From positions 8,122,001 through 8,186,000 of the forward strand of contig NC_060023.1 in assembly GCF_021134715.1 (NCBI RefSeq): a stretch of DNA of 64,000 nt, in the 5' to 3' direction. The notes under the pieces are model-generated. The model was not told the origin of the DNA. It did no database searches and saw nothing but the letters and a program-made list of their open reading frames with translations. Positions 1-64,000 of the stretch are shown here, piece by piece. The translations under genes were made by a program, and so were the position numbers. Origin of the DNA: Daphnia pulex (Eukaryota; Arthropoda; Branchiopoda; Diplostraca; Daphniidae). Numbering within the stretch: the first letter of the stretch is position 1; each line of letters starts with the position of its first letter.

Positions 1-2764
1 TGCCTGGCTGACTGGTTGCTGCTGTCGGATGAGAAACGGGTGAGCGCTGAAAATGTTGAAGAGATCCAACCGTAAAAAAGAAGAGAAAACGGAGGGAGGT
101 AACTAGCATCCATCCGCATGCATATAAGATGCTAATACAAAAAGTTTTTCCTTTTTTCCAAGGCTCGTTTTATTCCTTTTTACACACTCGGCGCCTATCA
201 AAGCGAGTTACGGCCAATAGAGACAGCCCGTGTGTTTGCAAAAGAAGTTTTCCGCCTCATACAACTTAATCCACTATCAAAGGCCTCAGGGGGGCAATGA
301 ATCCCAATCAAAAGCAAGTTTTCTTTGGCCCTCCCTCTCATCTCCTTCAAATGAATCAGCCGCCTTTTGGCTTAACCCGGAATTTCCCCAGCTAAAAAAA
401 AAAAAGAAAGTTGTCATAACAGGATAACTGTATATGGCATAAGATCTCCCAAGTAAAAAAAAAAAAAAAATTACCCGTGACATAACACGGGGGGAAAAAG
501 TGGAAGCGAAAATTAATTCAATCTAAAGTGTCTACATCCTGCCATAAACGGCGTGCGTGATCAATTCGTCCAACAATCTACTTGTTTGCACCGTATAAGA
601 ACGGCGACGTCACCGATCTCTTGTCAGGCAGCAAACACTTGTGATGGTTGGAGCGTTGTTTACACGCCGGATGAGTCAAACCAAGTGGGGTGGGTGGATG
701 ATGGATCCCATGGTCTGGAAATGTCGATCCGGTAATCCACCAACTCACGTCTTCCCACTCTTCGAAACCTAATCAAGGACCATGCACTCCCTACAGCGAT
801 CAAACAAGACTCGAACCTACTTTCCTTAGTGGAAAAGAAAACCCCTTGCTTTTTCATAGTCTACTCATTTTTGCTCATATCCTTCGCCAATTCTTCCGGT
901 TAGCATTGAGATTAAAATTACCGCCAGCTGCTGCCACTGCCGCCAGCAGGGGACACTTCCAAACGGCCGTTTCTTTACTTCCTCGTGCGACATTTCCTTC
1001 CGCTTCAATCTGCAGCCAAACCTCGGCGCGTATTACAAGATTTTTTCTGAAAAAAAAAGGAAAAAGTTCCTACTTATGCAAGGTTAGCAGCCTAACCCTG
1101 TCGGCGGATGATTTATTCAGGAGAGGACGTGCCACAAAGGCATCGCCATCACGGTTGGCAAAATGTGTGAATCATGCAAGAGGCTTTAGATTGATGCGAG
1201 GTACACTAATCAAGCATCAAAGCGACCTGTAGATGATAATCAGTACGGCGCCGATTGGCGACAGACTTTCTCACATCATTAGGACGGTGTCGGGCGGAAT
1301 CGAGCGGCTCATTGATTTCCAGTATCACCAGCAGGATCAGCCGGCTGGATCGATGGAAAAGAACCATGACACACGGGTCGGTCGATGAACGGGTTAAACA
1401 TATTCACCTGATGACTCTAAAAGCTATGGATGTGTCTAGTAGTGAAAAAGGGTCTAGAGACATTCGACAATAGCGCATAATATAATGTCATAGGAAATCT
1501 ACGAACGATATGAAATCAAATACATCAGGGCATTCGTCGGAGCCAGTTAGAATTGGAAATCAGATCGATTTGTCAGGGTAGACCGGAAAAGAAAACGACA
1601 TCGATACCTGGACCCTGTGTTTGTTTTGTTTTAAATGTTTTACTTTCAAAAAATGGAGAAAATAATAAAAAGAAGTACGGCACGTGCACTTTAGAAGAGG
1701 ACGATTCTCAAGGAAGCGATCAAACGATAGAAGGTGTGCGTGTGACTATGACATTTGCCAAAAAAAAAAAAAAAAAAAAATGTTAGAAAATGGTGGATTT
1801 TTGCATCAATTCGAACTTTGATTTTCTTCAAAAGGAGAATCTACATAAACGTCACGGGAAATCCCACAATCCTCGGTCCAAAAAGATACTATGCGCCTCC
1901 ATCGACCAACAATTCCATAGATCTCTAACAGGAAATGAGGACCGGCAGCGACAACCAATGGCGTTGAATGTATGAAGACGGAATACGACGTAGTGCGTAG
2001 GATCGACTAGAGCCGCAAGAAAATTCAGAGCGTGAATAATGCATGTTGACAGGTGCATCTACCATGGGGGATGACACTAGGGAAGAGAGGGTTGGTATTC
2101 TTATCCCAACTTTTTATCTCTAACCCGTCGAACCAATCGAGCTTGTGAATGACCACCAACACAACAGACACGTGTGGAGCCGAATGGGGACGGACGGACG
2201 GACGGAAAAAAGAAGGAGGGAGGGGGGATTGCCCAGTCGGATGTGGCTAACAACTTGTTTGTTTGTTGCTTCTCGCTTCTTTTCCGCAGCAGCAAGAAAT
2301 GTAACAAGAATGTCGTCGAGAATTAGATGAAGAATAAAACAGATGGAAGGGGAACACCAAAGTGCCAATTCGTGCTGGTGTGACCTAGATGATTGATTTT
2401 CATCACCTTCCTATTACATTACAACAACCACTCTCTCTCTCTCGCTCGCTCGGTTCTCTATAAGTTAGTAAAAGCTCTCGCTACAAGCAGTAGGAGGCGG
2501 CAAACTGGGAACTAGTGCTGCTCGATGTGCACAAGATCGATCGGACTCGAGCCAAAGTGCTTGGAGCTGCTGCAATTTATGCCAACGGGAGTGTATTAGT
2601 CTGAATCAACACGAAGCCCTGCAATCTTTGACTAAGTAGAAACGCAAAAGGAAATAATGAAAAAAGGCAAAAGGAATAGATAATGATCCCCTCGTCCGAC
2701 GACTAGTAACGGAAACGAATGGAATCTGAACCGAAAGGAACAAAGGAATGGGAAAAACACTTAC
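1..2764. other. Non-coding stretch, no gene supported
   Basis: I see no convincing coding exon here on either strand; the open frames are short and of low complexity. The stretch carries several poly(A) runs (near 458-470 and 1760-1780), a short CT/GA microsatellite followed by CTCG repeats near 2430-2450, and a GGAC/GGACGG tandem run near 2189-2204. It could be intronic or flanking DNA of a gene extending beyond the left edge. Confidence 0.5.
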
Positions 2765-3186
2765 CGAAACTTGGTGCGGAACAAACGGAGCGGAAGGTGT
2801 TGATTTGTTGGTAACTGGCCGACTAACAAGCTGCGAAAAGCGGGCGTGGTTTCTAGATGGAGAGACAATAGCCGATTGCTTCAAGGGCTACACGCCCGAC
2901 TCGAAACTTAATAATCCTGCTTCGCGATCCTGGCCGCTTTGTTGATGACACACAATGTACCAGCAGTGCACTTTACGTATAACATTCACAATCCCGAAAA
3001 GATCGTAAAACCGTTTAAAAGTCCTGTACAACAAAGACAAAAACAAAAAAACAGCAATAAAAATTGTCGAACAAGAACGTAAACAATGATCAATTCTATT
3101 CCCGCAAGTTGACTCACCCGCATCCAATTGTCCATTAGCAGCAGGTGCTCTTCAGGACCACCAGTCCAACGAACGGAGTAACTCAT
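2765..3186 (-). CDS. Candidate 5' coding exons of an unidentified minus-strand gene
   Basis: Two short blocks look like exons. The first (3186 to 3118) starts with ATG, encodes 23 residues including WTGGPEEHLLLMDNW, and ends at a good donor (CGG followed by GTGAGTC). The second (2830 to 2765) is 66 nt, begins after TTTTCGCAG and ends at GTAAGTG; it encodes a Ser/Pro/Val-rich segment. Both are in phase 0, so they join in frame. No domain is recognisable, and the remaining exons would lie to the left, possibly outside the window. Splice-site quality and phase agreement are the only support; chance is not excluded. Confidence 0.25.
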
Positions 3187-5024
3187 TTGATTAAATAGAA
3201 ACTGTCTCACGCGCCAAAGTGTTCAAATAAATAAAAGTCAGACCTCTACACCCTGTCACTACGGTGGTGACGGCGATCCTCTGTAAGAGAAACGAATATC
3301 AGAACTGACCACAACCAAGTTAAGGAAGTTGGGTTTACTTTTTCTTTTTTTACACCGTCGGGAGCGAGCTTCCGTTCTGTTCTCCGCCTTCAATACACCT
3401 GACGAACTCAGGCTGCGTGCGGGAACGGGAGCAGAGAGCATAGATACACTCCTGGCTCCGCCTGCCATTGGTCTGCGCTTACGCAATGCACCACCGAGTC
3501 GGCCAGCCTCTTTTCCCGCTTCGCCCCAAAAGGACGAGAGCAATCACTAGTCATCAGTGGAAGGAATCGGATGAGTCCGGTCCGTCGCTTTCGCTTACCC
3601 CCACAGAACGACGTACATGCAATTTACAAAAAAGAAACATGTTTGATCAAGTTCAAATAAAGATAGATGTCTGCTGAAGTGTAAGTACCGTACATTTACT
3701 TGTGGCTCGTCGTTCGCTCACTTTGGAGCCTCGTAGAAGGCGCATTAATTAACTTCTCGGGCATGTGCTCCGCAGCTGGCAGGTCGCCAAACAACAACGG
3801 CACTGGATGCATTTTTTCCAGATGTGGACGGTCCATTATCACTTATCATTTAGTTGCGCCGTTTTAGCTGTCCATTGCAATGGGGTAAGAAAATATCGAC
3901 ACAAATGTATGACAGGGCGGATAGGGGTTTCGCGTGTAGTCGAGAGCTTCAGTTACCTGCGCTATAATTTGTAAGGCAGTCACTGAAAAAGTGCATCCAA
4001 TCGAGGTGGGTAGACGGTCGTGACCCACGCAGCCTTAAATCTTGGACGATTATTTGCTCCTGTTCTCAACAATGTTCCTCCTACAATCTAAGCCAACAGA
4101 GACATCTAAAAAGAGAAAAATAAATACATTTTAAATGTTTGTTCGTAAAAATAAACAGAGACATAAAAGCACGAGGATTTGATACCTTCTTCTTCTTTTT
4201 TATTTCTGCTGGTGATGGATCTCGTAGTATAAAGCGTTGCATTAGTACGCGGGCGGGAATAAACACGCCACGCCAACCAGTAAATGTTCCCAGTCGAACT
4301 ACAGCAGGAAGAAATAATCCCATGACACGGGCACTTGAAGTTCAATTCGGGTACAACGTGGGAGAACTAAATATTTTCACAAGTTTAGTGCCCCAACAAT
4401 CGATTTCTGAATAAATAAGCTTGACGTGCAAAAACCTAAAAAATACACCAACAATAAAATCTGCAAATATCAAAACACAGACAAAACTGTGATTTTAATT
4501 TTAAACTCGTCGATGTATTTTGCGAACATCTGTGTGCGAAACCATGTAAAACCCCCAAACAAAAGAGAAAAAACCATCTTGGAATGGTACCCCAAAACCC
4601 CCAAACACATCCCAGAAAATAAACACTAGCAAGAAAAACTATACAAATTCCCCACAACATTACACACACAAAAAAAAAAATGAAATAAAGAAAACGCCCC
4701 ATAAAAAAAAGACCAGAAAACAAACAAACAGAACATCAATTTTGAAAATAAACGAACGCGGAATTTTGGCTCCCGTCAAGGAAATTTCCGAATTTCTTCG
4801 GTCTCCGCTTCACTTGGATGCGCGTAACTAGACGAGCAATAGATCTCTCTCTGGGTTTGAAACGTAGAGAACAAAAGGGGAGGTGAAGACTCGGGGAATC
4901 GAGGGCAGTCAAAATTTTTTGGTGTTTTCAAAATTAGCTATACATAAAAACAATATTAATATTAATAAAAAAAGAGCATGCACACGTACTCCATTCCGAA
5001 AGGAAACGAGATATTAAACATAAC
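3187..5024. other. Non-coding stretch with an A/C-rich, G-poor block
   Basis: No supported gene. From about 4415 to 4735 the plus strand is strongly A/C-rich and nearly lacks G outside a few positions, with many AAAC and AAAAC repeats; this strand asymmetry differs from the flanks. The rest is ordinary AT-rich DNA, plus a moderately GC-rich patch at 3350-3530. Confidence 0.45.
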
Positions 5025-6776
5025 TCACACAGAAGGGTGAGGCATGGACGACGGCATGGAACGACGTCGGTTTTGAAGAATGTGCTTTGAGGTATTCCAT
5101 TTGACATCCTGGAGTTGACGCTGGATTAGGTGGATATGGCGAAGGAATGCAGCATTGTGTTTGCGCTGGGCACGGCGGAAGGCATCAAAACGGGTTTGAA
5201 GTTGAAGCAATTGTTGGCCTTGCGTGGGCTTACGCACCTTGGAGGCGGGTAATTTACCTTCATCCAAATCCTTTTTGACTTTTTTGTCGCTGGTTTTGAT
5301 GACTTGGAGAAGAGGATTAGGATCTTCAAATCCGTCCGGAGGTATAACAAAGACAGCAGCATCGAATTGAGAAATTTGTTCGTGCGGACCGTTTTCTTGC
5401 TTAACCATCCATCTGGAGTGAGAGGCCCGACGACTAGTAGGAGCAACATAACACCTGGCGAGATCTGCTCTTTTAGCTAAAAGAGGATTCATTGCTTTGC
5501 CGAAAAGCCGGCTGACCACGCGTTGGTTTGTCCAATCCAGTTTAACGTCGAAAAACAGACTGAGTGCTCTGGCAAAGTTTCTCCTCGTTTCCTTAACCTG
5601 AGAGAAGTGGGAGTGCAATTCAATCACGACGCCATTCTTTAGCTCCTCAGCCTTTAGTTTCTCTTGGTTCGTTGGAAGATCTGTCAAGTCAAAAACATTG
5701 GAAAAGATGCCGGCAGCTGTGCAAAACGGGCCAATCTCGGTATAGTTGGTTACTGGTTGCATGGCGGACTCGGGAATCGACGGCGAAAAACCAGCGACAT
5801 CACAAGAAAATTCTTCAGTAGGCTGGATGGTAATCGAAGGAGTTGGAACAGGAATAGATCTGAATTTACAAACGGCATTTTCGGAATGAATGGTTATTAA
5901 AAATTCTTCTTTTTCTTCTTTAGTTTCTTGAATCGCTTCAACTGCATCAAGGGAGGAAATCTCTTCGATCATTTTCTCCACTGGTAACGTCACGATGGCG
6001 CTATCCGGGATACTGATGTTTCCGGATCGACAATTCGACTGGGTATCACTTTTTCCGGAGTTGATTCCAACTTGAGGCATAAACTCTGTTACTGGTTGAA
6101 ATTCTTGAGGGTCGATGCTCATTGGATTTTTTTGAGTATTCTTAGTCAGAAAAATGAGACCAAAATTCTTATTTTCTGTTGATTCGGTTGATTCTGAAGG
6201 GAAGTTGTTTAGCAATCGGTAAAGCTGACTGCTGCAATCGGGCTGTTCAGGAGAAAGTGACGGGTGTTGCTTGTTCATTTTCTCAACCTGCTGCTTCAGC
6301 TCCTGGGCTTCTTCGTTTACAGCAAAGCATCGAGTTCCACCGAAATTGTCAATTAACTGGACATAATGCCAGTCCTGAGACCCTTGTGCAGCAGAAAGAC
6401 TGTCAACGTCCATTGGAGTATGTTGGCCGGAAACCGGTTGGCTATCAGCTTCCTTCATCCGCGAGATCTCCTCTTCAACTTGCTTTATTCCGGAATGAAT
6501 CAGGTCATAAGTTAAAATGTTTTGATTAGATTCAACTCCAGATATTATCTCCATGTTAAACTCGCTGGTAGGAGTTATTGTTTCAATATCAATATCTCCA
6601 TTTGACTCATTTCCCAAATAACAGCGAACATAATCAGCACACAAATCCATAATGGGACCAACAGGATGGGCATCAGCTGAATGTTTGACAGCTGAATAGC
6701 TGTTATTCGGGGGCTCATGTGGATGTGGAATAAAAAAAGAAGGTTCTTCCTGGTCATAGCTCCATTTGAAATCCAT
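5025..6776 (-). CDS. Unrecognised 583-residue protein, single open frame
   Basis: A single uninterrupted frame encodes about 583 residues from an ATG at 6776 (eight further in-frame residues upstream begin with another ATG at 6800; a possible acceptor CTAG lies between them, so I prefer 6776). I do not recognise the family. The N-terminal 350 residues are acidic, Ser/Thr/Pro-rich and probably disordered, with degenerate repeats: QPVTEF and QPVTNY, PTSEF and PTEEF, IPDSA and IPESA. The C-terminal ~200 residues are basic and more ordered-looking: a segment around LFFDVKLDWTNQRVVSRLFG, then a Lys/Arg- and Gln-rich helical stretch (QGQQLLQLQTRFDAFRRAQR) ending in RRRS. It has no signal peptide or membrane segment. 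It is long and intronless in a region of intron-rich genes, so a retrogene or lineage-specific gene are both possible. Function unknown; a nuclear role is only a guess from composition. Confidence 0.7.
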   Translation of the reverse strand: MDFKWSYDQEEPSFFIPHPHEPPNNSYSAVKHSADAHPVGPIMDLCADYVRCYLGNESNGDIDIETITPTSEFNMEIISGVESNQNILTYDLIHSGIKQVEEEISRMKEADSQPVSGQHTPMDVDSLSAAQGSQDWHYVQLIDNFGGTRCFAVNEEAQELKQQVEKMNKQHPSLSPEQPDCSSQLYRLLNNFPSESTESTENKNFGLIFLTKNTQKNPMSIDPQEFQPVTEFMPQVGINSGKSDTQSNCRSGNISIPDSAIVTLPVEKMIEEISSLDAVEAIQETKEEKEEFLITIHSENAVCKFRSIPVPTPSITIQPTEEFSCDVAGFSPSIPESAMQPVTNYTEIGPFCTAAGIFSNVFDLTDLPTNQEKLKAEELKNGVVIELHSHFSQVKETRRNFARALSLFFDVKLDWTNQRVVSRLFGKAMNPLLAKRADLARCYVAPTSRRASHSRWMVKQENGPHEQISQFDAAVFVIPPDGFEDPNPLLQVIKTSDKKVKKDLDEGKLPASKVRKPTQGQQLLQLQTRFDAFRRAQRKHNAAFLRHIHLIQRQLQDVKWNTSKHILQNRRRSMPSSMPHPSV

Positions 6777-9026
6777 TTTTCTATTTCTAGATATTAACAA
6801 AAGTAATTATTTTAGAATTATTCCACTAGACCATAACACAGCGGCAATATGATGTAAACATGAAGATACCATTTCTCATAAAATGGCCATTGTAATGATA
6901 CAAACTTTTACTTTTTAAACGCTGACTACTCAGATATAGCACATGGAAATTTAGAGCAACAACAATGCCTTTGTTCAACAGAAAAAATCAACACGAGTTA
7001 GTTGAAATTGAGCATTGAATTGACTGCTATGAATCTCTTACATTCTCATCAAAGATCTTAAACCCAAATCATGGCAATCTCCAAAACAGCAAAGAAACTT
7101 GCAAAGGATCATTAATGGTGGGGATATTCAGAGAAAAAAACGACTGAAAGCACGTGGGCGGAACGTGAAGAGTGAAAACGTGCCTTAAAAGCTGAGTAAC
7201 CATGATATTTTTACCTGTGGGATTTCACTGTCCTTAGACCAAGCTCGAATTCAGCACTTTCTTTTAATAAAAATAATTACGTGAAGTTGTTCACACGGAA
7301 AATAAGATCCTACCTCATCAACATCCGTCCAAGTATTAACCTTACTTTGAAAACCATAAGGCGAACTTGCTTCCACTAACATGCCCTAAGGGTTTCGAAA
7401 CTAACTCTAAAATTGGCCAACTGTGGCGCTGAGTGCAGGCGGGAAAATTTCTGTTTCGATGGAAAAATCATTGGCGGGAAAACTTGTGAATTTCTGTTTC
7501 GAGGGAAAACATTTTATTGTGGCATCTGTATATTGTTGATTGATTGCTATTTCACATAAACAGTAGGATAACTGTTGATTACAATGAAGATAGCTAACTC
7601 AACTAATGGAAGAGAACAAGTTTAAGGGATGGGCAGAAAGGGGTAAATATGAGAACTTGCGGAACATAGAGGGGGAAACGACAGCTTTAATGAGACATCA
7701 AAATATGTTTTCAATTATTTTTTTTTCAATCACTTCATAAAAAAGGGCAACCGTCAAGGCAACTGTCGTGCATCATTTACTCTTATTTTCCCCCATTTTC
7801 TATTGAGGAGAAAACCCAACAAGTTAACTCTAATTGCATCTTTGGTTTAGAACTGCATACTTCTTCAATAGCCTTCCCCCCTGCTTTTTCTATTTCAATA
7901 GCTGCCATCTAAACTTTTTTACCATCTGAAGAACATTTTTAGGTGCAACTCGGATCAGCATTCATGCATCTACCATAATCCTGCACGCTACTAGTGTACA
8001 CAAGCTTGTACAAGAAAGTATCAAATACGGTACAAGCAAGGGTAATAACTTGTGCAACATAAATCAATGCCTTTTTGACAATTGGGCCTCAAAATAAAGG
8101 GAAAATACGTTGCATGAATGTCTCGCTTTCTTCCATCAAGCGTGTTCGTTGCAGGCTTCAAGACATCTTCGTTCTAGTAGTAGTAGGTGTCGATCATGCG
8201 ATCAACTGATTTTGTTTTCCGAATTTCCTCATTTTACTAGTGGCAATCTTCGTCGCGGAGATCCACATTTCCACATAAATTTCAATGGCATCTCCAATGC
8301 TGTAGTCTGAAAAAGAAAGAAAAAAGAAACGATTATGTCGATAAACAACTACTGTATCCCTTTGTCCGGATAAAAGAATTCGACACTTGGGAGGATAACG
8401 AAGAAATAATATTAATAATAAATAAATGAAAACAAAACAAAACAATCCACTTACGATGGAGGTGTTTGGGTTGAACTGGCAACTGAAGAAGGGTATAGGG
8501 GAAAAAATAACGCTAGTAAAAAACGAATCCAAACGAGGCTGGCAGAAGTGGGTGCTGAGTGGTGTGGGGGTTGAAGTAGACCCAGGAGATAGATGTAAGG
8601 TTAGGCACAAGTTTAAAACTTAAATCAAGACTAGAGTAGTGCAAAGAAAGAAGAGATATCAACGAGTTGAAAAAATATCGTCAATTTAGTGAGATAAAAA
8701 ATTAAATGTCCCGACGAGAATTATGAGAATAATAAGTGACTCGAATTTAGAGTTAGATGCCTAGAATCTTTTCGAGGGGAATCAGGTTTGGTGTTGCTTC
8801 TAAGGTAAACAGAAAAATCGAAGGGGATATTGGTGCAACCCAACTCAGAGCACTTGCAACGAATGGAGACAAGGTGTCGATTCGGCCTAAAAAATCAAAT
8901 GGCTGTTATTCACCAGTTATCATTAACCAGCATAAACCGAATTAAAAATATAAAGAAATAAAAACATTGGGTGGTGGAAAAAAACTAAACACGAATAAAC
9001 GGAGAATTGAGAAAGACACCGTACAA
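6777..9026. other. Intergenic, upstream of the unknown gene and downstream of the kinase
   Basis: About 2.2 kb without a supportable coding frame. It contains an imperfect direct repeat at 7438-7510 (see separate entry) and ordinary AT-rich DNA. The stretch just above 9027 should include the 3' UTR of the doublecortin-like kinase. Confidence 0.5.
7438..7482. promoter_or_regulatory. Two E2F-like sites in an imperfect direct repeat
   Basis: GGCGGGAAAA occurs at 7438-7447 and again at 7473-7482, each within a similar context (TTTCTGTTTCGA follows both). The reverse complement TTTTCCCGCC matches the E2F/DP consensus TTTSSCGC. A TTTCGAA element, similar to a CHR motif, lies at 7393-7399. The position is about 0.66 kb upstream of the unknown minus-strand gene, compatible with cell-cycle-linked transcription. 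The sites are seen; their function is inferred. Confidence 0.4.
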
Positions 9027-12000
9027 CTAAAGACCTACAGTGATAAGTGACTTGGGTGATTTTTTAGCAGTAACTTGTGCAGCTGACAATTCAGTCGCAG
9101 AATGACTTGTGTCAAAATGAAGTCCTAAACGACTACACTGTTGAGTGTCGGGCCAATCTTCATCCTCCTGTGAATAATAAAAAAAAATTAATTGACTAGC
9201 CTATTTAAGAAACTTGTACATTCAAAGACAGACCGTTAACCACGGATGTTGGAGAACCTCCAACGCAGAAAATCTCAGCTCAGGATCAGTTTGGAGCATG
9301 AGCGTAATCATGTCTTTAGCCATCTGGCTAGCATCATCCCAATATGGCGATGCAAATTCAAAATGTCCAGCCAAAATAGTTTCAAAAAGCTCCTCTTGAT
9401 CATTGGTTGGGCTCACGAAAGGTGGATAACCACATAGTAGGATAAAAACAATAACTCCCATAGCCCATACGTCAACTTTCAGCCAGTATCCCGTCTCAAG
9501 AAGGATTTCGGGAGCCACGTAAGTGGGTGTACCACAAACCGTGTACAGCAGTTGATGCGTCTCTTCAGCTAAACCAAAGTCGCCTAGTTTCAAGGAGCGC
9601 ATTCCGTCTGGTAAATTCACGACCTAAGGACAGAATTTAAAAGTTCTTAACACTTGAACGGTTCCAATGATCCAACAATGTAAATCTTACAAAAAGGTTC
9701 TCCGGTTTCACGTCACGATGGACAATATTGAGCGAATGGAGATAGGAAAGGGCTGAAGCCAAATCCGACGTCATTCTTTTGGCTTCCGGTTCACTAAACT
9801 TGCCGGCAGCTGCAATAGCGTCAAACAAGTCGCCACCCTGTTTAACATGTATGAAAAAACATGAATTTAACTCTCGTATTTTGAATATCCAGGTTTCTTA
9901 CCTCCACAAGTTCCAAAACAAGACAAAGAATGCTGTTGGCATCTATGACATCATACAGCTTAACCACATTTGGATGTCTTAAACGACCCAAAACTTGAAC
10001 TTCGCTTTCGAGTACCACTTCTTTACCCTAGCAATGAACCGAAAAATAAATTACCTTTTTATGTTTAAAAGATAATCTTGATTTCTTACTTGGCAACGCT
10101 TTTTGTCAATTAACTTCAAAGCATAACGATCTCGTGTTCGCCTATACAAACAAAAACAAACTTGTATAAACCTTGAACAACAAATAGAGTTGATTTCTTA
10201 CCTGTCGATTCCCTCACGAACAACTGCGAAATTACCGTCCCCGATAATACGTCCGATCTCATAACGAATTTCGACTACTATTGGCACATCCACGACCATC
10301 TAATAAATATTCACCCATTAAAAACTTGCACGTTATTATTGAAATGGTATTAATCAAACCTGATTGGAAGAAGCCAGTTCATCCGGATCTTCATAAACAC
10401 GTGGAAGGGAAGAATCACGGGGTCGATGATCCACATCGACTCCTGCAACCCCTCCCACCGCGCTTCTCGCCATGCTGGCCCGCCCATTTGATGTCGAGCG
10501 ATGATTCTGAGGGGTTCCTCCACTGTAGCCTATAAATATATCCGACTAAAATTAGATGGGAGGAATCCCCAGACTTTCGTAAAAAGGTGTCACCAGTTCT
10601 AGAGCTGCCACTCTTCCCTCGTCGTGTGTTCATCGGACTGCGAGCGATAAATGGCGGAAGATATTTGATCTCTAAAAATAAGTTAATGAAAAAGAATGGT
10701 AAGTATGTAGTATGTAAGTATGCGACAAAGTTCTATGTAGTGAAACTTTCACACCAGCCAACAGTTTCATTTTAAAACAGTAAGTTAAGTGCATAAATAC
10801 CGTTGGAAGTGAGGTCAAAATCATCGTGGGAGAACTTCTCATTGCCATAGGCGATAAAGATGAAATCCGGCCCAAAGAAATCAGCCAAGCATCCCACCTT
10901 AACATGTACGCAAGCCATAGAAAGTAAGATTCAGACTTAACACGTTCACATGATCGGGGAACCACAAGTTGGACTATATTTTTCCAAGAACACAAGGTGT
11001 TATTATGTGAACTTTGAGACCGTGAAGTCAAAAACTTTCCCCAAATTAATTTTACGACGAAAAAGTGTTCAAAACACCCAAGAATTCTGTAATAGCCAAT
11101 TTCCCCCCTAATAGTCCACTACAAAAGGGGTAAGGGGCTTATAGGAATAACACGTTTTTCAAGGATATTGTACCTGTCTCCCATCTGCTGTGTACAGTTT
11201 CCGAACGGTTCCTGAATCTGGTCGGATTGCCTCCGTTATATCGCTCAATACCTTCGGAAAAGAAGATAAACATATCAGAATGAGGATACTGAAGAAGTTT
11301 AGACTTGAACAGATGTGTTTCCGTTATTAAACAAAAAGTACTATCTACCTGTTCATAGGTAAAAGCTGTTTTCTTGTTGAGTAGGAGTCGAACAGCTTTG
11401 CGGGGCCGACTTCCATTTCGAATAATCGTAATGAGGCGCGGCTTCATGTATTCCGCCCAGCGAGGACTACTATCTCCTCCATTTGCCACAGCAGCACCGT
11501 ACCCACTGCTGCTCAGACCGTTGCTATTATTATTTACGTGATTTTTACTCCTACGCTCTTTCCAATGATCCAAGCCGGAGATCATTGATGCTTCGCGGCA
11601 GATGGCTCCTTGCCCATAAGTGATCCGCGACCTACGCATAGCTGTAGTTCCAACACACTTGTTGTATTCGAGTTTCTTAAACTGGTCAGTGGATGCACAC
11701 ACGTAGCTTTCACCATCCTTTAAAAAAAATGCATAAATATAAAGTAAAATCCAATCAATGAAAAAAGGTATCTCACCTGTAACTCTTCGATCGTATTGAT
11801 TTTACTACCATCTGTGGTAAATATTATTCTGACTCCTTGGTGGAGATTGACTCGATCGCCAACAAGTCGGTTTAACTCTGACAGAAGAGAGTCGAAGGTG
11901 CGGTATTTTTCAGTTGAGACGGCCAATGTAACGCCTTTGAAGAAACGATCGCCGTTGCGGTAAAATTTGACCTTGCGAGCTTTTTTCTCGGCTGACTTGA

Positions 12001-12840
12001 GTGCCAACGGCTTTCGGTTCTTTGCGAGCTTGTCGTTGTTGTTGCTTGCACCAGTAGTTGTTATGAGCGAATGCGTCATCAGCTCACTGATCTCTTCCCT
12101 ACTTTTTTCTGAGCAGCTTTCTTCACTTGCTGAATAGCTTGGAGCATAGAGACTCAAACGGTCTCTACCGTTTGACAGACTGCTACTACGGATGTGGCCA
12201 TTTGTACCCTTTGAATTCCTTCTTTTTACTTCCATTGACTCATTAGAAAACTGCATAAATGTTTCATTAGTCAGATAAGCATAGCAAAATATTTTTAAAA
12301 GTTTAATCACCTGGTCTTCCTTCAGTGGAGGATTTCCAACTGAAGAGCTTCGAATTTCTTTAAGTGAGACAGGTTTCCCAAGTGAAAGCCTGTGCTTACT
12401 ATTAGCAGGTCTTTGTTGAGCTGATGAAGGTCTAGGAGGTAGCTGGATTTTGGGAATCATGGACTTTGGACGATTTCTTGGTAGGTGTGCTGGACTATTT
12501 CCTGGACTGGTCTTTGTAGAGCAATCTGATGGTACAGAACCTGAAAGTTACGAAACAAAAAAGCATGAGTAAGAATAATGTATACTGGCAAATCAGCACT
12601 ACATGTTATGAGAAAATCAACCAAAGAATCATGTCGTCAGAGAGGACTGGCCTAAAAAAAGTAACAACCACACAATGATTTAAGTTTTCTAAAAATTGGC
12701 CAACTTTTTTCTCAACCACGACTATCAAAATTAAAGAAGCTGAACAATTTATTACCTTCAGCAGAGCAAGAACCTGAGGAAGAAAATGAGCTCTCGACTG
12801 AAGGTGGGGGTAGCAATGACTTCACTTTTGTTGCAGACAT
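9027..12840 (-). CDS. DCLK: Doublecortin-like serine/threonine kinase (DCLK family)
   Basis: Multi-exon gene running from ATG at 12840 to a stop at 9027. The order is: Ser/Pro-rich N-terminus; a first doublecortin domain ([17 protein letters not shown] onward, about 11780-12010) and a second one ([18 protein letters not shown], ending FIAYGNEKF, about 10800-11470), both microtubule-binding in this family; a short linker; and a CaMK-type kinase domain. Kinase landmarks are all present: glycine loop [16 protein letters not shown] with the ATP-anchoring Lys, HRDVKPEN catalytic loop, [16 protein letters not shown], and VDVWAMGV. The last exon encodes a tail with HFDTS, resembling the vertebrate DCLK tail. 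Known family role: microtubule stabilisation and regulated phosphorylation in neurons and dividing cells; acts at the cytoskeleton. Short introns and conserved motifs argue for an intact gene. Exact exon ends near the inter-domain linker are less certain. Confidence 0.93.
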
Positions 12841-13792
12841 AGTTCACTAGGCACAGATAGGTTTCCCACACTAATGAGTCAAATTTCCCACACATTCAGT
12901 GTCGAATGCAATGGCAACATATTATTTTACACGGGAGCAAATCACACCATAAACAAAAACAATAGCCTTTCAACATTTATGTAAACGGATTCCACTAAAG
13001 TTCGGTTTAATCACTATTTCATCGTATGCTTATTACGATGAAGTTTTGTAACACAGTTACGTCAAATGTACGGCGGCAACTACCAACAGTTGAAATTGAA
13101 GTGCACAATAGGAGGAAGTCCTTCAGGCAAAACGGACTTTTCAGAACGGAAGGCAATCAGCACCCTTCATGCCTCTCTGCCATCTTAAGACTAAATAAAA
13201 GTGCTCGCTGCTCAGTTGCCAAACAAACAAAGGAGAGTCGTCCCAAGGGAAACGAAAATTTTCTTTTTCCGTATTCGACGGCCTCGCCGGTAGGGCGAGT
13301 TGCCGAAAGGGAGTTTTTGGGTTTGAGTAAGTGAACTATAAAATGATAGTCTGAAAGCAATTTGTATTCCTTCTTCTGTGTAAACGAAAAATAAGTAGCT
13401 GTTGCTTTTAGATAAAAATTTCGGCTCGAAAAAGAAACTGGAAAAATGGCTTCACGGGCGAGAAAGCTTGACACACCAAGCTCTAATGAGATTGTGCTCA
13501 CGTTTCCATTTTTAAGTCGTACGGAAATACCATAGCTTTCTAAAGAGAAGCCTTTTAGTATATTAGAGCTGGATTAACTAACAGAGCAGAAACTAATATA
13601 AAAAAGAAGAACAAGAATTAACTTCTTTTACTAAGCAATTGTTCAGTGTATCAGCTGTAGTAGATTATAGGACCAGTACAGAAGGACGAAGCAAAAGAGT
13701 GGGCTCGAGCAAAAAGAGCGGACCACTTAAGGGGGGAAAAAACTGGATGCGAGTTCAAGTTAGGACGTAAGCTGTGCATCGACAGTGCAACT
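12841..13792. other. Intergenic between DCLK start and CCT2 stop
   Basis: About 950 bp with no supported gene. It must hold the DCLK 5' UTR/promoter and the CCT2 3' UTR, both transcribed leftward. The open frames on both strands around 13026-13500 show no recognisable domain. Confidence 0.5.
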
Positions 13793-16241
13793 TTAACAAT
13801 GACTCCTGTCTTGTTCACGACGGCGAGGTGCTGCCTTAATGATGTCATCAACGCGAAGAATCATTTCAGCCGCTTCAGCTGCTGATACAAGCACCTGGCG
13901 CTTGACAACGAACGATTCAGTCACGCCCAACTGCTGCATACAGTCGATCTTGCCGAGATCCATATCTATTTACAATCAATGAACACATTTTAGAATTGCA
14001 TGTGCAACATGAAGATTTTCTGACGACATACTTAGACCAAAGGTGGCTTTCCCTTCTGAATGTGCTGCTCGGAGCTCTGACACAAGTTGGGCTGAGTCAT
14101 AGCCCGCATTGTCGGCAATCACGACGGGTAGCTGGAGAAGAGCGCGGGCGAAAGCCTCCATAGCCATCGATTCTTTACCCGGAGTCTTGGCAGCCAAAGC
14201 ATATACTGCCATGGCCATGAGTACTTCGCTGCAACCTTGGGATTTTGAAATAAAATGGTAAAATCCCAGGTGCACGACGGATAACATGGAATACAAAAAT
14301 AGTACCTCCACCGTAGACGGTGCGTGTTTCCTTAACAGTCGAAGCTAAAACACACAGAGCATCGTGAATTGAACGTTCAGCTTCATCAAGAATCTGTTGG
14401 GTTGCACCACGCAACACAAGTGTGCAAGCTTCACCCAATGGAACGCCAGAGAATCGCAACAATTTGTCTTCACCAATCATGACCTAAAAAACAAATTACG
14501 TGAGTTCTTCTTTCTACCAGAAAGTGAAAGTTGCTCAACCTCTTCGATAAGATCACAGCGTCCAAGTTTGACAAGTTCGGGATGGCCAAAAGTAGAGACG
14601 ATTTCACCTCCAGTTACCAACGCAAGGCGCTCGATACCATCAAAGTCGGCGTGTTCCACAGCCATAACACCGGCATCAGCGAACAGTTGTTCTGGGTAGT
14701 TGTAGATCAATTGTCTATAAAATCACACAAATAAAAAATTTTTGATTTAAAAATCAACCATAAATTATAAAATTTACTACAGAAATTCTAGAATACATGG
14801 ATAATAAATAAGCTAACTGACAGAATCTCAAATATTTCATAAACAAACAAAAGAATTTCTGAAGCCATATAAGATAGCAAATTTCAAATTAATGAAAGAA
14901 TTATGAAAGAATGACAAACCTGTTGATAAAGACGGTGCAATTGTGCTTAAGAATGAGCTCAATCTTCTCCTTCATCTTTTCTTTCTCAGCCAACTCTAAT
15001 TCTGCAACTTTAGCAACGGAATCAACGCGGATACGTGAGCCGAAAACCTAAAAATATGGATTAAGTTCAAATTCTTTGATAGTCATCGAAGTTTAAATTA
15101 CTTTGATTTTATCTGTGTCCATGGGTGTATTGGCAATAAGGATACGGGCATTTTCAACCCTCTTTGGTTGGTTGACTCCCGGTTTCTTGTCAAGCAGAAA
15201 CCCAGTGTCGAGGAAGGAATCTGTGAGGGTACCTCCTTGCTTTTTGATGATTTGAATAGCTTGAAGGTTACCTGATCCTTTCAAACGTAAAACTGCGTCG
15301 ACAGAGATCTTGGCAAAGAACTCTTTGTGCTGAGAAAGAATTTTTGAGCTCAAAGTCGTTCGAGCAATGTTCATTAAATCCTCGCGAAATTTAGCTTCAT
15401 CTTTCCTATAAATGAAACGAGATTTTAAAAAAAATCAATACATTGATCAAATACATGTTGTGTTGGTCTTTTGTGCAAAATGAAACTATTATGTCTATCT
15501 TACCCATTATCAATAGCTGCATTAGTAAGAGCCTCTTTGGCAGCCTGAGAGGCCTTACGCCATCCAGCAATGATGGTTTGAGGGTGGAACTTCATTTCAA
15601 CAAGCTTATCAGCTTCACGCAAAAGCTCTGAGGCCAGGACAGTCACTGAAGTTGTGCCATCCCCAACTTCAGCATCCTGGGTCTTTGACATGTCTACAAG
15701 GACTTTAGCTGCAGGATTATCAACTCCAACTGCTTTCAAAATGGTGGCACCATCATTTGTTACTTCAACCTAACAAAGGAATTTAATGACTAAGTAAAAT
15801 CAAGCACAAGAAAAATCTTAAACCTACTTGTCCTTCATTGCGGCCAACACCAACAAGAATTTTGTCCATGCCCTTAGGACCAAGAGTGCTTTTCACCAGC
15901 TCACCAATGGCAATGGCACCAACAAAACAGGACAAGCGAGCAATTTCAGCCTTCTCTTCTTCACCCTCATGTTTCAAGATTCTGGTTGGGTTGAGTGAGA
16001 CCTAAAAAATACATAAAGTTATAAAAGATTACATGATCATTTGGTTCCATTTACTCAGAAAGAAAAAATTCAGTATGAGCAAATTTACATATCAACCATG
16101 TGACTTTCTGTCAAATGACAGTACGCCATTAAAACATAAAAGAGAGAAAAAAACCGACTTTTCACAATTGATTATTGAAAAGTGAATTGCGACTTTGATA
16201 CAGACAAGTAAATAAACGAGAAATGACGAATATCGTACCAT
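13793..16241 (-). CDS. CCT2: T-complex protein 1 subunit beta (CCT2)
   Basis: Nine coding exons give a 534-residue protein, one short of the human subunit. Exons (descending): 16241-16239, 16001-15828, 15769-15504, 15405-15102, 15047-14920, 14714-14540, 14483-14306, 14235-14032, 13965-13793; all use GT-AG and keep frame. Diagnostic group II chaperonin motifs are present: [48 protein letters not shown]-equivalent [19 protein letters not shown] and ADNAGYDS. The protein forms one subunit of the eight-member cytosolic TRiC/CCT ring, which folds actin, tubulin and other substrates using ATP. The first coding exon contributes only the ATG, followed directly by a GT donor, and the second exon begins with GTCTCACTC (Val-Ser-Leu). 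Divergently oriented to CNOT7 with about 0.9 kb between start codons. Confidence 0.97.
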
Positions 16242-17167
16242 TTTTAGATAGCCGGCTGAAGTGATTCGGTTCTGACTTGCAAAATTACGTTCAACCACAA
16301 GCACGAGGACTTCTCTCTGTGGCAGAAAGAAGAAAGGTGTAGCTGGAAACCGTTTAGACGAACCTGATCCTTTGCCGCTGGACGTCGCCTCGGAGTCACA
16401 CTAAAACGCGGAACGTACATGCAAAAGATTCAACTTGAACATCATATAGGCCCTACCTGCGTGCGATATCTGCAAAAATATTAAGTTTGGCATTACTTCC
16501 GCCAGATTATTAGATTGGAACCAACGATCGAATTTGGAAGTACGGTTTGAAGTTAGTCTCCAATTAATTTGTTTACAACCTATTTTAGAGTTCTTACTCT
16601 GAGCAAGTTAGCATCTTACAAAGGCAAGTATTTTTGGTTTACGTACTCCTTGAAAAACATAATTACTTGTGAGTATTGAATAATGTCAATATGTCCTTTT
16701 GTTAATCGATTTGTCTTGCGTTTTCAACATTTGTAATGAACGAAAACTCCCGCTCCGCAGTTCAATTTGACGTTTTAGGGTTGTCGTTCACTCGTTCCAT
16801 ATTTTTTCCGTATTTTGTTTCGCGCTTTATTTATTAAGGGGCTATCGCCGCATTTCGTTTGTCAGCTGTTTTTTTCTGTCAAACAATCTATCGCTATTTT
16901 CGAAGATGGCACCACTGTATATATATAGAGGCTGTTGTAAAACTCGGAAAACATTTCAGGTGAAGTTCCCACTGAGTCGATGTGTCAAATATCATTTTAA
17001 ATTTAACCTAGTGGTGTTAATATCGAATTAATTGTAGGGTTCTTTTATCAATTTATTGTTTTGAAGGCTCGAGTGATGTGCTGCTGGATATGCTAGTTTA
17101 TACGAATTTGATTCTTTGTGTAATCTAGTGTGATCACTGGGTTTCTGAAACTTCACTATCCATAGCC
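16242..17167. promoter_or_regulatory. Head-to-head intergenic region between CCT2 and CNOT7
   Basis: The CCT2 (minus) and CNOT7 (plus) start codons face away from each other across 926 bp. This stretch therefore must contain both 5' UTRs and both promoters, plausibly a shared bidirectional one. No strong TATA box is placed confidently; a TATATATATAG tract lies at 16918-16928. A second non-coding 5' exon for either gene is possible. Bidirectional function is inferred from layout. Confidence 0.5.
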
Positions 17168-18249
17168 ATGCCAACTTCAACTGGTATAAATCGTAACTAG
17201 CTTTATTTATTTCATTAAATCAACTTTCTAGGACAATGATTTTTACACTTTTACTTTTTTAAATAGGAAATATGCATCCTAGTAATGAAGAGTGTGGGAT
17301 TCGGGAAGTCTGGGCTCACAATTTGGAAGACGAATTTAGACATATACGCCAGATTGTACAAGCATACAATTATGTAGCCATGGATACTGAGTTCCCAGGA
17401 GTAGTTGCCCGTCCCATCGGTGAATTTCGCAGCCCTGCTGATTACCAATACCAGCTTTTAAAGTGTAATGTAGATCTTCTGAAAATCATACAACTGGGCT
17501 TGAGTTTCCTGAACAAAGACGGCAAAACACCTTCTGGGTACACTACCTGGCAATTCAATTTCAAGTTTAATCTTGGGTAAGGTTTCTAAACCAAATTATT
17601 TCTCATCTGAAGACTATAAATCTTAATCTTTGTTTAATAGGGAAGATATGTATGCACAGGACAGTATAGAACTGCTCCAGAACTCTGGTCTCCAATTCAA
17701 AAAACATGAAGAAGAAGGCATAGACCCATTAGATTTTGCTGAGCTGATGATGACTTCTGGGATTGTTTTGATGGATAACATCAAGTGGTTGTCATTCCAC
17801 AGTGGATATGACTTTGGCTATATGTTGAAAATGTTGACTAACCACCACCTACCTCAGGAGGAGAGTGAGTTCTTTGAGCTCCTGAGGATTTACTTTCCTA
17901 CCATCTATGATGTCAAGTATCTCATGAAGAGTTGCAAAAACCTAAAAGGTGGTTTGCAAGAAGTAGCCGACCAACTAGAACTTGAGAGAATCGGTCCCCA
18001 ACATCAGGCTGGTTCAGATTCCTTACTAACAGGAATGGCATTCTTCAAAATGAGAGAGGTATAATGGCATTAATTTTTTTCAATTCATTACGGTTAATTA
18101 ACTTTCATTTTTACGCTTCGTTCTAGTTGTTCTTTGAGGATAACATTGACGATGCCAAATACTGCGGTCACCTTTACGGATTAGGCAATTCTTTTGTGGT
18201 CAACGGTAACAGCTTCCACGACAATGGCGATGCCACTAATTCGTCTTAA
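17168..18249 (+). CDS. CNOT7: CCR4-NOT deadenylase subunit CNOT7/8 (Pop2/Caf1)
   Basis: Four coding exons (17168-17183, 17267-17576, 17641-18058, 18127-18249) encode 288 residues, matching the family length of about 285. It is a DEDD-type 3'-5' exoribonuclease: the catalytic acidic residues are seen in MDTEFPG (Asp, Glu), in HSGYDFGY (Asp) and in GSDSLLTG (Asp). The long conserved stretch DVKYLMKSCKNLKGG and the ending DDAKYCGHLYGLG are typical. The enzyme shortens mRNA poly(A) tails within the CCR4-NOT complex in cytoplasm and nucleus. The start ATG sits in a 16-nt first coding exon (MPTST plus a split codon), as in the family's MPAAT-type start. Its 3' end converges on the CIP2A-like gene: only 200 bp separate the stop codons. 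Confidence 0.97.
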
Positions 18250-18448
18250 GCGATATCTCACAAACACACTTCATTAGTTTTTTTAATTTTTAAACCGAGA
18301 AACCATTCTTTGCGCGGAATGATTCTACTATTCAGAGCAGAATTATTCAAACACACAAAATTGTAATGAAGATATCTCTGTATTTCAGACGTTGCAAAAA
18401 AGGTTCCACCAATACAGACCTGTGTATTTCTATTACTAAAATTGTTCA

Positions 18449-21400
18449 TTATTTGTTATCCTCGAAGAGTTTGTTCTTGCCTGAAGACAAATCATAGATA
18501 AATTCTTGAATTTTCTCTAGCTTAGTGAGTTTCTTCTTGGTCTCTTGACACGATTTCTCAGATTCGATAAGTCGAGCCTCCAAATCTTCACGCACCATTT
18601 CGGATTTTTTGATTGCCTAGAAAGCACATGGAAATTTTCAATTAAATAACCCCGATAGTCCGATCCCGATATCTTCTTTAGTTGAACATTTTACCTGATT
18701 CATAGAGATGATTTCTCTATCCTTTTCTTCATTTTCTTTCTCTTTCTTACGAAGCGACTTTACAAGGTTATCACTGTTAGTCTTGATCTCTTGGAACTCA
18801 TTTGACAGTTTGTCTAAATCTTTCGATTTTTTCTCGTATGCCAGCTTTGCAGCTACAAATTAAAGATAAAAATAATTGGCATTAATCTCTATAGAAAAAA
18901 ATTCTATGCACATCTATGTTATTACCTTCCAAGGATTTTTGCGATTTCTTAAGTTCTTCTTCCATATCTTCACCTTTCTGAACAAGATTTCTAATTTGTT
19001 TCAAGGCCCCATCGAGCTGGGATTGGATCTGATTCGTTTTTTCAGTCTGCGCCACTTCAAATTTATCCTTTTCCCTTTGCAATCTCTCACGCTCCTAATG
19101 AATACATTCAAAGGTTTGTTGGTTAATTTTTTTTCCTGCTTAAATGTGTGTGTAGGTTTACTCTTGTCCAGTCATGCTGATTGGCTCGTTGCGTATCGGT
19201 CATTTTTTCAAGACGCCTCGAAATAGCTCGGTTCTCCGACTCTTTGCTTTCAATGAGTTGAGTTTTGCTGAGGAGCATAGCCATTATCCGTTCATTCTAA
19301 AATGTAAAACAAAAATAATAAAACGAGGGAAGATGTCATATTTTGAAATCCTGATTTACCTCAGCTCCAATTTGAATGATATTTATTTTTAATGAATCGA
19401 CTTCTTGTTTATACGAATCCAGCTGGTGTAGCAATCGAAGTTCTTCCCGCTCTCGTCGTGCAATTTGTAACTCCATCAATTCAACCACGTCGCAATTTTT
19501 CATCGTCTGAATTCATAATTTTTTTTTTAGATATCATACAAGCATGTACCAAACTTAAGCAGATTTTATTACCTCCCAAAATTTGTCGTGTTTCATGTCT
19601 TGTGTGATTTTGTCCAGTTTCTTTATTTGTTCAGGAGACATGGTCACGTTCAAAATTGAACGGTTTACCAATGGATCCTTCTCATCGGTAACGCTGCCAC
19701 GTCGGGAGTACAACTGATCCATAGCATACGACAGACCAGCTAAGCTGTTAAAATATCGTTAAAATCATTTCAATAATAGAACTGTTGTCTCAAATTAAAT
19801 TTACCTTTCGCGATTAAACCCTACTGTACCAATAAGAGCTAAAGCGTCTTGTTTGAGGTGACAGTCACCAAGTACGATTGCAGATGCTAGGCACTGTTGC
19901 ACATTAGGTTTTGTCAGCAAATCACTGTAAATTGGTAGTTGGTCTCTTTCTCGGAAAGCAATATCTCCGAACAGTGTAAGACACTGGACAACAATGATTC
20001 TAGATTCTGGAGAATAACGTGAAACAACGGCAGGATTGGGGATGAGGGTCAAGTCGGAGTTCTTCTGGTCCACTTCTTCGCCGAAATCCGTAAAAACGGA
20101 AACGATTTTGACAAAGGTTTCCGGTTTGAGCATCGATGCAACCCGGATGTTGGAAGGTTGAACTTTGTAAAGCTGTGCAAAATTGAATCAACAAGTTAAG
20201 GAAATAATGTTCAGTATTACAATTATGTGTAAATAATCTTAATATGTATAAAATTTTTGAAAAGGATATTTTTTAGAATCTGCAAGGCATGTCCAAGAAT
20301 TTTGCAAGATGTCTTGCAGGCAGGATTCTTAAAATCGTTCAGTTGATTCACAACTAGACGATCGAGGCTTTCTTCGTTTAAGTTAAGGCTCGGTGTGATG
20401 TTTGTTAAATCAGCCAAAAGTTCAAGTAAATTTTCGTTGAGGGCGGCGTTCGTAAGAAGTGGAACGAGGGCCGGGATAAAGGCTTCGGTGAACTCCTTGT
20501 TGACAACAAGCTGAGTACGGAGTATTTTTGTTGTGTAGAACAAAATGCAGTTGGCTGCATCACTGGCATGTTGAGATGAAGTAAGCAATTTTGGAACAAG
20601 CTTGAACAAGCCTTCCAAAGAACTCTGTAGTAGCTGTTGGAAACGATTTGCTTTCAGCAGATCAAGGATTAGGCGATCACGTGTCATCCACAGTAAAATA
20701 CAGCAACTTCGCTTGATCATTTTGGTGTTACTACTCTTGAAGCCGACTGTGAGTGTGTCTAGTACTGTTTTTAAGTAATTGGTCAGCATTAATTCACTGA
20801 TTGAACCTATTGCCAGAGAGCTAAAGAAAACCTAAAACAAATAAACATTAAACAATCATCAATTATATCTTATTTTGAAATAATTTTACTGAAAGATTAT
20901 TACCTGAGATGCATACAGTTGAAGCAAAAGGTTATCTGCTTGCAATTGGACAAGGTATTGGTGCAAGTCTTCAGAACGATTTGTCCTTTGCAATTCATTG
21001 ACCACAACATAGTTTTCAAAGCATAAATTGGATAAAACAGCAAGCAGATGAGGTAGTGTGTAGTCTGATTTCTCCAAGATAGCACTAGTAAGATATTTTA
21101 AAATATTGCTAAGCCAGTACCCTGATCGGTCTACAATTATTCCATCAGTTAATGTCTCTAGCAAAGAGAGCAATAAGACAGCTTTATCAGATTCCAATTG
21201 CCCTTGAAGATAGTGGGAGAGAACTGGAACAAATTGAAATTGACAAAGAAGCTCACAAATAGAAGAATTTGAACTCAAATGTTTGACCATATCTATTCCC
21301 TTCCACCCCAAATTAGATTTGTTGTCGCATGTTCTTAAAAGCTCTCTAACATTGATAAAAAATTCTGTAGTATATCCTTGGGGAGTATCAAAAAGTGTAA

Positions 21401-21590
21401 GGTTTTCCATAAGACACAAAACCTAAATAACAAAAATAAATGAAAATGTAATACTTTTTCCTATCCAAATCATTGAAGCAGTTACCTGAAGGCACCTTTG
21501 AATTTCGGATTCATGTCTTTCACTCTTCGATCGGATGTAATCAGGAACTAAGGTAATAAAATTTTGAATTGTACGGTTTTTCGAAGACAT
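18449..21590 (-). CDS. CIP2A: CIP2A-like protein (ARM-type N-terminus, coiled-coil C-terminus)
   Basis: Ten coding exons give about 834 residues (human CIP2A has 905): 21590-21486, 21422-20904, 20831-20270, 20174-19805, 19744-19573, 19506-19360, 19296-19162, 19094-18926, 18852-18695, 18616-18449. The first ~560 residues are helical armadillo-like repeats (for example LLAVLSNLCFENYVVVNEL, ASAIVLGDCHLKQDALALIG); the C-terminal ~270 residues are a continuous Glu/Lys-rich coiled coil ending in LSSGK, as in CIP2A. In vertebrates CIP2A inhibits PP2A and works with TOPBP1 in mitotic DNA-damage tethering; the same role here is inference. All frames close with GT-AG introns except intron 3, which is AT-AC (separate entry). 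Assignment rests on architecture, length and the tail motif rather than alignment; another ARM/coiled-coil family remains possible. Confidence 0.75.
20175..20269 (-). other. U12-type AT-AC intron in the CIP2A-like gene
   Basis: Read on the minus strand, this 95-nt intron begins with ATATCCTTTT, the canonical U12 (minor spliceosome) 5' splice site. It contains TTCCTTAAC (20195-20203), a perfect match to the U12 branch-site consensus, about 21 nt before the end, and terminates in GCAC. There is no GT donor before the frame hits a stop. Joining at AC restores the frame into KLYKVQPSNIR, whereas the AG two bases later shifts it out of frame. Confidence 0.88.
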
Positions 21591-21890
21591 TTCCTAAGAT
21601 TAACTGGAATAATCCTTCCAAGCTTCTCATAAATCAAATCATCCAAATTTTTAGGCAAATATTTAGGTGACAGCGACACGACTTGGTCAGACACGGTTTT
21701 GTCTTTTCAAAAAAATTAACGTTGCCAGGTTAAAATAAAAGGATTCCATCGCTCGCACGCCGCCGCCCCTTCTGCGGGCCTGCCGCCTCGGCAATTCTGT
21801 TAAGGAGCTTGGTAAAAACGCACGGTATTTGATATTTTATCAGCCATCAGCAATCTGAATGTTTGCGGTTAATTTAGAAATGTCTACCAG

Positions 21891-21921
<31 letters not shown>

Positions 21922-22082
21922 AGGCTATTCTAAAGAAAATTAATTGATCCGACAGACATTAATCAACTCGAAAATGTCAGCATTAATAAAGTTGGATGAA
22001 AACGATGAGCCCGTTTCGTCAAATCTAAATAGCAAAAAAAAAAACGATTTGAGAATTGTATTCGTCGTTAATATTACAAGCG
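21591..22082. other. Intergenic between the CIP2A-like start and the DDX49 stop
   Basis: About 490 bp. It includes a small GC-rich patch (21747-21790) just upstream of the CIP2A-like gene and a 30-nt poly(A) run at 21891-21920. It should contain the CIP2A-like promoter and the DDX49 3' UTR, both genes being leftward. Confidence 0.5.
21891..21920. repeat. Poly(A) run of 30
   Basis: Thirty consecutive A on the plus strand. No retroposed sequence or target-site duplication is evident beside it, so it is called a simple homopolymer. Confidence 0.9.
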
Positions 22083-24060
22083 TTAATCCGATTCAACAAG
22101 AATATTCGTGGCAGATGAGGTTGAAGCTTCTTCTGAATCCCTTTTCCGGGAGTCTCTGCTTTTTTTAAATTTAGAATTCTTGTCCCCTTTCCTCCTTTTC
22201 CACTCGATATCAGCCTCGATTTCGCGATCGGCTTCTTCAGGACTAAGCCCTTTCTCTATCAATTTCTTCCTCTTATTGATTCTTTTCTTTTCACCAAAAT
22301 CTTGCTCGTCCAAGTTGATTTCCTGCTCTCTTTTCGTTACAGCCACTTGCGTTAAGATTTTGACAACTTCTTTTTCTGTCGAGTATAAAATAAAATTTTT
22401 AAGATGTTACTTCTTCGACTTAAAAATAAATTTCAGCAAATCCATACCTTTAATCTTGAACTCTTTAAGCTCTTTACAAATGCGCCCTTCAATAGCATGG
22501 AGCAGTTTGATATCGTTGGGGGTGATTAACGTCAGTGAAAAACCTCCTCTACCGGCACGAGCAGTACGACCGACGCGATGCACGTATTCTTTGGGGTTTG
22601 AAGGAACATTGTGATTGACGATAAGCTGAACCGTGGGAATATCCAGTCCTGAAACATTCAAGAGTGTTTACAAGCTCGTGTTAAAAGAGAAGTGAAAGTA
22701 TTTACCTCGGCTGGCTACGTCGGTAGCCACAAGAATTTTGACGGTATTCGAACGGAATTTTGTCAATGTAGCTATCCGTTCGCGTTGACTCATCATGGAA
22801 TGTAGGCACAAACTCTGAAAGCCCAGTTCCAGTAAAGTCATGCTCAAAATTTGGCAACTCCTTTATAATCAGAGAAATAGATTGGTGTTCTATTTTAGAT
22901 ATCACTTGGGTTGTTAAAGAAAATGTTATATCACCTGCATGTGTCTGTAAAAACTATAATGGATCCTTTGGGTTTCTCTTCTCGGAAGTTTTGGACAACG
23001 TGAACCAGGTATCCATCCTTGAAATCCGCTGGTACGAGAATATACCTTTGATCCAGCTCTTCCACTGTCGCAGTTTCAACCGGGGCCGACCACATGAATG
23101 GCTATTAGAACATGACGCATATTTTTAGTGATGCAACGACTAACGCTCTAAGAAATATACTGAAGATTTTACTTACTTTATTTAATGCGACTTCGCGAAG
23201 TTTGTTCAGTGTATCTGTTATGGTGGCGCTAAAGAGTAATGTTTGTCTTTTTTCTGGTAAGGATTGAAAGATGATCTGCAACTGTACCCAAGATTTATGA
23301 ATCAGTAATTGCTGGTACTTAAAAAGAGTGTGTAATTCTTTTCACAACCTGCTCATCAAAGTTCCCTTCCAGTAACCTGTCAGCTTCATCCATCACTAAA
23401 TATTTAATAGTTTTAAAAGAAAATGTTTTGCAGCTTTCCAAGTGATCTGCTAGTCTTTATCAGAGAAAATGCTAAATGAAGCCAAAAGGAACTGTAGTAG
23501 AATGAATAAAAAATTACCTGCCAGGTGTGGCAATGACTATGTGAGGATGATTTGAAAGTTCTATGCCTTGATCCATCATTCCCATGCCACCCACAATTAC
23601 TGACATTCGTAAATTGATTGGCTTCCCGATGATCTGAAATTGATCTGCAATCTACAAAATATTTGGCATTGATAGTGTTGTGATAGCAAAAGTAATGAAA
23701 ATAATGTAGCCTACTTGATACGCCAACTCTCTTGTTGGAGTCAGAACTAGAGCGTAGATGCCATAAGGATCTTTGCTCAGCGTTTGAACTATGGGTAAGG
23801 CGAAAGCAAACGTTTTGCCACTTCCAGTTCGATCACATCCGATACAATCACGTCCATCTAATATAGCAGGTATGCAATTGATTTGTACTGGAGTAGGTTT
23901 GTCAACACCTGTCATTTAAAAAAATTTAAGTGGAAACAATCATTGATTGAGGAAATACATTTAACAGATGAGAATTACCTAAATTTTTGATTTGCTTTAT
24001 CAACCATTCGTCAATTTTCAAGGAATTGAAGGTAGAAACTGCTTTCGTCGTCGTATCCAT
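22083..24060 (-). CDS. DDX49: DEAD-box RNA helicase DDX49 (Dbp8-type)
   Basis: Multi-exon gene from ATG at 24060 to the stop at 22083. Helicase motifs appear in order: Q motif (KPTPVQ), motif I (DRTGSGKT), [26 protein letters not shown] in [12 protein letters not shown] in [29 protein letters not shown] and [11 protein letters not shown]. The basic C-terminal tail ([19 protein letters not shown] and Lys/Arg-rich residues after it) matches the DDX49 arrangement. The family works in the nucleolus in 40S ribosome and rRNA maturation, unwinding RNA with ATP. Odd point: the first position of motif I is Asp where DEAD-box proteins nearly always have Ala ([10 protein letters not shown] rather than GCAKTGSGKT); the Walker lysine is intact. 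Introns are short GT-AG ones, for example after DTC and before SCQIL. Confidence 0.95.
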
Positions 24061-25567
24061 GTTTTATTTTGCACTTTCCTCCACGTGAATGTGGAATGGA
24101 ACTGTTATGTTTTCGTCTGCTACTGGGTCTTAAGCGCCATTGCCAAATTAAAACTTTACCAACATCCCATAAATACAGAAAAGTCATCTCGTTCAAAAAG
24201 TTCCGAAAAGCATTAAAGCAGTTCATTATTCATAAAATATTTGCAATGAATTGTTTTCCGAGAAGGACAATGAAAAATCCCAACAGGAAACTTCAGAGTT
24301 TTATTATTAAAACTTAAAAGCCACTGTTAAACTGTGATTGAACAAATTTTGAAAAAATTCTTCAGAGAAAAAACGTTAATAGATTTCACTTCTAAATTCA
24401 GAAAAACTTCCGTATTACTGAACGCCCGTATGAATCAGGGCATGAATGATTGACTTTTTTGCACTATATACAAAATTATTATTAACGTTCCTCTGGGCCT
24501 ATAATAAATATAGGGCCTAACAGCAAATATTGTTCTGGTCTTTTTTCTTTCATCAACTCTATAAATATAACCATGCCGTGCTTTGGACTGGATATAAGTC
24601 CCGTCCCGTCGTCCTCCCCGCTGTGTCAAATGATCTATTTCGCTTGTTCGTTCATCCATTATAGATGCGCATGCAGTGGACCATCAAGTTGACTTTCATT
24701 TAATCTTATTGCCCGGCTCGGCCGGCGGCCCCCAAGTTTTTGCGGCTCATCCGTCAAAACTACTTTGGCTATATGCTGGTCCTGCCTACTTCACAGATGC
24801 TTCACCGAACTATATCAATCATTCAACATCTACAGCGATATACACTCGCAAGACATGCAGTATAGACCACTGGGTCTAAATTCGTCCTATAACACCATTA
24901 ATTTGTATTCAAATCTCTTCATCGAGAATTTATTCCCACAATAAATAATCTGATTAACAAGTTACCTACTCCAAAATTAAAAACTATTGACCCCTTGGAA
25001 TTATAATTGAAGGCCTCTCTCCACACAACAGGCGATGGATTGCGCAATAACAGTTAAAAACCATCGCATAACCGAAGAATAGATATAGTTTCCGTAATCA
25101 AACACACACGCAGACTCACAGAAGAGAGCGATGACAACCGGCGTGATTGAATCAGTGCCGCCGGCGGCGTCCTATGAACCAGAGTGTCGCTTCCGATTTC
25201 TGTTGATGACGCGGCGACATCACCGTGTTATATAAGGCCATCAGTCCCAGCAGCAGCTTATACTATAAGGAAGGGGGGATGTGTACAGATTACAGAAAGG
25301 TAGTACATCTATACACTGCTGCTGCGGTGTGTTGTGTGTACATATACACAGGCCATATAAAAAGAAGAAATAGACAACAGAGGGCGGCTGCTCTGCTCCC
25401 TTCGCAGTGAGAGCAACGACGTTAATGCACTCGAGATTATTTCGTTTGGCCCGTAGTAGATGGATCTCTGGGGCCAATTCCCATCTGACTCTTGATGCTT
25501 ACATTCTCTATCCGTACTACTGCGTATAGTCTACTACTTTTTTTTTACTTTCCGAGAGTTGTGCTGG

Positions 25568-25594
25568 CCCCCCCCCCCCCCCCCAAAAAAAAAA
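25568..25594. repeat. C17 run directly followed by A10
   Basis: Seventeen C then ten A in succession on the plus strand; a simple-sequence tract, prone to slippage and sequencing error. Confidence 0.85.
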
Positions 25595-28500
25595 GATGTT
25601 ATAGACTCCCTCTGCTGCTCTCCGGTATACAGCTAGTACTCGTTCATTCCTCAAAAGCAGCTTCTGGGTTCGCCTTTCTTCTTCTTCTTTTTCCTGTGTA
25701 TGTGTGTGTGTGTTCCTTTTTGTCTAAATACGGCGGAGCAGAGCAGCACTACCGTTCAAAGACTTATAATCGGATCAAAGATATACTACCCGGCCCAGAA
25801 AAGGAGGACGAACTGCGGGCAAATAAAAGACTAGCTCTCCGACATGTCCTCTCTTAATACCAACTGAATATCAAAAGACTCTATCAAAGATAACTCCGTA
25901 CCATGCATGTATTTTTCGTTCTAAAAATACAACCGACAACGATAATCTGGAAACAAACCAAAATCTTGGCTTCTTCCGGCTCTATCAAATGTAAACCAAA
26001 TCATCTTTAACTTTGGCTCGGTTTTGGAAAAGAAAAGAAGTTGCTGGCCATCTTGGAGAAAGGAAGGAAGAAAAAAAGAAGTGCTGGGCATTTTGGATTT
26101 CGTCTCACGTGTGTCGCATATAGAGAAGAGAGGAGCTGCTGTTCCGCTAAAGGAAACACGAAATAAAAGTGTGGGGGGCTCCAAAAAGCATCTGCCACTT
26201 GTCAAATCAGAAAATAGAAAAAAGAAACTAGCCCGTAAGAGTATATAAGAGAGAGAGAGAGTACATATGCGGCAGTAGAGCGTGTCCATGATACCATTAG
26301 CATTTTCACTGTGAACTGCTCTCTCTCTCCGCGTCCTCCTCCCTATAGTTTTTGTCAGCTCTCTCTCTCTTTTCGATCAAGTGTCCAAACAAACTACAAA
26401 AGAAAGTGAACCCTCCACCACCACTAAACAAAACAAAAAAAATACGTGACGAGTGGAGAGAGAGCTGGGCGTTATATAATACACTCTCCAAAGAGAAAAA
26501 AAAATAGACACAAAAGAAATATAAAAAAAGGCGACGATAGAAATAGAACAAAAAACGATATCGAAGGATATATTGACATTCCCCAGAGATGGCGCATAGC
26601 ACCTTTTGTTGTACATACGGAAGAAAAAAACTGATCCAGCTGTCAACACGAAGGGGATAATATATAATATAATATAATATATAAGAGAGGGGTTGTTTGC
26701 TAGTAATATTAACTCTCTTGATTATTATTAGTAGTAGTAAAATACAAGAGATTTGATTTCAATTCACAGGGGGGTTGGAGAGCTAAAAATCATGGCTCTA
26801 ATCGATTAGTAATTTTAGATAGATCGGCGGTTATATTTTTTATTCAGTTTTATTTGAAAAAAAGGAAACGAATAGATTCGAAAAAATAAAATCAATGGTG
26901 TGGCGACTATACATACACGGAGGTCTATATGGTATTTGGTGGGGTTCTTTTTTTTTTGGTCGGGTGGCGAGTTGTTGATTTATGTAACCATGGCGACCGC
27001 TGGGGCCCGAGCGTGTTGCTGCTCACGGTTTCTGTGTTTTATCCGTTACGTTACGATGGAGAGAATATCAAAAAGAAAAGAAAGGAAACATTGCCGGCGG
27101 ACTGTGCTGGGGCCGATTGATGACCATCGTTCCCGTTTACCGATTTCCATCAACAACCAGACCAGCACGTCCAACTATGTAGTCGGGACAGAGATGAATA
27201 AACGGTGAAAACGTATAGAGATACAATGTCGAATCGTATTGTTTTAGAATCGGGACTCTCTATACTTATTAAGGATAGACACACACACACACAGCGCCAC
27301 ACACATAGTTGGGGGGTCCAGCAGCAGGTCAATCCGGTCGACTGGATTTCCTATTTCGTTCCCGTCTATTGACTATGATAACCGACCAGCATTACGTATT
27401 ACACACCGAAAACATCGATTGATTTTCATCTCTTTATTGGTTTATCGGCAATTTACAACCGTATACAACCGGCCGAGACCGGCGGGGAAAATATCCAATG
27501 AAAAGCCGATTTTGTTTTAAATTTGTTTTGGCGCTTAATTCAAATAGTTTTTTTGTTTTGATAAAAATAGACTGACTTAAAACACGAGTGAAAAATGATA
27601 ATTAATTGACGAAAATGTGCCGACTGGGCGAGGTGGAAAGTGCCGCTCCCGATGGATAGACTCAATTGAAACGCGCAAAAACAGCCGCGGGGCAGACTGA
27701 AATGGCCAAGTTTTATGTTACACTTAAACCCCGTGAAACAAAAAAAACACACACACACACAAGTTGTGTAATGTATACGAAAAGGCACAAACCCAGCAGC
27801 AGCACTTCATTGGAAACTCGGCACAGGAGAGAAGCGTCGGCTGGAAAAGTATGTGCGAGACGGCCTGAGTGCTGCTATCCGCGTCTAGCGCGTTGACATG
27901 TTGAAGGGGCGGGCTGGGGCTGGCTCCTGTGTCCCTGTAGGCCAGCACACACATCGACTAATATATATTGCGCACGTGGAAGTTTTGTCTATAGCAAAAA
28001 GAAAGAAACACACATACAAAAAAAAGCCCAGCAGCAAAGTAAAAAGAAGAAAAAACCCAAACAGGAGCGGATGGCGTAGATATGTAGGGGAGGAGGGCCG
28101 CGATTGTTTTCACCTCTTGACGCTTTGATGGCCAAGTTTTGGTGGGCCGTATATGTGTGTGTGTCTATAGGCGAATGGCAGCGAGCGGAGAGAGCTCCAA
28201 AACTTTTCCCCACAGTTATCAGGGCTGGCTGCTCCTAGTTCCTACTGTTGTGAAGGTACGAATAGGCAGGGCAGAGATATATCCTCTGGGATAAGGAGCC
28301 AGGAGCCGATTATATAAAGTCAGCAGGAGCACACGAAATGTTTGTCGCATCGGCAACTTTTTGGGGCCGTAGTCCGCCCAGTAAGCAGCAGCAATGGTCG
28401 GCCAATAGGAGCGCTGGCTTGATTGAGTTCCAATTAAACGGCCATCTCCGCAATTTGATCAGTTGGAAAATGGAAAATGACGATTCCTCCATTGAATATA

Positions 28501-31410
28501 GAGAAGAACACGCACGTGTATCTATCAACATCTATACGGGGATAGAGATCTAAGACAAATGAATAAATGACTAGACGACGGATCCATTGCGGGTAAAAGT
28601 GTCGTAATGAATTCGTCGTTTGGAGAAGAGCTTTACAGCATTTCTATAATTCACCGCCGGTTGACGACAACGACGACGACTAGACGATCACGAAAACGCG
28701 TTTTTCCAACCGGCGTGATTCCCTGAAGTCGGCTGCTGCTGCATATCTCTCTCGATCTCGTTGATTTCTGCACTATTGATGGCGTACGATCCTCCTGGTT
28801 TTGCATGGGGTAGTCGTTCCATGGCTTTTTAAATCCTTCCCAATTCATCCCACCGAACGAGGTAGTGTATAGCAGAGTCCGAAAAGTCGCAATCAGGATT
28901 TTCGTGAAGCTTTTCATTTATGTAAATAGCTGGGAAACTGCAGCGGGACCGACGTACGTATATGCGTCTACGTCGGTGATCCATAGATAATTGAGATCCT
29001 TTTCCTATGTGTATCCTCTGTGCTGCGGATTTAATTAATGGCGACAGCGGATATACGTGTGCGCTATTGAATGTCGTTTCGTTATTCCGCTGGGTAACTC
29101 TATAACACGTATGGAGATGTGTACTAAAGCCAACGCCAACGGATATATTCTAATGGATCGCCACCTTAAATAATCCAGTCATTAAGTGCTGCGGATTACT
29201 TTACTGACGACGATGACATAGAGCTACGAAACAATTCTCTCTGCGTCTATACATGCAAATTGTACGCGGCTATTTTCAAACCCCCCCACACACACAACAG
29301 CAGGTGTAGATTTTCATTAGTGAAATTCATGAACTATACCAACACATATACGCGGTGTTTATGCAATCCAACCAGAATTAGACTGAGTCATTGATTGAAA
29401 TGAATTTGGGATAATAAATCAAAAGGCGCTATCGGATGATTTCGATGATTATTATAAGCTCAAGAAAAATCATATCAGGAGCTCTCTGATTGCTACTGCT
29501 GCTGCTGTGTGTTAAACAACAGCACAGAGCTCAGTAGGAAATCTACACACAGAGTATACACGTTAGAGACTTGGGAGGGAGTATGGGGTGGGTTGGGTTG
29601 GGGTGGGGGGTCGACGAGAGTCACTTTAGACTCATCTAATATTGAAATGAGATTGAGGTGAATGTTCCATTATCTCTGCAGAAGCAGCGCAGCACAGAAC
29701 AGCTATATAGCTCCTAGCTGCTCCTCATCTGCTGCTGGCTGCTGCCAGTTTGGCTCCTTATTTTCCAGATCTCTGAGGAGCCCCCCCTTCCTCCTCTCCC
29801 ATAAAGACAAAAAAGAGAGAGAGAACTCTATTCTCTCTCTCTCTTCTTCTTCCGCTGGATGCTGGATGCTGGAGTGTCATTCCTCTTTTGGGAGACAACA
29901 CTGGCACTTTGGTCAGATTCATTATTCATCGAGATCTGCTCAAGCTTTCGCTCCTGATTCACAAAAGCCAACAGCAGCAGCAGCATAGCACCCAGCGCAC
30001 AGTTTGTGTGTGTGTGTCTATAGGAAAAAGGAGGTGCTGGACTGGATCCGGATTCTTTTTATTTATTTTTTTTCTTCCAGCAGAGCCAACCCCGCCGAAA
30101 TGGCTGTCCATTAGTCACTCTTCATTACAATAAGAACTTGAGAGATGGAAATAGCCGCGTATAAACTACGCAGTTTTATAGATGCCAAATGTTTATGTTT
30201 TATTTTAGTTTAGTATTTAGTTTAACTGTTTTTATAATAGATTTAGAATTTGAGTGGGAAGAATATAAAGTGCTGGCCATTCTTGTTTCATCGCTGATTT
30301 ATTTTTTTAGTATATATAGTGTATGACATATAAATGATATTGTCCAACCGTTTCGGCCATTCTTGAAATAGTTACGCAACTCTCTGGCTGTGAATGACGT
30401 TCTTTATTGATTAATAACATCATCTATTATTTTTAGATTACTCTGTTGTTGTTTTTTTCCGAATAAAAAATGAATGTCTTTTTATCTTTCCAGTCGCGAA
30501 AATGTATGAGAATACAACCGGAATAAACTGTGTGTGTAGTATTATAGAGTAGCTGAATGAAGAGATGTAAAAACAATTGGAATATACGAGCTCACGTGGA
30601 TAGTAGGTAGTAAGTAAACCGAATGAAATGTTTTATTCAAAGAAGAGTATTTAGAGCTTATATATATATATTTCGCGGGGACGGGCAGACGGCAGAGGCG
30701 GATGAGAATATTATAAGAGACGAGATCGAAAAAAATAAAATACAACAGCCACTGGGAGGGTCATGAGAATATATGATTGACGTCATTATTTTATACCTCC
30801 ACACAATAATCCACGAAACAAAAATGAAAATGAAAAAAACAGCCACGAAATGTTTTTAAAAAAGACCAGCGAAATAAATTGAAAAATAAAAATGAATAGG
30901 GGAATAATCAAATATAACTCTTGTGAATACGCGGTTGACTCTTTTGTTATTTTTTGAAAATTCTTGATCATATCACATGAATATTATATAATATAGAATT
31001 GGTTGAAACGGAATTTTGCGGGGGATAATTCTTTTTTAAATTCTTTTTTTTTTTTTTTGTTGTTGTAAGTTTTTGAAAGAGACTCAATTATAATACATTG
31101 ACACACAAGGGGGGCGAGAATATGTGCATGCAAATATATAAGTAGCCGGCGATTAATTTTTTAAAAAATACCCGCCAACTTTTTTGTTTTATTTTTAAAT
31201 TGAATGAATATCAAACACAACAACCAAAAAAAAAGTCCCGCGATAATATAAGTGACACGACCAGCAGCACGAACGACACTCAAAAAAGATGATTTTTGTT
31301 AAATACAAACAATCCGCTTTGATGTAATAATAATAATAAGAGAGAGAGATGATGAAAAACAAACCCTGTTGATTGGCGCGTACGTCATATGACATCGAAA
31401 TGAAAGTGAA

Positions 31411-31447
31411 CACACACACACACACACACACACACGCACGCACACAG
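31411..31447. repeat. CA dinucleotide microsatellite
   Basis: Uninterrupted CA repeats over about 25 nt, followed by GCACGCACACAG variants. Ordinary microsatellite in the 3' flank of the POU gene. Confidence 0.9.
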
Positions 31448-31760
31448 ACATGGCGAACGAAAAAAATATCCAACATTTTTTCGGATGAATGATGACGATA
31501 AATATTTTTGGTTTGTTTAAATATCCTATATCAATGAAATTAAATTAATTTGTATACCCATAGTATAGTTTTATATGTGTATCGAGACGTTGAGCACGTA
31601 ATAGTGTTAAATTTTGACTTAATTTATTCTTAGATAATTTGTAATGTTTTTTTTTTAAATCAACCGAGACAACGAGATGAGAGAGAAGGGAAACAATTAA
31701 ATTGAATGATAAGCATTTGACATTACACACGAGAATTGAATTGTTTAGAGACTTTCTTTA

Positions 31761-31783
31761 TTTTTTTTTTTTTTTTTTTTTTT
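31761..31783. repeat. Poly(T) run of 23
   Basis: Twenty-three T in a row on the plus strand, about 300 bp below the POU-gene stop codon, so a poly(A) tract on the transcribed strand. It may lie in the 3' UTR. Confidence 0.85.
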
Positions 31784-32077
31784 GTTGAAATGACCAGATT
31801 TTGGTTGCAACTCATTTTTGACTGGTGACTCATCCGACATGGGCGGATACAGTCTTATTACATAATTTCTTTCTAATTATATGTATATATAAATATGTAT
31901 ATAAATATACCAATCGATTTGACGATTGATTTTCTATACGAACGATGTTACGACTGTGTTTTGTTTTTCTCTTTGGTTCCGTTTTTGAAATTTGAAGAAA
32001 AAAAATTAATTTTAATTGATTTCAAAATTAAATCATAATTTTTTGGTGTTTTTAAAAATGTTTTGTGAATTGATTGT

Positions 32078-35000
32078 TCAACAGGATTGTTGAGCGGCGA
32101 ATTTCATGCGCTTCTGCTTCTGGCGCTGGTTGCAGAACCAGACGCGGACGACGTTCTTTTTTAGGTCGAGTTTCTCGGCGATGGCGGCGATTTTCTCGCC
32201 CGAGGGGCGCGGCTGGACGGCGAAATAGGCCTCGAGCGATCGTTTCTCCGGCGCCGCGATCGACGTCCTCTTGCGCTTCTTCTCGCCGGCCGGAAGGACG
32301 GACGGCGCTTCCGGATCCCGGCGCTTGTTCCTCGTCTGCGCTTCGGCTTCCTCCAGCCAGGCGTGGAGGATCGGCTTCAGGGCGATCATGTTGTTGTGCG
32401 ACAACGTCAACGATTCAAACCTGACCAAACAAAAACAAAACCAAAATGAATTATAACCAAACGTAAATGACTTGTTATAAATTATAAATAGCTCCGCCGT
32501 CGGATTTAAAGATACAAAAGTTAATTCAAAATAAAGTCAGGATGATGGGAGTCTTATAATACGTCTCTCTCAATCCTCTTTTTGATAATATTCCCGCGGT
32601 TGGAACAGGAAAAAAGTTGTGCGTGACTCATTCAAACATGCAAATCCCCCCCAGATTTTAATAATACGACGCATCTAGTAGGTAGATGTACGTGATAACC
32701 TACCCCCACAGAATGCAAGTCAATACCTATGTAAACCGACTTTGTCGTCGTCGGACTCGGATCGAAACTGATGGTAAATCCACCTGTCGTATTTGTATGT
32801 ATAACTACTACGACCAGATACTACATGTACATAAAACACACGTAATCTTTAAAGGCTATCAAACATCTGCTGCATTATTCGCGCCAAGGAAATATTTCAA
32901 TGAAACAAAGATTTCAAATCTTCGCGGGCTTTTTCTCCGAAATAGCAACGCCGTAAAAGCCCGCGCAAGTTTGAATTTATTAAGACCCGTTGCAGCACTA
33001 TGCTATACTAATAGATAACATCTTTTTGATAATGAATGATATGCAGAGACGGAACGTGTGCCAGGTCCGTCTTCAATAGTTGATTGGGCGACGGGCCTCC
33101 GGAATTTTTTCGTGAATGAAATAGCGCCGGTCGGCTGGCCGGCCGACCCGTCGTATACGTCGTCGGGATATAATTGATGGCCGTCAATGAAAAATGAACG
33201 GCCTATGTATAATACAGGATTGATGACGAGATTGAATCCTACCTGCAGATTGTGCTCTGGGACAAGGCGCCGACGCCGGGCAAGCGGAGATTGGCCAGGG
33301 CCTTGCCGACGTCGGCCTGGGTCACGCCCAGTTTGATGCGCCGCTGCTTGAAGCGCTCGGCGAAGGCCTCCAGCTCGCGAGGATCAGAATCCGTGTCGTG
33401 GATGCCCAGAGGGATGCCGGCCATGCCGGCCATGCCGCCCATCCCGTTGCCGGCCCCGCCGTTGCTGTGCTGGTGGAGCTGGTGGGCGTGGGCGGCGGCC
33501 GCGTGAGCGTGATGCGGACCCATCGACATGTGGTGAGGGTGGCCGTGAGGGTGGCCGTGCTGGTGGTGGTGGCCGGACAGGCCGGCGGCGGCTGCGGCGG
33601 CCGCAGCGGCCGCAGCAGCCGCGTGATGGTGGTGGTGACTGTGCGAGGCCATCATGGCGTTGCTGGCCATGGCCGCGTGACTGTACATGCCGTGGAGGCC
33701 CGGGTGGTTGGACATGGAGACCCCGCCGCCGGAATTGTGGTGCGAGTGGTGGTGGCCGCCGCTTCCGGATCCGCCGTTGCCGCCGTTGCCGAACGGATTG
33801 TGCTGGTGGCCCAGTCCCCCGTTGCCGGACGAGGACATTCCGTTCTGATCCGACGACATGGACGTCAACGATCCGCCGACGGAAGTGCTGACCGACAAGG
33901 CTTCCATCATCTCCATCGTATCCAGCGATGGATGGACCATCTGTCGTCGTCAATTTAACAATTTGAAATTTTGAATTTTGAATTTGGCGCCTAAAAATAT
34001 TTACCTGATGCTGGCGGCCGTTTTGGGCTGACTGGATGGTGGCCGTGACGGAGACGGACGACGGGACGTGTCCGTGTAGGAATCCGCTTCCGTCGTGATG
34101 ATTGCGCAGCGGTTTGAGCGACTCGCCTCCGCCACCCCCGCCGCCGGACGAAGCGGCCGCCACCACCGACAAGGCCTCCGACCTGGCGGCCAGCAGTCCG
34201 TCGCCCAGACTGCCGAACAATTCCGGCTGGCCGTAAAGGAATCCTCCCCCATAGTCTCGGCTCTAAATCCACACAACGATAACAATTTATAACAATATCC
34301 CATCAATACTAACATATACTGAATAATCGAATAAGTAATTTAATTTATTAATCCCTCTGATGTCCATCAAAACCAATGGATTATCATTTCATATCTGTCA
34401 TAGAAAAGAATATTTATAATACGAATTAAAAATGAATAAATGGATGATTTGATGAGAAATAGACAACCAACAGCAGCCTATATCAACGTCTGTCTAACGA
34501 CCTATACCAAACGAAGGTTTATTTCTCCATCGGGAATCGTATGTAATGGGCGAATACATAAGACAGTGCACACGCAAACGAGCGCACGATATAGCACAGC
34601 CTAGTCCTAGTATCATCGTGCGCCAAAAGGGAGAAAAGAGCATTCATCATTCAAAATGGCGCGCCCGCTCGTCTAGACAGCAGCAGCAGCCAAGGCCTTT
34701 TTAAAAATGATTTGAAATGTTGAACAGGTTCGTTTTCGTCGCCATCGCCTTGAGATCATTTCTCTCTCTCTTGTTTTCGTTGGTTTCATTTCCATTTGCC
34801 CATCAATGAAACAAAACAACGGGAGGAAATGTAATCTACAATAAGGGGAATTGGTTATAGGCGTCGAGATCAATTATAGTCCGACGCTCCTTGATTTCTT
34901 TTGTCATTTTCGGCGCTGCTGCTGGAAGAATATAAAAGAGGATGGATCGTCTAATGAGGGCGATATTCCACCCAACACACATAGCCCAAATGGCGCTCAC

Positions 35001-36151
35001 CAATTAGAAAAGCTTCTCAATTAGTCATAGCAATCAAGAGCTTCTATATGTGCACACACACGGCAGCCATGCAGCTGGAGAGGAGGAACAACAGATTGCC
35101 ATTAGCTGGGAAATTATATCGTCCCCCCCCCCTTTCTCGCCCAGCAGCATCTCAGACAACACAGCCCAGCAGAGAGCAGCAGCAGGTGAGTACCACAAGG
35201 GATTCGCCTCGTGCCCTTTTATATATCCCGAATTCAATCGGCTGGCACCTTATTCTACATATCAAAACCCCTCCTTTTTATTTTAGACGATTTTAGAAAC
35301 GAAAATTATTGAGCAATTAGAAAGAAAGTCTTTTCAACGAGCCCAGCAGCATTATGTATAGGCTAATTATTAGGCTCCCTCTGGAATTACATGCAAATGA
35401 TGTATCAGAATCTTTGAAATCATCTCGAGTCTATAAGTGCAGCACTAGCACTCTTGTCGTCAATTGAATTTCATTAATTTGTTTAAATTCGGCAGAGAGC
35501 GGGAATTTCAAATTCTCTTTCCAATCGAGCGCGTTGATATAACCCGTCCTTGATAACCCAAACAGCCCAACATCATCACAAAGACGTCTGCATATAATGG
35601 CCTGTCATATGCGTGTGTGTATATAAGGACGGGATAAAACGATCAAGCCCCGCCTACCGGCTCCATACCGCCGACCAATCGCCAGCCCGCAAATATGAGC
35701 GACGTAGATATACTAGACCCTCTGTCTATTTTACCAAGGCCAAAGCTCCACCCAGGAAGGGTTATTCCGACTCATCACAGATGTTCTAATTAATTGCTCA
35801 AATCAATTCGCTAACATTAATTTATAAATTTGGAAAAATTTGAATTTTCCCGCTCACCTGTGAGTTGGTCATGCAGCGTCTCATGGACTCGGCGGCGGAC
35901 GTCCGGTAGGAAGTTGGCGAGAAGCGTCCGGCGGCGGAAGCGTAGCAGGACGAGTTGCCGGCGTTGACGACGGCGGCGGCCGCTGCGGCGGCCGCTGCAG
36001 CCGCCGCCGCAGCCGCCGACGTGATGATGGGCTTGTTGTTGCTGCTGTTGCCGTTGTTGCCGCCGCCGCCATTTCCTCCGCTGCTTCCGCTGCCCGGCGA
36101 GGAGTGGTGGTGATGGTGGATGCTCTCCTTGCTGTCCGTCGCGTACATCAT
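32078..36151 (-). CDS. acj6: Class IV POU homeobox transcription factor (Brn3/acj6 type)
   Basis: Four coding exons (36151-35858, 34262-34005, 33940-33243, 32420-32078) give about 530 residues. The C-terminal POU-specific domain ([21 protein letters not shown], split by an intron at STICR) and the homeodomain ([20 protein letters not shown] ... [15 protein letters not shown]) are class IV: the linker reads [23 protein letters not shown] box-like segment is seen around [13 protein letters not shown] and [20 protein letters not shown]. Between them lie poly-Ala (16 and 14), poly-His and Gly/Ser/Asn tracts. In animals these factors specify sensory-neuron identity and bind DNA in the nucleus. Start chosen at MMYATDSK; an upstream in-frame Met exists but follows non-conserved sequence. 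The coding exons are strongly GC-rich against AT-rich flanks. Drosophila acj6 makes an alternative form missing two basic residues at the homeodomain start; no such splice choice is visible here. Confidence 0.95.
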
Positions 36152-36784
36152 GTCGGATAGTCTCCTTCGCTCACCACTCAAACACACAAAATGTGCTAAT
36201 GTATCAAACACCGAACGGCCGAGATTTATGTATTTTCAAATTTCCCGCTCGGTGTAAATGTAGGCCCGTGAATCAATCGAGACGAAAAAAAAGATGGCGG
36301 CCGGGATCGTTGAGTATACAGCAACAGAAGCACAGCAGCAGCAGATGATTTCAATAAGTTTGTCACTGCGATTCAAAATTTAAATCGCCCAGCACCAACT
36401 TAATGAAATAAGAAAACCAACAAGTTTCGGATTCAGGTGTTTTTGCTGCGCACGAATCGCAAATATAACGAACGTTGGATAAGTTAAGAAGTTTTTCGTC
36501 CTTTTGGTTTTTGTCTTCCAAAAAGAAAAACTGATGGGCTGCTGCTGCGAAATCTTCTCAAATAATAATTGGCGCCCAGCAGCTCTGTGCACAGCAGCAC
36601 CGACTAATGGTGAAAATAACCGGCGTGTCAAACAAGACTTTGTCCACTGGACCTTTTGGCTCTGTGTCTACTCATCTATATTACTGCTCTTTCACTACTA
36701 CTACTGCCTTCCAGTCCCGGCTCTTTTTCTCTTCTCTTTCTTTCTGCATGCTCTATAGCTGCTATACTAGTCTCTCCTCGATGA

Positions 36785-36960
36785 TGACGTCGGATCTGCT
36801 GTGGCGGGGCTTGTGGGCCAGGGCTCCGCCCACACCGGATGGTGGTTCAACACAGGCAGTCGGTGGGAGGAGTTCCGGCGCTTCCTATACGCCGATCGAC
36901 GTCAACCAATTAGAGATGGCCCCCGCGTTTGCGCCGCTCATTCACGTGCTGCTGCTGTCT
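36785..36960 (-). promoter_or_regulatory. GC-rich block, candidate upstream promoter of the POU gene
   Basis: About 175 bp rich in GC (GGGGCTTGTGGGCCAGGG, CTCCGCCCACACC) with a CCAAT sequence (36904-36908) inside AT-rich surroundings, about 0.65 kb upstream of the first coding ATG. It has no stop-free conserved protein signature. Promoter function is inferred from composition and position. Confidence 0.3.
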
Positions 36961-39322
36961 AATATTCTTCGATAGATTTCTTCTTTTCTTATATATTTTT
37001 TCAGATGTCAGTCACGACGATGCGTCTACATGTGGATAAAAACACAGTTACGTCTATCCGCCTTTTTATCATCATATATATAACCCCAGCAGCAGCGATA
37101 TAATATATGCAACCGCATCCAACAGTCCACCCACGCCCTGCTGTTGGCTAAATATGCATGGATGTATATGTTTTGAAACATTAATTTGTCATTTACGAAT
37201 TCATTTTTCGGGGACGGTGCGATTTCACGCATGGCGAAGAAGCCAGACAGGGGAAATGATAGGCATGTAGTAGGCCTATATAGCTCCTAATATATTACAC
37301 GCATCGTTAGCTCGAAGATATAGAATATGCTGGCGTTTCCATTGGGCCTAAACACATCGTAGGGCCTATATCTTTTTTGGCTGCTGAACACTGTCATTCA
37401 TATCGGATATTCTAGTTGACTTTGCATATGTCGTATCGTTTTATTATCTAGGCGGATTTAAGAATCGAAGAAGAAACTAAAAAAGTAGAAAAGGAAATAG
37501 CGATTTTACATTTTAATTAGAAGGTTATGCGGGCACGTCTGTGAATAGTCAAAGAGTGCATAATGCAGGAACGGCGCCTTATTAATGCCAGACACGAGTT
37601 TCGGATTTGGGTGGGTGGGGGGAGGTTGGGCTTTGAATAATTCCTTTTGGGTCTGCATAGTAGTACAAAGTTGTGAATAATGATCGGATCAACATCATCA
37701 GGTGGTCAGTTGGTTATTCTACAAATGGTGTGGCAGGTCAAGGCACAGTCGATGTCTCTATAATACATATAGATAAACACAGCGGCGGCAGAGGACGAGT
37801 CGCATTTGATTATGAATGCTTTATATATACACTGTATAGTATATAGACCAGCAACAGCCCAGTATAGCCATAGAGGAGCAGCAGGGGCTCCAATACTACT
37901 CCATGTGTATTATATACAAAATGCAGGAGACGACTCAATATATACTAGGACTCTTATACATTCGACTCTATAGTCTATATAGACGCGTCCATTTATCTAT
38001 ATATTTATTTAGACTGCTGCGGTCGTATAAACCATTCACATTCTATAGTATGTAGGCCTATATTCCTTTTCTCCATTCAAAAAATGGTTGAAAAATTTCG
38101 GCGCGAAAATTCAAATTGATCGACCAACACATTTCTCCATTATAATATATCTAGATGGAGAAAATATAAGGATAGAAAGGAAATAAAAGAATATCATATG
38201 AGATAATAATATAAAACAAGGGAAAAAAGAGAAAAGGGTCGCGACATTGATGACATTGCATGACCGCGTATATATATACCACTCGGTCGCACTACTGTAT
38301 ATAGCTCGTCCGTGCTGCCCGGCCTCCCCCATAGTGCCATATGGCCTCGTACTCACGCCCTGATGGCAACGACAGACACAAAAAAAAAATGGAGAAGAAA
38401 AAAGAAAAAGGGAAAATGTATATGTACACACAACACAAAAGAGACGGACCATGTCTAAAGATAAAGGAAAACTCCGTCGCGTCGTCCTCAATAATATGCG
38501 GAAACATTTGAACTTTCGTTTTTATATTATTACATGATCGGGAATGGATTATTATTATTATAGTCTATATAGATTATTTCTCATTCAATTATTACTTATT
38601 GCCTGGTCATTTAAATGATGTGGAATTTTGGCAAGTGATTTTGATTCTGATTTTTATTTTAAAAATGGGGCACCTTGATATTTCCCCCTCCCTTCCCCCC
38701 ACATAGTGCAGATTGAATTACAGGGATTTTGAAATTCCCGCCGGATGTATATTGCTACTTTTTCCTTGTCCCCTTGGCTGGCTGGTTGGGGGTCCCAGCG
38801 CAGTGATGACTGTACGTATGAAAGAGGATTGTCCATAGAGCCTAAATAGAAAAAGGGCAGCAGCTAGCACACAGATTATTAGTCTGACATGAAATCTAGG
38901 AGAGAGTGGGGGGTGCTGTGGTTCAACAAGGGGGGGAGGGAGTGAAATTCAAACCGTAACAGACTGCGCTGTGCACTGGCCCGTGTCACTATACAGACAA
39001 CGCGTCTGATCGCGGCAAATACAAACAACAAATCACGAGCTCCATTAACACAGCACGACCCCCCCCCCCTTCTCCTCCTCCTCTTGTTTATAGATGTACA
39101 AAGGTCATTTTGATAATCTATAAGTCGCGGTGTATATCATATCGCCAGACCAAATGTTATTCAATATAAAAAATATAAATCTGGTCTAAAAAATTTGAAA
39201 TCAAGCGATATTAGTAACTTAATAATTTTATATTTTACATACAAAGCACTAAGATATAGGCCAGACCAGCTGCTGCTCACTTGGTTACGTCATCCTCGTT
39301 GTGTGTCAATGTGAACAATCAT

Positions 39323-39335
39323 CGCGCGCGCGCGC
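39323..39335. repeat. CG dinucleotide run
   Basis: CGCGCGCGCGCGC within AT-rich DNA; alternating purine-pyrimidine tract that could adopt Z-DNA. Confidence 0.8.
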
Positions 39336-42300
39336 TAACACAGCACGAAAGAAAAAAATGTACAACATAAAGCGAACATGTTTCACGTCGTCGTCCATTC
39401 TTCTAAATCATTAGAGCAAATCGTACACCTGTATACACTGTACGTATATATACAGAGCCCCCTTTCATCGCGGGCGCTGCTGCTGGCCCTTTATGTCAAT
39501 ATGGTAAAACATATATTCCCCCCCCCCCCTCTATCCGCAGTGTTACGTCATTGTTATTTTGCTACCCCCAACCAAATAAATGAAATAAAAAATAAAACAT
39601 TGACACGAAAATAGAATCACAGATGAATATTTATCAATTTCTTCTTTTTTTTTTTTTTTAGAATATATTTAAACGTTTACTGTTATAGACAGTCTCGAGT
39701 TGAATAAACTATGGGAAAATGAAGACGCCAAAAATAAACAGAAATAAAAAAAAGAAAAGAAAAAGACGGGAAATAACATATAATATAAGGGATCTATAGC
39801 TACAGACGAGTGGCCGTAATTCTTTGGGTGATGGGCGACGACCCTTCTGTCGCTTTTCGACGATGTGGGGGACGGGCCGGCTGCTGCTGCTGGGGGTGCT
39901 GCTGAGAGAGCGGCTTGAAATGGACATTCTGCTCTTTTATATACTGCACAGCACTGCGTGGAATAGATATTTATATACTTGGAGAGAGAGGGAGAGCGTA
40001 TAGTAATAATGAGGATCACATTGTGTTTTTCCCAACCGGTTGCTGCTGCTGCTATGCTGCTGTGTGTGTGTAGGCCTTGCTGTGTATAAATTCCCCTCCA
40101 TTTGAAATGCTCTTTTCTTTTTATAGCGGCCGGGCCACTCGAAATATGAACTAAAGCCGCTGTTGTATATATAATATAAAGAATAGACATATTATATGCT
40201 GCTGCGCTCTATATATATACTGTATAGACTATTACACTCTATATACGCGTGATAGTATGTATAGATACTAAAGAATACATAAATAGGCTGTGTAATAAAT
40301 GTGATGCAAGGCACAAACGAGCGATCGATTCACGCAGTTAATGGTCCATGTCCTGCGCCCCCATCTAATTGAACGACTCATATTTTTCTGCGTAATATCG
40401 AATGAAAAATCATGAGCCGATATCTAGTAACTCCTCAAACATTTATTTTTCTGATATTAATAGCTATATCAAATAAGCGGATACACATTTTATCCAACCC
40501 CAAAAAAGTTCGTTTATATAATTTTAAATATAAGATTGCTCACAGGAACCAGACGGTTCCGGTGTGGGTTATTCAAATCGGAATAAGAGGAAATTCTATA
40601 CCTGTCCACCTTGACATAGTTCTTTAAATGTAGCTACGACCCTGGCTACGAAATACGTAGGCTATATCCTTGTTTGGCGATGACTGCCATATAATTACAA
40701 TCAAAATGTGTCATTCGAGAACCAGGGGGGAAATCTCGGACACGACATCGCATGTCCCGTCAATCTGACCAGTTTCAAACCAACCGGATTTGTCATTCGC
40801 TATGTAGAAAAGGGGGGTGGGGGACACCAAAATTGTTGGACATGCCCCAAAATAACCGGCAAACACAACGAAATCAAACTCAAAAATAAAATAAAAGAAT
40901 CTTGTAAAAAGAAAAGAGAAAAAGGTTAATACAAAGATATGTCCGATAATGATGACTATCTCCTCGAAAAAAAAAGATAGACAAAGCCGGATGCACGTGT
41001 CCTCAAGTTACTTCCGGACTCGGACAGTGTCTATATATATATAAAAGGTATAAAAATAATATCAAAAGATCTAAATGTATAGTATACACTTTCCCCTCTC
41101 TCTACACAAGAAAAAAGACATAAGGTACCACGAATATAAAGGGGAGAATGAGGTGGGGGGGGGGGGAGAGAAAGTAATAACGATTAACTCAATTTGTATA
41201 TATGTATATACTCCTCCCTTCTGTGTGTGTGTGTGTACACACGCAGGAGGATAACAACAAACATCCCCCCACACACCCCTTTAATTCCTTGAACAAATTG
41301 ATAAAAAAAGGGGGGAGGAGGACGAGAAAGGTGGAGCCAATAGTCACGTGACGTCGATTGATGGTCTTGGTGTGTGTGTGTGTAAGGGATCATTACGGCG
41401 ACGGCAGAACAATCACTCAATAATGATTTGAGTGGAAGTTTTGATTCTCATATCTATATCCCGCAGTTTTTTGAAAAATTCAAACCGGAGAAAAAATTGC
41501 GCCAAAACATTTATCAATTCCCGCTGCTGTCTATGTATTACGCATTAAATGTAATTACATATATGTTGTGCCAGAGTGACGCGTATAGATAATGACCGCC
41601 CAGAGAGAGAAGGATATAGAGAGGGGCCGGCAGGAAATAACAAGACGGTCGTCAAGAGTTCATCGATGATTTCCCCGCTGAATTGGAAGTAGATTTCCGC
41701 GCAGTGGCGCCACCTCTTTATTTATCGCGTATCACCAAAAGTCTAATTTTTTTTTTCTCGTCGTCTATATCTACGTACGAGCAACACGTGAATGACCCTC
41801 TGCAGTCTCTATCTCTTTTTCTATATAGACATATAAACATAAGATTTATTGCCGCGTTGATTGGATTATAATGAGACCCTTTGCTGGACGCCAGGGGGGG
41901 GGCGGCGTTTATATGGCGCAAGACGGTCAAAGAGGATGCGGACATTGTTAATATGCTGCTGCTTTTTCTAATGGATCCGTTGTATAAAAGCCAGAAGATC
42001 TATATACTATACCGTAATACGATGCTGTATATCAGAGATATGTGTAGTATATCATTGTTTGTAACAAATGACGTGGTGCTACTGCTGCTGGGCGCTCCGG
42101 TGCTGTGCTATATGGATGTTTTGGTGGTTGGAAATCAATCAAGTCTCTCGCAGCAGACTCAATGGATTAGACGATATTATTGCGCTCGGATCAACCTGCT
42201 GCTGCTGCGGATGGAGAGGCAAAAAAGAAGAATGAAGTCGCTCTCTGCGCTCGGTTGATTTCTTCTTCAAAATCCCAAAGCAGCAACAGCGTAGAATAGA

Positions 42301-45300
42301 GTGACGGATGATCATCCACCGAATAATCATCCATCAAAGGTTGACTCCTGCATCGCTTCTTTTTTTCCCTATATCTGATGTCCTATCTACTCGATTAGAC
42401 ATAGCTATAGAGCCCTTATATATATCTACAATAAAAGTTCTCTTTTATATTTGTGGCTATAACATCAGCAGCAGCAGTTCCGAAAAGGAAAAGGTCTCCC
42501 ACGAAATGTTGATCAATTTTGGAATTGTTTGGGTTTTTTCGGTCCCCCCCCCCATTCGATTGCATTTCCAACAATTCGCCAATCAAAAAGATGATCTGAA
42601 TAATTAACTAGCTAGAAATAGTTAATAGTTTTCTTTGGATTTTCCCCCTTTTTCAAAAAGAAACCAAAACAACAAAAAAAAAAGTTTATATAAGTCTCCA
42701 TTCGGGATCATAAAAATTGACATGGCAGCAAACCAGCCGAGCGTAGAATTGAGAGAAAGAAGAAATCGAAACGTAAAATAAGCTCGAAGCTAATGTATCT
42801 AACATGCGGGGCCATTTTCAAAAGTTGATGGGCGGAGATCAGTTCCACATCAGTCCTAGTAGCACAAGCGTCTCTTCCAGCAGTGTATAGCTACAATAGA
42901 AAAGGTTTCCATGAATATTCAAACGATACACCCAGAAGCAGCAGCAACAGCAGAGTCTGTCTATAGATATAATATACAACTCTCCTGTGCTGATGGAAAA
43001 TCTAGATCCTTTCAAACCTGCGGCACAGCATCAGCAGCTTCGTCGGCTGGATGTAATGACTTGTGCTGTGCCAGCATAGGAGCAGCCGAGCAGCCATCAC
43101 AACGTGTCATCCCGGTGACCTTTTCCAGTTAATACAACGCTGCCATATATATCTGATATCAATTCTGTTAAATGTAGGATATAAATATATAGGCTCCATT
43201 GAGCCGAGGATTTAGTCTAAAGTTTCGATGATACTCTCTATAAAACGTTAGGAATATATGGGCCCGGTTATAAGCCGCTGTATATAGTAGGCCATGAAAT
43301 CTTAAGTTGACAGGCCGGTGAGTGGCAACTCTCTGCCGCCGCCGCTATTATATAGCGCCCCAATAAAACTATAGCCTACATGGCGGCTTTTGCTGCTGCT
43401 TCCCCCTCTCTCTCTGTGAAGTTCCTGCTGGAGTTTTTGTTGTGTTTTCATCCGGGATACTGCTGTGCTGCTGCTGCTGACGCTCTGTCAAAACCTAATA
43501 TCTTGACGGATCTCCCGAAATGGGAAGCGATGGCCCGACAAAATGTTCAAATGCTTCTGACTAGGTCTATACTACCTGATATATCCTCTAAATGTGTCTA
43601 TGATATCTACTTAGGATGTAGGCTATATACAGCGAGCGGCTTTTGGAAGTAGGAGGCCACTAGGGGTTACACAAGGTCTCAGACACACACGAGTGGAAAC
43701 TGTCAAAATCCATCCATGAGGAATATGTAGCCTACATCAGCACAGCAGCACATCAGCACGGTAGATTTTTCTCTTGTGTTTTTTTGTGTGTGTGTGTGTG
43801 CTGTGTGACAGTTTCTATTGGGAATGACATCCGAAAATAGGGAAGTATATAGAAAAATATGAAAAGAATGTGATCCTTTCTATCGATGTGAATTAGTCAA
43901 TAGGCGGAACCCATGCAGCAGCATCATTGCATCAGCACAAGACATTTAAATGCCAAATCGATGCTGCAGGGAATCATTTTTTTTCCTATATAGATACGAC
44001 AGTCCATCGATATGTAGGTATTTTAAAGAAACTTGGATTTGGCCTTTTAGGCCTATATGTTTCATCGCTATTCAAATTTCAAATGTTGTTTATCGCGTGG
44101 AGTGAATTAGCCAATTCTTATTCCCGTGATTGAGCAAAGCTTAATGAAAGCGGTTTATGTAGCGTATATATAGGATATATCTTATATATATGTGACCTTT
44201 ATATTTAATCAAAGCGGAAAGTTACCGATGCGAATCTAAAAAAAAGAACAAGGAAAAATACCAACCGCTTTTTTTTTGGCTTTGTTTGCTCCCGTTTGTT
44301 CATTAATGACAAATGACGGCCGCGCGCAGTTTGATAATCGGCTTTCTTCTTATATTAATCCGTCTAGTTGTAATAATGTAACTTGCGAAAATCAAACTTA
44401 TATTAGGTAACTTTGATCGCTCTGATTATCTAAAACTTTTTCACCATTGTGGGTTTTTATACATATATATATTATTATCCTTTGCTTTTGAATGACGTAG
44501 TTATATCAATCATCTTGCATTCGGCTACATAATAATTCACCGAATAAAAACGTGACGGCGCAACATAATCAAAGTCTAGAAAAAGGCGACAGCGGAGCCT
44601 AAGAAGTCTGACATTGTCGAGCTATGCCATAGAAAGAACATGGTTGGGGAATCTCTCTGGAAAATGACGTGTGGATAATAAATAGGCTAAGCTCTTCAGA
44701 TTGACATATTATATCCAGCAGGAAGTGAATCAAGAGGTGTGTGTATACAATCGCGCGGGCGGGCGTGGGCTGTATGGAGCGGCTGAATGAAAAGAAGAGC
44801 TAGAAAACAAGAAGAAAAAACCTATACAGCACGAAAATGTGGGGAAATATAAAAGGCATAGGACAAATTCACTAATTAAAAGGTTCCCAGCAGCATCGCA
44901 CACTGACATCTACCTCATAATAAAGCATATCAAGCATACCTTTTGGATAATACAGAAACATACTACAGTCTGCCTTATCTCCCTTTCTAGCTCGCTTTCT
45001 AGACTTTTTTTCCCCCTTAATTTTCTGTATAGGTCCTATATACAGTTGTGCAATTGGAATATCCCGCCTATATAGTGCAGGTAGGCCTATATTATATATA
45101 ATACGCCTATATGTCAATAAATCAGAAAGAAATCAAGAAAGAGTAGCAACAACAACAGGGGAGGAACCCGATGTACACATAAAGGTATATAATATACAAT
45201 AACGAGAGAGAAAGAATGAAAAAATCTGTAAAAAATAAAAACCAAAAAGTAGAGAGAGAGCAAACAGAGTCGATTGAAGATTCATGAGGACATTTTCCAG

Positions 45301-46386
45301 TGACAGTCGGGACACGAAATTCCCGTCTAAAAAGAAAAAGAAAAAATAAAAACTCTCAAAAGAATAAAAGAAACTGAAAAGAAAATATATAGTTTCCGTA
45401 TAGGTAGACACAGATGTGTTTAGAGACGCTGGGATATATAGAAATGCTGTGCTGTGCCATATACGCTCCGTGTATGTATAAGAATATCAACCCGCGTCCC
45501 CCTGTACTGCCGTCCCGCCCGTGAAATGTCAACTCACCTAGTCTAATATTCATTTATTCTATCGTGCTGTGCTGCTATACACTGGATGGTTTCTTTGCTT
45601 GTGCTGCCTTTCGACTCTGGCTGCTGTGCTGGCGCACAACTTTCACTCACTCCCCCCATCAGCTGATTCGGTTCTTTTATTTCCTTTTTTTTAACAATAA
45701 CAACAACAACAACGACACACACACACACAAAAAATAGACAAGCCGATCACGAGAGTATAGATGCACCTGATATTATATCCGTATAGATCAGCACGAAGGA
45801 GACGAGAGAGAGAAATATATATCTAAAACCCCGGCCACTATATGGTCTATATACACATGTCCATCAAGTTTGCATTATCGATGAGCTGGACATGCGATGC
45901 TGGGGCTGCGCTGCCTATATAGAAATGCTGGCCCTGTCGTCTAGATTCTTTTTTGTTTGTCCTATTGCTGGAAACACGGGGGGGGGGGGCAGTGTTGAGA
46001 TCCTCTAAATCTACAAACAGATGATGTTACATATAATACACTGAGGCGAATTCGCCTGCTGTGTCAACGTTCTCCGCTGGAAAATCAAAATAAATATCTG
46101 CCAGAACGTCACGAAAGGTGGGAAGACCAGAAGGGGGGCGGATATAATAAACGAAAAGGAGAGAGAAGGGGGAAACAAAAATAAATAAAAAGAAAATGGC
46201 GATGATGAACAGGTGCGAGCCGACGTGTGTGCGGGAGTTTCATGTGGGGGAGGGTCGAGTGGAAATTCACAGGTGATGTCGCAGTGGCCCATCAGCTGGG
46301 ATAACTGGCAGTCGTCGAAAACAAGTTGATTCGTGATCGGAGAATAGTCATTAAAGTGGCGTGAAATTGTGAATCTTTTCCTAAAA

Positions 46387-49300
46387 ATGTTGTGGTCCGT
46401 TTTGAGTTTGCAGACGAAAATGGTGGCCATGTTCGGATGCGCCATCATCATCGCCCTGAGCATTTTGATCATCATTTGCTTCTTGATCCCCGACACCTGG
46501 TGGATTTTACCTTGGGCTCCCCATCAGGCAGGTGAATGAATTCCACCTTCAATTCTTATCCAAATGAACTCGGCCAAAATGATTCTCAACTCGAATTCAT
46601 CAGATGAAGACCAGGCGTTGAACGGGCCCGAAGGCAATGACGTCCGACTCCGAGATTTCCACCAGTGGCGTCCGGAAGGAGAAGATCATCCAGCGGAATT
46701 GATGGATTCACAGAAGAAGCTGAAAAATCCATCCAGCAGCAGCAGGTTGTCGAGAAATGAATTATGCTACGACTCTTCCGGGTACTCGGTGGATAGCGGC
46801 AGGCCCGGCTCGCTCCTGACTGGCGGCCGTGAGTCGAGTCTCAGCAGCAACGGGTCGAGCGTCGTCAGCAGCCCCAGTCCGTCCCGGGTAGGTCCGGCGT
46901 CGCCGTCTCATCTTTAGCCATTGATGGAATTCTTTGATTATCAATGAGACGCACTCACGTGACGATATTATTTAACGGAGCCAATTCCCGTTTCCCCCTT
47001 TACACAACACACAGAGCGGGTCGACGACAACGCTGGGCGCGATGACGGACGAGCCCGGCAACCGTCCACAGGTTCACCTGACATTGCAGACTCACGTCGT
47101 CGGCCAATCGGATGACGTCAAAAATGGCGCAGCAGCGCTCGACCTCCAGCTGATAGTCACCATCGAGGCAAGGATTTCTTAAATAAAATCGAATTTGTTC
47201 AATACATTAATTTTTTGGGGTTTCAAAAAAATATGCGCCATATGTGGGTGAGTCAATGCGGGAGGTTGAAATCGGGTTGCACCTGTTGTGACGTGTTATT
47301 CAATCGCAATTTCCCTCTGGGCGGTTTTTATTTTTATTTTTTCCCAGCAGCGCGGTGCCCACTTTGGCTGATTGGTGTCAAATGATCAATCAGCTACTCA
47401 CACACACCCACTTTGTCTAATAGACATTTCTCTATTATTCTCTCAAAGTTCAGATGATGATAATAATGTGTTGTGTATAGCGCGTGCGGATGGCACGCGC
47501 CTACTACACCACCCACCCATCCACCCTCCAGAACAAATAAATAACCAGGAAATGCATAAAGAAAAATGTAGAACAACCGGCGACCGTGCCGGATGTATTA
47601 GTAGAACCTTGATCTACCCGACAGATTTCCCAGTGTCACTTTTTTTTTGTTTCCTTGTAAAAGACTCAAAAAGGCTAAAAGCTTATCACCATTTCATCCA
47701 TTTCCCTTCCACTTTTTCTTTTGTATTAACCAACGACGGAAAAAAGTTGCCCGACTTTTTCTCCGTCGCCATGGCTACCCGCATAAGAGAACACACGTAC
47801 TAGCTGCTAGATGTTTGATCAGGCTCAACTTGTGTATCATATAAGCTCTATACAAATGCGTATATACTCGCTGGAAATAGAATTTTCACTTTGATTCTCC
47901 CGGTTGTTTGAATATATATTTGCATACAGAATGCGACGGATCTGCCGTCGAGGACCTACGTGGACACGGTCGACCCGTCAGTCAGTGTCCGGCTGGAGCG
48001 GCGAAGCCGACTGGGCAGTTTGATGGGAGCCTTGATTGGCAGCAGCAGCAGCGGAGGCCGGCGCAACAGTAGCCACAGCCACCAGCACGTCGTGACCGAA
48101 GATTCGACCTGCCCGGTCGTCTACCACAGCCGACACCCGCGCTTTCACCATCCCGTCACGCTGGCCGTCCCCAAATCAACGCAACTCAAGGTATAGCCGA
48201 CCACACACACACACGTACACGCATATGTAGAATCGAATCAGGATCGAACAATCAAACTAGACAATATAACAGGCCGTCATTCTCTACTGCGAACAAACCG
48301 GCCCCACAACAGCCGGCCTATAATATCCCCCCTCTGCTGGTCCGTCTCTCTTTCTCTCCGCCAGCTTCTCCGTTAATAATGGAATATTCAATTCCGTTCA
48401 GTCAACCGCGTTCGAATCGTGATGAGACTTACACACACACAACTCTCTATCCCCCCATCCATCCAGCACTAGGACTGACAATAGATGGTACATATAGGCA
48501 AAAGCCTTTTGTTTATTCTTATTAGATATTTTCCCTTTTGTTGTCAAGTTCGGTCAGCGGAATATGTTCCAAGGCCCGTCTCGATTCGGATCCTGAATGT
48601 CAGACATTTCAAATTCAATCCATCTCCTCCTAATACGTCACATTGTATTTCAAGGATATATGGCCATTTGCATGCCAGGTCGTGGCTTTGAGGCAGGTTT
48701 TGAAATTATGGAAATTCACTCTTACTCAGTTAGGATTATTGGGGGTTGTCGGAGATCAAGAAACAAACCGCATTTCAATTCAAGTGGAATGAAATAACTG
48801 ACCCTGGAAACGTAATTGAAATCGATCAAAAGAAATTTTGATGTTTTTCACGAATCTTCACGGATTATGTAAAAAGGGGGAAAAATAAGATATGTTCAAA
48901 TCCATCTGGCGATCAGCCTAATAACTTTTTTGAATAATTGAAAAAAATACCCAAATTGGATGTTTTTAAATTTTCTTTCTCAAATTAATTCAATTTGATT
49001 TTTGATTTATTCCAGGATTGTCAATTGGTTGTGAAGGTCGAGGACAAGGACAAGCTGGTGGGAACGACGGAGCTGGGCGAGAGCCGGATTGACTTACGGG
49101 AACTGGATTTGCTGGCCGGCTGGCTGGAGGGGAACGGCGGCCAGCGATCGGCAGGAGCCGGAGGAGAGTCGACGGTCCGTCTGAGTCGATTCATCGACAT
49201 TTTCAAAGCCGAAGAGAAAGGGGCCGTCCTCCTGGGCCTCTCCTTCCTGCCGACGTCGCAACGAATCACCGTCCACATTACGCAATGCAATCGGCTGGCC

Positions 49301-49684
49301 AAGACGGCCGACTCCGCTGCTCATAATAAGGCCGTCGTCCGGCTCTTCCTCCTCAACGAGTCCGGACGGGTCCTGAAGAAGCGGAAGACGGCCCCGTTCG
49401 ACCCCAACGGCGGACGCGTCGAACTGGACGAACTCTTCCACCTGGACGTCGAGATCGAGCGCTGGGATCGTTGCGTCATTTTGATCGTCCTCTCCCGCAT
49501 CGTTTCCTCGCCCGAGGTGGAGCAGCAGACGACGACGGCCGTCGTCCGCAGTCCGCCCGTCTACCAGCACTCGGGTCACGTGGCCCTGGGCAAGCGGGTG
49601 CTGGGCCACGCCGAGCGCATTCACTGGAACAGCGCCTTCCAGAGCCCCAGGCGGGTTATTAGTCAATGGCACGGCCTACACTGA
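46387..49684 (+). CDS. Atypical synaptotagmin (one membrane span, two C2 domains)
   Basis: Five coding exons (46387-46531, 46604-46887, 47015-47167, 47930-48190, 49016-49684) give 503 residues. Residues ~12-35 form a membrane span (VAMFGCAIIIALSILIIICF) followed by a Trp-rich edge (DTWWILPW). A Ser/Gly-rich cytoplasmic linker leads to C2A (LIVTIENATDLP ... YHSRHPRFHHPVTL ... VKVEDKDKLVGTTELG) and C2B (GLSFLPTSQRITVHIT ... VLKKRKTAPFDPNG). The C-terminus HWNSAFQSPRRVISQWHGL has the synaptotagmin WHXL motif. In C2B the usual calcium-ligand positions are replaced (SAAHNKAVV in place of the SDPYVK loop; VLSRIVSS in place of the DYD loop), so calcium-independent membrane trafficking is expected. 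Closest type looks like the non-calcium group (Syt12-like), but the isoform is not settled. The third intron has a GC donor. The POU neural gene is its neighbour. Confidence 0.82.
47168..47929 (+). other. GC-AG intron inside the synaptotagmin C2A domain
   Basis: Exon 3 ends with ACCATCGAG and the intron begins GCAAGG; it ends TTTGCATACAG. Joining there gives the uninterrupted C2 strand VTIENATDLP with no frame break. No GT donor nearby preserves this strand. GC-AG is the most common non-canonical U2 intron class. Confidence 0.75.
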
Positions 49685-51893
49685 CCGAAACAAAATATTC
49701 CCGCGCAAAATTTTGAAAATAAAATCAAAATAAAATTTGAATTGTTTTTTTCCTTTGATGGAAAATGTTTCTAAGTTCGTGTGTCCTGTGCTGCTGTGTT
49801 TGTATCATCTCCTTCTGTTTGCCATCGATCGTCTTTGGTTTCACGTCCAGCGGAAGTCGGACGCGCGGGGCAATCCATCATTTTTAATTTGAAAATATTG
49901 TGACAGCCCCACCAGCACCACCCCACATTGCTGATATTCGCCCATCACTTCCTGTGATGGGCCAATATATATAATCAAATCAAAATTCGATGCGGCGAAA
50001 ACAACAAACGCACAAAGTCGAACGCGCTTCTATCGTCGATTCAGCCAATAACCTCTCAAACTCATTAGTCTTCTCTCAATTGGCTTCATTTCTTTTTTTA
50101 AATTTCCCGCCGAAAAAATTCAAATAAAAATTTCAAAAAAATCCAATCAATGGTAATTATTATATAATAGTTAACGAATCGCTTTAATGATTGATCCAAT
50201 TTACATGTTGGGCGAAATAGCGGACCGGACAAATCGAACGACTTTGTTGAGACGAGCCTCCACGTGCGACCCAGATTGTTCGAGTCGGCCTTGATTGACC
50301 GTCTGTTGTTGTTGTTGATCGGCGATACTATATTTGATCGGGCGTGTTAGAATACATGCTGAGCAAATAGACGAGAGTGTGGAGATATTATGTATCCAGC
50401 CTCCCACCATCCCACAAATACTTGTGTGTTTGGGATGCTGCTGGTTAGCAGCACATCACATTTTTATCGAACAGATGAGCGCATCGTCATATCATCGGAC
50501 AGCAGCTATTTTTGGCTGATGTAAGCACAAGTGACACTTGATTCTCTGTTAATTCCTACATACGAAATTTCAATTCATTAGCAAGCAAATCGTATGGGGA
50601 AAAAAGGAGAATCTCCTCTTCCTTTTTGTTGTCTATCCCGCCCGGAGAAATAAAAAAAAAAAGAAAACTGATAAAATACAAATAAATAAATAACAAACGT
50701 TGGAATAATCAAACAGAGTCGGCGAGTTTCTTCGGAAGGAAAGTATAAAGAAGGTCGCCGGCCGATTGGTTAAGTCTCAAAACTTGTCTGTTACGTTTTG
50801 ATATGAACCCCGACCCGACCAATCCGGCTAGAACCAACCCCTACACGTGTAGGCCACCACTTTGATGATCCGGCCAGCCGCGCTTGGGATGTGGAAAGAT
50901 ATACCACGTGACCGAAAGTATATACCACAAATCGATGATTCGACAAGTATAAGTCGCCTTGCAACAATTTGGATTTATTTTGCACATTTAGCCAATAATT
51001 AGCAATTTTGGCAAAAATTTATACGACTCGATTCCAAGTCCAGTCTAAAATTAGCTTCTCGCTGAAATTTAAACCGTCGGACATCCGGCCGAAATTAGCA
51101 AAAGATGCCCGAAATACACGCACGCCAAAAAACAGACGGGCGCTCGATCGCATCAGAGTTCACGGCCGCCAGCAGCAATGCGTCCCACTGCTGGTTTTCA
51201 TTACACCACACACATTGAATGTTATATGCAACATCGGTCGGACTAATGATTTCTATAAATACACCAACAGCACTTTATTTACATTAGCTAATGAAAAACG
51301 ATTACATCGGAAAATCTAGACGAAAGTGTCGGATTGAGTCTCGACACCCGCCGTGTGACCTCCACAACCCCTTACCAGGACTTTCGGCTATTAATAAACA
51401 CAAAACCCATTGAAAAAAAAAATTTAACCACTTTTTAAAATTTGGTTACTTCAAAAATAAACGAATGGGTCTGTCTAGGCTGGTGTCTGTGCGGTCGTCA
51501 GTGTTTGATAATGATATCATCTCCAAACGATTATACAAGAGAAAGAGCATTGGAACTTGCCCACTTTAGGCAAGTCTATATATGTGTGATGGCCAGCAGA
51601 CGTTATCGGTTTGATCGCCCAGACAGTTCATGTGCTGCCCAGTCAATTCATTTTTCAGAGGGAAAGAAGAAGAACAATCCAAACATGAAAAATTCCAGGA
51701 AAAATAACGACCATATATTGTTATCAAAGTCAAGGATCCGTGAATGATGTCGAGTCCAAAATTCCAATCATCGCCAAAATCGTCTAATCATCGATCCGCT
51801 TTTTTCCCTTTTTTTTTAATTTTCGAAACAAAATTTTATCTCTTTTTTTATTTTATTTTTATTTTATTTTTCTGGTGGGGAACTATTTGAAAC
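49685..51893. other. Intergenic, no gene supported
   Basis: About 2.2 kb of AT-rich DNA after the synaptotagmin stop. The short open frames on either strand have no recognisable domain. T-rich tracts (51800-51870) lead into the promoter of the ankyrin gene. Confidence 0.5.
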
Positions 51894-51955
51894 ACGATCA
51901 AGCCCCGCCGGACCTTTAATAAGAGGCCGACAGTGTAGCACCGAGGGAGTCATTC
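51894..51955 (+). promoter_or_regulatory. Core promoter of the secreted ankyrin gene
   Basis: A TATA-like TTTAATAAG at 51916-51924 is followed about 34 bp downstream by an initiator-like TCATTC (51950-51955), a normal TATA-to-start spacing. It lies 44 bp above the ATG at 51999, with no ATG between. Immediately upstream, ACGATCAAGCCCCGCC (51894-51909) also occurs at 35639-35654. The elements are seen; promoter use is inferred. Confidence 0.5.
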
Positions 51956-51998
51956 ATCTCTGCTTCATCCAAACGCTCATCATCAGCCAACGCCCAGC

Positions 51999-53597
51999 AT
52001 GAACTACCACAAGCCTCTTCTTCTTCTTCTGCCAAGAGCGGCCTCAGTGCTGCTGGCCGTCCTCTGCCTGGTCGGAAGCCTCGACATCGGCTCGGCCATG
52101 CCCAGAGTCAGGGACCGTCCGTCCGGCGGCGACCCGACGGATGCGCTGGATCAGCGCATCGGCGTCCTCCTGCACAAGATTTCCAAGCCGATCGTTTTGG
52201 AGAGTTCGGCTGAGTATAATGTGATCGGCGTCCAGAAATCCGACAAAACACCCGTCCCATCCGAGCTCAGATCGGACGTCAGAGCGGCCGTTTTCGTCCT
52301 CCGTGAGACTCAACTTCAAATGCTGTCCGCCCTGTCGGCTCAAATTAAAATCCAGGAGAAATTGGCATTGTGGGCGCCCCATATGCCCAAGGTAATTTTT
52401 CAAATTTTTCAAATTTCCCGCCTCTTTTGATTTGACTACAATTGCCTATAAAATCGACAGACTGAAGACCGTCAGATGGAAAATCAAATGGCCAACGTCT
52501 TTCAAAAGATCTCTTCGCCTTCGTCGTCCAGCAGCAGCCAAGGATGGACGAAGACGGCCGGGCGACCCAACAATAAAGTGGACGACATGAGTGACAATTC
52601 CGAAGCGCTTTACTCGGCCATCAAGGAGATCGTCGTCGTTTTCCAGGAGACTCAGTTCAAAATCTCGTCCATCCTGGCCGTCCAGGCCGACATCCAAGCC
52701 CGACTCGACTACTGGAAAATCCAGCTGGACCGAATTTTCGTTCCAGAAGTCAAGATGGCGCCGTCCAGCATCCCCCCGAGGGAAATTCCATGTTACGCCG
52801 ATGACACTCGTATGAATTTCAATTCATCCCAAATCAATTTCCGTCCAAGATTAATGAAATAATTTTATTTGCACCGTTTAGAATCCAAGTCCAGCTGGCT
52901 CCTGAAGGCGTACGAGTGCAACTCGGTGAAACACGCCACTTTCTGGATCACTTCCGGCGCCAATTGGCAATTCAAGTACGGCAACCAATCGGCTCTGCAG
53001 TTGGCCGTCAGCCAGAACTGGACTCCCGTGGTCCATTTGCTGTTCAAACGCGGGGCCGATTGCCGGACCCAATCCTCGTCCCAACACGAAGAGACGCTCC
53101 TCCATCAGGCCGTCAGGGAGGACGCCGAAGTTTCGCTCTTCCGGCAGCTCCTGGCCAGCTGCGAAGTCAACGCCACCGACAGTCTACAGAAGCAGACGGC
53201 CCTTCACATTGCGGCCGAGCTGGGCAGGAAAGAGCTGGTCGTCTTGCTGATCAAACAGGGGCGGGCCAACGTGGAAGCCCAGGATGAAATGGGATTCCGT
53301 CCGCTTCATTTCGCCATTAGGAGCCCGGCGATAGTGACCCTGTTGGTGGGCATGGGCGTCGATATCGGAGCGACGACAGTGACGGGAATGACGCCACTCC
53401 ATCTGGCCGTCATCGAGAAGCAAATGGCGACGGTGAAGATCCTGGTGAAGGCCGGCGCCAAGGTCGGCAACGCCCTGGACATCTACGGTCACACGCCGCT
53501 GGACTACGCCGCCCTCATGTCCGACCACGAAATGCGGGCCTTACTGGCCCCTTACGCAACTGTCGAGGAATATCTCGTAGGAATCCCCTCCAATTGA
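51999..53597 (+). CDS. Predicted secreted protein: duplicated helical motif plus ankyrin repeats
   Basis: Three exons (51999-52391, 52461-52809, 52882-53597) give 485 residues. The N-terminus is a clear signal peptide (LLLLLPRAASVLLAVLCLVG, likely cut near GSA). Residues ~93-129 and ~180-220 are related helical segments: VLRETQLQMLSALSAQIKIQ and VFQETQFKISSILAVQADIQ, each ending in a Trp (LALW, LDYW). They sit in separate exons, suggesting exon duplication. From ~residue 275 there are six ankyrin-type repeats, with ALHIAAELG, PLHFAI, PLHLAV and PLDYAAL signatures. No membrane segment other than the signal peptide is seen. Ankyrin repeats are usually intracellular, so export is unusual. I do not recognise the family. 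Helical region plus ankyrin repeats vaguely recalls latrotoxin-like architecture, but nothing in the sequence shows toxicity and this protein is much shorter. Confidence 0.82.
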
Positions 53598-56500
53598 AAT
53601 TTTAAAAAATAATAATAATTAACTAAAATAATAACAAAATTTGAAAAAATGTATAATTAATTTTTCTGACGGCGCGCAAATCCAAATTGGATCTAATTTA
53701 AATATTTTCGTTTTTTTTAAACTCTGCTGGATATGTATACCTGTTTGAAAATAAATCTACTCAAAACGTGAATGAATTAATCTAAATGATCTTTTATTGA
53801 AATGAAAATCATAAATCGAACGCTGGACGAAGTGACTGCTGGGCGAGTTTTGCGTCGAATAAGATGACGGCGACTGGGAATAATATTTGGCGATTGATTT
53901 TGTTTTCAAAGTGATTATAGTTATACCATATGAAGTTATATACGCATGGTTCAAAGAGTACAGCAGATGGAATGGCTTGAAAAATACGCCTACGGGTCCC
54001 GGTCTCTCCGCTCCAGTACGTCAGCGTTATCTAACACATTTTTGTTCGAGTCCATTCGGTGAAAAAACTAGAAATTAAAAATAATAATAAAAAAAAAAGT
54101 TGCGTCAAATTGTGGGTAATCTTAATGTAATAGCGGGTTATCAACGCTCGTATATCCCGGGGGAACCAATCATGTAATCAAAAGGCCTAATTGAGAGTCG
54201 TCAAAAGCAGAGGCATCAGCAGCCGGGCAAATAGGGCGGAGTCACAGTTTCTACAGCGCATTAGAGGAGTTGCTGGCGTCTATAACTAAACAACAAAAAA
54301 TCGTGTCCTTCTTGGGAGGGAATCTCAATAGTGATCGCCGAGTAGGGCACGCACCATTAAATTGATAACAAGCAACGCCGAGTTGTTGTTTTTATGAGAG
54401 CTATAGGAACGCCATAGACGTAGTATGGATGTGATGGCAGCAATTCGATGGAAACCGAAATGAAGTAAATAAATAAACATCTCCCAGCTCGCCTTACAGA
54501 TTGTTAATTTCCGTCGATAACCTTTTGAACCGCAGTCGCCACCTACCGTCCGAGGCTTCCACTAAATTTCAGATTATTAAAGCGCCAAACTTAAAAAAAT
54601 AAAATACGCAAATGTAACATTTGACAGCTCAACAAGATTTCTAACGATGCAGCGAATAAAAGATGAAAAATAGAAAGGGAATTTATTAATTTTCGTCCCA
54701 CTTGTTCTTAGAAACTGGAAGTATTTCTGACTCTCCAAGTATTAGAAGTTGCTTCAAATAACTTTTTTTGGGGGGTAACCTGACAGAACCGGAAAGTCGT
54801 AAAAATAAGCAGGCAATTAAGCATTGATGCTAATACGCAGCAGCAACACCAACCAAAACAACACGGACAATGTCTAAAAAAGTTCGTACACAATCCACTA
54901 TAAGACTCATTCAGGGCTGGTTTACAATAAGCTTCTTAAACAAGGATCTTAGGTAATAGGATGATTAAGAATACTCGGTGCGGACGATTGTAGTCAACTT
55001 TTTGCCATTGAATTTTGATGATCTACCATTCCATATTGTTACGACGGCAGTGGTTAAGGCTCTTACCTTCATGTTTATTGTCTATTCATTTGATTGTGAA
55101 ATTTATTACAATTTCTATGACGAACCGCATTACGCGCTATATAAGTTGACTCAAGTTGGGGACGCGCATTTGAAAGCCGGAACCTTAATACTTTTTTCTG
55201 AGTTTACGTGCTTAACGCAAAGGTAAAACTGGTAAAGTAATGAAGCAACAAAGAGACAGGCCCTGCCTACAGAGTACAGACAGTCGTATCAACAAACAGA
55301 GTTTCTCTTTCAGCTGATTCCAAGAGTCTGATCATTTATTATTTAACAAGTCAGCCCCCGCTGGTGAAGCGAACATTCAAATGATGAAAAAGTCAATCGT
55401 TGGCACTTGCACTGTATGCTGTATCGTATAACCGAAGCTGAAACTCTGCGATAAATAATTGATTGCGTTGCCAAGGCACAAGGCTGGAATGAATAGGTAA
55501 CTAGACATTGATTTGTGGTGGTCGTACTGATTCTAAACTTTGTTTGAATTAACTACTCGTCTATTGAAGGTAGAACCACTAGAACGTTTCATCTGTTGAG
55601 GACTGGACACGGTCATTTTTCAATTTTGAATAAGCAAATCGGCTAGCCGCGAGCAGAGTAATGGTTACACCAGGCAGGATAGGAAAAGGGCGTTCTCACT
55701 CAGATACACGAGGACATCTAAAGAAAGAGGAAGAAGAGATCATCGAAAGTTTATGCTATCAAACAAGATGCTGTTTATCTAAATTAAAATGTGTTACAAA
55801 GAAATATTTACAGAAACATCAAGTCAGGAAAATTTTATAATGAGAAACTGTGTAAACCCTTGAATTTTTAATAAACAGGAACATTTAGGGTTTTCCTGTG
55901 CTGCATTCAAGAAAGGCATGCATCATTAAAATTATGTCTCGCAGGTCACAGGTAATTAAAAGTAATAAAAATGTTTACCATTTGTGATGATATTGAGATT
56001 CTTGCTGATGACAGCTCCTCAGCACGAGAAAAACTTCAATGTCTTTTTGTTATGATGGCCGGCAACATTTTCATTTCAAATCGTTGTCTTCATTTTTCTT
56101 TTATTACTCTTAAACCCTGTTAAAATTTGTTTTAACATAAGAAAACAATCCTATATCCCAATATTAACTTTAAATAAGGAAAATTTAGGTTATAAACTTA
56201 AAATTACATCAACAAAATATACAAATTAACGAAAAAAACTTACACACTGTACATTCTCTCAAAGGAGAAGCATATAATGCTGATCTTCCTGATGCTACGG
56301 TTAAAAACGAAACTGAAGTAAAAGACAACAAAAATCTCCCCATAATTAAACACGAGAACTTGTCATCGCTTTTAGCTGGGCGAGCTGGCTGCGCAAGGAA
56401 TATGGGTAACAAAGTCAACAGTTTAAACATCATTTTCAGATCCAGTTCCTACCAACGTTGCATGTAGGGGGCAATAAATTTTCTTCTTTTTTGTCAGTAA

Positions 56501-56703
56501 GATGCATTTTGTAAGCTCTATCTGAATAATCTGATCATATCTCGAGGAAAATTATTTCCCAGTTAGCAACGGATTCGTAGGTATCCTTGGAAAATCACGG
56601 AAGAATTGAGGAAACAAAAGGTGTAGATCAAGATCGACTTACATGTTTGGCACTATGGCACACCATCATCTTCACCGCTCATGAAACGTGAGACATCCCG
56701 TTC
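53598..56703. other. Intergenic, no gene supported
   Basis: About 3.1 kb of AT-rich DNA. AATAAA at 53748-53753, about 150 bp past the ankyrin gene stop, is a plausible polyadenylation signal. The short frames at 54978-55226 (plus) and 56209-56433 (minus) show no recognisable domains. Confidence 0.5.
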
Positions 56704-56706
56704 ATA

Positions 56707-57746
56707 TAGTCTGGGAGCTGGGTGACCAAAAAATGATTTTTGTTTAGCAAAAGGTTTGAGGCTAAAATGTGGTTAGGGGGGGTATGACACACACGAAAAG
56801 CCACGTCTGTCGACTGGCGGCCGGGGCGTTCAAGCGTGACGCGATCCCGAAATCGGCGTGAACGGTAAAAAAATCAACTTTGTTTAGCAAGCCCAAATTA
56901 TATCTTAAAAAATAGAGGGATATCAACTTTATTTAGTTTCCGACAGACAGACGTCATAATCTGGGGCCTTGGGGCCATCAGACGTCGGTGTGTAAGAAAT
57001 TTTACGAAATTTCAGTAAATTGTGAAAATGGCAACGCTGCATCCTAAGCGCCTAATTTTAAATAGAGAGAGTTGGGGAGGATCTGTGAGTTTTTAACTAA
57101 GTAAATGTGAACAGAAAATGCATTTTTCGGTTTTTTAAATAAGATTATGCATTTATTTTGTTTAACTGATAATTTTTTGATTATTTGGTTAGTGTAATTT
57201 GGTTGCTAAATTTTTGGCGGTTCAAATTTCTTCCCTATGTAACCCGCTTTTTTTCTGCTCCTCTTTCGTAAATGCATACCGAACGTCACGGGAAACCCTT
57301 GACTAACATACGTTATGGTTTTCCCCTGTATTAGCATGGGTTGTTCCCCGCTTATGTGTATGCGCTTTGATGATATCGGAAACAAACGCCAATCGGAGCT
57401 ATCGACCAATACTCGTTCTTCTTCTTCTTTCTTTTTGACGATATCTTTTAAGTATATTACTTATTTATACTATAGGCTACATATAGGCCTACTTGTGTAT
57501 AGTTTCCCCGTGCTGTTGAAGAGAGACGGGACTCTCTCTGGTTGTCCCGCGGCCAACCACTTGCCCATCCGCATCGAATAAATCGGACGCTTCACGCTAT
57601 TGCAGCTGGAGTTGGTGTCGACCAATTTGATCCGATCGACGACGACGGCCAACGATGTCAACCGTTTGGTTTCTTATTCTCGCTATATTGACGCAACAGA
57701 GAGAGTCTTATATATATTATATAGCACCGTAGGACTATAATAGACA
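56707..57746 (+). repeat. Left inverted arm, with a 258-bp extra block
   Basis: 1040 nt. It matches the right arm in reverse complement from 56707 to about 57456, then again from about 57715 to 57746 (ending CTATAATAGACA). The intervening ~258 bp is absent from the right arm. The junction lies in TATA-type microhomology. A 66-residue frame in the arm (minus strand, ending 57206) is repeated in the other arm and has no known domain. Confidence 0.8.
57457..57714 (+). repeat. Arm-specific insertion (or deletion in the partner arm)
   Basis: About 258 bp present only in the left arm. It includes ATATAGGCCTA (57481-57491), the reverse complement of an 11-mer recurrent beside the POU gene. Boundaries are ambiguous by a few bases because both junctions are TATA-rich. 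Confidence 0.65.
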
Positions 57747-58289
57747 TGATAAATGAGCGGAAAGAGATGGATGTGCCACTATATCGCAACAACCTGTTGA
57801 TGCGCTGGTCACACCGTCACGAGCACGTCAGTATTTTCTGTTATCATTTGGTTCAGTAAAAAATAAGCTGGCGAGAAAGATTCATGAATAAATAAGTAAA
57901 ATAGGGCAGTTTGACTGCCGTCAGCTTGACGTGATGTCGTATAGAAGAAAAATAAGAAATTTGATAACGCGATCCATCGAGGGTCCGGCCCAATTTTCGA
58001 TTCCGGAGAAAACTCGAGTCTGTCACGTCCGAGAGATATTGAGCTGGGCATATTTACAACTATTATATAGAGATGTGCTGGTTGTGTGACCAGCCTTTAT
58101 TTTTTAAGGGCTCACACGCTGTTGCTGACCCGGTCCTGTGTGTTTTAGGTTGGTCACGAGCCCTCGGAGCATTTTTGCCCGACTATATAGAAATTTATTT
58201 ATTTTTATATTTTGGGTGGCGATTGGTGGTACACAGCGCAACCTTCCAGGACCACAACCCTGACTCCGAAAAGCCATAGGGGGTTAGCT

Positions 58290-58327
58290 CCGTATGCATG
58301 CATACGGTCGTGATTGCAATCACGACC
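58290..58327. repeat. Two abutting perfect palindromes in the element's spacer
   Basis: CCGTATGCATGCATACGG (58290-58307, 18 bp) is a perfect palindrome. It overlaps by two bases a second, 22-bp perfect palindrome (58306-58327) with half-site GGTCGTGATTG mirrored around a GC centre. Together they form a double-cruciform or paired binding-site structure within the foldback spacer. Confidence 0.85.
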
Positions 58328-58694
58328 TTGTGGCAGGCCCTTCTTTCAAGCACAGACGACTGCTGCTATACGTAGAGTAGTGATGGACACAATCAGCCGC
58401 GGGAAAAGATATGAGAAGCCACACAAGAGACCAAAATTTCGAAAGAATAAAAAAAGAGAAAACGTTTGGTGATTGGATTGATGCATCCAAATAAAAAAAT
58501 CAAAAGAAAAAAGAATCTCTTGGACATTTTCGATTCAATATAGGTTAATGGGTATTTAGGCCTGATGCCGTCTTATATTTTCTAACAGAAAAGAAAAAAG
58601 AATTGAAAAACTCCGGGCGGAAAAACGAATGTCTTTCGAAATGGAGGGAGTGAGTCATTAAAACGTAAGAAGTTTAGGTATATTATTTGGAAGT

Positions 58695-59476
58695 TGTCTA
58701 TTATAGTCCTACGGTGCTATATAATATATACTTAAAAGATATCGTCAAAAAGAAAGAAGAAGAAGAACGAGTATTGGTCGATAGCTCCGATTGGCGTTTG
58801 TTTCCGATATCATCAAAGCGCATACACATAAGCGGGGAACAACCCATGCTAATACAGGGGAAAACCATAACGTATGTTAGTCAAGGGTTTCCCGTGACGT
58901 TCGGTATGCATTTACGAAAGAGGAGCAGAAAAAAAGCGGGTTACATAGGGAAGAAATTTGAACCGCCAAAAATTTAGCAACCAAATTACACTAACCAAAT
59001 AATCAAAAAATTATCAGTTAAACAAAATAAATGCATAATCTTATTTAAAAAACCGAAAAATGCATTTTCTGTTCACATTTACTTAGTTAAAAACTCACAG
59101 ATCCTCCCCAACTCTCTCTATTTAAAATTAGGCGCTTAGGATGCAGCGTTGCCATTTTCACAATTTACTGAAATTTCGTAAAATTTCTTACACACCGACG
59201 TCTGATGGCCCCAAGGCCCCAGATTATGACGTCTGTCTGTCGGAAACTAAATAAAGTTGATATCCCTCTATTTTTTAAGATATAATTTGGGCTTGCTAAA
59301 CAAAGTTGATTTTTTTACCGTTCACGCCGATTTCGGGATCGCGTCACGCTTGAACGCCCCGGCCGCCAGTCGACAGACGTGGCTTTTCGTGTGTGTCATA
59401 CCCCCCCTAACCACATTTTAGCCTCAAACCTTTTGCTAAACAAAAATCATTTTTTGGTCACCCAGCTCCCAGACTA
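58695..59476 (-). repeat. Right inverted arm
   Basis: 782 nt, the reverse complement of the left arm without its 258-bp block; I found no mismatch on reading the shared portions. The frame at 58687-58977 (plus) repeats the left-arm frame with extra N-terminal residues and is treated as repeat sequence, not as a gene. Confidence 0.8.
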
Positions 59477-59479
59477 ATA

Positions 59480-61263
59480 GGAGTGGTAAACTGGTAATCC
59501 AATCCAACCAGAAGAGAAAATGCAGCAAGAGAGAGAGAGCACGGCTCTTATCTTCATGCGATTTTTGACGAGACTCTAGGTCGCTCTGACGACTCTCGAT
59601 ATCTCGAAGAGCCATCCGATCGAGGAGACATCCACACCAACCTAAGTTCATTAAACATTATGTGAATACATTTTCATCTGAAAAATATACTAAGCCGTTT
59701 TACTTAGTTTACCTTGTTCAGCAAGATATAGGAGGGTATCTAACTGGACGACTGTCTCAATAACTGAGCAACCAACCAACTGCATTACTCCTCGGGTGGG
59801 ATAAATTTCCTTATGCTAAAAAAAGGGTCACGAAGTATTGCAGTAAGGAGATATTGATGCTTATCTTTATCATACGGGTGATGAATTTAGTAAGGCATCA
59901 AGCAGAACTGGAACATGTATGCATACATACACATGGTATTATTCACGTCACACTCTTGATGTCACTAAAACTCTAAGCAGCAATGGGACAATGAAATTCT
60001 CTACATTATTTACAAATTTACACAAATTTACCTATGAGAAATAAAACTCTACCTATCCTTCAGCTGGGGTGCCTTCTAAACAGAAGCAGAAACATCCATA
60101 GCAACAAACATGCTGTTGCAAGTTACACCACCAAAATTGTGAAATTCAGTAATGATCCTATGGTTTAAGCGCAAGGATACCTATGTTATAAGAAAATATA
60201 AATTGTAATGGTCTGGTAGCAGCAATGGGGAAATACCTTATTTCAGCACATTTGTATTCCACTACATGTGGGCTTCAAACATGAGTTTTAGGTTTTTGAC
60301 AGCATAATGGGCCTAATGGATGGAAATTGACTGAGCGCTAAGTCAACACAAGCCATTTCAATGTTCACCTTCTTCTCTCCGCCATCCATTGTCCGTTACT
60401 TGATGATTCACCCTTATCAATGAATCATTGATCATGGCAACTGACAAAGTAGCCCCCCGGTCACCGCCGCCCCCCGATTTTGAAAAGTGAAATGTGGATC
60501 TGCCACCTGTTGATAAATAAAACCACGGAATTTAACTTTGTTTGGCGGTTTTCTGAAATCTTATTAATTATGTATAGGTACCATTATGTATAGGTTCTTC
60601 GTGACATGTACGTAAACGTACTTTTCGACTTAATAAGAAAAATGAAGTATCTGAATTAAGGAAGTGACCAACTTAATAAACAAATCCTTAAAGAACTTAA
60701 AGAGGAAGGTGGCTGAGTTGATTAAGTCACAATGATATGCCGCAGAACAACAGGGTACTTGTGTTCGACTCCTCCAAGAAGCATAACTACTTTCTCACTA
60801 AAGCTGGTTTTGTGGAACGTGATGATGAAAGATGTGGATGCCTTTCGGCTAAATTGTTGGCAAATACTGATTAAAAACCGGTGTTTGACTTGATTATCGT
60901 ACGGTTTCCGAATGATTAAATTACGCGGAGGCAAGACGTAAACAGTTGAAATTCTTTGATCGGCTCAGACCAGTCAAATGAAATTTCTTCTACATCTGGC
61001 GGTCATCTCCAAACTTGTTTTCTTTTTTCAATTTTTGTTCCAATATTTACATTAAGCTATAAGTTGTAATAATTTATTTTAAAAAATTTTATTTTTTGTT
61101 CTGCTTTTGAAAATTTGTAATCACTACTCGGAAATTGATTGTTTGTTCATAATTTTTGTGGGCGACTTTCATTTGAGTTTGTTTTAAGTTGTGTTTTTTT
61201 TTTTTTATTGTGACATGACCTGGTTTTGTGAAGAACGGGTGTAGTTAGGTTTTGTCGGCCGAA
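59480..61263. other. Intergenic, no gene supported except a tRNA-like fragment
   Basis: About 1.8 kb between the foldback element and the proline-rich frame. Besides the tRNA-like segment (separate entry) it holds only AT-rich DNA, including a poly(T) tract just before 61210. Confidence 0.5.
60703..60780 (+). repeat. tRNA-like segment, possible SINE head or tRNA pseudogene
   Basis: TGGCTGAGTTGATTAAG (60710-60726) resembles a Pol III A box of Ser/Leu-type tRNAs, and GTGTTCGACTCC (60761-60772) resembles a B box, 34 nt later. The T stem and acceptor arms do not pair properly, so it is not an intact tRNA. A tRNA-derived short interspersed element or decayed tRNA gene fits best. Confidence 0.4.
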
Positions 61264-61735
61264 ATGGAATTGTTAAATTTTACGGATCGAAAACCTCCCC
61301 TACCATCTCCGGTTCCTGCCCAGCGTCCTGTTCTGCCTCCGTACCCTTCGCCAATTCCCACCCGGCCTCCGCAATCACTTCCCGTTAGACCTTTCCCTTC
61401 AGTTCCTCTGCAACCACTTCCAGCTCCTCCTTCAGTTCCTGTCTATCCGCAACCGTTTCCAGCACCTTCATCACTTCCTGTCCGGCCTCTAATGCCGCCA
61501 CCTACTCCTGCCTCCACCACCACCAACAACTGTCAAACCAGCCAGGCCCATTACCACTCGACCCACAACAACATCTCTTTCTCCTGACAAGTACTGGAAG
61601 CAAACTTGGACTACTTCGGCTCCCAATTTGATCTGCAACAAGAGGTGGTGTTGGGACGGTCAAATGTTTTTCGACACAATAGGCGATTCAACTGAGAAAA
61701 GCGTTAATATTTTCAAAAAACCTACACTACCGTGA
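61264..61735 (+). pseudogene. Proline-rich reading frame, apparently frameshifted
   Basis: From ATG at 61264 a frame encodes a Pro-rich repetitive protein (units such as LPVRPFPSVPLQPLPAPP and SVPVYPQPFPAP) and stops at 61587. From about 61500 the +1 frame instead continues the same composition (PPPTTVKPARPITTRPTTT) into SPDKYWKQTWTT and a Trp/Cys/Lys-containing tail, stopping at 61733-61735. The composition jump between frames within a CCA/CTC-rich run suggests a one-base indel in a formerly single frame of about 155 residues. Alternatives are an assembly error or a genuine short protein ending at 61587. No domain or signal peptide is recognised. Confidence 0.45.
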
Positions 61736-62323
61736 AATGTGTTCACAATTTGATCACTAATACGCTCAATGCCTCGGAAACAATTAAACCAACGCAATAA
61801 TCAATCAAAATTTAAATTATTAGCGTACACAAACATAAAGTCTTTCCACCGTAGATGTTCGTAGACGTGTCATACAGACAAATTTGTTAGGTACAAAACA
61901 AGCCTGATCTGCAGTCGTTCAAATGAGTTGTTTAATGAACCCTGACTGAGTAAACGAAAAAGGCTAAGGAAAAATAGTTTCAGTCCACCGCCTAGCTCAG
62001 GAATAATCGTACTCAGTACTATCTAAGTATCTAACGATTAATAGTATAGATTTAATAGTCAACAAGGAAGAATAGAGGTAAAATTTTTTCCTACCTTTAA
62101 GCCTGGGAAATACGGCCAGGCATCCATTCCATCCACAGAATAGTTGACTGTTACACCAGCCGCGAGCCCGCGAAAGAGAATTAAAGAGCAGTAGTCCGAG
62201 TGGTGAGACAGGGCTTGTGTGGTAGTAGTTAATGGCGGCCTCTATGATCGAGCATGACATACACGTCTGTGATTTAAACATTGGGACTGTCTCCTCGAAC
62301 AATTTGTAATATTTCTGCTAAAA
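61736..62323. promoter_or_regulatory. Intergenic, expected NAT10 promoter region
   Basis: About 590 bp with no supported gene, ending at the NAT10 ATG. No clear TATA box; a TCATTT/initiator choice cannot be made. It is a housekeeping-type 5' flank by position only. Confidence 0.35.
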
Positions 62324-64000
62324 ATGGTGCGCAAAGAGTTGGATAAGAGGATTCGCACCTTAATCGAAACTGGAGTAAAACAGGGACATCGATCCATGTT
62401 TGTAGTTGTCGGTGACAAAGCCCAGGATCAGGTATAAATAATAAAACTAACCATGTTTCTTTTGAGAAGAGACAACATGTGACACACTATTTTTTGGTTT
62501 CTTTTTAAAGACGGTTATTCTACACAATATTTTATCAAAGACGACAATCAAATCAAGACCCAATGTCTTGTGGTGTTACAAGAAAGACTTGGGTTTTAGC
62601 AGGTATTACATTTTTTTATTTTTGAAAGATGGGGATGCTTAAACATGTTTTTGGATACTTACAGCCATCGTCAGAAGCGAATGAAACAGATGAAACAAAA
62701 GAGAAAACAAGGCAAAGTTGACATCAATGAAGATGACCCGTTTGAGCTTTTCATCCTTTCAACCAACATTCGGTACTGTTACTATGCAGAGACACATAAA
62801 ATTCTGGGTAACACATTTGGAATGTGTATTCTTCAGGTTAGTCTAATTTTTTGTGTCTACTTTTTAAAAAATTGTAAAACTATCCGTATGTTTTCACAGG
62901 ATTTTGAGGCCTTGACTCCCAACATCCTAGCAAGGACCATTGAAACCGTCGAGGGAGGAGGCCTGGTTGTTCTCTTGTTGAGATCCATCAACTCACTTAA
63001 GCAGCTCCATACTATGGCCATGGATATTCATGCGCGGTACAGGACTGAAGCACACAACGACGTGGTTGGCCGATTTAACGAAAGGTAAAAACCCAAGATA
63101 ACTTGTACATGTTTTATCACTGCAAACAACTAAAAATATTATTAATTTCTAGGTTTATTCTTTCTTTGGCCTCTTGCAATCGTTGCCTAGTTGTTGACGA
63201 TCAACTCAACATTTTGCCCGTTTCGTCTCATTCCTTCGAGATTAAGACTATGCCTGCAGTTGAAACAGTTGAAGAATTGAAAGAACTGAAAGCTAGTATG
63301 CAAGATACTCAACCTGTTGGTTCGCTTTTGAACTGCTGTTGCACTCTTGACCAGGTAATTTAACACAATTAAAGAAAACAATGAACTCGGCATTTAACGA
63401 AGTACCGCATTTCAGGCCAAAGCTGTTCTCAAATTTGTTGAGTGCATTTCGGAAAAAACATTGAGATCAACAGTGGCGTTGACGGCTGCTCGTGGACGTG
63501 GTAAATCAGCCGCATTAGGACTGTCGATGGCAGCTGCAGTTGCCTTTGGTTACTCCAACATATTTGTCACAAGTCCTAGCCCGGAAAATCTGAAAACTCT
63601 TTTTGAATTTATTTTCAAAGGTGAGACTTGTTTGAGATCTAGTTGTGAAAAGTATTTTTCTAATTCCCAACATTTCAGGCTTTGATGCACTTCAGTACAG
63701 CGAACATGAAGACTACAGCATCACGCAGTCGAGCAATCCTGAATTCAACAAAGCCGTAGTGCGAGTAGATATTTTCCATGATCATCGACAGACCATCCAG
63801 TATATCCATCCGACAGACGCAGCCAAACTTGGCCAAGCTGAACTGGTCGTGATTGACGAAGCTGCAGCCATCCCTCTACCACTTGTAAAAGCTCTGCTTG
63901 GGCCCTATCTGGTTTTCATGGCATCCACCGTCAATGGGTAGGCTCGCTTGTGAAATATTAAAACTGTACACGTCAAGTTGATAATTGCCCGTGTTTTAGG
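62324..64000 (+). CDS. NAT10: RNA cytidine acetyltransferase NAT10 (Kre33), 5' part
   Basis: Seven exons (62324-62431, 62511-62602, 62665-62836, 62900-63084, 63153-63354, 63416-63620, 63679-63937) encode the first ~407 of about 1,020 residues; the last base of the window follows an AG and probably opens exon 8. The N-terminal domain is unmistakable: MFVVVGDKAQDQ, VLWCYKKDLGF, FELFILSTNIRYCYY, KILGNTFGMC, DFEALTPNILARTIETVEGGG. The Walker A of the RNA helicase/ATPase module is AARGRGKSAALG (~residues 278-289), and VVIDEAAAIPLP is the Walker B. The enzyme uses acetyl-CoA and ATP to make N4-acetylcytidine in 18S rRNA and tRNAs in the nucleolus. The acetyltransferase and tRNA-binding parts lie outside the window. 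All introns are short GT-AG. Confidence 0.97.

Follow-up and report, generated by a model that had tools for sequence, protein, structure and literature searches.

The locus described here raises the question of whether a protein-coding gene of Daphnia pulex contains an AT-AC intron that is removed by the minor spliceosome. In a study from 2014, BLAST had returned no match for the U12 snRNP protein in the genomes then available for Daphnia, and its authors raised the possibility that the minor spliceosome is absent from D. pulex (PMC4202315). A 2023 survey describes a pronounced loss of minor introns in the ancestor of Pancrustacea; it also names Daphnia pulicaria among the species compared for minor introns, so minor introns in Daphnia are not new in themselves (PMC10639083). 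The question has also been raised of whether Daphnia, known for intron gain, gains U12 introns too (PMC2831892), and the present locus provides a concrete test case. The window analyzed is a stretch of 64,000 nt (NC_060023.1, positions 8,122,001-8,186,000), and the coordinates below refer to it. As judged from the sequence, positions 20269-20175 on the minus strand very probably form a functional U12-type AT-AC intron, in a Daphnia gene whose product is predicted to have a helical-repeat N-terminal half and a coiled-coil C-terminal half. The features are as follows:

18449..21590, minus strand: coding region, 10 exons, 834 aa
20270..20831, minus strand: exon 3 of the CIP2A-like gene (predicted gene model)
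20175..20269, minus strand: predicted AT-AC U12-type intron (third of the gene), length 95 nt, phase 1, following residue 395
20260..20269, minus strand: 5' splice site ATATCCTTTT, a 10-mer unique in the window on both strands
20195..20203, minus strand: branch site TTCCTTAAC, exact match
20175..20178, minus strand: 3' splice site GCAC; the following exon starts with AG (A/AG = Lys396)
19805..20174, minus strand: exon 4 of the CIP2A-like gene (predicted gene model)
20173..20351, minus strand: rival GT-AG intron, donor gtt/GTGAAT, acceptor CACAG, in frame, protein 28 aa shorter

An earlier note on this DNA had placed a minor-spliceosome AT-AC intron here, and its coordinates and letters were found to be exact: on the minus strand the intron starts with ATATCCTTTT, carries TTCCTTAAC at 20203-20195, and ends in GCAC. 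The start agrees exactly with ATATCCTT, the 5' splice site criterion for a U12-type AT-AC intron. The consensus of U12-type branch sites is TTCCTTRAY, and TTCCTTAAC matches it without a mismatch. The branch-point A of U12-type introns usually lies about 10-20 nt from the 3' end of the intron; here the distance is 21 nt, which is long for that range. The intron is in phase 1, in line with the bias of minor introns away from phase 0, which is a bias and no requirement (PMC10639083).

Taken singly, these motifs are about as frequent as chance predicts or somewhat commoner, and it is their combination that is rare. On both strands of the window, the donor 9-mer ATATCCTTT was seen once (0.98 expected) and the branch motif TTCCTTAAC four times (0.77 expected). 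When the motifs were required in order, with an intron length of 50-500 nt, the exact triad of ATATCCTTT, TTCCTTAAC and a terminal AC occurred once, compared with a Markov expectation of 0.0016 per window, and was absent from 60 dinucleotide shuffles of the window. Allowing one mismatch per motif yielded about 1.2 triads per window in the shuffles, so that only the exact triad is informative. A scan of the window that tolerated one mismatch per motif revealed no minor-type intron with GT-AG ends.

The reading frame also bears on the position of the intron. Ending it at the AC of 20175 gives an intact frame of 834 aa with the junction ILK/KLYKV, whereas the AG at 20173, two bases further on, causes a frameshift; from the ATATCC donor, no AC or AG nearer than 20175 maintains the frame. 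The statement of the earlier note that only the AC restores the frame is correct with respect to that AG, but it is too strict in general: among the 12 ends listed for the ATATCC donor, three others are open, and all of them alter the junction residues, either by adding some (AT at 20187) or by removing some (AG at 20163 and AC at 20157). Similarly, the frame was said to have no GT donor before a stop. This holds for read-through past the donor, which reaches a TAA after 44 nt with neither GT nor GC before it; however, in-frame alternatives with upstream donors exist. An in-frame GT-AG structure had itself been named as an observation that would speak against the intron. When the donor was allowed to lie as far as 200 nt upstream and the acceptor as far as 120 nt inside exon 4, 37 in-frame GT/GC-AG combinations were found. 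Coding sequence is lost in all of the 25 of these 37 that were listed, and the best donor match among those 25 is a tie at 4/8 between the donor at 20351 and a GC donor at 20317. Of the in-frame GT-AG alternatives, the one leading from donor 20351 to acceptor 20173 is the most plausible; it costs 28 residues. The remaining eight introns of the gene are all GT-AG and 60-78 nt long.

Comparison with related proteins supports the junction. The closest proteins to that of the window are from Daphnia, with 66-67% identity, and two relatives were recovered: P0001 from D. carinata (832 aa) and P0002 from D. sinensis (GHT06_010551, 804 aa). In each protein search, the roughly 8,000 candidates with the most words in common with the query were scored, and no relative from outside Daphnia was found among them. 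Residues 1-395 as the query gave no match under length limits that leave out full-length relatives, and 54 pattern matches in viral contigs included no relative. At the protein level, P0001, whose record carries the label LOW QUALITY PROTEIN, aligns without a gap over the predicted junction (LQILQ/KLYKV, compared with LQILK/KLYKV in the window). Over the 28 residues adjacent to the junction, the window protein and that of D. carinata agree at 23/28 positions, the corresponding figures being 548/834 overall and 110/187 in exon 3; of 806 windows of 28 residues along the protein, 83 match or exceed this value. P0002, in turn, is without exactly those 28 residues that GT-AG splicing from 20351 to 20173 would remove. 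The simplest reading of these proteins is that the 28 residues are real, that all three Daphnia would have a non-GT-AG intron at this position, and that gene prediction imposed GT-AG ends on the D. sinensis model. Other Daphnia species probably have the AT-AC intron as well, and the great age suggested for it in the earlier note would extend, within this comparison, across Daphnia species.

Among the points against the AT-AC reading are the 21-nt distance from the branch site to the intron end, the low-quality label of the D. carinata record and the existence of in-frame GT-AG alternatives, one of which matches the D. sinensis protein. If this alternative were the real intron, it would be of the U2 type, with donor 20351 and acceptor 20173, and the AT-AC motifs would be coincidental. 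Such an intron maintains the frame and accounts for the residues missing from P0002; nevertheless, we regard it as very unlikely. The sequence that it discards is more similar to D. carinata than the protein is on average and is present in P0001, its donor tt/GTGAAT agrees with consensus at 4/8 positions while the eight GT donors of the gene agree at 4-7 (seven of them at 6 or 7), and a coincidence of motifs is difficult to reconcile with the rarity of the exact triad. Removal of the AT-AC intron by the major (U2) spliceosome is the least probable explanation. Some AT-AC introns are indeed of the U2 type, but those of sodium channel genes have G at +5 (PMC2831892), whereas the window intron has CC at +5/+6, and its branch site agrees exactly with the U12 type.

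A U12-type AT-AC intron is also compatible with an additional GT-AG splice at the same site. In such a twintron, which includes the AT-AC reading, the minor (AT-AC) and major (GT-AG) spliceosomes would compete and produce proteins differing by 28 residues. The two pairs of sites are nested and in frame, the D. sinensis record corresponds to the short form, and a precedent is known from Drosophila prospero, in which AT-AC U12 sites are nested with an in-frame U2 GT-AG intron and the difference amounts to 29 residues; both splices of prospero are described as used (PMC3564746), whereas the GT-AG pair of the window is a candidate only. In a twintron conserved in Daphnia, AT-AC splicing would yield the full protein and GT-AG splicing (20351-20173) a natural isoform shorter by 28 residues in the repeat domain; the form of the protein would then depend on the balance between the two spliceosomes. 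We consider this unlikely. The rival GT belongs to a conserved valine codon, and no selection on splicing is needed to explain why both species have it; the GT donor is weak; and the short form is what gene finders restricted to GT-AG would be expected to produce.

For the preferred reading, a U12-type AT-AC intron, the components of the minor spliceosome were searched for in the window's own assembly (133.2 Mb, 13 contigs). U12 (100.9 bits), U11 (82.1 bits) and U6atac (71.4 bits) were all found above the Rfam gathering cut-offs, and U4atac was found in two copies (60.8 and 56.8 bits), both above the Rfam cut-off. The two U4atac copies, on contigs C12 (L002) and C9 (L003), differ at 10 of 117 positions. 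The snRNA genes are presumably active. Base pairing is possible between the donor ATATCCTTTT and two snRNAs of this same genome, at nt 2-11 in the 5' part of U11 and at AAAGGA of U6atac; the branch site TTCCTTAAC can likewise form 7 base pairs with UAAGGAA of the genome's U12. U11 and U12 would recognise ATATCCTTTT and TTCCTTAAC, U11 would give way to U6atac at the donor, and A/AG would be joined by the minor spliceosome to form Lys396; the order of these recognition and exchange steps follows general knowledge of the minor spliceosome. The AT-AC intron is presumably spliced in vivo.

Protein components were found with differing clarity. The gene of U11/U12-25K is clear (L020, C3:11228761-11229033), with a Pfam score of 111 bits and an E-value of 1.7e-29 to chain 8r7n_B. 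The PDCD7 (59K) model gave 26.8 bits for a single match and 34.7 bits with neighbouring matches, the cut-off being 27, and a comparison of the PDCD7-like frame with the PDB gave no convincing match. Two matches to the zf-U11-48K finger model (L006 and L007, both on C8) are in genes with tandem CHHC zinc fingers, which we take to be of the GTSF1 type rather than U11-48K. A genome search with the CCDC84/CENATAC model, run without a positive control giving signal, returned no match. AT-AC (A-type) minor introns of human are CENATAC-dependent (PMC8280824), and the window intron shares their AT-AC subtype.

Three gene families, prohibitin-2, syntaxin-6-like and KCMF1, were used as controls because AT-AC introns are listed there for both fly and human (PMC2831892). 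The prohibitin-2 gene (L012, C5 around 7468483-7468728) contains an AT-AC intron of 351 nt in phase 0, with 12 nt from the branch A to the end. Its removal is needed for the frame, and the spliced product aligns without gaps over the junction to the prohibitin-2 of 8rrh. It shares with the window intron the donor ATATCCTTTT, the branch site TTCCTTAAC and the terminal AC, and differs in length (351 vs 95 nt), phase (0 vs 1) and branch-to-end distance (12 vs 21 nt). The listing of prohibitin-2 in fly and human applies at the gene level (PMC2831892), while the window intron was compared within Daphnia. At the syntaxin-6-like locus an AT-AC intron was looked for and none was found; for KCMF1, seven zf-Di19 matches were examined without locating the gene. 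Across loci L006-L020, up to two branch-site mismatches gave 15 listed AT-AC candidates, of which the one in L012 alone had both donor and branch site exact; across loci L021-L029, one mismatch in each gave two candidates, both of them inexact and both outside the syntaxin locus. The suggestion that retention of the intron marks an unusual dependency of this gene on minor splicing finds no support here, since the same genome has at least one other AT-AC intron, that of prohibitin-2.

The proposal of a U12-type AT-AC intron in this gene is strongly supported by its motifs, the frame, the congeneric proteins and the components of the minor spliceosome. An AT-AC intron in a protein conserved in Daphnia, a second in prohibitin-2, four minor snRNAs and a 25K gene argue against the proposal of 2014 that the minor spliceosome may be missing from D. 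pulex. As a separate matter of annotation, the D. sinensis record P0002 misses 28 conserved residues beside the AT-AC intron, most likely because gene prediction admitted no introns other than GT-AG, which led to an erroneous model. This suggests that GT-AG-only gene finding can drop conserved residues unnoticed.

The identity of the gene is less clear. It had been called CIP2A-like, and a structure that we take to be human CIP2A (5ufl) was indeed the sole PDB sequence below E 0.1, but its E-value was 0.066. Against the CIP2A fragment, the window protein reached 19.6 bits, and the highest score among 300 shuffles was 7.1, whereas the D. carinata and D. sinensis proteins did not score appreciably (1.2 and 2.6 bits only), and a PDB profile search with the three Daphnia proteins gave three matches up to E 10, CIP2A not being among them. 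An hhalign comparison with the fragment returned a probability of 20.6 and a P-value of 0.0011 over residues 14-200. In Pfam, the single entry obtained was CENP-F_leu_zip (E 0.0018), a coiled-coil match below the cut-off. An AlphaFold2 model based on two Daphnia proteins, of low confidence (mean pLDDT 53), has short helices followed by long helices from residue 554. With this low-confidence model, Foldseek and VIA-align retrieved generic armadillo proteins, and 5ufl was absent among the 50 matches listed by each. The likeness to CIP2A consists of a weak, collinear N-terminal similarity and, as the low-confidence model would have it, a common plan of a helical N-terminal half and a long, coiled-coil-like C-terminal half. 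The label is a weak assignment, plausible and unproven. A literature search, with supplementary tables such as minor-intron catalogues lying outside its scope, found no paper joining CIP2A to a minor intron or the minor spliceosome, or KIAA1524 to U12, and a search on arthropod or Drosophila orthologs of CIP2A found no paper either.

Two neighbours of the gene were labelled by reading the sequence: that at 17500-18250 on the plus strand looks like a CCR4-NOT deadenylase of the CAF1/CNOT7 type, and that at about 22100-24060 on the minus strand looks like a DEAD-box helicase.
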